Positions 1 to 37,527 of a stretch of 37,527 nucleotides of DNA are shown here, piece by piece. How positions within the stretch are numbered: the first letter of the stretch is position 1; each line of letters opens with the position of its first letter. Position numbers and translations under genes: made by a program. The notes beneath the pieces were generated by a model. The model made no database searches. It was not told where the DNA came from and saw only the letters and a list, made by a program, of their open reading frames with translations. This DNA comes from Gemmatimonadota bacterium (GTDB lineage: Bacteria > Latescibacterota > UBA2968). The stretch is from assembly GCA_026706845.1 (NCBI GenBank), contig JAPOXY010000082.1, forward strand, positions 79,779 to 117,305, read 5' to 3'.

Positions 1-414
1 GAACAGGGCAAAATCGAAAAAGGCAATGTCATCATCATCCGCTACGAAGGCCCCAAAGGCGGACCCGGCATGCCGGAAATGCTCACCCCCACATCAGCAT
101 TGGCCGGCGCAGGACTGGTACAGGATGTCGCGCTGATTACCGATGGGCGTTTTTCGGGCGGATCGCACGGCTTTCTCATCGGACACGTCGTGCCCGAAGC
201 CATTGAAGGCGGGCCCATCGCCCTCGTCCAAACCGGCGATCAGGTCACCATCGACAGCCAAAAAGGCGAGATCAACATGGACATCTCTGCCGAAGAACTC
301 GAAAAACGCCGCGCAGCCTGGACTCAACCGCCGTACAAAGCCAACCGCGGCACCCTTTACAAATACATCAAAAACGTAAAAACGGCTTCTGAGGGGTGTG
401 TTACAGATGAGTGA
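1..414 (+). CDS. ilvD: dihydroxy-acid dehydratase, C-terminal part (cut by window edge)
   Basis: The reading frame is open from base 1 and ends at TGA 412-414, giving the last 137 residues of a protein that is normally about 550-560 residues long. Family motifs visible are [16 protein letters not shown] (which carries the serine involved in catalysis) and GHVVPEA. The enzyme is a cytoplasmic Fe-S protein that dehydrates 2,3-dihydroxy-isovalerate and 2,3-dihydroxy-3-methylvalerate to the 2-oxo acids of valine and isoleucine synthesis. Sugar-acid dehydratases of the same superfamily (EDD, xylonate dehydratase) share these motifs, so without the N-terminal half the exact substrate is not fixed. 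Its stop lies 9 bases from the stop of the convergent PhyH gene. Confidence 0.9.
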
Positions 415-423
415 GCTTCACGC

Positions 424-1251
424 TCAAACACCATTTTCCACAAGCTCTTTGAGCGGCACATCTTCCGCTTGCGGAATATAAAAACTGAGCGGATCGGAGA
501 CCACGCCTAAGAGTTGTTTTTGAATGGGATTTGCGCGAACAACGAGTTCATCCGGCATATCGATATAATCCATAGGCTTGACCCAGCGATATGCATAACC
601 CACAAAAACGGTCTTGCGCGGAAAACCCGACCAATTTCTGCCAATGCCGTGATAGGTGCGCTGTTCAAAAATAAATGCCGAACCCGCTTTGACATTCATA
701 TTGATCGCCCCCCTCGGATGACCCGTCGCCGGATCAATCGCCGGTCTGCCAAATAGCCGATTGCTCCCGGGCACGAGTTGCGTCGCCCCCGATGCGGGAT
801 CTGTCTGGTCGCTGATGGCGTAGGCAATTTTGAGTAGAATGCGCGGATGGGGTTCGGTCATCTCCCTGGAAGACGAACCGCCATCGCGGTGATACCCGCC
901 CTTGCGCTTCAATTCTTCAGAAGGTTCTGGACCAGACGGCAAAACAATGAGGTGCGAAGTAATCATCTGGATATTCCAGTTGAGAATCTGCCACGCCAGA
1001 GGCGCCGTGGTCGGCCAGTCGAGCAACTGAAGAAAAGCATCGTGATGCACAATGCAGTTTCGCAAGTTGAGCTTGCCCGTTTTCTCCAGGCGACCAGCCG
1101 CCTTTTCCCGGTCGTAAATTTCATCAGTCGCCGCATTGAGTTCGGCAACAACATCGGGCGGCAGCGCGTCTTCGATCATGAGATACCCATTGTCCTCAAA
1201 AAACTGCTGCTGTTCATCTGTGAGAACAGCCCAATCGGATTGAACAGTCAT
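424..1251 (-). CDS. phytanoyl-CoA dioxygenase (PhyH) family protein
   Basis: 275-residue Fe(II)/2-oxoglutarate-dependent oxygenase of the PhyH family. The iron-binding HxD is H121-R-D123 (in GGYHRDGG), the distal ligand is H201 (TYHGIGRN) and the 2-oxoglutarate-binding arginine is probably R212. Start: an ATG at 1260 lies directly against the AAGGAG, too close to use, while the ATG at 1251 sits 9 bases downstream of it. The longer reading up to 1329 has no ribosome-binding site of its own. It lies 83 bases downstream of the uridine-kinase-like gene on the same strand, and the two are probably cotranscribed. The substrate cannot be read from sequence. This is one of six PhyH paralogues in the window. 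Confidence 0.88.
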   Translation of the reverse strand: MTVQSDWAVLTDEQQQFFEDNGYLMIEDALPPDVVAELNAATDEIYDREKAAGRLEKTGKLNLRNCIVHHDAFLQLLDWPTTAPLAWQILNWNIQMITSHLIVLPSGPEPSEELKRKGGYHRDGGSSSREMTEPHPRILLKIAYAISDQTDPASGATQLVPGSNRLFGRPAIDPATGHPRGAINMNVKAGSAFIFEQRTYHGIGRNWSGFPRKTVFVGYAYRWVKPMDYIDMPDELVVRANPIQKQLLGVVSDPLSFYIPQAEDVPLKELVENGV

Positions 1252-1334
1252 AGTAATCATCTCCTTGTCATGGACTCGCAAACATATCACAAACAAATTT
1301 ACGACCTGAAACCACGCGAGGCAAGCCATACTTG

Positions 1335-1982
1335 CTATCTATTGAAACCCTTCCCATCCACAATCATCCTGCGTATGCCATTTGCCACAACATCGACTGC
1401 TATTTGCACATCCCCTTCAAACGGTACAATCAAATCCGCGTACTCTCTCGTCGGCTCCGTATAGACGCGATAATTGAGCACAACATCCCGGCGATACCAT
1501 GCCACCGCATCTTTTAGCGACATCCCACTCGACGTATTGCGCAACATACGCCTGAGCACCCGCTCGTGTGTATCCACATCCAAAAATAGCTTGATATCCA
1601 GCAAAGCCCTCAGCGCCTCTTGCGAAAAAATCAAGTGCCCCTCCACAATAATTAGTCTCTCAGGCACGACCTTTTGGGGATCATCCCCCCGCCGAAAAGC
1701 CCGCGTACCGGGCGGCGGAACTTCAATCGCCTGCCCTTCGCGCAGACATTTCACATGTGCGATCAAAGGCTCCCACAGCACAGCCCGCGGATGGTTTGCC
1801 GTTCGCTTGATCTCGTCTTCTGGCAGCGCTGACCAATCGCGGAAATAGCTATCCTGATTGAGCACAACAGGTCCAAAATCTGCGAGCCTATCGGCCAGCA
1901 TATCCGTAAAAGTCGTCTTGCCCGCGGCGGATCCCCCCGAAATACCGAGCACTATGGGCCTGACGTCACTTTTCTCATTCAT
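1335..1982 (-). CDS. uridine kinase / phosphoribulokinase-type P-loop kinase
   Basis: 215-residue P-loop kinase. The Walker A motif GISGGSAAGKTTF lies at about residues 13-25, followed by NQDSYF (acceptor-site aspartate) and IIVEGHLIF (Walker-B-like strand), then RRMLRN and YRRDVVLNYR in the lid region. The order matches uridine kinases (about 210 residues), which phosphorylate uridine or cytidine in pyrimidine salvage. Related enzymes of this fold act on other nucleosides or pantothenate, and the usual uridine-binding residues cannot be confirmed by eye. The start is ATG 1982, with only a weak upstream purine stretch. The pairing with a PhyH gene is unusual for a salvage kinase. Confidence 0.75.
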   Translation of the reverse strand: MNEKSDVRPIVLGISGGSAAGKTTFTDMLADRLADFGPVVLNQDSYFRDWSALPEDEIKRTANHPRAVLWEPLIAHVKCLREGQAIEVPPPGTRAFRRGDDPQKVVPERLIIVEGHLIFSQEALRALLDIKLFLDVDTHERVLRRMLRNTSSGMSLKDAVAWYRRDVVLNYRVYTEPTREYADLIVPFEGDVQIAVDVVANGIRRMIVDGKGFNR

Positions 1983-2351
1983 TCCATAGCCCTATTGCAA
2001 AAAATAGACACATAGCTTATTATTTTCAGGCACTAAATATATGAGAGGTGTGCATAATTCTTGTGTTGTGGTGCAACGACGTATAGAGTTTTTTTAATAT
2101 TTTTCTTTTCATGCCTTCGGCGACCTCCTTTTTTTCAGCAGCAAAAAAAAGGAGGCAAAAAATGCCGCCCTCAAACGCCGGGAGGCTTGCACAGCGCAAA
2201 TCGTTTCTATAATACAACGCCATGAGGTGGCCTTCAGAGTTGGGATACCATAAGGATGTCCGCTGCGAGACGGACTCACGCGCTGTGCGTGATGGTTTTG
2301 GCTGATGGCTTTCTGTCATGGCTCTTGTTGCGTGATTAAGGAAGGAGTTTT
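1983..2351. other. intergenic region with a long A/T-armed inverted repeat
   Basis: This 369-base gap separates a leftward gene from the start of the AT-rich accessory block. It contains one clear structure, an inverted repeat at 2124-2155 described separately. A reverse-strand reading of 97 codons (2319-2026) crosses that repeat; it has no recognisable domain and no convincing ribosome-binding site, so I do not call it a gene. The last bases hold the strong site AAGGAAGGAG that serves the next rightward gene. Confidence 0.6.
2124..2155. terminator. inverted repeat, possible bidirectional terminator
   Basis: CCTCC plus seven T (2124-2135), a 7-base spacer, then eight A plus GGAGG (2143-2155). 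The arms pair over 12 bases. It is a strong hairpin, but its G/C part is at the base and its A/T part at the top, the reverse of a classical terminator, so the terminator role is tentative. Confidence 0.35.
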
Positions 2352-3362
2352 ATGTCTAATTCTATTTACCATGCAATATGGAAAGGAAAACTCGTTGAGG
2401 CAAGTGACGAAGGAGTTATATCAGGCGAAAAAAGTGGTTTTATCTGTGTAAATTGTGACAAACCACTTATGCTAAAAAAAGATGCCTTGTTCCCGCATTT
2501 TGTACATGCTTCAAAAAGTTTTTGTTATCCAGAATCGCGCATTCATAAAACGGTTAAATTGTGGATCAAAGAAGCATTACCGTCCAATATATTTCCATTA
2601 CCGCCCCATCCAGTATTAAAAAATCCGTGCGAGTTTTTAGCATTCAAATGTGAGACCGAGTTTTACGACAAATCAGAAGGGGAAATAAACGAGTTCGACA
2701 TTCGTGCTCTGGGAAATTTCTCGTATTCGTACGATGTTAGCAAATATATTAACAGAGAATCATTTTTGTATGACTTTGGAGGTGAACCCGTTGAACATTC
2801 ATATTACTGGAAGCCAGATTTTTACAGAGGCGACGCCAACAGCCTTGACGCTAACCGCGTTCTGGATTTTTGCCGATATTTGACATGGAGTGGCGAATAT
2901 TATTCAAAGGAATTAAGAGACACATTCGCGTCACCGTCTAAAGGAAAATCATCAGATGAAATGTTGGATAGAATGACGACGTACACTAAAATTGTGTATC
3001 CCATTAAGTACCTGTATGAAGATCATTTCAAGCGTAAACCTGCAACTTTTGGAGAGACACATCCATATTTTTGGAAGAACGAAATTTTCCAAAAAATCGG
3101 AACTGAATCTAAGAAACTCGACCAGTTAATAATCGAGGTCAGACACAAAAATAAAAAGGATGATAAATTCAAATCGAAAGTACAAAAAAAGGGATATTAT
3201 GTTCTCGAAGTTGATACGGAAGATTTTTATGGAATTAGTCGGGGTCTTAATGGTCAAGGGCTTAGTATATTGCATCTGATAAAAAATAGCGAGTGGTTAT
3301 GGTTTACTGACGCAGAAAGAAAACAAGAACAAAGCAAAGGACAAACAGGCTTATTCGTTTAA
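2352..3362 (+). CDS. CoiA-like zinc-ribbon/nuclease protein
   Basis: 336-residue protein. Near the N-terminus are a CxxC pair (C32, C35), an HFVH at residues 49-52 and ESRIHKTVK at 61-69. This is the arrangement of CoiA-type competence-associated proteins (short zinc ribbon, HFxH, then a conserved helix leading to a nuclease fold). Near residue 262 a strand reading LIIEVRHKNKK is followed by KGYYVLEVD, consistent with the glutamate/lysine core of a restriction-endonuclease-like fold. The ATG follows a strong AAGGAAGGAG. The gene is clearly more AT-rich than the metabolic genes, suggesting acquisition. CoiA acts on incoming DNA in competence; related proteins in accessory islands may serve defence, and which applies here is unknown. 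A restriction remnant follows directly. Confidence 0.6.
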   Translation: MSNSIYHAIWKGKLVEASDEGVISGEKSGFICVNCDKPLMLKKDALFPHFVHASKSFCYPESRIHKTVKLWIKEALPSNIFPLPPHPVLKNPCEFLAFKCETEFYDKSEGEINEFDIRALGNFSYSYDVSKYINRESFLYDFGGEPVEHSYYWKPDFYRGDANSLDANRVLDFCRYLTWSGEYYSKELRDTFASPSKGKSSDEMLDRMTTYTKIVYPIKYLYEDHFKRKPATFGETHPYFWKNEIFQKIGTESKKLDQLIIEVRHKNKKDDKFKSKVQKKGYYVLEVDTEDFYGISRGLNGQGLSILHLIKNSEWLWFTDAERKQEQSKGQTGLFV

Positions 3363-3495
3363 TTCATAATTTCTATTTCAGACTATTACCATATCATTGA
3401 GCCATTCGCCTGACCCTTTTGTATATAATTTTTTTATTTTTTTACCATGCCAAAATCCATGTGAAAGCCTCTGCCATTGGCAAGGAAATCCAATA

Positions 3496-4287
3496 ATGCA
3501 AGAATTTCATAACGAAGCCGATACGCGAGCCAAGCTGATTGACCCCGCGCTGCATCAAAGGGGTTGGAGTGAGGACAAAATTAAGCGAGAAGAGACACCA
3601 GGTGCCGTTGATATCGTAGATGGTAAACCGCACAAACGCTCTCAGGGACGCATTGATTACACCCTTCGGGCTCGCGTGAACTCGGACACGCAACCAGTGG
3701 CTCTGGCATTGATTGAAGCAAAATCTGAGCAATTCTCTCCGGGACATGGCCTTCAGCAAGGGAAAGAATATGCAGCGGCGACCAAAAGACTCAATGTCCA
3801 GTTTGTATTTTCCACCAATGGGCATCAGGTTGTTGAATATGACCGCATAACAGGCGAAACCACAGATCCTTATCCAATCTCTAAATTTCCCACACCCGAC
3901 GACCTGCGTAAACGCTATGAAAATGCTCAGGGCTTCTCCTTAAACGACGACGAAGCCAAACCCTTGCTCGTGTCCTATCCCGGTGGTGAAGCCACGCGCC
4001 GCTATTATCAGGACGCAGCCATTCGCGCCACATTTGAAAAACTCGCCCGATGCGAAAAAAGCGGCGAAGCCAAACGCGTCTTGCTATCTCTCGCAACGGG
4101 TGCAGGCAAGACATTTATCGCCGTACACCTGCTCAAACGCATCGCCGATGCCGGGCAACTACGCAAAGCATTATTCGTCTGTGACCGCGACGAACTGCTT
4201 ACCCAGGCACTCGGCGCATTTCAAAATGTGTTCGGCGCAGATGCCGCAGCCGTGTCCAGCGGCAATCCGCAGAAAAAACGCGAGTGA
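3496..4287 (+). pseudogene. hsdR: type I restriction enzyme R subunit (HsdR), truncated after Walker A
   Basis: Start ATG 3496 follows AAGGA (3482-3486) and gives 263 residues; the reading from 3397 lacks a site and family similarity. The product holds the N-terminal nuclease domain (IDYTL, then IEAKSE, the D and ExK of the PD-ExK core) and the opening of the helicase motor, with Walker A ATGAGKT and the following FVCDRDELLTQALGAF segment (motif Ia region). It stops shortly after, whereas HsdR proteins are usually 800-1100 residues. The DEAD-box motor and C-terminal parts are absent, and no HsdM or HsdS gene lies nearby. It therefore reads as the dead remnant of a restriction system. If translated, it could at most be a nuclease-domain fragment. 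Confidence 0.8.
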
Positions 4288-4296
4288 GCGGTGTAC

Positions 4297-4320
4297 AACT
4301 GGCCGCCTCTCAGGCCAGTT
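4297..4320 (+). terminator. hairpin after hsdR remnant
   Basis: AACTGGCC (4297-4304), an 8-base loop, and GGCCAGTT (4313-4320) form a perfect 8-bp stem. A short T run follows about 10 bases later (4330-4334). It is a plausible terminator separating the hsdR remnant from the toxin-antitoxin pair. Confidence 0.5.
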
Positions 4321-4361
4321 CATTTGAGCTTTTTACGCAGATAAATGCAGATGAACGTTGA

Positions 4362-4389
4362 TTGACTTTCTGTGGTGAGTCTTTTAAAT
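4362..4389 (+). promoter_or_regulatory. putative sigma-70 promoter of the UPF0175/DUF3368 pair
   Basis: TTGACT (4362-4367), a 16-base spacer and TTAAAT (4384-4389) lie about 45 bases before the GTG of the antitoxin gene. The placement between a hairpin and the operon is sensible. It is a consensus match only. Confidence 0.4.
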
Positions 4390-4432
4390 TTTCTTGTTAG
4401 AAGAAGTTAAAAACATCAAATAGGAGATTGTT

Positions 4433-4693
4433 GTGTCACTCGTCACAGTAACTCTTGATGCTGATCTGGCAGTTCTATTACAGGAACTTAATCAGCCTAT
4501 TCAAGAAACGGCTCGTGAAATGATTGTTCTGGAGCTATATCGCCGAGGCAGCATATCCAGTGGCAAAGCGGCTCAATTATTGGACATGTCACGCTGGGAA
4601 TTTATTCAGCATGCATCTCAGTTGGGTATTGCTTTTTTTAATCTCAATGCGGAGGAATGGAAACGCGAACGACTTCAGGCTGATGAGCTATGA
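4433..4693 (+). CDS. UPF0175 family antitoxin
   Basis: 86-residue protein starting at GTG 4433, with AGGAG six bases upstream. The sequence has the UPF0175 layout: a beta-strand-like N-terminus, then helices with EMIVLELYRRGSISSGKAAQLLDMSRWEFIQHASQLGI, in which the segment SSGKAAQLLDMSRWEF is a helix-turn-helix-like DNA-binding stretch. In many genomes UPF0175 genes sit immediately before a PIN-like DUF3368 gene and are regarded as the antitoxin, probably repressing their own operon. Here the next gene is exactly such a DUF3368 gene, and its ATG overlaps the TGA of this gene by four bases. Confidence 0.82.
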   Translation: MSLVTVTLDADLAVLLQELNQPIQETAREMIVLELYRRGSISSGKAAQLLDMSRWEFIQHASQLGIAFFNLNAEEWKRERLQADEL

Positions 4694-5160
4694 GTGATTT
4701 GCCCGTCATATCCAATGCAAGTCCATTGATTGCTTTGGCGCAAATAGATCATCTCGACCTTATGAAACAGCTTTTCCAGACAATTGTCATTCCTCCAACT
4801 GTTGTAGAAGAAATCTCACCGACTGTAAGTATTCCCAACTGGATTGAACAACATGAGTTGTCGCAGCCTATTAGTCCATTTATCCTACGATCTTCATTGG
4901 GATCAGGAGAATGTGAAACAATTAGCCTGGCTTTAGAAATACAAGCGCGATTGGTTATCCTGGATGAACGTCCCGGACGTAGATTGGCTCACAGGTTGAG
5001 ACTGCCTGTCATTGGCACATTGGGGGTTCTGCTATCAGCGAAGCGCAAAGGTCTATTGCCAACCATTAGGCCGTTGATAGATGGATTACTGGCCTGCGAC
5101 TTTCGCGTCTCTACTGATCTGTATGAACAGATACTTATTGATGCTGATGAGACGGAGTAA
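4690..5160 (+). CDS. DUF3368 PIN-like toxin
   Basis: 156 residues, translationally coupled to the antitoxin gene (ATGA overlap). The PIN-type layout is visible: VISNASPLIALA at residues 6-17, GSGECETISLA with E74/E76, and LVILDERPGRRLA with D92. The first acidic residue of classical PIN nucleases is replaced by N9, which is common in this family. PIN toxins such as VapC are Mg-dependent RNases, and activity for this one is inferred from the family. The stop codon abuts the left inverted repeat of an insertion-element remnant, so the insertion lies immediately 3' of this gene. Confidence 0.82.
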   Translation: MSDLPVISNASPLIALAQIDHLDLMKQLFQTIVIPPTVVEEISPTVSIPNWIEQHELSQPISPFILRSSLGSGECETISLALEIQARLVILDERPGRRLAHRLRLPVIGTLGVLLSAKRKGLLPTIRPLIDGLLACDFRVSTDLYEQILIDADETE

Positions 5161-5304
5161 CTGATGTTACGCACCGGCTGAATATTGGAAGGCTGCGAGT
5201 CAAACATCGGCTCAATCACTTTGCCCTCAGGTCAAAACGCTATCTCAAGGCTATTCGATATGCTTTTGATGAATTACAAATTCTTAAAGCTGCGTAACAT
5301 CAGT
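5160..5304 (+). mobile_element. 145-bp internally deleted insertion element with 14-bp terminal inverted repeats
   Basis: Perfect inverted repeats bound the element: ACTGATGTTACGCA at 5160-5173 and its reverse complement at 5291-5304. The interior reads rightward as an open frame of about 36 codons (RLNIGRLRVKHRLNHFALRS and onward to ELQILKAA), ending in a TAA within the right repeat. It looks like the tail of a transposase with the rest deleted. The element overlaps the last base of the DUF3368 stop codon and the first bases of the next gene. I see no convincing target-site duplication. The IS family is not assigned. Confidence 0.75.
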
Positions 5305-6307
5305 GAATAACACGATCAAACCACCGAGATTAAAACCGGGTGATACTGTGGGCATCGCCTCGCCCGCTGCCTCATTTTTTGCTTTTACTAACAATTGGCT
5401 TTCCCGTGCCCAGGCAGCCCTTGAAGATCTCGGTTTGAAAGTTCAATTAGCGAATAACACACGCCATCAACGCGAACATTTGAATCCAGCCCCCCAATTG
5501 CGTGTCGATGATCTCCACGACCTATTTGCTGACCCGAACATCAAAGCGATTTTTTGTCTCTCAGGAGGATCTGGTACCAATGCACTCCTTCCCTTGCTCG
5601 ACTGGGATTTGATTGCGCGTTCTCCCAAGATATTGATGGGATACAGCGCGAATACAGCTCTGCTACTCGGCATCTACGCACGTCTCAATATGGTTACTTT
5701 CCACGGTCCAACCCTGCTCAACGGTCTCAGCGAATATCCAAAACCCTTGAGTTATACACTTCAAAAAATAAAAGATGTCCTGTTTACACCAACCGCCCCG
5801 GGACCATTGGAAGCACCGGAGACCTGGACAGATGACGCGCCCAGTGAAGACAGCCCACGCAAAATGAAAAATAATTCTGGATGGCATTGGCTCAAAGGTG
5901 GCAGAGCGCAGGGACCTCTTATAGGTGGCAATCTCCATACCCTGCCGATATTGGCCAGTACTCCATTTTGGCCTTCATTTCACGGTAAAATTCTTTATCT
6001 GGAAGAGGTCAATATGGGAAACACGGTTCTTATGTATGCCGAGGAAGCCCTTGCACAATGCCAGCAGATTGGTCTTTTTGAGGAAATTTCTGGTTTGATC
6101 ATGGGGAAAATGAACAACCTCTCTGAAGCACAGGAAGAGTTATTTCAAGCGTTGATCGATCATTATACATCGGCATTTGATTTTTCCATCCTGACACAAG
6201 TAGATATCGGGCATACGAGTCCTCAAATGATTCTTCCAAATGGGATCACAGCGACGCTTGACTCTGAACAAAATCTCTTTTCCATAGATGAAGCGGCGGT
6301 TGTCTGA
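5303..6307 (+). CDS. S66-family LD-carboxypeptidase / MccF-like peptidase
   Basis: 334-residue serine peptidase of family S66 (LD-carboxypeptidase A and MccF type). The N-terminal RLKPGDTVGIASPA is typical. The nucleophile S115 lies in GYSANTALL, a glutamate lies near residue 234 (YLEEVN) and the catalytic histidine near 304 (DIGHTSPQM), giving the Ser-Glu-His triad. Most members have Asp after the serine (GYSD); here it is Ala. LdcA trims murein tetrapeptides in the cytoplasm, while MccF-like members cleave microcin-C-type peptidyl-nucleotides; the length fits either. The GTG start lies in the right repeat of the preceding element, and no Shine-Dalgarno site precedes it. Expression has therefore probably been altered by the insertion. 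Confidence 0.8.
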   Translation: MNNTIKPPRLKPGDTVGIASPAASFFAFTNNWLSRAQAALEDLGLKVQLANNTRHQREHLNPAPQLRVDDLHDLFADPNIKAIFCLSGGSGTNALLPLLDWDLIARSPKILMGYSANTALLLGIYARLNMVTFHGPTLLNGLSEYPKPLSYTLQKIKDVLFTPTAPGPLEAPETWTDDAPSEDSPRKMKNNSGWHWLKGGRAQGPLIGGNLHTLPILASTPFWPSFHGKILYLEEVNMGNTVLMYAEEALAQCQQIGLFEEISGLIMGKMNNLSEAQEELFQALIDHYTSAFDFSILTQVDIGHTSPQMILPNGITATLDSEQNLFSIDEAAVV

Positions 6308-6339
6308 AGCATGGCAAATATGTTGGTCGCCTAAAAAAC

Positions 6340-6375
6340 AAAAGGTCGTGAGGGTTTATTTTTTCACGACCTTTT
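6340..6375 (+). terminator. rho-independent terminator, copy 1
   Basis: AAAAGGTCGTGA (6340-6351) and TCACGACCTTTT (6364-6375) form a 12-bp stem followed by a T-rich tract. It lies 33 bases after the S66 peptidase stop. A near-identical copy occurs at 7707-7740. Confidence 0.85.
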
Positions 6376-6669
6376 ATTTTTTAACAACAATACCAAGGAG
6401 AGTCGCTCCCGAATACCAGCTCAACACTATCGAACAAAAAAGAAAGGAAGTCGCCGAAGCACTATTGGATCTGCGGGACTGTAGGATTAAACATGGACAA
6501 ACGATATTGACAAGCACATTAAAATTTGGGAACTATATACGAAAGTGACAAGAATATCCACGTTTCGTATTTTGAGCTGGATCATTTCAGATTTTGGATC
6601 AGATTTTGGGAAATTGCTTTCTTTGTATATTTTAGCTATAATACAACGAAATGTGTGTCGTAATATTTT
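6376..6669. other. gap with no assignable gene; contains the promoter of the Panacea pair
   Basis: 294 bases between terminator copy 1 and the Panacea gene. A rightward reading that begins inside the peptidase gene runs through to 6548 (ending KFGNYIRK), but it crosses the terminator hairpin and shows no known domain. It may be a decayed fragment. A promoter is recognised at 6614-6642. Confidence 0.4.
6614..6642 (+). promoter_or_regulatory. sigma-70 promoter of the Panacea pair
   Basis: TTGCTT (6614-6619), a 17-base spacer and a perfect TATAAT (6637-6642). It lies about 50 bases before the chosen start at 6694. Confidence 0.6.
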
Positions 6670-6693
6670 ATGACAAGTTCAGAGGACTTGAAA

Positions 6694-7296
6694 ATGTCTG
6701 ATACTATCATGGTTGATACAAGTCTATTAGATATTCCTGAGTTTAATGAGCGCAGGACAACGCAAGTTGCTGCTTTACTTGCACATTATTCTGGCGGTCA
6801 AATTAGCGTGTATAAACTTGTCAAATTGATATACCTCATTGATAGAACCTCTTTGGAGCGTCGTGGTCGTCCCGTGACTTTTGACCGTCCGTATAATCTA
6901 CCATTTGGGCCAACGCCAAGTCATACATACGATCTTGTTTGCAAACCCTGGGAGGGCGAATACTGGTCTCAATATTTTTCCAGATCACAAGGGTATATTA
7001 TTAAACTAATTAAAGACGATATAAGCAGTGATGAACTATCACAAGCACAACTTGATCTGATAAATGATGTATTTAAAAAATTTGGAAATAAATCCTTTAG
7101 ACAATTAAAGAACTACCTGCACTCTCTACCAGAGTTTGATGATCCAGGGGGTTCATCTAATCCCATAGATTGGAATACCTTGCTTAAAGCTACGGGATGG
7201 TCTGACGAGGATTTAATAACAATCAGGCAAGAATTTGACGCAAAAGCAAAGTTTGAAAATATGCTTAAAAATATGGAGAATGATAATACGAGATAA
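6694..7296 (+). CDS. Panacea-domain (DUF4065/SocA-type) antitoxin candidate
   Basis: 200 residues from ATG 6694, chosen because AGAGGA lies 7 bases upstream; the ATG at 6670 has no such site. KLVKLIYLIDRTSLERRGRP, then the P-F-G-P-T turn, a histidine-tyrosine segment and a C-terminal LDLINDVFKKFGNKSFRQLK helix match the Panacea domain (formerly DUF4065). That domain is found in GepA and SocA and acts as a general antitoxin module paired with many unrelated toxins. It probably neutralises the product of the next gene, whose ATG begins two bases after this stop. Codon usage is AT-rich, like the other accessory genes. Confidence 0.75.
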   Translation: MSDTIMVDTSLLDIPEFNERRTTQVAALLAHYSGGQISVYKLVKLIYLIDRTSLERRGRPVTFDRPYNLPFGPTPSHTYDLVCKPWEGEYWSQYFSRSQGYIIKLIKDDISSDELSQAQLDLINDVFKKFGNKSFRQLKNYLHSLPEFDDPGGSSNPIDWNTLLKATGWSDEDLITIRQEFDAKAKFENMLKNMENDNTR

Positions 7297-7298
7297 AT

Positions 7299-7664
7299 AT
7301 GTTATTAGCGGGAAGATGCGTATGGCTTGATGATCGGGGCGGTGGGCACTTATATTTGTTTTTAACAGAGTGTGTAGGCAATCCACCACAAACAATAATG
7401 GTGAATGTAACTTCATGGCGTAGAGGATTAGATGAAACATGCATACTCTCGCCTAACGACCATCCAAATATCACTAAAAAATCAATTATCTACTATGAGG
7501 ATGCTTGTCTAATTGAAAAATGGAGAAGCAAAATCATTCTACGTGACTGTAGCAACGCACCGCCTATATCACAGGAACTATTGGTCAAAATTCAACAGGG
7601 ACTTTGCCAATCAGATGAGACACCACCAACAGTAAAAGACTTTTATCAAAAACACCATACATAA
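7299..7664 (+). CDS. small protein downstream of Panacea gene, candidate toxin
   Basis: 121 residues. ATG 7299 is two bases from the Panacea stop, so the pair is translationally coupled. The sequence is rich in beta strands (HLYLFLTECVG, TIMVNVTSWR) and contains SPNDHPNITKKSIIYYEDACLI. A core like NDHP-x-I-x-(K/H)-x-S-x-I-x-Y occurs, as far as I recall, in small PemK/MazF-barrel-like proteins of unknown action. By position it is the toxin of a Panacea module, but no catalytic residue can be assigned and I do not recognise a named family with certainty. Confidence 0.6.
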   Translation: MLLAGRCVWLDDRGGGHLYLFLTECVGNPPQTIMVNVTSWRRGLDETCILSPNDHPNITKKSIIYYEDACLIEKWRSKIILRDCSNAPPISQELLVKIQQGLCQSDETPPTVKDFYQKHHT

Positions 7665-7706
7665 ATATCACACATCCGCCAGTACTTTCCCTCAAAATGA
7701 AAAACA

Positions 7707-7740
7707 AAAGGTCGTGAGGATTTATTCCCCACGACCTTTT
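7707..7740. terminator. rho-independent terminator, copy 2 (bidirectional)
   Basis: AAAAGGTCGTG (7707-7717) pairs with CACGACCTTTT (7730-7740), with a partly paired top (GGA/TCC). It ends the rightward Panacea pair. Read leftward it also follows tRNA-Glu, with a T-rich tail. About 30 bases around it match copy 1 at 6340. Confidence 0.8.
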
Positions 7741-7766
7741 TCATATTAAAAAATACTATTATCTTT

Positions 7767-7842
7767 TGGTGACCCCGAGGGGAGTCGAACCCCCGTCTCC
7801 AGAGTGAGAGTCTGGTGTCCTAGGCCACTGAACGACGGGGTC
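7767..7842 (-). tRNA. tRNA-Glu(CTC)
   Basis: Leftward cloverleaf of 76 bases with encoded CCA. The acceptor stem is GACCCCG/CGGGGTC with discriminator A; the anticodon stem is CCAGA/TCTGG with loop CTCTCAC, giving anticodon CTC for Glu codon GAG. The T arm GGGGGTTCGACTCCCC is intact. Its 3' end faces the AT-rich accessory block 2352-7664. Confidence 0.96.
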
Positions 7843-7862
7843 ACTCACAAAATGATGGCGAC

Positions 7863-7891
7863 AACCTAATAAAATTCGATACTTTTGTCAA
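7863..7891 (-). promoter_or_regulatory. promoter of tRNA-Glu
   Basis: Read leftward: a perfect TTGACA (7891-7886), a 17-base spacer and TAGGTT (7868-7863), about 20 bases before the tRNA 5' end. The box lies just past the stop of the serine hydrolase gene, so the tRNA has its own promoter. Confidence 0.6.
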
Positions 7892-7897
7892 GCCTCC

Positions 7898-9148
7898 CTA
7901 CTCCGCAAGCGCCTTGTAAACCAGAGGCTGGAAAGGCCGCGTAATATTGCCCGATCCGCGCAACTGGGTCCACACCATAGAAATCATCTCATTTTGCGGA
8001 TCAATCCAAAAATGCGTCTTGGCAATACCCGACCAGTAAAACGTCCCATTCCTATCCTCCCACGCCGTCTCCGTCTCATCCACAATCACAGAAAAACCGT
8101 ACCCAAAACCATCGCTCTTGCGCCGACGGTGTCGGTAACGTGCCGTCTCGGGTAAATGATTAGCCGTCATAAGCTGAATCGTCTCCGGCTTCAAAATACG
8201 CGTACCGTACAACGCACCCCCATTGAGCAACATCTGGGAAAAACGGAGATAATCCCGAGCCGTACTCACCAACCCACCACCACCGGACTCCCGTGCATCG
8301 CGCCGCATATTGCTCTGACGGTTGCGCACCCTGAAATTGCCCTCATCGTCCTTTCCATACAGCGTAGCCATGCGATCGCGCTTCTCCTCTGGCACGTAAA
8401 AACCCGTATCGACCATCTCCAAAGGCACAAAAATGCGCTGCGAGAAAAACTCTCCCAAAGACATACCCGAAGCAACCTCAACCACGCGACCGAGGATATC
8501 AGTCGCCACGCTGTAGAGCCATCGCGTGCCGGGCTGAAAACGCAGGGGAAGCTGGGCCACCTTCTGGGCATATTCGACATTTGATCTAATCGAATACAAA
8601 TCAGCAATCCGATAAAGCGTATCAACCGATGTCTGTCCAAAAATGCCATACGTCAAACCAGACGTATGCGTGAGCAAATTCGCAATCGTTATCTCGCGCT
8701 CGAGCGACACCAGAACGGGACTCTCGGTCCCGCCACCCGTATAGACCTTTGTATCGGCAAACTCGGGAATAAACTTAGACACCGGATCGTCCATCTTCAG
8801 CTTGCCCTCTTCGTAGAGCATCATAATCGCAACACTGGTAACCGGTTTGGTCATAGAATAAATGCGAAAAAGCGTATCCTCCGTCATCGGCTTATTCAAT
8901 TCCCGATCCCGCAAACCCGCAGTCTCAAAATGCACAATCTTGCCCTTTCGGGCGATCAGCGTCAAAACACCAGCAAACTTCCCAGAATCCACGAGCGCTT
9001 GCATTGCGGGCTGAATCTTCGCAAGACCTTCTGCAGAAAACCCCAACTCTGCGGGATCCCCCTGGGGAATTTCAGCAGCAAAAATCGGGTGTATGGACAG
9101 AAAAACAGCCAGCAGAGCAAACAGGCTACGTTTTAGAAAGCACGTCAT
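7898..9148 (-). CDS. exported beta-lactamase-fold serine hydrolase (class C / esterase type)
   Basis: 416 residues. Residues 1-25 form a signal peptide (K/R, a long hydrophobic stretch, cleavage after IFA). The SxxK motif is S98-M-T-K101 in RIYSMTKP, and the second motif is Y212-S-V in WLYSVATD. The rest follows the PF00144 fold shared by AmpC, DD-peptidases and esterase EstB. It probably acts in the periplasm or outside the cell on an ester or amide bond; in this family function cannot be set by sequence, and beta-lactam resistance should not be assumed. The ATG at 9148 has GGGGAG upstream. It lies between two tRNA genes on the same strand. Confidence 0.85.
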   Translation of the reverse strand: MTCFLKRSLFALLAVFLSIHPIFAAEIPQGDPAELGFSAEGLAKIQPAMQALVDSGKFAGVLTLIARKGKIVHFETAGLRDRELNKPMTEDTLFRIYSMTKPVTSVAIMMLYEEGKLKMDDPVSKFIPEFADTKVYTGGGTESPVLVSLEREITIANLLTHTSGLTYGIFGQTSVDTLYRIADLYSIRSNVEYAQKVAQLPLRFQPGTRWLYSVATDILGRVVEVASGMSLGEFFSQRIFVPLEMVDTGFYVPEEKRDRMATLYGKDDEGNFRVRNRQSNMRRDARESGGGGLVSTARDYLRFSQMLLNGGALYGTRILKPETIQLMTANHLPETARYRHRRRKSDGFGYGFSVIVDETETAWEDRNGTFYWSGIAKTHFWIDPQNEMISMVWTQLRGSGNITRPFQPLVYKALAE

Positions 9149-9171
9149 ATAACTCCCCGCCTTTACTTTGC

Positions 9172-9204
9172 AAAAAAAAGGGTTACACCATTGCGATGTA
9201 ACCC
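9172..9204 (-). terminator. rho-independent terminator of tRNA-Arg
   Basis: Read leftward: GGGTTACA (9204-9197), a 9-base loop, TGTAACCC (9187-9180), then eight T (9179-9172). It lies between tRNA-Arg and the serine hydrolase gene, so the two are separate transcripts. Confidence 0.85.
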
Positions 9205-9216
9205 CTTCTCCTTATC

Positions 9217-9293
9217 TGGTGCGGATGCCAGGATTCGAACCCGGAACCGTCTGATCCGTAGTCAGGTGCTCTATCCAGTTGAGCTACATCCGC
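9217..9293 (-). tRNA. tRNA-Arg(ACG)
   Basis: Leftward cloverleaf of 77 bases with encoded CCA. The acceptor stem is GCGGATG/CATCCGC with discriminator A. The anticodon stem is CCTGA with loop CTACGGA, giving anticodon ACG (inosine-modified, reads CGU/CGC/CGA). The T arm is CGGGTTCGAATCCTG. Confidence 0.96.
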
Positions 9294-9309
9294 TAAAATC
9301 AAGAACTTA

Positions 9310-9337
9310 AGTATATTTGAGACAACACAATGTCGTA
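9310..9337 (-). promoter_or_regulatory. putative promoter of tRNA-Arg
   Basis: Read leftward: ACGACA (9337-9332), a 16-base spacer and TATACT (9315-9310), 16 bases before the tRNA 5' end. The -10 box is good and the -35 box weak. Confidence 0.45.
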
Positions 9338-9491
9338 AGACGAATAAAAGTATCAAAACTGCCAAATACTGTCAAGCGGAAACGGGCTATTATCCCCCAT
9401 AGCATAAGGCAATAGTGTTTTGGGTTGCCCCCAGCGCCAGAATGTATAATCATAGGGAAAGATGAGCGATGAACGGTCAGCTAAAAACCTT

Positions 9492-9524
9492 CTGGATCGC
9501 GGCTCAAAATCATGCCGCGATGAC
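9492..9524 (+). repeat. palindromic intergenic repeat, copy A
   Basis: CTGG, then ATCGCGGC (9496-9503), a 10-base loop, GCCGCGAT (9514-9521) and GAC. The 8-bp stem is perfect. Two further copies lie at 18103 and 18947, in the same orientation. Confidence 0.8.
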
Positions 9525-9583
9525 AAATGAAGAGATTGCTGTCGCATTTTTACTACTGATCACTAATTATCGAGGAACCACTC

Positions 9584-10729
9584 ATGAACCTTGAAACACA
9601 ACTAATCCACGCAGGTGAAGAAGAAAAAAAATACGAAGGCGCAGTTGCGCTACCCGTATTTCAGAGCGCCACATTTTCATATAGCAGTGAAGACAGTTAT
9701 CACGACATAAAATATCTTCGCCTGAACAACACCCCCAATCACACCGTAGTCCATGAAAAATTGGCACAAATTGCGGGCGGAGAAGCCGCCGTAGTCACCG
9801 CATCGGGCATGGCAGCAATAACCACCGCTCTATTGACAGTATTAAAAAAAGGCGACCACCTCCTCGCACAAAATTGCCTCTACGGCGGAACGCGAGTCTT
9901 TTTGGCACGCGACATCGCCGACTTCGGGATCGACGTGGATTTCGTATCCGGAAACGCGCCACATGAATGGGAAAAACTCATCCGCCCCGAAACCCGCGCC
10001 ATCTATGTCGAAACCATGAGCAACCCCCTCCTGGAAGTCGCCGACCTCCCATCCGTCGTCGCCTTTGCCCAAACCCACAACCTCATCTCCATGATCGACA
10101 ACACCTTTGCATCCCCGGTAAACTTCCGCCCCCTGCAAATCGGCTTTGACCTCTCCTTGCACAGCTGCACAAAATATCTGAACGGACATTCGGATATCGT
10201 CGCTGGCTGCGCAATTGGATCGCACGATCTAATCACCCGCATAGTGCATCGACTGAACATCATGGGCGGCTGCCTGGACCCACACGCCTGCTCTCTGTTA
10301 CTACGCGGCATGAAAACACTCGTCTTGCGCGTAGAAAAACAAAACGAAAACGCACTCGCACTCGCTTCTTTCCTGGAAAACCATTCCGCAGTAGAACGCG
10401 TAAATTACCCTGGCTCACCCAGCCACCCGCAATACAACTGTGCAAAAAAGCTATTTAAAGGATGTGGTGGCGTATTGAGCTTTGAAATAGCCGGCGACAG
10501 CCGCATAGCCGACGCAGTAATATCGAAACTACAACTGCCAATCTCCGCGCCCAGTCTGGGCGGCATCGAAACACTCATCACCCGCCCCGTACAAACATCG
10601 CACTCCGGACTCACTGAAGAGGAACGCCGCGACGCGGGAATCTCCGAGCGACTGATCCGCGTGGCAGTCGGTATTGAAGCAGCAGAGGACCTATGCGCGG
10701 ACTTTGAGCAAGCTCTGAGAGGTGTATAG
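9584..10729 (+). CDS. PLP-dependent Cys/Met-metabolism enzyme (cystathionine synthase/lyase family)
   Basis: 381 residues, PF01053 type. The Schiff-base lysine is K197 in HSCTKYLNGHSD, the PLP-ring aspartate D172 is in MIDNTFASP, and Y100 is in LYGGT. SNPLLEV and the C-terminal SLGGIETLITRP are also typical. The family includes cystathionine gamma-synthase, cystathionine lyases and methionine gamma-lyase, which act on C-S bonds at the beta or gamma carbon of amino acids; the exact reaction cannot be told from sequence. It is the first gene of a rightward operon whose other members suggest processing of an unusual amino acid. Start ATG 9584 follows GAGGAA. Confidence 0.85.
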   Translation: MNLETQLIHAGEEEKKYEGAVALPVFQSATFSYSSEDSYHDIKYLRLNNTPNHTVVHEKLAQIAGGEAAVVTASGMAAITTALLTVLKKGDHLLAQNCLYGGTRVFLARDIADFGIDVDFVSGNAPHEWEKLIRPETRAIYVETMSNPLLEVADLPSVVAFAQTHNLISMIDNTFASPVNFRPLQIGFDLSLHSCTKYLNGHSDIVAGCAIGSHDLITRIVHRLNIMGGCLDPHACSLLLRGMKTLVLRVEKQNENALALASFLENHSAVERVNYPGSPSHPQYNCAKKLFKGCGGVLSFEIAGDSRIADAVISKLQLPISAPSLGGIETLITRPVQTSHSGLTEEERRDAGISERLIRVAVGIEAAEDLCADFEQALRGV

Positions 10730-10744
10730 CTAAGGAGAAAAAAT

Positions 10745-11566
10745 ATGCCTGATAAAATCAAAATTGGAATGCTGAAAGCCATGCCAGAAAAGTGGGATGT
10801 CGCAAAGAATTGGGCGATATTTGAAAAACAATTTGAGACACATGGGGGAGAGACAGATGTATTCATAACCCCGGAATGCTTCCTGGACGGATATGCAGTA
10901 ACCGAAAAAAATTGGACCGCAGAGCGCTTTGCCAAAGTCGCCCAGGACGTAGAGCAAAGCGCGTACATCCAACAGGTATGCGAAATGGCACGCGCATCGC
11001 GCACCCACATCGTTTTTGGATACACTGAAAAACGCGCGGGATATTTTTACAATACCGCTATATTGGTAAACCGCGCGGGAAAAATTGTCGGCACATATTA
11101 CAAAACGCATCTACAATCGCACGATCACCGTTTTGTGCGCGGCGATAACCTGCCCGTATTCGACCTCGACATTGGCACCGTGGGCATGGTCATTTGTGCG
11201 GACCGCCGATGGCCCGAATCGATTCGCACATTGCGCCTCAAAGGCGCGAAAATCTGTCTCATGCCGACCTATGGCATGTGGCATGAAGAAAATGAATGGT
11301 GGATGCGCACGCGATCCTATGAAAATCAGATGTTCGTCTGCTTCACGCATCCCAACGTAGCCCTGATCACAGACCCGCACGGCAAGATCGCGGCAAAATT
11401 GCAATCCAACGTACCCGACGTGTTAATCCACAAAATCGATCTCAAAGACGCATCGGATGAAAACCATCTCAGCGACCGGCGTCCCGAACTCTACGGAGTA
11501 ATGGGAAAAGTTGACCACTGGTCACAGCAGCCCGAATTTTCATCGCCCACCTACGGAGGGAAATAA
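10745..11566 (+). CDS. carbon-nitrogen hydrolase (nitrilase superfamily amidohydrolase)
   Basis: 273 residues with the complete Glu-Lys-Cys triad: E44 (ITPECFLDG), K120 (YYKTHL) and C151 (MVICADRRWPES). The enzymes hydrolyse amides, nitriles or N-carbamoyl groups. The length and the DRRWPE segment recall carbamoylputrescine or N-carbamoyl-amino-acid amidases, but the substrate is open. Start ATG 10745 is preceded by AAGGAG, 15 bases after the PLP gene. A three-base gap leads to the next gene, so cotranscription is very likely. Confidence 0.85.
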   Translation: MPDKIKIGMLKAMPEKWDVAKNWAIFEKQFETHGGETDVFITPECFLDGYAVTEKNWTAERFAKVAQDVEQSAYIQQVCEMARASRTHIVFGYTEKRAGYFYNTAILVNRAGKIVGTYYKTHLQSHDHRFVRGDNLPVFDLDIGTVGMVICADRRWPESIRTLRLKGAKICLMPTYGMWHEENEWWMRTRSYENQMFVCFTHPNVALITDPHGKIAAKLQSNVPDVLIHKIDLKDASDENHLSDRRPELYGVMGKVDHWSQQPEFSSPTYGGK

Positions 11567-11569
11567 CCC

Positions 11570-12619
11570 ATGTATCGCATTGGACTAATTGGCAATCGGG
11601 CGCACCAGAATAGTTACGGCCCGATTTGGCATGAACGAGAAGATTGTGAAATCGTCGCAGCGGCAGAGCACCATGAAGGCAAAGGCAAAGCACTATCTCA
11701 ACTCTACGGCCTTAAAGTCGCACAAGACTACGACACAGTTCTGGAAGATCCGAACGTGGATATCGTCTCCATCTGCACGGACTTTTATCTCAAGCGCACC
11801 CTGATCAAAAAAGCACTCGACTGTGGCAAACATGTCCTGGTCGATAAAGCCATCGCGCGAACCGTTGTCGAAGCCAGAGAAATAGCCGATACTGTTGCTG
11901 GCGCATCAAATAAAGTCCTGTTAACCTATCCCACGCGGTTTTCACCCGCGATGATAAGACTCAAAGAAGCCCTTGACCGGAGCGAATACGGACATATCTC
12001 CGCGTATGCCCACAACAGCGTAAAACAATTTTTTGGCGACCTCATGGCTTATGTAAGCTATCCGACGCCAGCCGTACAAAATGGTGGGGGTGAACTGATG
12101 AATTTGGGCAGCCATACCGTGGATGCCCTGCTCTGGTTTTTTGGCATGCCCAACAGGGTGAGTTGCCAAATGCAAAATCTCTACTTTGAGGAATACGAGC
12201 AATTTGGCACAGAAGACATCGCCACGCTCTGGTGTGAATATCCCGATTTTACAGCAGCGCTCGCCGTGGGGCGATCAAAGGCACGAAGCGAAGATGCCAC
12301 ATTCGATTGCGTCAACATCACGGGAGAAGGCGCGTGGGTCCAGGTAGATCGCATGGGATATTCCGTCAACGGACAACTCGTCGATACACCACCGCCCAGA
12401 GCAGCGGGATTGGCGGCCTGTGTGTCGCATCTCATCGACTGCATCGAGCAAGACGCAAAACCCGTCACCAGTGCAGAAGACGGACTATCCGTTGCCCTGC
12501 TCACAACAGCCGCCTATCAATCCGCACATACAGGCGAACCAGTCACCTTGCCCTTGCAAAATGAGCAACACCCTTTAATTGACGCAGAAGACCACGTCGT
12601 TAACCGTTTACTGGATTAA
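11570..12619 (+). CDS. Gfo/Idh/MocA family oxidoreductase, divergent
   Basis: 349 residues, with a Rossmann N-terminal half and a Gfo/Idh/MocA C-terminal sheet domain (NGGGELMNLGSHTVDALLWFFG is typical of the catalytic region). Two deviations stand out. The nucleotide loop reads GLIGNRAHQNSYG rather than GxGxxG, and the family EKP signature is VDKAIA (lysine kept, Glu and Pro lost). The lysine H-bonds substrate in the family, so activity is possible. The start ATG 11570 is three bases after the nitrilase stop, with GGAGGG upstream. It is third in the operon. Confidence 0.82.
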   Translation: MYRIGLIGNRAHQNSYGPIWHEREDCEIVAAAEHHEGKGKALSQLYGLKVAQDYDTVLEDPNVDIVSICTDFYLKRTLIKKALDCGKHVLVDKAIARTVVEAREIADTVAGASNKVLLTYPTRFSPAMIRLKEALDRSEYGHISAYAHNSVKQFFGDLMAYVSYPTPAVQNGGGELMNLGSHTVDALLWFFGMPNRVSCQMQNLYFEEYEQFGTEDIATLWCEYPDFTAALAVGRSKARSEDATFDCVNITGEGAWVQVDRMGYSVNGQLVDTPPPRAAGLAACVSHLIDCIEQDAKPVTSAEDGLSVALLTTAAYQSAHTGEPVTLPLQNEQHPLIDAEDHVVNRLLD

Positions 12620-12635
12620 TCCAGGGAGGAATAAA

Positions 12636-13676
12636 ATGAATACATACCGCGCTGTAATCGTAGGCTTGACGGGCATTGGTGCCAGCCGCCCGCACGAAAC
12701 GAGAGGACCTGTTTTCGGTGCCATGCCACCGTCTCACGCATCGGCCTATCATAAACACGCACAAACAGAAGTCGTCGGCGTATGCGACCTGCGCCAGGAG
12801 GTACTGGATGACTTCTGCGAGCGATGGGGCGACGTCTGGCCCGATGTGAACACGTACACCGATTTCAGGGAAATGCTGGACAAAGAGCAGCCCGACCTCG
12901 TCAGTGTCGTGACATCTGATCACGCACACGCCGACATCACAGTCGCAGCCGCCGAAGGATCGGCACAGGCAATCCTGTGTGAAAAACCCATTGCCACAAC
13001 CATGGAAGACGCCGACCGCATGATCGCAGCCGCCGAAGCAAATAACGTACCGCTCTCGATAGAACACACGCGCCGCTGGTATCCGAGTTATCTACAAGCA
13101 CGGGAAATGATTCGATCCGGCGAAATGGGCCGCTTGCGAACCATCGTCTGCGACCAATTCGGAACGCGCGCCATGATGTTCCGCAACGGCACGCACATGA
13201 TCGACATGATGTGCTTTTTTGCCGAAGCAAACCCCGAATGGCTGGTCGGCGAACTGGAACCCGGATTCGAGCACTTCACCGAATACAAAGGCGATGGCGG
13301 ACACGATCCAGCAACAGACCCTTATGCATCGGCATACATCCATTTTGACAATGACGTACGTGCATTTTACAACTGCCACAAAATGGCGTTTAACGGATCG
13401 AAATTTTCTCTAACCTGTGAAAATGGACGGATTGAAATCTCAGATCAAAAATTTGAGGTTATTACCCCACAAGAACCGCGCTGGTGGTCGCATGCAGCAG
13501 TCCCCGTAGAACCCTATATATCGATCCGACAAATTGGCGCAGTCTCGGAACTCATCCACGTTTTGGAAAACGGCGGCACACTCGTATCGCCTGCACGCGA
13601 AGCCAGAAAAACACTTCAGATCATGCTCGGCATACTGGACTCCCATCACGCGGGCAATGTGCGCGTTGATCTATAA
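12636..13676 (+). CDS. Gfo/Idh/MocA family oxidoreductase with enlarged N-terminal loop
   Basis: 346 residues from ATG 12636, which has GGGAGGA six bases upstream; the open frame back to 12579 lies inside the previous gene and is rejected. The nucleotide-binding turn GLTGIGASRP is followed by an extra loop of roughly 20 residues (PHETRGPVFGAMPPSHA) before the usual AYHKH helix. CEKPIATT is the canonical EKP motif, and HTRRWYPSY and GTHMIDMMCFF follow the family pattern. It probably oxidises or reduces a sugar-like or cyclitol-like substrate with NAD(P). Fourth gene of the operon. Confidence 0.85.
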   Translation: MNTYRAVIVGLTGIGASRPHETRGPVFGAMPPSHASAYHKHAQTEVVGVCDLRQEVLDDFCERWGDVWPDVNTYTDFREMLDKEQPDLVSVVTSDHAHADITVAAAEGSAQAILCEKPIATTMEDADRMIAAAEANNVPLSIEHTRRWYPSYLQAREMIRSGEMGRLRTIVCDQFGTRAMMFRNGTHMIDMMCFFAEANPEWLVGELEPGFEHFTEYKGDGGHDPATDPYASAYIHFDNDVRAFYNCHKMAFNGSKFSLTCENGRIEISDQKFEVITPQEPRWWSHAAVPVEPYISIRQIGAVSELIHVLENGGTLVSPAREARKTLQIMLGILDSHHAGNVRVDL

Positions 13677-13689
13677 AAAAGGAGAACCC

Positions 13690-14751
13690 ATGACGGATAA
13701 GCATCGCATCGAATGTCTCTTCCTCTCGCAAGAAGACCTTCTGCAAGCCGGATGCCTGGACATACGGCTGGCCATGAGCGCGGCTGAAAACGCCATGCTC
13801 GCCTACCAAAAAAACGACATCCTTTTTCCAGAAAAAGTAGTTCAGATTTTCAATGAAGACACTCAAGAACGCATTAACTGCCTGCCGGCAACCCTCTTGC
13901 CCGAAAAGATATGCGGGGCTAAATGGGTATCCGTATTCCCGTTCAATCCCGAGAAATACGGACAGCAGAACCTCTCTGCGGTCTTCATCCTATCCGAGAT
14001 CGAGAAAGGCTACCCCATTGCCTTTATGGACGGCACCCTGTGTTCGAATATGCGCGTGGGTGCGATGGGTGGCATTGCCGCCAGGCATTTCGCAAGACCG
14101 GATTCCAGGAGCATTGCCTTCATTGGAGCAGGGGAGCAGGCCAAGATGCACTTGATCGCCATGAAAACGGTATTTCCAGGCCTTGAGGAGTGCCGGGTTT
14201 CTGCCAAGCATGACCACGAAGAGCAGCAGTTCATCGACGAAATGGCGACACTCTTTCGAGACATGCGTTTTTCCGCCGCCCATACAAATGCACAGCGGGC
14301 CATAGAGGGCGCCGATATTCTCGTCACAGCCACGAGCGCACAAGCCCCGCTTCTCAAAGCGGCATGGATAAAGCCCGGCACTTTCTACAGCCATATCGGC
14401 GGCTGGGAGGACGAATATGACGTGGCGAGACAATGCGATAAAATTGTGTGCGACGATTGGGAAACCGTAAAGCACAGAACGCAAACGCTCAGTCGTATGT
14501 ATAAAGATGGACAACTCTCGGACGAGGACATTTACGCGAACCTCGTCGAAGTCGTCTCCGGAGAAAAAGGAGGAAGAGAGACCCCCGAAGAACGGGCCTA
14601 CTTCAACGCAGTTGGCCTGGCCTATGTCGATGTGGCTATTGCATACGCGATGTACCAACGAGCCAGAGAAGCGGGAAAAGGACGGATGTCGAGCATCCAG
14701 GAGACCATGATCTTCCAGCACGAGAACCTATCAGATTGGATCCGGCTGTAG
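13690..14751 (+). CDS. ornithine cyclodeaminase / mu-crystallin family protein
   Basis: 353 residues from ATG 13690, with AAAGGAG upstream; the frame open to 13534 overlaps the previous gene and is rejected. The family segments NCLPATLLPEKICGAKWVSVFP (substrate-binding lysine), QNLSAVFILSEIEKGYPIAFMDGT, MRVGAMGGIAARHFA and the NAD-binding IAFIGAGEQAKMHL are all clear. Members include ornithine cyclodeaminase (ornithine to proline plus ammonia), alanine dehydrogenases, imine reductases and SbnB. As last gene of an operon with a PLP enzyme and an amidohydrolase, an amino-acid or imino-acid step is likely. Confidence 0.85.
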   Translation: MTDKHRIECLFLSQEDLLQAGCLDIRLAMSAAENAMLAYQKNDILFPEKVVQIFNEDTQERINCLPATLLPEKICGAKWVSVFPFNPEKYGQQNLSAVFILSEIEKGYPIAFMDGTLCSNMRVGAMGGIAARHFARPDSRSIAFIGAGEQAKMHLIAMKTVFPGLEECRVSAKHDHEEQQFIDEMATLFRDMRFSAAHTNAQRAIEGADILVTATSAQAPLLKAAWIKPGTFYSHIGGWEDEYDVARQCDKIVCDDWETVKHRTQTLSRMYKDGQLSDEDIYANLVEVVSGEKGGRETPEERAYFNAVGLAYVDVAIAYAMYQRAREAGKGRMSSIQETMIFQHENLSDWIRL

Positions 14752-14784
14752 GATCTATTTGAAGAGGGCAAACAGGAGTAAATC

Positions 14785-16344
14785 ATGACCAGACGCAGAC
14801 TACCCATCGGCATTCAGACCTTCCGCGAGATGCGAGAAGAGAACTACTACTACGTCGATAAGACACCCTATATTCGGCGGATGATAGACGAGGGCAAACA
14901 CTATTTTCTGTCGCGCCCACGTCGCTTTGGCAAGAGCCTGTTTCTGGACACACTGAAGGAACTGTTTGAGGGCAATGAACCGCTGTTCGAGGGACTTCAC
15001 ATCCACGACCACTGGGACTGGTCTGTTCGCTATCCGGTGATTCGTCTGAGTTTTGGTCGAGGCAACTTCAAAGAGCCGGGATATCTACAGACGAACTTGA
15101 TGGCACAACTGGACGCAGTTGAACGTCGAGAGGGCATAAAGTCCGACTACACCACCGCGCCCGAGCGTTTCGCCTATCTGATAGAGGCGCTGCATGACCG
15201 GGCCGGGCAGCCAGTGGCCGTTCTGGTAGATGAATACGACAAGCCAATTCTGGACGCACTCGAAGTACCAGAAGTCGCACGCGCCAACCGCGACTTCTTG
15301 CGCGGCCTGTACGCGACCATCAAGGACAGCGACGCGTATATCAAGTTCACTTTCCTCACTGGCGTCAGCAAATTCTCCAAAGTCAGCCTCTTTTCGGGCC
15401 TCAACAACCTCACTGACATCACCATCGACCCGCATTACTCCGCCTTATGCGGCTACACCGAAGAGGACCTCGACACGGTATTCGCGCCAGAGCTGCCCGG
15501 CCTGGACCGAGACCAAATCCGCGAGTGGTATAACGGCTATTCCTGGCGAGGGGAGGAGAAAGTGTACAACCCCTTCGACATCCTCCTCTTGTTCCGCAAC
15601 CGCGAGTTTCGCGCCTACTGGTTCGAGACCGGCACACCGACGTTTCTGGTCAACACGTTAGTAGATCGCGGAGTGAGTTCTATAGACCTGGACGATATGC
15701 TGGGCAGCGACGAATTATTATCTACATTTGACGTTGACGATATCGCCACTCAAGCACTGCTATTTCAGACTGGCTATCAGACCATACACCAGACCGAACC
15801 GCGCGGTAGCCTGACCTACTACCGTCTGGGCTATCCAAACCAGGAAGTGCGCCAGAGCTTGAACAGAAGCCTGCTGAACCACTTGACCGGGAACCCGACG
15901 CAGCAGGCAGAACACATTGCCCGCCTATACGACCTGTTGCTGGTCAATGACTTCGCTGGCCTGGAAAATCTGTTCAAGGCGTTCTTCGCCAGCATTCCCT
16001 ACCAGTGGCACACAAACAACGACATAGCGAATTACGAAGGCTATTACGCCAGCGTGTTCTACTCCTACTTCGCATCGGTGGGATTGGACATCGTTGTGGA
16101 GGACAGCAGTAGCCAGGGTCGTCTGGACATGGCAGTTCGCTTCAACGGCAATGTGTATCTGTTCGAGTTCAAAGTAGTCGAATTAGCACCCGAAGGCACC
16201 GCAATGGCGCAACTGAAACAGAAACGCTACGCCGACAAATACCGCAATCGCGGCGAGCCGATACATCTCATCGCCGTAGAGTTCAGCCGAGAAACCCGCA
16301 ACCTGGTGGGATTCGAGACAGCTACAAGTTCCCGGAGACGATGA
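14785..16344 (+). CDS. AAA-ATPase-like / PD-(D/E)XK nuclease family protein
   Basis: 519 residues. The N-terminus LPIGIQTFREMREENYYYVDKTPYI is the standard opening of the AAA-ATPase-like family (PF09820). The nucleotide loop is RPRRFGKS (44-51), Walker B VLVDEYD (146-152), and a sensor-like stretch is FTFLTGVSKFSKVSLFSGLNNL. The C-terminal nuclease fold (PF08011) shows D448 (GRLDMAV) and E461-F-K463 (LFEFKVVE). These proteins occur in many near-identical copies in some genomes and behave like mobile accessory genes; a cellular role is not known. Recognisable similarity ends at RNLVGFE near residue 511. The last residues seem to come from the gene fragment into which it was inserted. ATG 14785 follows AGGAG. 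Confidence 0.85.
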   Translation: MTRRRLPIGIQTFREMREENYYYVDKTPYIRRMIDEGKHYFLSRPRRFGKSLFLDTLKELFEGNEPLFEGLHIHDHWDWSVRYPVIRLSFGRGNFKEPGYLQTNLMAQLDAVERREGIKSDYTTAPERFAYLIEALHDRAGQPVAVLVDEYDKPILDALEVPEVARANRDFLRGLYATIKDSDAYIKFTFLTGVSKFSKVSLFSGLNNLTDITIDPHYSALCGYTEEDLDTVFAPELPGLDRDQIREWYNGYSWRGEEKVYNPFDILLLFRNREFRAYWFETGTPTFLVNTLVDRGVSSIDLDDMLGSDELLSTFDVDDIATQALLFQTGYQTIHQTEPRGSLTYYRLGYPNQEVRQSLNRSLLNHLTGNPTQQAEHIARLYDLLLVNDFAGLENLFKAFFASIPYQWHTNNDIANYEGYYASVFYSYFASVGLDIVVEDSSSQGRLDMAVRFNGNVYLFEFKVVELAPEGTAMAQLKQKRYADKYRNRGEPIHLIAVEFSRETRNLVGFETATSSRRR

Positions 16345-16937
16345 CAGGTAAACAGGCACTGGAATACATTCAAGAGGTCTGGCAGCGTGCCCAATCTTCG
16401 CCGGAAGGCTTGGCGAACGAAGTGCGCGATGTGCTACCAACGGCGTATGCGTATTGTCTCGCTGACTGCGATGAAGACATCCCGCTTTCCGAGCAGTGGA
16501 ATGTTGTCCTATCCGAAGCAATGGTCTTCGCCGACCGGGAATGGATCGCATTGAACGGCACTGACGACATCTACTTCGACGACCTTGAAGACCGACGATT
16601 TCTTCCCAGTGGAGTTGAATTGCGAACTGTCACTGGCGGACATCTGGGCAATTCTCAAAGCGAGCAACTTCGTACCTCAACAGCCTTGGGACTGCAAACT
16701 CTGTCGTCGTGCATCGAGATGGATTGGCAACAAGGGGCATCCATTGCAACTAATTGGTCTCGCAAGTTTCGTCTCATTTGCAACCTTCTTCGGCATGTGC
16801 GGGGAAGTGAGCAAATGAGACGCGCAAATGAGCACCAATTGGATCTACACATTGATTGCGTCGAGACGCTTAGCCTCTCGGTTCGTGTCGGTGATACTGA
16901 CGAAGAAAACGTGCTCTGGCTCGACAGCGAGCCTTAG
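16341..16937 (+). pseudogene. internal fragment of a large DUF3883-type (NO VEIN/sacsin-like) protein
   Basis: 198 codons overlapping the AAA-ATPase stop by four bases. The frame continues open upstream of the ATG (reading SYKFPET), so this ATG need not be a true start. Features such as TGKQALEYIQEVWQRAQ, IYFDDLEDRRFLP and GGHLGNSQSEQLRTSTALGLQTLSS resemble the region before the DUF3883 domain in very large ATPase-type proteins. The frame ends shortly before a DUF3883 domain that continues in another frame. I read it as the truncated and frameshifted remnant of one gene whose N-terminal part was replaced by the AAA-ATPase gene. The family call is from memory and moderate. Confidence 0.5.
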
Positions 16938-17458
16938 CAGAGGAACTTAAAAATAGCCTAAAAGGTGAGGTCATCATAGACAACGAAAATCCCGACGAAA
17001 ACGAGCCAAAGGATCCTACGAGAGATGCCAGTGAATTACTTGGTGACGAGATAAATCGCAAAGTTGCTGCAAAGTATGAGCGCAAGTCTGGTCGTAAACC
17101 GGAGTTGGGTGATCCACATCAAGAGGGCTGGGACCTACGTAGCGTTGATCCTGATACGGGATTGGAACGCCTGATCGAAGTCAAAGGCAAAGGCTGTAAG
17201 TGGATCGATGATGAAGTTGTCGAACTGAGCCGGGCACAGATACGCAAGGCTTTTGAAACATCCAACGGGGTCGCTTGGTACCTCTACGTCGTCGAACGTC
17301 TGGATAATGAAAACTACCGAGTGCTACCGATTCCAAACCCGATTACCACTGCGAACAAATGGATGCTCAGCGGTCAATCCTGGAGGATGATTGCCAAGGA
17401 ACCACGCTGCATCACTGTGGCAAACATAAGTAAAAACAGCTCCCAGCCTTCTGAGTGA
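16901..17458 (+). pseudogene. DUF3883 domain, C-terminal gene remnant
   Basis: An open frame without an ATG runs from the TGA at 16898 to TGA 17458. It reads RALAEELKNSLKGEVIIDNE, a charged linker, then LLGDEINRKVAAKYERKSG and the DUF3883 core GWDLRSVDPDTGLERLIEVKGKG, followed by VELSRAQIRKAFE and YLYVVERL. The D and ExK residues suggest the nuclease-like fold proposed for this domain, which is found at the C-terminus of large helicases and NO VEIN-type ATPases. The first possible start (TTG 17105) would cut into the domain. It is best read as the tail of the same broken gene as 16341-16937. Confidence 0.65.
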
Positions 17459-17565
17459 TCAAAACACATTTTTAGGTATTATGGGAGTAACATCAAATCT
17501 CTTTTTCCACCAGGCCGCTACGTACAGCACCATGTAGTAATGGTTATCTTAATGGAGAAATCAAT
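17459..17565. other. short gap before the orphan antitoxin
   Basis: No gene is seen. The final bases hold TGGAG, about eight bases before ATG 17566, which sets that start. No clear promoter consensus was found. Confidence 0.4.
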
Positions 17566-17772
17566 ATGGCACTGACCGCACAAGAAATCTTTGCCGAAAC
17601 CGTTCAAACCCTACCACCTGACGAACAGTTTCGTCTCGCAGTGCTGATTTTACAAGAGCTATCTGTTGAGAACCAGAGTGACACCTGGAACGAACAAGAT
17701 AAAAAAGATTTAACCACGGTCTCCTTACAGTACGCGACGGCACTTTATATGGAGGAGAACGACCTTGTTTAA
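17566..17772 (+). CDS. small antitoxin-like protein (partner of a MazF/PemK-type toxin)
   Basis: 68 residues: TAQEIFAETVQTLPPDEQFRLAVLILQEL, then a hydrophilic middle, and LTTVSLQYATALYMEENDLV. The opening is the helical pattern seen in small addiction-module proteins encoded just before PemK/MazF-like toxins. The immediately following overlapping frame begins like such a toxin but ends after 15 codons. This gene is therefore probably an orphan antitoxin. The ATG follows GGAG at a normal distance. Confidence 0.6.
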   Translation: MALTAQEIFAETVQTLPPDEQFRLAVLILQELSVENQSDTWNEQDKKDLTTVSLQYATALYMEENDLV

Positions 17773-17812
17773 TCCGGGCGATGTGATAGTGCTTGACAGC
17801 CTGAAACCTTGA
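17765..17812 (+). pseudogene. MazF/PemK-type toxin, only the first 15 codons left
   Basis: TTG 17765 overlaps the end of the antitoxin frame and reads (M)FNPGDVIVLDSLKP then TGA. F-N-x-G-D-V-V/I-x-V is the standard opening of PemK/MazF endoribonucleases (about 110 residues). The rest is missing, and the ribosome-binding site of the next gene follows at once. The toxin has been removed by what looks like a clean deletion. Confidence 0.6.
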
Positions 17813-17824
17813 AGGAGAAAAACC

Positions 17825-18073
17825 CTGCCCTATACTAATTATACGTCTCAGGAAATCGAATCACGCGGTGAAGCAATATATGTGCAACAGATCCGGGACA
17901 AAGTGGATCCTAAGCACAAAGGCAAGTTCTTGGTCATAGACATTGAAACAGGTGAATACGAAATCAACGCTGACGATTTGGTCGCTACGAAACAGCTACT
18001 TGCCAAACATCCCAATGCAGTCATTTATGGTTTGCGGATCGGGTACCCAACCGCCTATCGCATTAGTTTGTAG
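17825..18073 (+). CDS. conserved small protein of unknown function, apparent CTG start
   Basis: 82 codons if started at CTG 17825, which lies 7 bases after a good AAGGAG (17812-17817). The frame reads PYTNYTSQEIESRGEAIYVQ, then KVDPKHKGKFLVIDIETGEYEINADDLVATKQLLAKHPNAV in part, and ends GLRIGYPTAYRISL. The next in-frame start (GTG 17882) would remove 19 residues of what looks like conserved sequence and has no ribosome-binding site. Proteins like this are short, soluble and often lie before a retropepsin-like gene; none is present here. The function is not known to me. The CTG may be a mutated ATG or a genuine rare start. Confidence 0.6.
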   Translation: MPYTNYTSQEIESRGEAIYVQQIRDKVDPKHKGKFLVIDIETGEYEINADDLVATKQLLAKHPNAVIYGLRIGYPTAYRISL

Positions 18074-18102
18074 TCGCCTATGTGTTTTCTCAAAAAAACA
18101 AA

Positions 18103-18134
18103 CTGGATCGCGGCTAAAACCATGCCGCGATGAC
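18103..18134 (+). repeat. palindromic intergenic repeat, copy B
   Basis: CTGG, ATCGCGGC (18107-18114), a 9-base loop, GCCGCGAT (18124-18131), GAC. It is preceded by CAAAAAAACAAA, as is copy C. Confidence 0.8.
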
Positions 18135-18144
18135 GGCTCTGGTG

Positions 18145-18190
18145 ATGGGGCTGAATGATCCCCACTGCGTGTACCTGCCGGATATTTGAC
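18145..18190 (-). pseudogene. short fossil of a Gfo/Idh/MocA gene
   Basis: Read leftward, this stretch encodes KYPAGTRSGDHSAP. The intact oxidoreductase gene at 19011-20039 encodes YPSGTRSGDHFF at the corresponding place (about 19303-19340), and the bases agree over roughly 33 positions with few mismatches. It looks like a remnant of a duplicated paralogue, with the SDR gene and a repeat copy now between the two. Confidence 0.45.
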
Positions 18191-18191
18191 A

Positions 18192-18908
18192 TTACTCGAA
18201 GAACCCCTCATCGTGGGGCCGCAAATCGATCTCGAAACCCCAGGCGCCTTTGTCCTGCTGCACCAGATTCCAATAGGCATCGGCCACGGCGTCAATATTC
18301 ATGAGCGGTTCACTCTCCTCGACATCTCCTCTCTCGTGCAACAAGGGGGTATCCAGCACCCCGTCTATGATAACGTGGGCCACGTGAATACCCTCGGGCC
18401 ACAGCTCGCGGGCCAACGCCCAGGCCAAACCGCGCACCGCAAACTTGGCGCTGCTAAAGGCAATGGCACCTCCCCGGCCCCGAATAGACGAAGTAGCGCC
18501 AGTGAAAAGGATGGCACCGCCACCCGCAGACAGCATATCGCCGACCACTTCCTTTGCACACAGAAAGGAGCCGTAGGCACACACGCGCCAGGATAGTTCA
18601 AACTCATCCAGGGTCAGTTCATGAAAGTTTTTCCAGGAGGCATTGCCCGCGTGGTTGATCAGAACATCAACCGTGCCCAGTTCCTCGCGCACCCGGGCAA
18701 AACTCTGGATCACCTGCTGAGGATCGGTGATATCTGTGGGCACGGCTAAAGCTCTCACACCTTCTTGCAGCAGTTCTTCAGCCAGTCCCTGAATATAATC
18801 AGGGGACCGGGCCAGCAACCCCACCTGATAGCCTTCGCCTGCAAACTTCCTCACCAGCGCGGCACCCAAACCAGATCCGACCCCTGAAATAACAGCCGTT
18901 TTGGACAT
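18192..18908 (-). CDS. short-chain dehydrogenase/reductase (SDR) with Phe in place of catalytic Tyr
   Basis: 238 residues from ATG 18908, which has GAGGAG upstream; the open frame back to 18968 runs through a repeat and is rejected. The cofactor loop is SGVGSGLG (8-15), NHAG is at 85-88 and the catalytic serine lies in TGATSS (about 140). The YxxxK motif reads F151-S-S-A-K155. The codon is TTT, so the tyrosine is truly replaced. A widespread SDR subgroup with the HVAHVIIDG segment, also seen here, has Phe at this place, and its activity is poorly defined. The gene is bracketed by repeat copies B and C in the same orientation. Confidence 0.8.
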   Translation of the reverse strand: MSKTAVISGVGSGLGAALVRKFAGEGYQVGLLARSPDYIQGLAEELLQEGVRALAVPTDITDPQQVIQSFARVREELGTVDVLINHAGNASWKNFHELTLDEFELSWRVCAYGSFLCAKEVVGDMLSAGGGAILFTGATSSIRGRGGAIAFSSAKFAVRGLAWALARELWPEGIHVAHVIIDGVLDTPLLHERGDVEESEPLMNIDAVADAYWNLVQQDKGAWGFEIDLRPHDEGFFE

Positions 18909-18946
18909 AATAATCTCCTCGAGTTTTTTGGTCTTAAAAAAACAAA

Positions 18947-18979
18947 CTGGATTGCGGCTCAACACCATGCCGCAATGAC
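18947..18979 (+). repeat. palindromic intergenic repeat, copy C (compensatory variant)
   Basis: CTGG, ATTGCGGC (18951-18958), a 10-base loop, GCCGCAAT (18969-18976), GAC. Compared with copies A and B, both arms changed together (C to T and G to A), so the stem is preserved. Confidence 0.8.
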
Positions 18980-19010
18980 AATTACACCCCTATATGGCAT
19001 CGCTAACAGT

Positions 19011-20039
19011 TCACAGACCTTGCGCCCCCATCGGGTGCGGACCGTGAGTCATCACACCCTGTCGCGCGTGGGCATAAACCGCATCTTGAATCTCGAGAAT
19101 ACGCACCGCATCAACAATCGTCGGCTCAAACGCATTGCCCTCACGGCTCGCGTCTAACGCCTTACCCATCACGCGCTGCATGCGCTCGCCGTGCGCAATA
19201 TCCTCGCTGAACTGGACGCCCTCAGTCGTATGAACCTCAATCAAAGGCTCGCCATTGCGGCCGTACTGCTCAAAAACCGAAGCCTTTGTACCGATAAATC
19301 GAAAAAAATGATCGCCACTGCGCGTACCCGACGGATAAGTATAACCGGATTCAACGATCCCCGTAATACCATCATCCGTCCGCAACACACCGATACCACT
19401 ATCCTCCACACCCCGGCTGTACATCGCATTGGACATAACCGCACCAACCACAGTCACCTGCCGATCACCAACAAACTGCAAAAACGTATCAATCCCATGC
19501 GCCGCCTCAACCGCCCAGCAACCACCGCCAGAAATACCCGGATCATTATGCCACGCTGACGGTGTCGGATCATAGCGGGACGGAGGCCCATTATTCAACC
19601 TGCTATTATACAGCACCAAATCGCCCAAACTGCCATCTGCCATCATATCTTCCACCACACGGACAATTCGGCTCGCGCGATTGGGCAGCACCAGCGCACT
19701 AAACACACCGTACTTCTCCGAAGCCTCGGCAACGGGACGCAAACGGTCTGCACAATCGGCAAACGGCTTATCCAGAAGATAGGGAACGCGGCGATCCACA
19801 CATGCTTGCACATGAGACGGCATCTCGACATGTTTCCCCGCGACAAGTGCCGCATCTGGCTGACACGCATCGAGACACGCACCCGCCGACTCGAACCCCC
19901 GGCACTGGAACTCCTCTGCCAACTGTTGCCGTGGACCTGCATCGCCATCCATAACACCGACAATATCGTGACCGAGACCGTGCGCCGTACGCGCCATACC
20001 CCGTCCGTGGTGACTATAGGAAAGAACGACCAGTTTCAT
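19011..20039 (-). CDS. Gfo/Idh/MocA family oxidoreductase
   Basis: 342 residues. The N-terminal strand and loop read MKLVVLSYSHHGRGMARTA, so the GxGxxG turn is replaced by SYSHHGRG. LLDKPFADC stands for the EKP motif (Asp for Glu). SGGGCWAVEAAHGIDTFLQFVG is the conserved active-site helix. The C-terminal FRFIGTKASVFEQYG and VDAVRILEIQDAVYAHARQG strands fit the family. It is a probable NAD(P)-dependent sugar or cyclitol dehydrogenase, with substrate unknown. GGGAG precedes ATG 20039, and the gene starts 16 bases downstream of the PhyH gene at 20055-20831, so the two form a leftward operon. Confidence 0.85.
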   Translation of the reverse strand: MKLVVLSYSHHGRGMARTAHGLGHDIVGVMDGDAGPRQQLAEEFQCRGFESAGACLDACQPDAALVAGKHVEMPSHVQACVDRRVPYLLDKPFADCADRLRPVAEASEKYGVFSALVLPNRASRIVRVVEDMMADGSLGDLVLYNSRLNNGPPSRYDPTPSAWHNDPGISGGGCWAVEAAHGIDTFLQFVGDRQVTVVGAVMSNAMYSRGVEDSGIGVLRTDDGITGIVESGYTYPSGTRSGDHFFRFIGTKASVFEQYGRNGEPLIEVHTTEGVQFSEDIAHGERMQRVMGKALDASREGNAFEPTIVDAVRILEIQDAVYAHARQGVMTHGPHPMGAQGL

Positions 20040-20054
20040 GCATTATCTCCCTTC

Positions 20055-20831
20055 TCAATCTAACGCCACAATAGACCGACACAACTCTTTACCGCGCTCT
20101 GACAGAGAATCGTAAATCGCACGGGGCATCTCGCCATCTCGGCCGGGTCGGCGAAACCAGGGCGCGTAATAGCCCACACTCGTCATAATACGCACATCCC
20201 GAGACATATTGGGCGTCCCCCCGTGCCAGCAGCGCACATCTCGAAAAATCGCCGACTTACTCGGCGCGCAAGCCACGGAATTCTTCATCCAGTCGGGTTC
20301 ATCCTCCAGACTGGGAATCGGCTGGCGCGAGCGATGGGTGCCGCGGATAAATCGCGTAGCCCCATTCTCCACACTAAAATCAATCATCGGAAAATTGACC
20401 ACAATAAACGGCACCGGAACATCCATAATCGTCACCCGCTGCTCGGAATCATTGATCAAATCGGGCATATCGCGGTGCAAATGCTGGATTTTTGCCCCCG
20501 GCAGCGAATAATCGCCGCCAGCACCACTACACACAAACTGATTACTATTGAAAATAGCTTCAATAATAGGTAAAATAGTAGGCAGATCAACCAGCATCGC
20601 CCATTCGGGGTGATGGATCTGCGAGCCAAACGAATAACGCGCAAACCCCCTGTTCGCCTTCTCCAGCGGAATCGCGCTCGTCTGTTCTGCAACAACGCGA
20701 TGCGCGCCCTCCTTCAGAAAGGCGAACTGTTCATCGGTCAGCGCATCCGTCACAACCGCAAGCCCATCGCGATGAAAAACAGAGGCCGCGCGGTCAACTT
20801 CTGACGGTTCAATAAGTTCGAGGTCGAGCAT
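20055..20831 (-). CDS. phytanoyl-CoA dioxygenase (PhyH) family protein
   Basis: 258 residues from ATG 20831, with GGAG five bases upstream; a start at 20885 would overlap the divergent gene and is rejected. Iron ligands are H119-R-D121 (HLHRDMPD) and H203 (RCWHGGTPN), with an arginine at 211 or 214 for 2-oxoglutarate. It is a non-haem Fe(II)/2-oxoglutarate oxygenase of unknown substrate and the first gene of a leftward pair with a Gfo/Idh/MocA oxidoreductase. Only 22 bases separate its start from that of another PhyH gene reading the other way. Confidence 0.88.
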   Translation of the reverse strand: MLDLELIEPSEVDRAASVFHRDGLAVVTDALTDEQFAFLKEGAHRVVAEQTSAIPLEKANRGFARYSFGSQIHHPEWAMLVDLPTILPIIEAIFNSNQFVCSGAGGDYSLPGAKIQHLHRDMPDLINDSEQRVTIMDVPVPFIVVNFPMIDFSVENGATRFIRGTHRSRQPIPSLEDEPDWMKNSVACAPSKSAIFRDVRCWHGGTPNMSRDVRIMTSVGYYAPWFRRPGRDGEMPRAIYDSLSERGKELCRSIVALD

Positions 20832-20853
20832 AAGATCTCCAAAGGAGGTTATT

Positions 20854-21714
20854 GTGATTGAAGAAAAAGAAAACCTGCAAGACACGTACGAGCCTGGCGA
20901 ATACGACCCCGCACTCTACAACTACGCCCACATCGCCAAATGTGTTGACGGCTTTGAAAACGTAAGCGACGAACACATCGCGCAATTTCACGCACAGGGC
21001 TTTTTGCCAATACAAAGCGCGTATTCCAGCGCACAGGTCAATGACGGCATGGCCGCAGTAAAAGAATTAATCGCAGGGCAAAACCGCGAGTTTCGAGGTG
21101 TACAATTCGAGCGCGGGCGCGCCAAACAGGTCAAACGATCAGTGGGTCACGCACGCGAATTACTCGTGCGAAAACTCACCCGATTTGTCGGATTCGATCC
21201 GCGACTGGACGCATTTGGTGAAGACCCCCGACTGATAGATATCCTGACCCGCATCATGGACGAACCTCCCAAATTATTCGCCAATCAAGCCATGCTAAAA
21301 CCGCCCGGCATAGGACGCGAAAAACCCTGGCACCAGGACCATGCCTACTTTAACGTACCCATGCACACCTGCATCGTCAGCGCGTGGGTTGCCCTCGACC
21401 CCGCGGATCCCGAAAATGGGTGCATGCACGTCATCCCCCAAAGCCATCGAGCAGGTCCCGTCATACACTTCAAAAGACGCGACTGGCAAATCTGCGACAC
21501 CGACGTCGCCCGCAACCATATCACCGCAGTAGCCCTGCAACCCGGCGGCGTATTGCTCTGGCACGGGCGGCTGCACCACGGCTCTCCGGAGAACCGGTCA
21601 GACCGCCGTCGCCGCGCCCTGCAACTGCACTACATCCCCGGATCCATAGAGACGATCTCCTCAGAAGAACGCCTCGCCGTCTATGGCAACGAAGGCAAGG
21701 ACGTGACATGTTAG
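20854..21714 (+). CDS. phytanoyl-CoA dioxygenase (PhyH) family protein
   Basis: 286 residues from GTG 20854, preceded by a strong AAAGGAGG. After a longer N-terminal region (about 40 residues before the usual FHAQGFLPI start), the iron ligands are H160-Q-D162 (WHQDHAYF) and H242 (LHHGSPENRS), with an arginine about ten residues later. MHVIPQSHRAGP is the typical linker. It resembles PhyH proteins acting on small hydrophilic compounds more than fatty-acyl-CoA, but no substrate can be read. The stop is 7 bases from the stop of the convergent oxidoreductase gene. Confidence 0.88.
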   Translation: MIEEKENLQDTYEPGEYDPALYNYAHIAKCVDGFENVSDEHIAQFHAQGFLPIQSAYSSAQVNDGMAAVKELIAGQNREFRGVQFERGRAKQVKRSVGHARELLVRKLTRFVGFDPRLDAFGEDPRLIDILTRIMDEPPKLFANQAMLKPPGIGREKPWHQDHAYFNVPMHTCIVSAWVALDPADPENGCMHVIPQSHRAGPVIHFKRRDWQICDTDVARNHITAVALQPGGVLLWHGRLHHGSPENRSDRRRRALQLHYIPGSIETISSEERLAVYGNEGKDVTC

Positions 21715-21721
21715 ACGTATG

Positions 21722-22801
21722 TCACACCTTTCTCGCTTCTTCCACAGGACATATCGCCTCGCTCCCGGCAATAGCAACGCGCATCGCACTGAGACCGTCT
21801 TCGTGCGTAACGCTAAACGGCGCATCGTCGATACACTGCGTAATAAAATACGCGAGTTCATTCTTATACGACTCGCCAAAACGGGTAATAAACACGGGCA
21901 CATCGGGACCGTAATCCCTCAAAGAGATAGATTCTTTAAATATCACGCCATCGGGACCATACGCCTCCACCTCAACCTTGCTCGGATCCTCCTGAAAATG
22001 CCCCACGTGAATCACCCCGCCATCGCCATAAATCCAGGTCGCATTGCGATACCCCGCAACGTGATTGCGACTGACCATAACCTGACCGAGTAAGCGACCG
22101 GGAAACCACATCTGCAAAAAAGCATCATCGTAATCCTCTTCAACAGTACTGATAGTACAATTGTAAAGATTGGACCCAAACGCAGCCACATATTCCGGCA
22201 AAGGACAGCCGAGCAGCCAGAGAATCTCATCGCAATTGTGAACAGCCATATCGGTAAGCAAGCCCGCGCTATTATAACCAACGGGCGGTGGAATAGGGTC
22301 CTCCAGCACCGAAACAATCTTGAACACATTGCCGATGGCGTTTTGTTCCAACAATGCTTTTGCCCTCAACAACGGCGCGTCAAACCGGCGCATAAAAGCC
22401 AGCATCAGCGCATTCTTCCGCCTGGGATCCCGATTCAAATCGGCAACAAAAGCCTCGGCAGACGCGAGCGAATGGGTCAGCGGCTTCTCCAAAAGCACGC
22501 GACAACCCGCGTCAACAAGCATGCGCGCATCGCGTTCGTGATCTTCTGTGCGCGACGCAACAAGCGCGGCATCGATCAAATTCGACGCCGCGAGATCAGA
22601 CACATCGTTAAACGCGTGAATCTCCGTCGCCTGATCTGCCTGAAGCGCTGCAGCCACGCGACTGGCCGTATCGCCATAAGTATCGGACACAGCGACGAGT
22701 TCGCACACACCCGTTTCCCGGGCGAGTTCTTGAACATGCCGGGCGTGAAAGACGCCAATGCGCCCAACACCGACCACGGCCATGCGGATGGGTTTATTCA
22801 T
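21722..22801 (-). CDS. Gfo/Idh/MocA family oxidoreductase (inositol-dehydrogenase-like)
   Basis: 359 residues with a canonical cofactor turn VVGVGRIGVFHARH and LLEKPLTHS (EKP). LTDMAVHNCDEILWLLG carries the catalytic Asp and His. The overall pattern is that of myo-inositol 2-dehydrogenase (IolG-like) proteins, which oxidise a secondary alcohol of a cyclitol or sugar with NAD. Of the six paralogues here it is the most standard. The start has GAGGAA upstream. It lies 21 bases downstream of another oxidoreductase on the same strand and is probably cotranscribed with it. Confidence 0.88.
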   Translation of the reverse strand: MNKPIRMAVVGVGRIGVFHARHVQELARETGVCELVAVSDTYGDTASRVAAALQADQATEIHAFNDVSDLAASNLIDAALVASRTEDHERDARMLVDAGCRVLLEKPLTHSLASAEAFVADLNRDPRRKNALMLAFMRRFDAPLLRAKALLEQNAIGNVFKIVSVLEDPIPPPVGYNSAGLLTDMAVHNCDEILWLLGCPLPEYVAAFGSNLYNCTISTVEEDYDDAFLQMWFPGRLLGQVMVSRNHVAGYRNATWIYGDGGVIHVGHFQEDPSKVEVEAYGPDGVIFKESISLRDYGPDVPVFITRFGESYKNELAYFITQCIDDAPFSVTHEDGLSAMRVAIAGSEAICPVEEARKV

Positions 22802-22822
22802 AGAAAATTCCTCTATTACAAA

Positions 22823-23842
22823 TTATGCGGAAATTTGAACGACCTCTCCCGTCTCAACACTATGGCTAATCGCCTCTAAAACGCGCATATTCTCATAGGC
22901 ATCCTCAAGACTCGAATGAGGCTGTATATCGGCTTGCAGCGACTGTGCCCAATGCTGCATCTCTTCGAGATAGCCGGGACGCCCGACGCTGTGAAATGCG
23001 GTATTGAGATCCCATTCTTCGGTAGGCGTATCGGCGTACCCACCGCCAGAATCGAGCCATGTCGGAACGCGGTAACGGCGCAACTTGCGCGTCTCAAACA
23101 CCTGAATGGCCTGATTATTCGTACCCTTGACAAAAATCATCGCCTCCAAAACCGGACCCGTGCCGAGCGTCATCGTACCGATGCCACCATTCTCATAACG
23201 CAAATTAACGGATATTGACACCGTACCAGACGCACCATCAACAGAACCCAGCGCAAAAACCTCGCTGACCTGCCCCATAAAAAAACGCATGCAATCGGTA
23301 GGATGGATAACCTGATCGAGCATAAAAGGCCAGGCAAAAGGCGATCCTACTTCCTGTAACCGGGGACCCGGCGCCATATAGCGAGTATGGTATTGACAGG
23401 CGTGGCCGAACGCCTCATCGTCCATCAACTCTCTGGCAATCTGATGTGCGGGGGCATGCCGCCACATTGTGCCCACCATCCCTGTTTTACCGGCAGCAAC
23501 TGAGGCATCGACCAGCATCTTCGCACCCTCAGAGGTAGTCGCGGGCGGCTTCTCGGTATAGATATGATACCCCTGCTGAAGACACGCAATACCGATATCC
23601 CGATGCAATTTGTCCTCTGGCCTGCCCACAACGGCAACAGCGTGGAGATCTTCATGCTTGAACATCTCATTATAATCGGTATAATAGCGGAGTGCGCCGA
23701 ACCTGCGCGCATTTGATCTCGCCTTCTCCTCGACGAGATCGCAAGTAGCGACAAATTCAAACTCCGGCACCAGCGGTATGCACCGTTGCAATTGCGACGA
23801 CATATTACCACAGCCAATAAATGCCACTCGGACTTTGTCCAT
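22823..23842 (-). CDS. Gfo/Idh/MocA family oxidoreductase
   Basis: 339 residues from ATG 23842 (GGAG nine bases upstream); the open frame back to 24013 overlaps the divergent alcohol dehydrogenase and is rejected. The turn reads FIGCGNMSSQLQR, the EKP motif is TEKPPATTS, and MLDQVIHPTDCMRFFMG is the active-site helix. NLRYENGGIGTMTLGTG is typical of the C-terminal sheet. It is the first gene of a leftward pair and is divergent from the zinc alcohol dehydrogenase, with 97 bases between the starts that must hold both promoters. Confidence 0.86.
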   Translation of the reverse strand: MDKVRVAFIGCGNMSSQLQRCIPLVPEFEFVATCDLVEEKARSNARRFGALRYYTDYNEMFKHEDLHAVAVVGRPEDKLHRDIGIACLQQGYHIYTEKPPATTSEGAKMLVDASVAAGKTGMVGTMWRHAPAHQIARELMDDEAFGHACQYHTRYMAPGPRLQEVGSPFAWPFMLDQVIHPTDCMRFFMGQVSEVFALGSVDGASGTVSISVNLRYENGGIGTMTLGTGPVLEAMIFVKGTNNQAIQVFETRKLRRYRVPTWLDSGGGYADTPTEEWDLNTAFHSVGRPGYLEEMQHWAQSLQADIQPHSSLEDAYENMRVLEAISHSVETGEVVQISA

Positions 23843-23939
23843 AGATATATTCTCCGTGAAATCAATCGTTCGAAATATTCTATCGAATGTGAATGAATAG
23901 CGAGACATGACCTCTGTCAACCCCATTCTGGAGGAAAAA

Positions 23940-24959
23940 ATGAAAGTAGCTGCAATATTTGGTGAACGCAAAGGCGGCGTAATAGACGTACCAGATCCAA
24001 AGCCAAAAGACAACTGGGTACTGGTAAAAATTCACGCCGCGCCGATGTGTACAGAATACAAAGGATTTACAGGCGGCAGAAAAACCACCTCTCTGGGACA
24101 CGAAGCAGCCGGTGAAGTCGTCCAAATCGCCCAACCCGGGCGCGTATCAGTAGGCGACCGCGTAGCCGTAATGCCCCAATATCCGTGTGGTACCTGCCCT
24201 CTCTGTGTCAGCGGCGATTATATCCACTGTCAGCAAAGCGCAAACTTTGCCGAATTCACGGGCGGAAACGAAGGCCGAGCCACCATGGCGCAGTACCTCT
24301 TAAAACCCGACTGGTTACTCCCAAAAATTCCCGACGACGTCTCTTACGAACACGGGGGAATGGCCTGCTGTGGTCTGGGACCCACATTTGGCGCCATACA
24401 GCGCATGCAAGTAAACGCCTACGACACATTCATGGTCACCGGACTCGGTCCCGTAGGACTTGGAGGCGTAATCAACGGCAAACACCTGGGCGCGCGCGTA
24501 ATAGCCGTAGATATCAACCCCTGGAGGCGCGAAAAAGCAATCGAACTGGGTGCAGACGAAGCAATCGACCCGCTCAAAGAAAACGCCCTGCAACAAATAA
24601 TGGACCTCACCAACGGCGTTGGCGTAGATGCCGCCGTAGATTGCTCGGGCGCCGTATCCGCACACCGGCTGTGCATCGACGCTGCGCGACGGCGCGGACA
24701 GGTGGCATTCGTTGGCGAATGCGGAGAAGACACCCCCTTGCGAATCAGCCAGGACATGATCCGAAAAGGCATCACACTCGTCGGCTCCTGGCATTACAAC
24801 TTAAAAGACGTACCAAAACTCATGCAAGTCGTCCGCGCAAACACAGACAAATTGAATCGGATGATCTCACATATATTCTCACTCGAAGACGTACAAAAAG
24901 CCTGGGAATTGCAAACCACAGGCGCGTGTGCAAAAGTCGTATTAAAACCGTGGGCGTGA
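23940..24959 (+). CDS. zinc-dependent alcohol dehydrogenase (MDR superfamily)
   Basis: 339 residues from ATG 23940 with GGAGG upstream. The catalytic-zinc ligand C37 (PMCTEYKG) and H54-E55 (SLGHEAAGEV) are present. The structural-zinc cysteines lie in CGTCPLCVSGDYIHC (C83, C86, C89, C97). The cofactor turn is GLGPVGLGG, followed by VIAVDINPWRR, in which Asp suggests NAD preference. It resembles sorbitol/threonine-type dehydrogenases oxidising a secondary hydroxyl. It forms a rightward operon with the oxidoreductase that starts 15 bases after its stop. Confidence 0.9.
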   Translation: MKVAAIFGERKGGVIDVPDPKPKDNWVLVKIHAAPMCTEYKGFTGGRKTTSLGHEAAGEVVQIAQPGRVSVGDRVAVMPQYPCGTCPLCVSGDYIHCQQSANFAEFTGGNEGRATMAQYLLKPDWLLPKIPDDVSYEHGGMACCGLGPTFGAIQRMQVNAYDTFMVTGLGPVGLGGVINGKHLGARVIAVDINPWRREKAIELGADEAIDPLKENALQQIMDLTNGVGVDAAVDCSGAVSAHRLCIDAARRRGQVAFVGECGEDTPLRISQDMIRKGITLVGSWHYNLKDVPKLMQVVRANTDKLNRMISHIFSLEDVQKAWELQTTGACAKVVLKPWA

Positions 24960-24974
24960 AGGAGGAAGAACTCA

Positions 24975-25997
24975 ATGCTTAAATGTGCAATAATCGGCGT
25001 AAGTGGCGGACGCGCGCGGGGATTGGCAGAAGCGTATCAACACTTAACACACGGCAAACTCGCCGCAATCTCCACGCGAACAGAAGAAAACCTGCACGCA
25101 TTTGGCGATACATTTGACGTCGATACGCGGTATTTGGACTATCGGGAAATGTTTGAAAAAGAACAGCCAGACCTGGTACACGTAAACACCCCGCCCAGTG
25201 TGCGACTGGAAGTATTCGAAGCCGCGGAAAACGCCGGAGTACCCGCTGTCCTCGTGGAAAAACCCATAGCAATTCAAGGAGAAGACTGGCGCGCAATCAA
25301 AAACTTTACAACAACCGCAAAAACCAAAATCGCGGTAAATCACCAGCTCCACTTTCACCCGCGCAGGCAGCAATTGCAAAATATCGTACAGGAAGGAAAA
25401 ATCGGCGACGTGCGATTTATCGAATCAAGCTGCGGCATGAACCTGGCGTATCAGGGCACACACGCGCTACAATCCATTGCCGCCTTCCATCCAGATGGCC
25501 TCCCCATAAAAGTAATGGGACAAGCCTCTGGCACAGACGGCCTGGAAGACACGCCCAAAAAACATTTCGCGCCCGACCAGTGCATCGGAGCAATAGAATA
25601 CGCCGATGGCCTGCGCGCCCAACTCATCTCGGGACCATTTGCCCCGCGCGTAACAAACGAAGACCGCACCAATGTCCACAAGCGCATCGCCGCCTATGGC
25701 ACGCGGGGATATGTACACTGGACCATGTGGTCGTGGGAGGTGGGTATCGATGGCCATATAGAGCGGGGTACCCACGAATACCCGGACGAAGACATACTCG
25801 GACAAGCCGCCATGACAGACGCCATGCTACAATGGATAGAAAACGACGCAAAAGTCCATCCTCTGAACCTCGACCTCGCCTTGCGCGACTTCAACATCAT
25901 CCTGGGAATCTACACAAGCGCGCTGGAACATCGGCCCGTAGAACTCCCCTGCGAACCAGCAGATAATCTGATAGATGCCTTGAGAACGCGCCTTTAG
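24975..25997 (+). CDS. Gfo/Idh/MocA family oxidoreductase
   Basis: 340 residues; GGAGG precedes ATG 24975. The cofactor turn is IIGVSGGRARGLA (modified glycine pattern), with LVEKPIAI as the EKP motif and VNHQLHFHPRR in the substrate region. AYQGTHALQSIAAF replaces the more usual GSHxxD active-site helix. The C-terminal part GTRGYVHWTMWSWEVGIDG is unusual in its aromatic content. It probably works with the alcohol dehydrogenase encoded just before it. It ends 6 bases before the stop of the convergent epimerase gene. Confidence 0.85.
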   Translation: MLKCAIIGVSGGRARGLAEAYQHLTHGKLAAISTRTEENLHAFGDTFDVDTRYLDYREMFEKEQPDLVHVNTPPSVRLEVFEAAENAGVPAVLVEKPIAIQGEDWRAIKNFTTTAKTKIAVNHQLHFHPRRQQLQNIVQEGKIGDVRFIESSCGMNLAYQGTHALQSIAAFHPDGLPIKVMGQASGTDGLEDTPKKHFAPDQCIGAIEYADGLRAQLISGPFAPRVTNEDRTNVHKRIAAYGTRGYVHWTMWSWEVGIDGHIERGTHEYPDEDILGQAAMTDAMLQWIENDAKVHPLNLDLALRDFNIILGIYTSALEHRPVELPCEPADNLIDALRTRL

Positions 25998-26003
25998 AAC
26001 TTC

Positions 26004-27011
26004 TCAATCCCAGGTATAATCCGTCGCGCCTTCTTCACACGCAAAAGCCGACTCAATCATCGCATTCAAATCGCCTTGCGGACGATAATCAATCAGACTC
26101 TTCGCCTTGCCAATCGCATGATCATACATATACTGTAGCGGAACCCTGAACTCAAGCAAATCAACCCCTCTTCTTTCTGCAATCAACCGCGCCCCTTCGG
26201 TAAAAGGAAATGGCTCTGGCGCGCCGGCATTAAACGACTCGCCCAGCGCCGCGCCAGAGTTCATCGCACAAACCAGACAATGGGCAATATCGCGGGCATC
26301 CTGCGGTTGATAAAGCCATGGGCGTCCGTCCTCATCCGTAATACTACACGGTTGCTGCGGAGACGCCGCCTTCGCTTCGATATCGTGCCAGAGTTCAGTA
26401 CCATCTGCCATATAGAGTTCAGTACCGGGTCTTTCCTGACTTTTCTTCAACAAATTGACCACGCGCGCAACACTGAACTGATTCAAAATCTTGGTCCCGG
26501 ACAAAACGTGACTCGGGCGCACAATAGAATAGCGCAAACCCGTCTCTCGATTCGCGCGTTCTGCCATCACCTCGCCGAAATACTTGGACATAGAATACTC
26601 GCCATCCGGCCGTTTGGGATGCAATTCATCCACCGGGTGATAAGCACACGGAACATTTTCGCCATTATTGGGAAACACGCCCGAAGAACTGGTATAAACA
26701 TAGCGTTCAAGCCGGTCTGCAACGCCCTCACACGCGCGTGTAACCTGGAGATTGATCTGATTATTGAGTTCAAAATGCGGACCGACGAGATTGGCAGTGT
26801 GAATAACCGCGTCCACGCCCTCGACAGCATCTTTAACATAAGATAAATCCGTCAAATCCCCCTCGCGCAACTCAATATCGACACCGTCGAGACGGCTGCG
26901 CGCGGGATCATCGGGAAGAATCGTCCCCCGAACTTCGCAATTCTGGTCGAGCAACTGGCGCACCAGCCGGCAACCAACCTGTCCGGCGGCACCTGTAACG
27001 AGAACTTTCAT
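26004..27011 (-). CDS. NAD-dependent epimerase/dehydratase (extended SDR)
   Basis: 335 residues from ATG 27011 with AGGAG upstream. The open frame extends to 27383 inside the PhyH gene, but that part has no family similarity. Cofactor turn VTGAAGQVGCRL (GxxGxxG) at the N-terminus, EGDLTD, VIHTANLVGP, SSSGVFP and the catalytic YSMSK are all present. VRPSHVLSGT follows in the substrate domain. Such enzymes epimerise, dehydrate or reduce nucleotide sugars or related compounds. It starts 10 bases after the stop of the PhyH gene on the same strand, so the two are coexpressed. Confidence 0.87.
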   Translation of the reverse strand: MKVLVTGAAGQVGCRLVRQLLDQNCEVRGTILPDDPARSRLDGVDIELREGDLTDLSYVKDAVEGVDAVIHTANLVGPHFELNNQINLQVTRACEGVADRLERYVYTSSSGVFPNNGENVPCAYHPVDELHPKRPDGEYSMSKYFGEVMAERANRETGLRYSIVRPSHVLSGTKILNQFSVARVVNLLKKSQERPGTELYMADGTELWHDIEAKAASPQQPCSITDEDGRPWLYQPQDARDIAHCLVCAMNSGAALGESFNAGAPEPFPFTEGARLIAERRGVDLLEFRVPLQYMYDHAIGKAKSLIDYRPQGDLNAMIESAFACEEGATDYTWD

Positions 27012-27021
27012 AAAAACTCCT

Positions 27022-27825
27022 TTACATAGAACCCCTTGTTTGATACGCATCTGCCCTTGCTTGCCGCGCCGTCTGTTTATTTTGTTGCCAATATGCATCA
27101 ACGGGCTTATCGCGCGTCTGGGGTGGCGTCCTGAACGTAAGCGTATAAGCCCTCCGCGGAACATCTGTGCGATTTGGCTCTGCGTAGTGAAGCATATAAC
27201 ACGCGTGAAGCGAAGCCCCGCCAGCCGCAACAGGACAGGGAACCGCCCGCGCGGCATACTGTTCGGGATCATCAACCTCAAGACCGTGAATACGCGGATC
27301 CCGGTTAATACTGTGATGCGGCAAAACATCGAGCTTGTGGCTACCCGGAATAAACTGCAAACAGCCGGATTCCACCGTCGCATCGTCCAGCGGCATCCAA
27401 AAATTTACGCCCTTGTACGCCATGGTAGGATCGTGATACGCCTGATCCTGATGCCACGGCGTTGCCGCACCAATACGCGGCGGCTTGTAAATCATGTGTT
27501 CGCCATTCCTATCGAGCATATCAGAACCCAGCAACTGCCCCGCAATCGCCCGCGCATTGGCCAGATAGAGCGTATCTTTCAGTTCGGGCGCAAAACGGCT
27601 GGGACCGAGCATTTGCGGAAGGCGTGGTTGATCATCCTCATCTGTACCCGCCAGATCAAATTGACTCCCCTGATCCCAACCCGTGCGATCCGAAAAAAGT
27701 CGATCGTAAATCTCCCGAAGCTGTTCCACCTCCTCCTCTGTCGTAATCGCATTGAGAACGAGGAACCCATCCTCGTGAAATGAATGAACTTGTTCCTGTG
27801 AAAGAGAAATTGTTGGCTCTGGCAT
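27022..27825 (-). CDS. phytanoyl-CoA dioxygenase (PhyH) family protein
   Basis: 267 residues from ATG 27825; GAGGAGG lies seven bases upstream, and the frame open to 27870 lacks a site. Iron ligands are H125-Q-D127 (WHQDQAYHD) and H213 (MLHYAEPNRTDVPRRA), with the arginine in the PRRA segment. MIYKPPRIGAATPWHQD and GCLQFIPGSHK are characteristic. It is the first gene of a leftward operon with the epimerase. The 153 bases to the divergent sulfatase start contain the promoters of both units. Confidence 0.9.
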   Translation of the reverse strand: MPEPTISLSQEQVHSFHEDGFLVLNAITTEEEVEQLREIYDRLFSDRTGWDQGSQFDLAGTDEDDQPRLPQMLGPSRFAPELKDTLYLANARAIAGQLLGSDMLDRNGEHMIYKPPRIGAATPWHQDQAYHDPTMAYKGVNFWMPLDDATVESGCLQFIPGSHKLDVLPHHSINRDPRIHGLEVDDPEQYAARAVPCPVAAGGASLHACYMLHYAEPNRTDVPRRAYTLTFRTPPQTRDKPVDAYWQQNKQTARQARADAYQTRGSM

Positions 27826-27978
27826 CTGCGGCCTCCTCGCTATTGTTTGTGCGATGCAGAATAATGTCAACGGGCCGATCCGTCAAGCGGTTCTGATTAT
27901 CAGCGCGGAACACTTGCTAAGAAACAATTTTAAAGGTAAATTATCCCCTGAACGAACCAAAACAGAAAAGGAACATCT

Positions 27979-29451
27979 ATGCGCATCTTATACCTCGATC
28001 TCGACGCCTTAAATCCCACACACCTGGGCTGTTACGGATATCACCGCAACACATCGCCAACAATTGACAAAATCGCAGCCGAAGGCATTCGATTTAATCA
28101 AGTCTATACAACAGACGCGCCCTGCTTGCCATCGCGCACCGCATTTTACTCCGGGCAATTCGGCATTCATTCGGGCGTCGTAGGACACGGCGGCACAGCA
28201 TCAGAGCGGCGCATAAATGGACCAAACCGCGGATTTCGAGATCGACTGGCAAACGAGGGACTGGCTGGATTCCTGCAGCGTCGGGGCTTAAAAACATCCA
28301 TGATCAGCCCCTTTGGACAGCGGCATGCCGCGTGGCATTTTTACGCCGGCTTCAACGAAATACACAACACCGGCAAAGGCGGCATGGAATCAGCCGAAGA
28401 AGTAACACCCGTAGTCGAAAAATGGCTGAATGATAATGCCGCGGACGACAACTGGTTTTTGCACATCAACTACTGGGATGTACACACCCCCTATCGCGCG
28501 CCAGCAGAATACGGCGAACCCTTTGCCGATGATCCTCTCCCAGACTGGCTAACACCCGAATTGCTGGAAGAACACAAAAAACTCGTCGGACCCCACACCG
28601 CGCAGGACATCATGATGTGGGACGACCGTCCCAATCCCCGCTTTCCCCGGCACCCCGGGCGCCTGGACAACATGGACGACCTGCGGCGGATGATCGACGG
28701 ATACGACACCGCAATCCGGTACGTAGATGATCAAATCGCCATCATTGTGGGCATATTGGAAGACAAAGGCGTGCTGGACGACACCGCGATCATCATCAGC
28801 GCGGATCACGGCGAAAACATGGGCGAACTCGGCATATACGGCGAACACGGAACAGCCGACCAGGCGACCTGCCATATACCGATGATCGTAAAGTGGCCCG
28901 GCGGACAATCTGGAATCACAGACGAGGGCCTGCATTACAATATTGATTTAGCTCCCACATTAGCCGATCTTTTAGGCGGGCAAAAACAAGCGTTGTGGGA
29001 TGGCGAAAGTTACGCCCCTGTCATCACCGAAGGTACAGATGCCGGGCGCAGCGAATTGATCCTGAGCCAGTGCGCGCACGTATGCCAGCGAGCTGTCCGC
29101 TTTGACGACTGGATTTACATCCGCACCTATCACGATGGATATCGGCTCTACCCACGCGAACTGCTATTTAACCTATCAGACGACCCCTGGGAAATGCGCG
29201 ACGTAGCGGCGGAAAACCCCGATATATGCCGCGAGGCTGCGTATCGCCTCATGAACTGGCACGACCACATGATGGAAACCATGCCGCGACCCTACGACAA
29301 CGATCCCCTCTGGACAGTCATGCAAGAAGGCGGACCAATGCACACCTGGGGAGCTTTCGAAGACTATTGCGATCGCCTTGCAGAAACCGACCGTGCAGAA
29401 GGCGCCGTCTTACTGCGCGAAAAATTTGGAAACAAATACCGCCATCCATAA
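27979..29451 (+). CDS. sulfatase (formylglycine-dependent type)
   Basis: 490 residues. The signature C49-L-P-S-R53 (DAPCLPSRTAFYSGQ) is the CxPxR site whose cysteine is converted to formylglycine. Metal ligands are visible near the N-terminus (D7, D9) and at D276-H277 (SADHGENMG). The enzyme should hydrolyse sulfate esters, probably of polysaccharides or small sulfated compounds. No signal peptide is evident, which suggests a cytoplasmic location or another export route. A formylglycine-generating or anaerobic maturase gene is not in the window. It starts a rightward operon with a PhyH gene 17 bases downstream. AAGGA precedes the start. Confidence 0.9.
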   Translation: MRILYLDLDALNPTHLGCYGYHRNTSPTIDKIAAEGIRFNQVYTTDAPCLPSRTAFYSGQFGIHSGVVGHGGTASERRINGPNRGFRDRLANEGLAGFLQRRGLKTSMISPFGQRHAAWHFYAGFNEIHNTGKGGMESAEEVTPVVEKWLNDNAADDNWFLHINYWDVHTPYRAPAEYGEPFADDPLPDWLTPELLEEHKKLVGPHTAQDIMMWDDRPNPRFPRHPGRLDNMDDLRRMIDGYDTAIRYVDDQIAIIVGILEDKGVLDDTAIIISADHGENMGELGIYGEHGTADQATCHIPMIVKWPGGQSGITDEGLHYNIDLAPTLADLLGGQKQALWDGESYAPVITEGTDAGRSELILSQCAHVCQRAVRFDDWIYIRTYHDGYRLYPRELLFNLSDDPWEMRDVAAENPDICREAAYRLMNWHDHMMETMPRPYDNDPLWTVMQEGGPMHTWGAFEDYCDRLAETDRAEGAVLLREKFGNKYRHP

Positions 29452-29467
29452 AAGTAAGGAGTAAACC

Positions 29468-30334
29468 ATGCTCACCCAGAAACAAATTGCGTTTTATCAC
29501 GAACACGGATATCTCGGTGTGGAGAACGTGCTCAGTGAAGACGAGGTCAATAACCTGCGTCGGGTAACCGATGAATATGTGGAAAAATCGCGGGAGGTCA
29601 CCGAACACACCGAAGTATTCGACCTCGAACCCGGGCACACGCCCGAAAACCCAAAACTGAGACGCCTGAAAAGTCCGATCCTGCTCCATGAAGTATATCG
29701 CAAGACCCTGCATCACGAGAAAATTTTGGGCATCGTATCGCAATTGATCGGATATGGCCTGCGGTGCAATGGCAACAAGCTCAACATGAAACAACCCGGC
29801 TACGGCAGCCCGGTTGAGTGGCATCAGGACTGGGCATTTTATCCGCATAGCAACGACGATTTGCTCGCTGTGGGCATAGTGCTCGACGACATGACAGAAG
29901 AAAATGGCCCCTTGCTCGTCATTCCCGGCTCGCACAGAGGACCGGTGTATGACCATCACCTCGACGGCCATTTTTGCGGCGCCGTAACCGACTCCACCTT
30001 TAGCGACAAAGGTGCCGTACCCGTAATGGTCAAAGCAGGCGGCATCACAATCCATCACGTACGCATGCTACACGGGTCAGTATCCAATACATCCGACAAA
30101 CCCCGCCGACTGCTCCTATTTCAATACTGCGCGATCGATGCATATCCCCTATCGGGCCTGAACAACTGGGATTTGTTCAATGAAACAATCGTGCGCGGCG
30201 AGCCGACCAACATCCCGCGCGTGGAAGCCGTACCCGTGCGAATGCCATGGCCTGGCGCACTCCGAAGCGGATCCATTTACGAATCGCAAACCGTAATAAA
30301 AGAATCGAAATTTACCCAAACACAATACAAATAA
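29468..30334 (+). CDS. phytanoyl-CoA dioxygenase (PhyH) family protein
   Basis: 288 residues with AAGGAG before ATG 29468. Iron ligands are H119-Q-D121 (EWHQDWAFYP) and H202 (RMLHGSVSNTSDKPRR), and R213 is the probable 2-oxoglutarate ligand. ENGPLLVIPGSHRGPVYDHH is a conserved loop. The gene is coupled to the sulfatase before it, so its substrate may be a desulfated product, or the two may act in the same degradation route (inference). It ends 9 bases before the stop of the convergent UPF0145 gene. Confidence 0.9.
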   Translation: MLTQKQIAFYHEHGYLGVENVLSEDEVNNLRRVTDEYVEKSREVTEHTEVFDLEPGHTPENPKLRRLKSPILLHEVYRKTLHHEKILGIVSQLIGYGLRCNGNKLNMKQPGYGSPVEWHQDWAFYPHSNDDLLAVGIVLDDMTEENGPLLVIPGSHRGPVYDHHLDGHFCGAVTDSTFSDKGAVPVMVKAGGITIHHVRMLHGSVSNTSDKPRRLLLFQYCAIDAYPLSGLNNWDLFNETIVRGEPTNIPRVEAVPVRMPWPGALRSGSIYESQTVIKESKFTQTQYK

Positions 30335-30342
30335 CGAACGTC

Positions 30343-30663
30343 TCAATCCCGATAAGTAACAGCCGTGCCACTGGCACTGACCATAAGCATACTGCCCTCG
30401 CCAACCGTATCGTAGTCGAGATCCACGCCAATGACGGCATTGGCACCCATACCGCGTGCCTGTTCGACCATTTCCTCGATGGCGAGATCTTTGGCTCTGC
30501 GGAGTTCTGACTCATACGCGGCTGAACGCCCGCCGACAATATCGCGGAGACTCGCAAAGATATCTTTGAAAAAATTGGCACCCAAAATAGCTTCACCCGT
30601 CACAATACCCTGATAGCTATCAACAGTTTTCCCTTCAATATTGGGGGTTGTCAACACGAGCAT
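30343..30663 (-). CDS. UPF0145 (YbjQ) family protein
   Basis: 106 residues, the usual length of the family. [43 protein letters not shown], described here only by its ends, is the conserved first half. It is followed by [18 protein letters not shown] and a beta-rich end. The family is annotated as putative heavy-metal-binding from structural work, and its cell role is unclear. AAAGGAGG precedes the start. It is a single gene, divergent from the PhyH gene at 30776. Confidence 0.9.
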
Positions 30664-30775
30664 AAAAGCCTCCTTTTATATTGTTTTCCGATAGTTTCAT
30701 CGAAAAATATCTCATTGTACACAATCAGGCAAGGGCTAAGGTCTAAAACAACATTCAAAAAACAGGAGCTTTGAC

Positions 30776-31594
30776 ATGAACCACGTGAGCAAATCCATGC
30801 GGCAACAGTGGCAGGAACAGGGATATTTACATCTCAAAAATGTAATCCCCAAAGACGAAGCAGCGGAATATCTCGACGCGGCCAACGAAGTGATCGCGAA
30901 GTACGAAGCCAAATATCCCGAAGTGCTCGAAAAAGGCGTCTATACCATCATCCAAACGCTCTTCCGAACGAGTCGAATTGACGGATTAATGGACCACCCC
31001 AACTTATTTGGCACCATCCTCGACCTGATGGGACCTTATATCCAGATCATGGGATCGCAAATCTACGTGCGCTATCCAAATGACAAAACCGATAACTTGA
31101 TCGGCTGGCACACCGATGCTGGACGCTCACTGGCACAAATTCGGGTCACGCCAGACAGCCTACCATTAAACTTCAAAATTCAGTTCTTCCTCACCGATAT
31201 ACCACACGAAAATTGTGCAAACTTCTGTGTGGTACCCGGCAGCCATCGCCGCCCAATGCCCAAAGGGTCGCGCAATGAAACACCGCCCGGCGCAATACAA
31301 CTCATTGCCGAAGCGGGAGATTGCGCGATATTCCCCAACACCCTGTGGCACGCGGTCGCGCCAAATCACACAGACGTCGTGCGGCGCAGCATCACCTTCC
31401 GGTATGGCCAAATGTGGTGCAGACCTTACGATTACGAAAAGTGCCCCGAAGAAGTTCTATCGCGCATGACACCCCGCCGCCGTCGGTTAATGGGCGATCT
31501 GGGCAAAAACTATACGGCAACAGATTATTTCAAGCCATCCGATCAGATAAAAGTCATCATGGATGGCCTGGACTTTAAGTGTCCCAATGCTTAA
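30776..31594 (+). CDS. phytanoyl-CoA dioxygenase (PhyH) family protein
   Basis: 272 residues from ATG 30776 after AGGAG. Iron ligands are H112-T-D114 (GWHTDAGRS) and H192 (TLWHAVAPNHTDVVRRS), with R203 for 2-oxoglutarate. CVVPGSHRRPMP is the usual loop. The HTD variant of HxD and the IQIMGSQIYVRYP strand distinguish it from the other five copies. It is probably monocistronic: a strong terminator follows the stop at once. Confidence 0.9.
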   Translation: MNHVSKSMRQQWQEQGYLHLKNVIPKDEAAEYLDAANEVIAKYEAKYPEVLEKGVYTIIQTLFRTSRIDGLMDHPNLFGTILDLMGPYIQIMGSQIYVRYPNDKTDNLIGWHTDAGRSLAQIRVTPDSLPLNFKIQFFLTDIPHENCANFCVVPGSHRRPMPKGSRNETPPGAIQLIAEAGDCAIFPNTLWHAVAPNHTDVVRRSITFRYGQMWCRPYDYEKCPEEVLSRMTPRRRRLMGDLGKNYTATDYFKPSDQIKVIMDGLDFKCPNA

Positions 31595-31599
31595 AGCAT

Positions 31600-31630
31600 A
31601 AAAAAAGCCCCGGATTCCGGGGCTTTTTTT
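31600..31630. terminator. strong rho-independent terminator
   Basis: GCCCCGG (31607-31613), a 3-base loop and CCGGGGC (31617-31623), flanked by seven A and seven T. It lies six bases after the PhyH stop and insulates the sigma-factor gene from read-through. Confidence 0.92.
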
Positions 31631-31707
31631 ATGTCCATACGACACTTTCAGGATACAGACTCGTCTTTTATTAAAACACGCGTGTATTGATTTCTCGTGG
31701 AGCATTC

Positions 31708-33072
31708 GTGGAACAGATTGAAGACAGCGCGCTCATCGCTCAAATTCTGGACGGCGACCGCAAAGCATTCGCAGTTCTGGTGCAACGCTATTCGCGATAT
31801 GTGTATGCCCAAATTGCCCAATCCATACGATTGGTTGATGACGTAGAAGACCTGGTCCAAATCGTATTTATCAAAGTGTACGAAAATCTGCATCAACTTC
31901 GCAAACCCGACCGATTTAGACCCTGGTTACACAGCATCATACGCAACGCCGTCAACTCCCATCATCGCCGTCGAGCCGTGCAATTGCGACTGGAAGAAAC
32001 ATTTTATCCAGAACCCGCAACGCACACTGAAGAAGAAATCAAACACGTTGTACGAGCCGCGCTACGCATCCTATCGGCTGAACATCGCCAGGTAATCGCC
32101 CATCACTATTTCAAAGGGTATTCTTATGCGGAAACAGCCGACCTCCTGAACCTCACGGTAGAAACCGTGCGCGGGCGTCTGAGGCGTGCGCGTCTCAAAT
32201 TGAAAGGAGAATTGCACAAAATGTCGGATATTCAAATGCAAACAACTGAACTGGACCGCGCGGACATGGACGCGCTCAAAAAAGTAATCGGTTTTGTAAG
32301 CGACGATGAAAAACGCCCGATCTTGCAGGGCGTATGTCTCGACACAGACGGTCGCGCAACTGCGACCAACGGACATATCATGATCATTCGCACATTGAAA
32401 AGCCTCTCGGAATTGGCCGCACCCATTGTCCTCGGACCCTGGCCAGACATCCAACTGCCCGAACAAGCCACATTGAAAATTGCGGAAGAAACCGCAGAAA
32501 TCCAGAGCAACGGCACAACCCTTCAGGTCCCCTTGATCGAAGGTCCTTATGTTAAATACGAACAGGTCATCCCGCAAGAAGATCCCACAATGCGAGTTTC
32601 TATCTCCTCGGCTCTTCTGGCACAAGCACTGAACTTACTACAAGAATTCATGGAAGCGCGGCATCCAGAGTCGGACCTGTGGCAATATCGCCCCCGGGTA
32701 GATCTACACCTCTCGCCACTGACCCAAACCATAACTTTTCTCACCTCACGGGACACGGGATATACCCGAGAGGACAATGGCAAATTCCAATATCTCCACG
32801 ACGCGAAAGATGACGACTCGCCAGGAGGCATTGCAGATTGGATATTTCAAGTGCCCCTCAATGCCAAATTTGAAACACCATCAGAAGACACACTCAGGGT
32901 CGCCGTGAACTTCGCGTATCTCAAAAAAATCCTGCATGCGCTGGACATTGAAGACAGCGATGAAATCACAATAGAATTTAGAGAACAGAGCAAAGCGATC
33001 ATCTTGCGCACATCCCTGAATGCGGAATGGCTGGCATTGCTAATGCCATTGAGACTGAAGTCAAAGGATTAA
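31708..33072 (+). CDS. ECF-type sigma-70 factor fused to a DNA polymerase III beta-clamp-like domain
   Basis: 454 residues from GTG 31708, which has GGAG five bases upstream; a TTG at 31687 is weaker. Residues about 20-87 are sigma region 2 (FAVLVQRYSRYVYAQIAQ, DDVEDLVQIVFIKVYENL, WLHSIIRNAVN). Residues about 120-168 are region 4 (LSAEHRQVIAHHYFKGYSYAETADLLNLTVETVRGRLRRAR in part). From about residue 185 the sequence follows the sliding clamp: RPILQGV (203-209), ATNGH (219-223), an internal alpha/beta repeat, YLKKILHALD, and MPLRL (446-450), the usual C-terminal clamp motif. The clamp part is about 270 residues against about 366 for DnaN. AAAGGAG at 32203-32209 precedes an in-frame ATG at 32221, so the clamp part might also be made alone. 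No anti-sigma gene is adjacent. Confidence 0.82.
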   Translation: MEQIEDSALIAQILDGDRKAFAVLVQRYSRYVYAQIAQSIRLVDDVEDLVQIVFIKVYENLHQLRKPDRFRPWLHSIIRNAVNSHHRRRAVQLRLEETFYPEPATHTEEEIKHVVRAALRILSAEHRQVIAHHYFKGYSYAETADLLNLTVETVRGRLRRARLKLKGELHKMSDIQMQTTELDRADMDALKKVIGFVSDDEKRPILQGVCLDTDGRATATNGHIMIIRTLKSLSELAAPIVLGPWPDIQLPEQATLKIAEETAEIQSNGTTLQVPLIEGPYVKYEQVIPQEDPTMRVSISSALLAQALNLLQEFMEARHPESDLWQYRPRVDLHLSPLTQTITFLTSRDTGYTREDNGKFQYLHDAKDDDSPGGIADWIFQVPLNAKFETPSEDTLRVAVNFAYLKKILHALDIEDSDEITIEFREQSKAIILRTSLNAEWLALLMPLRLKSKD

Positions 33073-33076
33073 AGGG

Positions 33077-33961
33077 TTAAACCACACCTGCATTCTCCAA
33101 TGCCGCCTGAACCCGCCCCTCCTGCTCGGCAGACGACGGCGGCATTGGCGGGCGCGGCACACCCCCATCGCGTCCCTGCAGCATCATCGCATACTTGGTA
33201 TTTGCGGGCAAATTATCATCAAAAATCGCATTCCAAATCGGCAGCAACTTCTCGTGTAAATCCAACGCCTTTTTATGATCACCCTCCTGGCACGCATCCC
33301 ACACCGCCACACACAACTCGGGCACAGCCGTCAAAATCGCCGCAATCGCACCGTGTGCACCCAAAACAAATGACGGATACAACAACGCATCTACCGCAGT
33401 CATAATCCGTGCGCGATCTCCAGCCATCAACAACAAATCAGCCAGCAACTTCATATCTCCCGCACTCTGCTTCACCCCCACCACACCTTCCACCTCGTCA
33501 ATAATCCGCGTCAACAACTCCGGCGACAAATACGTCCACGGCACCACATTGTAAATCATCACTGGCAACCCCGTCCCCTCACACAACGCCTCAAAATGCC
33601 TGACCATCGCATCATCGTCTGGCCGAAACAAATAATGCACCGGCGTCACCTGTAATGCCACCGGACCCAAATCAGCCACAGCCTTCCCCCGCTCAATTGC
33701 CGACTTCGTACTGTCCGTAATAATCCCCGTAATCACTGGCACTCGCCCATCGGCTTCCTCCACTGCCCATTGCGTCAACTGCCTCACCTCATCATCCCCG
33801 AGCGTATGCCCCTCGCCCGTACTCCCCGTCACCGCCAACCCATGCACCTTCGCCGTCTCAATCATATACTGAATTTCTGTCCGAAACGCCCCCTCATCAA
33901 GCGAGTCATCCTCCCGAAACGGCGTCACCACTGGCGGCACAATCCCATAAATAGAATCCAT
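33077..33961 (-). CDS. DapA-family lyase/aldolase (dihydrodipicolinate synthase superfamily)
   Basis: 294 residues from ATG 33961, chosen because GAGGAGGAG is correctly spaced. TGSTGEGHTL (45-54) is the substrate carboxylate site, Y137 (MIYNVV) and the Schiff-base K164 (GVVGVKQSAG) are conserved, and the length is standard. The superfamily includes DHDPS, N-acetylneuraminate lyase, KDG aldolase and hydroxyproline-pathway enzymes. The GSTGE variant (GTTGE in true DHDPS) and the catabolic surroundings favour an aldolase or lyase of sugar-acid breakdown over lysine synthesis. It ends four bases from the stop of the sigma/clamp gene. Confidence 0.85.
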   Translation of the reverse strand: MDSIYGIVPPVVTPFREDDSLDEGAFRTEIQYMIETAKVHGLAVTGSTGEGHTLGDDEVRQLTQWAVEEADGRVPVITGIITDSTKSAIERGKAVADLGPVALQVTPVHYLFRPDDDAMVRHFEALCEGTGLPVMIYNVVPWTYLSPELLTRIIDEVEGVVGVKQSAGDMKLLADLLLMAGDRARIMTAVDALLYPSFVLGAHGAIAAILTAVPELCVAVWDACQEGDHKKALDLHEKLLPIWNAIFDDNLPANTKYAMMLQGRDGGVPRPPMPPSSAEQEGRVQAALENAGVV

Positions 33962-34044
33962 CATCTCCTCCTCAATGCGTGTGACCACAAATATTAATCC
34001 TGAAAAAACATTACTCCTGCAGAGGTCAAATTGATTATTGCGCT

Positions 34045-34076
34045 ATAAAAAAAGCCCTGGAGAAATCCGGGGCTTT
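34045..34076 (-). terminator. rho-independent terminator of the DUF6883/DUF4926 pair
   Basis: Read leftward: AAAGCCCCGGA (34076-34066), a 4-base loop, then TCCAGGGCTTT (34061-34051) with one G-U pair, followed by T (34050-34047). It shares the GCCCCGGA stem of the terminator at 31600. Confidence 0.8.
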
Positions 34077-34101
34077 ACTTTCAAGTTTTTATATACAACA
34101 T

Positions 34102-34323
34102 TCAAACATTTGTGATCGGCGCATAGTGTAATACGATAAACTGGTTGGGACGTAAACCAACTGATTCATAGGTGCGACCTTCCCGGTCACAAAATTCAAC
34201 CTCAAACGCTTGACCATCCGAAAGCATCTCAACAATTGTTCCAACCTGTCCCTGGCAGAGACCATACTCGTCAATATCTTCTGTCAATGCAACCACATCT
34301 AAAAGTTTGATGTCTTTATCCAT
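34102..34323 (-). CDS. DUF4926 domain protein
   Basis: 73 residues: KLLDVVALTEDIDEYGLCQGQVGTIVE, then a beta-rich end with EVEFCDREGRTYESVGLRPNQFIVL in part. This is the DUF4926 pattern, a small SH3-like barrel. Such genes commonly lie next to DUF6883 genes, as here (16 bases upstream), and the pair is suspected to be a toxin-antitoxin or immunity unit. No biochemical function is known to me. A terminator follows 25 bases after the stop. Confidence 0.75.
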   Translation of the reverse strand: MDKDIKLLDVVALTEDIDEYGLCQGQVGTIVEMLSDGQAFEVEFCDREGRTYESVGLRPNQFIVLHYAPITNV

Positions 34324-34339
34324 ATCACTTTGCCTTTAT

Positions 34340-34672
34340 TTACAAAGGATAGCACGTTGTCAATCGCGGCTCATTTTGATCGTGTTCAATAATCCATCCA
34401 CTGCGCAGTATAGCCTGTTGCCCTTGCCATTCAAATTCAAAATCAATGATGTAACGTTGACCAAAATCATCACGTCTCCCCATAGTTGCTGGCTCTGTCA
34501 AAACCTTTTTTGATAAAATTTCTCTCAAGGCTTCAGCATCTTGACGGGTTATTCCCAATTTGGCAGAAAACAATCGCGCTTTGTGTTTGCCTTCGTTGTG
34601 AGCGGGATTGAGACAATAATCGCGTAATTTGCGAATATCGATAACTGCACGGTCAGCATTGGGGATGATCAT
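34340..34672 (-). CDS. DUF6883 domain protein
   Basis: 110 residues: IPNADRAVIDIRKLRDYCLNP, NEGKHKARLFSAKLGI, YIIDFEFEWQGQQAILRSGW and a C-terminal RLTTCYPL. This matches DUF6883, a compact domain also found as the C-terminal part of some polymorphic-toxin-like proteins. Conserved H, K and R (GKHKARLF) suggest a nucleic-acid or nucleotide site, which is inference. It is encoded just before DUF4926 on the same strand. There is no clear Shine-Dalgarno site before ATG 34672. Confidence 0.75.
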   Translation of the reverse strand: MIIPNADRAVIDIRKLRDYCLNPAHNEGKHKARLFSAKLGITRQDAEALREILSKKVLTEPATMGRRDDFGQRYIIDFEFEWQGQQAILRSGWIIEHDQNEPRLTTCYPL

Positions 34673-34869
34673 AAATAGTGGGGATATGTGATTTTCTTAC
34701 AAAATAGACAGAAATTTATACGCTGTCAACCGCCGACAAGTGTTATATCCTGCCGCAAACCACAACCCCATTTTGAACCATCTGGTGTTCGTGTTGCAGA
34801 TTCTGAAAAAGGAATTATTTTACCCAAGCTCAATTTTCAGCATTTAGAAACCTTTTTTGGAGGACTACC

Positions 34870-36237
34870 ATGAACATCATTGTCGTAATGTCCGACACCC
34901 TGCGTTACGATCACCTGGGCTGTCACGGAAATACATGGATCCGCACACCGCATATAGACGCATTCTCCAAACGCTGCATGGTCTTTGACCGCGCGTATCA
35001 GGCATCATTCCCAACAATACCCACGCGCACAGACATGATGACCGGCAGGCTGACATTCCCCTTTCGAGGCTGGACGCCGCTCCCCGAAGATGAAGTCATC
35101 TTGTCCGAACTCCTCACAGACGCGGGATATGTCACCATGCTCTTATGCGACACACCGCACCTGGTAAGAGACGGACATCAATTTGACCGCGGATTTTTGG
35201 GCTGGGAATGGATTCGCGGGCAAGAAGGCGATCGCTCAATCACAGATGATATACCCGTCCCCTTCGAATCAGTCCCCGAAAAAATTCGCACACCTGAGCG
35301 CATGCAACAATATCACTATCGCTGGCGCGCAGCACACTGGGAAACAGAACGCGACACCTTTGTCGCACGCACCATGCAACGCGCTGCAGACTGGCTGGAG
35401 GCAAACCACACCCACGAAAAATTCTTCCTGTACATCGACACCTTTGACCCTCACGAACCGTGGGACCCCCCCGCGCACTACGTCAATATGTACAACCCCG
35501 GATACACAGGTGAAGTCATCGACCATCCCATTTACGACTACTGCGATTACCTGAGCGCAGAAGAAATCAAACACACGCGGGCACTATACGCAGGCGAAGT
35601 CACGCTCATGGACACCTGGGTCGGTCACCTGCTGGAAAAAGTAGAAAACCTGGGACTATGGGAAGATACAGCCGTAATCTTCATGTCTGACCACGGACAT
35701 TATATCGGCGACCACGGACGCATTGGCAAAAGCGGACAGGGACCAGACGGCGACTGGCCCTATTACGAAGAAGTATCCCACACAGCCTTCATGGGATATG
35801 TGCCCGGCAGCAACGCAGCGGGAAAACGCACTAAATCCCTGACACAACCCGTCGATTTCATGCCCACAATACTCGACCTTGCAGGCATAAAAAAACCCGA
35901 TGGACTGCACGGCATATCCGTCGCCCCCATCTTAAAAGGCGAAAAAGCAGAAGAACAACGGAAAGTCGCCGTCACATCGGCAACCCTGCCTGTACGCGAA
36001 GACCGCAGCGTGTGCTCCAGCATCACAGACGGCAACTGGACATTGCACTATCGCGGACCCAAATGGCCGGCGGAACTATACGATCTACGGACAGACCTCG
36101 CGCAAAAGAACAACGTGTATAACCAGCAAAACATGGCCGAAGCACAGCGACTGCACAAAGCATATCTGGAAGTATTAAAAGGCGCGGGAACGCCTGAGGA
36201 AAAATTCGCATTGCGAACCGAATTGCCCGATGCATAA
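34870..36237 (+). CDS. sulfatase-fold hydrolase with Thr at the formylglycine position
   Basis: 455 residues from ATG 34870 (GGAGG upstream). NIIVVMSDTLRYDHLGCHG and SDHGHYIGDHGRIGK (D274, H275) supply the metal ligands of the sulfatase/alkaline phosphatase superfamily. The signature region reads SFPTIPTRTDMMTGR, so the C/SxPxR site is T49-I-P-T-R53. Cysteine or serine is needed for formylglycine, so this enzyme cannot be a standard formylglycine sulfatase. A threonine nucleophile is used by phosphodiesterases and phosphonate hydrolases of the same superfamily. No signal peptide is seen. It appears monocistronic. Confidence 0.85.
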   Translation: MNIIVVMSDTLRYDHLGCHGNTWIRTPHIDAFSKRCMVFDRAYQASFPTIPTRTDMMTGRLTFPFRGWTPLPEDEVILSELLTDAGYVTMLLCDTPHLVRDGHQFDRGFLGWEWIRGQEGDRSITDDIPVPFESVPEKIRTPERMQQYHYRWRAAHWETERDTFVARTMQRAADWLEANHTHEKFFLYIDTFDPHEPWDPPAHYVNMYNPGYTGEVIDHPIYDYCDYLSAEEIKHTRALYAGEVTLMDTWVGHLLEKVENLGLWEDTAVIFMSDHGHYIGDHGRIGKSGQGPDGDWPYYEEVSHTAFMGYVPGSNAAGKRTKSLTQPVDFMPTILDLAGIKKPDGLHGISVAPILKGEKAEEQRKVAVTSATLPVREDRSVCSSITDGNWTLHYRGPKWPAELYDLRTDLAQKNNVYNQQNMAEAQRLHKAYLEVLKGAGTPEEKFALRTELPDA

Positions 36238-36281
36238 TCGGCACAGGGGTTCCCATTTTAGACTCTAAAATTTAGGGGATT

Positions 36282-36410
36282 ATGGAGAATAGTGACCAAA
36301 GAGAAAATGAAACCCTTTTGCCCCTCAAAACGTTAATTAAGACCGATCATTTAATTCGTGAACGTCACGCAAAGCGAGGGTTCTATGTCTATGAAAAACA
36401 AAGATACTAA
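36282..36410 (+). CDS. possible 42-codon ORF overlapping the RHH gene
   Basis: ATG 36282 after AGGGG with short spacing. It reads MENSDQRENETLLPLKTLIK and ends YVYEKQRY. It overlaps the start of the ribbon-helix-helix gene by 26 bases in another frame. No family is recognised; this may be the decayed or short upstream partner of that gene. Confidence 0.25.
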   Translation: MENSDQRENETLLPLKTLIKTDHLIRERHAKRGFYVYEKQRY

Positions 36411-36627
36411 ATTTTTGTCGGTGAAAGTGCCCACCTCTCTATATGAGGCATTGCGTAGGTGGGCAGATAACAATGACACTGACGTTTCTAAGACTTGCCG
36501 AATAGCACTTAGAAACTTTTGCCACAAGAACGGAATCGAAATTGATGAAGGCAATAACACAGATCCCCTCGCTCAACGCCTCAAAGAGGCTGGTATTAGC
36601 ATCGAAGATATGGACAAATGGCATTGA
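36385..36627 (+). CDS. ribbon-helix-helix (CopG/Arc-type) protein
   Basis: 80 residues from ATG 36385; ATG 36391, two codons on, is equally possible given GAGGG at 36376-36380. TKFLSVKVPTSLYEALRRWADNNDTDVSKTCRIALRNFC is a ribbon-helix-helix DNA-binding domain (strand, helix, N-D-T-D-V-S turn, helix). The C-terminal tail DPLAQRLKEAGISIEDMDKW resembles antitoxin tails. The stop codon lies just inside the transposase remnant that follows, so the original C-terminus may have been changed. By family it would be a transcriptional repressor or antitoxin. No toxin gene is recognised next to it. Confidence 0.65.
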   Translation: MSMKNKDTKFLSVKVPTSLYEALRRWADNNDTDVSKTCRIALRNFCHKNGIEIDEGNNTDPLAQRLKEAGISIEDMDKWH

Positions 36628-36784
36628 GTCATTCTGGTCAGGCATCAAGCGAGGAATCATGGGTGTGTATCAAAAAATGGGCAAGAAGCACCTTTGGAGA
36701 TATGTGACTGAGTTTGTGGCAAGGCAGAACATGCGGGTGAAGGATACTATTGACCAGATGAAGCTCTATGTTTTGGGGGATTGA
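36617..36784 (+). pseudogene. IS1595/ISXO2-type transposase, C-terminal remnant
   Basis: In the frame starting near 36617 the sequence reads NGIESFWSGIKRGIMGVYQK, then KHLWRYVTEFVARQNMR and DTIDQMKLYVLGD. E-S-F-W-S-x-I-K-R-G-x-x-G-x-Y and H-L-x-R-Y-V-x-E-F are the C-terminal hallmarks of ISXO2-like DDE transposases. Everything N-terminal, including the first catalytic residues, is missing, and I did not find an inverted repeat. Confidence 0.75.
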
Positions 36785-36824
36785 ATTTCAACTCATTAAG
36801 GCGCTATTAGAAAGGGGCAAAGGA

Positions 36825-37172
36825 ATGAATGACAGGGAGATATTGGAACGGGATGACCTTGAACATAAGGCTTTGATCGTCTCTGTAAGTAGAAATTGGG
36901 ACGGTAGAACAGCCAGCAACTTATATGCCGCCGCCCGGTTTTGTTGGCCGGTAAGGAAAGAAAAAGCAGAACGCGAGGTCGAGATTGTATTGGCTTGTTA
37001 TAGGCGGCAAATTGCAGGGGTATTTATTCCTACCGCTTGGCACACCGCCCCCGACGGTGATAGCTATTTTGACGGGCATGAAGCCCCGGGGGAAATACAG
37101 AATTTATACGTAGGAAAATACTTGGATGACGATTTGAGATTTTATGGCGGATCGGTCCGTTATGTAATATAA
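36825..37172 (+). CDS. conserved protein of unknown function
   Basis: 115 residues from ATG 36825, with a purine-rich AAAGGA close upstream; an in-frame ATG at 36768 lies in the transposase remnant. ALIVSVSRNWDGRTASNLYAAARFCWPV, then REVEIVLACYRRQIAGVFIPTAWHT, and FDGHEAPGEIQNLYVGKYL (all partial) form a pattern I associate with a small domain in proteins near restriction or DNA-repair genes (LIVxVSRxW, YEAxRxxW, VLAVYxGxIxGVF). I cannot name the family securely. The two genes that follow are closely spaced and may be cotranscribed. Confidence 0.6.
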   Translation: MNDREILERDDLEHKALIVSVSRNWDGRTASNLYAAARFCWPVRKEKAEREVEIVLACYRRQIAGVFIPTAWHTAPDGDSYFDGHEAPGEIQNLYVGKYLDDDLRFYGGSVRYVI

Positions 37173-37186
37173 AGAGAGAAAAAGTC

Positions 37187-37393
37187 ATGTACCAAAAAGA
37201 TATAGTTTTCAATGAATTAATAGAATTACTAAGGGCACGGCCGGGTTTGTCTCGTAGAGAAGCCACAAAGCAATTAGCTACAAAACACAGGGTAGAACAT
37301 TCAACTATTCGTGCACAAGTTGTAAGCGGTCAAGGGTTTTCGAGTACGGGGGAATTAGACGAGCATTTAAGAAGTTTGGGACTTGTCCCTTAA
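37187..37393 (+). CDS. small protein, possible helix-turn-helix
   Basis: 68 residues; AGAGAG precedes ATG 37187, 14 bases after the previous stop. FNELIELLRARPGLSRREATKQLATKHRVEHSTIRAQV could form a winged or simple helix-turn-helix. The rest (GFSSTGELDEHLRSLGLVP) is a short helix. No family is recognised. Confidence 0.5.
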   Translation: MYQKDIVFNELIELLRARPGLSRREATKQLATKHRVEHSTIRAQVVSGQGFSSTGELDEHLRSLGLVP

Positions 37394-37521
37394 TGGGCAA
37401 TCAGGTGTATGCACAGGGACATGTTGTGGGATTGGTCCTCAGAGAGTTAGAAAAGCTCGCCAAAGTGATCTCACCGCCAAAAACAAACCCCTTCCTCTGG
37501 ATATTTCCGGACGCGACTTAA
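37393..37521 (+). CDS. possible 42-residue small protein, coupled by TAATG
   Basis: ATG 37393 shares its A with the TAA of the preceding gene. It reads MGNQVYAQGHVVGLVLRELE, KLAKVISPPKT and ends WIFPDAT before TAA 37519-37521. The overlapping stop/start suggests translational coupling. No family is recognised and it may be chance. Confidence 0.35.
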   Translation: MGNQVYAQGHVVGLVLRELEKLAKVISPPKTNPFLWIFPDAT

Positions 37522-37527
37522 TCAGCC

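Follow-up and report, generated by a model that had tools for sequence, protein, structure and literature searches.

An ECF sigma factor gene of Latescibacterota that carries in the same frame a tail homologous to domains 2 and 3 of the sliding clamp DnaN

The window, meaning the whole stretch of 37,527 nucleotides analysed in this study, belongs to contig C82 of a Latescibacterota genome (G000), and carries at 31708..33072 (+) a gene for a protein of 454 aa, in which an ECF sigma factor is joined to homologues of DnaN domains 2 and 3. The frame begins with GTG and is open over 454 codons up to its stop, in agreement with the uninterrupted frame read by the first-pass annotation; a GGAG is located about 7 nt upstream of the GTG, and translation might instead start at an in-frame TTG (31687). 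The gene is flanked by a PhyH gene upstream and by a convergent gene of the dihydrodipicolinate-synthase family. At the end of the PhyH gene there is an intrinsic-terminator-like hairpin, GCCCCGG-ATT-CCGGGGC plus a T-run (31607..31623, +), which was read from the sequence and was not listed by the consensus terminator scan; since this hairpin appears to close the upstream gene, the fusion gene probably forms a transcription unit of its own. Genes for PhyH-type dioxygenases and sulfatases are numerous between positions 27022 and 36237 of the window.

The N-terminal portion of about 170 residues is a regular ECF sigma factor, of which residues 20-168 match the ECF superfamily model with E 6.7e-27. 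Within the span of about residues 20-168 given by the first-pass annotation, sigma-70 region 2 is found at 31777..31977 (+; residues 24-90; Pfam PF04542, E 1e-12) and sigma-70 region 4 at 32050..32202 (+; residues 115-165; Pfam PF08281, E 2.4e-12). The same two regions are present, and regions 1 and 3 are absent, in 20 of 20 fusion members. The core-RNAP contact motif at residues 45-48 of region 2 reads DVED, DAED or AAED across the fusions, with E47 and D48 invariant in the alignment; a DAED motif in sigma2 is described as a contact to core RNAP (PMC8103513).

Throughout the fusion family region 4 is followed by a conserved folded extension. In the window protein this extension starts with the homologue of DnaN domain 2 (32233..32586, +; about residues 176-293), which carries RPILQGV, ATNGH and IEGPYVKYEQVIP and is without the second inner helix, and continues with the homologue of DnaN domain 3 (32587..33060, +; about residues 294-451), which ends in the cleft motif MPLRL and contains two inserts, one being RHPES..WQYRP and the other lying at about residues 350-378. 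With the single tail as query, the Pfam models for DnaN stayed below their cut-offs (DNA_pol3_beta_2 at 196-237, E 0.016; DNA_pol3_beta_3 at 394-449, E 0.014), and phmmer with the single fusion protein matched the Clostridioides clamp 7ybd (E 7e-5). When a profile was made from fusion tails only and run against the PDB, all 42 of the 42 matches were beta clamps (best E 7.6e-12), and hhalign of the fusion-tail profile with Latescibacterota DnaN gave 99.3% (E 8.3e-21) over DnaN positions 152-378 of 380. These profile matches together with the span of the hhalign alignment show that the match to DnaN is real and that it is limited to domains 2 and 3. We thus confirmed that one gene encodes an ECF sigma factor plus a DnaN-homologous tail of about 280 residues. 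The clamp-like tail proposed in the first-pass annotation therefore stands in its homology to DnaN but not in its extent, because it comprises two domains; a whole clamp in the tail is ruled out, domain 1 being missing from the aligned span. By alignment, the sigma part is located where domain 1 of DnaN would be, and the tail is domains 2 and 3 alone. A separate canonical DnaN gene is also present in the source genome.

Structure prediction agrees well with this assignment. AlphaFold2 modelled the tail with pLDDT 78.5 and pTM 0.79 from an alignment of 17 rows (the window protein, its close homologues, and clamps encoded on viral contigs), and when this model was compared with the PDB by Foldseek, the best 50 matches listed, with E as low as 2e-14 and TMq of about 0.7, were all beta clamps, the outcome that the first-pass annotation had expected of such a check. 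As DnaN rows were included in its alignment, the tail model is supporting but non-independent evidence. When AlphaFold2 was run on the full-length protein from an alignment limited to close fusions and ECFs, block means were mostly 65-93 for the sigma part outside the linker; the clamp half, modelled there without DnaN rows, had pLDDT below 50 and its fold was not obtained.

The fusion was detected in 23 of the 64 Latescibacterota genomes searched, in four families of one class, with tail identities among the fusions down to about 32%. Two of the 23 are incomplete, the copy in G010 being cut by a contig end and that in G019 carrying an internal TAG. The below-threshold Pfam matches of the single tail could be taken to mean that a frame or assembly error has joined two genes, or that the similarity to DnaN is a chance one. 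The same single-frame architecture is, however, repeated in 20 full-length sequences, each of a different genome and that of the window among them, and the single-contig assemblies G007, G037 and G046 are represented; moreover, purifying selection acts on the two halves (median dN/dS 0.14-0.23 for the sigma half and 0.16-0.26 for the clamp half), and chance similarity is at odds with a set of PDB profile matches made up solely of beta clamps. A frame or assembly error is ruled out by these homologues, and we give the artefact as a whole a negligible probability; the joining in cis of a sigma factor and a clamp-derived domain, as first annotated for this single gene, proved to be a conserved architecture, and the search for homologues gave no case of two separate genes joined by a frame error.

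Both the sigma half and the clamp half are monophyletic, with matching subgroups. Because each half forms one clade with the same subgroups, a single fusion event is the simplest reading, and the fusions of all four families are apparently of one origin as far as these trees indicate. The gene is dispensable, since it is truncated in G001 and was not found in G008. In G001 (L146, G001:C101:5000-11000) a deletion of about 1.1 kb, with flanks about 95% identical, has removed region 4 and the tail, leaving a stub of 96 codons that keeps sigma region 2 and then runs into a stop; no fusion was found in G008, which belongs to the same genus and is assembled in a single contig. Scans of 40, 168 and 396 genomes from three other phyla (those to which Caldithrix, Raymondbacteria and an Acidobacteria MAG belong) gave no fusion at strict E-values; as the scan of genome contigs covers close relatives only, the fusion may occur in further groups.

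The residues of the tail were numbered by alignment to E. coli beta, and the fusion positions were assigned the roles in the peptide cleft and the ring interface that the corresponding residues have in E. coli beta. At the aligned positions, the tail retains the DnaN form both of the cleft in which peptides are bound, between domains 2 and 3, and of the C-terminal MPxR. No variation is seen among the 21 fusions at the cleft residues R152, G174, N320, M362, P363 and R365, while positions L155, L177, V247, Y323 and V360 show mostly conservative variation, about as in Latescibacterota DnaN. T172 and H175 are more variable in the fusions, H175 being variable in DnaN too, and in the fusions of the window's own genus R176 is replaced by I, so that some cleft positions differ there. 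By the same comparison, the half clamp could still bind clamp-binding peptides.

A tail with the homology and the fold of DnaN might still act as a ring or a C-shaped clamp on DNA, for instance as a PCNA- or gp45-like trimer of two-domain units, and thereby tether RNA polymerase for promoter scanning. The precedent is gp45 of phage T4, a trimer of two-domain subunits that encircles DNA and tethers the RNA polymerase carrying gp55 (PMC7892883, PMC9690074), and the first-pass annotation had put forward the same parallel. The features needed for such a ring are largely gone from the fusions. A protomer of DnaN has three clamp domains, of which the fusions have domains 2 and 3 alone, and the head-to-tail interface between domains 1 and 3 is not kept: domain 1 is absent and the interface residues R269, I272, L273 and E298 are replaced or interrupted (L or E at R269, a polar or charged residue at L273 in almost every fusion, and R at E298 in 21 of 21). 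A fusion-specific insertion, RHP..W.Y.P, is placed at this ring face of domain 3. Domain 2 has lost its second inner helix, of whose 15 residues 10 are left, with no helix there in the AlphaFold2 model. The basic inner surface with which a clamp faces DNA is likewise missing: the inner helices carry a net charge of -1 to -9 in all 21 fusions but of +1 to +5 in Latescibacterota DnaN. From the changed ring interface, the lost inner helix and the acidic DNA-facing helices, the tail is unlikely to encircle or hold DNA in the fashion of a clamp, and we regard a ring that tethers RNA polymerase as improbable.

T4 late transcription (gp45, gp55 and gp33) is similar to the fusion in that a clamp-type protein acts together with a sigma-family factor, and gp55 itself carries a clamp-binding motif; it differs in using separate proteins and a DNA-encircling ring, whereas the fusion is a cis arrangement with an apparently non-ring, DnaN-derived half clamp. 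Similar in domain content are the stand-alone phage mini-clamps of 211-238 aa found on viral contigs (L071-L075, L077 and L078; L076 is a full-length clamp), which also consist of domain 2 and a short domain 3 with an MPxR-type end and no domain 1, but are free proteins without a sigma domain.

If the retained cleft does bind a peptide, a candidate ligand is present within the same protein. Directly after sigma region 2, a Q-[LIV]-x-[LF] motif that resembles a clamp-binding motif is found in 20 of the 20 fusions aligned over the sigma part; in the window protein it is the QLRL of the sigma2-sigma4 linker (31981..31992, +; residues 92-95). Such a motif is carried anywhere in the linker by 2 of 42 ECF paralogues of Latescibacterota. 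The clamp-binding consensus is QL[S/D]LF, with QxxLF as a looser form (PMC12309361). The agreement with this consensus is good in family f4, in which the motif reads QLNLL or QLDLL, but poor in the other families, which have E in fifth place, as in the QLRLEE of the window protein; 13 of the 20 fusions are thus weak in this respect for want of a hydrophobic fifth residue. Since the fusions share ancestry, the conservation of the linker motif is a lead and not proof.

The fusion gene is preceded by a promoter-like element of the ECF type, CGACACTTT-N13-CGTCT (31640..31666, +). A counterpart is found before the fusion gene in five other genera, in the form GG[AG]TAC[TC]T..-N13/14-C[AG]TC or CAACTAT: genus groups g6, g7 and g9 have GGATACTTT-N13-C[AG]TC, and g13 and g12 have GGATACCTT or GGGTACTTC, followed by CAACTAT. 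In 150 dinucleotide shuffles of one sequence per genus, with or without g1, no common 9-mer reached the quality of GGATACTTT. In the source genome the only match to the strict g1 pattern is the one before the fusion gene. The conservation of an ECF-type element in front of its own gene in six genera suggests that the fusion sigma factor is autoregulated. With the strict promoter patterns, 24 sites were detected in 18 genomes, of which 18 precede a fusion gene, a count that is partly circular because the patterns were derived from fusion promoters. Outside the fusion genes there are six sites. A second copy of the g13 element was found in two genomes (L205, G044:C2:40472; L210, G041:C25:56302), about 150-230 nt before a gene for a large outer-membrane-like protein (DUF5916-like, annotated by eye), and another site, in a single genome, is located 77 nt before a MacB/FtsX-like permease gene; the remaining ones looked like chance. 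The members of a genus group share their gene neighbours, and so in part do those of one family, but the families differ from each other; no neighbour is common to all of them, and no evident anti-sigma factor or replication gene adjoins the fusion gene, most of the neighbours having been judged by eye.

An autoregulatory promoter would permit a rapid rise of the protein, and a cleft retained without ring or DNA features would suit a replisome decoy, in which clamp-binding proteins are sequestered from DnaN by the half clamp, so that induction slows replication or redirects repair and control of transcription is secondary. The sigma half, as judged from its dN/dS, is constrained at least as strongly as the clamp half, and sigma function therefore does not look secondary; we consider such a decoy unlikely.

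ECF sigma factors with C-terminal extensions are a known kind (PMC8999054, PMC8103513), and the fusion shares with them a sigma2-sigma4 core joined to a soluble domain, no anti-sigma factor seen adjoining, and an extension thought to gate sigma activity; it differs in that the extension is two DnaN domains. The extensions of ECF42 and ECF57 are thought to work via protein contacts (PMC8999054). A clamp extension of an ECF is not mentioned in the passages of the two reviews that were searched, and the literature searched, which was mostly outside the subscription journals, gave no account of one, in line with the first-pass annotation, to which no ECF with a beta-clamp extension was known either. 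The tail might be an intramolecular regulatory domain that acts on sigma2 and sigma4 and senses a small ligand or stress, its clamp ancestry being merely a scaffold that has no clamp-binding partner. PMC8999054 describes such use of C-terminal domains by ECF41, with its SnoaL-like tails, and by related groups, and the conserved RHP..W.Y.P as well as the second insertion of domain 3, both specific to the fusions, could contact sigma or a ligand. A mere scaffold, however, would need neither the cleft nor the MPxR, and both are conserved in four families even though the ring function seems to be lost; we hold the ligand-sensing domain to be possible but rather doubtful.

Taken at the level of sequence comparison, the fusion is conserved, has lost the ring and DNA features and has conserved the cleft, and the retained cleft appears to be best fitted by the regulatory sensor that the first-pass annotation had listed as an alternative. 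Our preferred reading, which we put somewhat short of an even chance, is that of an orphan, autoregulated ECF sigma factor that is gated by the half clamp as a protein-interaction switch. On this reading, sigma2 and sigma4 would bind core RNA polymerase and the ECF promoter, that of the gene itself included, and the half clamp, instead of encircling DNA, would read peptides and thereby gate the sigma factor. The gate may be set by proteins with clamp-binding motifs, such as polymerases, the clamp loader, and mismatch-repair and translesion proteins, the free amount of which would report the state of replication or repair; or else the Q-phi-x-phi motif of the protein's own linker may dock in the cleft, to be freed when a protein with a clamp-binding motif competes for it. 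More tentatively, we propose a one-component regulator, the half clamp of which binds the clamp-binding motifs of replication and repair proteins and thereby switches a small autoregulated set of genes. If this is true, a cellular bacterium would have the state of replication linked in cis to the activity of a sigma factor. The clamps of T4 activate transcription via separate proteins, and the fusion would offer a ready-made test of whether replication and repair proteins can set the activity of a sigma factor. The half clamp would also illustrate that a ring protein is reducible to a protein-interaction module.

Fusions of DnaN to another type of transcription regulator have reportedly been seen, namely with a MerR-type regulator; our plasmid and phage searches for this MerR-type-DnaN fusion gave as matches only DnaN or unannotated proteins. 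The fusion adds a new class of ECF extension, in a phylum with many unusual fusions of ECF factors. Further ECF fusions of Latescibacterota likewise have a sigma core with a large C-terminal module, among them interaction modules (ankyrin, HEAT, FliG_C) that agree with the preferred reading, but the modules are different and the sigma parts fall on separate branches of the ECF tree. The source genome encodes, in a frame of 759 codons, an ECF with ankyrin repeats and an ATP-synthase alpha/beta-type domain (L181, G000:C135:59500-64500; ATP-synt_ab, E 1.6e-14), and an ECF fused to a 3-keto-disaccharide hydrolase domain (L179, G000:C85). In other genomes an ECF is followed by HEAT repeats (L163, G012:C32), by ankyrin repeats (L160, G013:C124), or by FliG C-terminal-type domains (L149, G013:C244; FliG_C, E 5.6e-32, in three stretches); the sigma part of the last of these is the closest non-clamp ECF to the fusions among the ten genomes searched.
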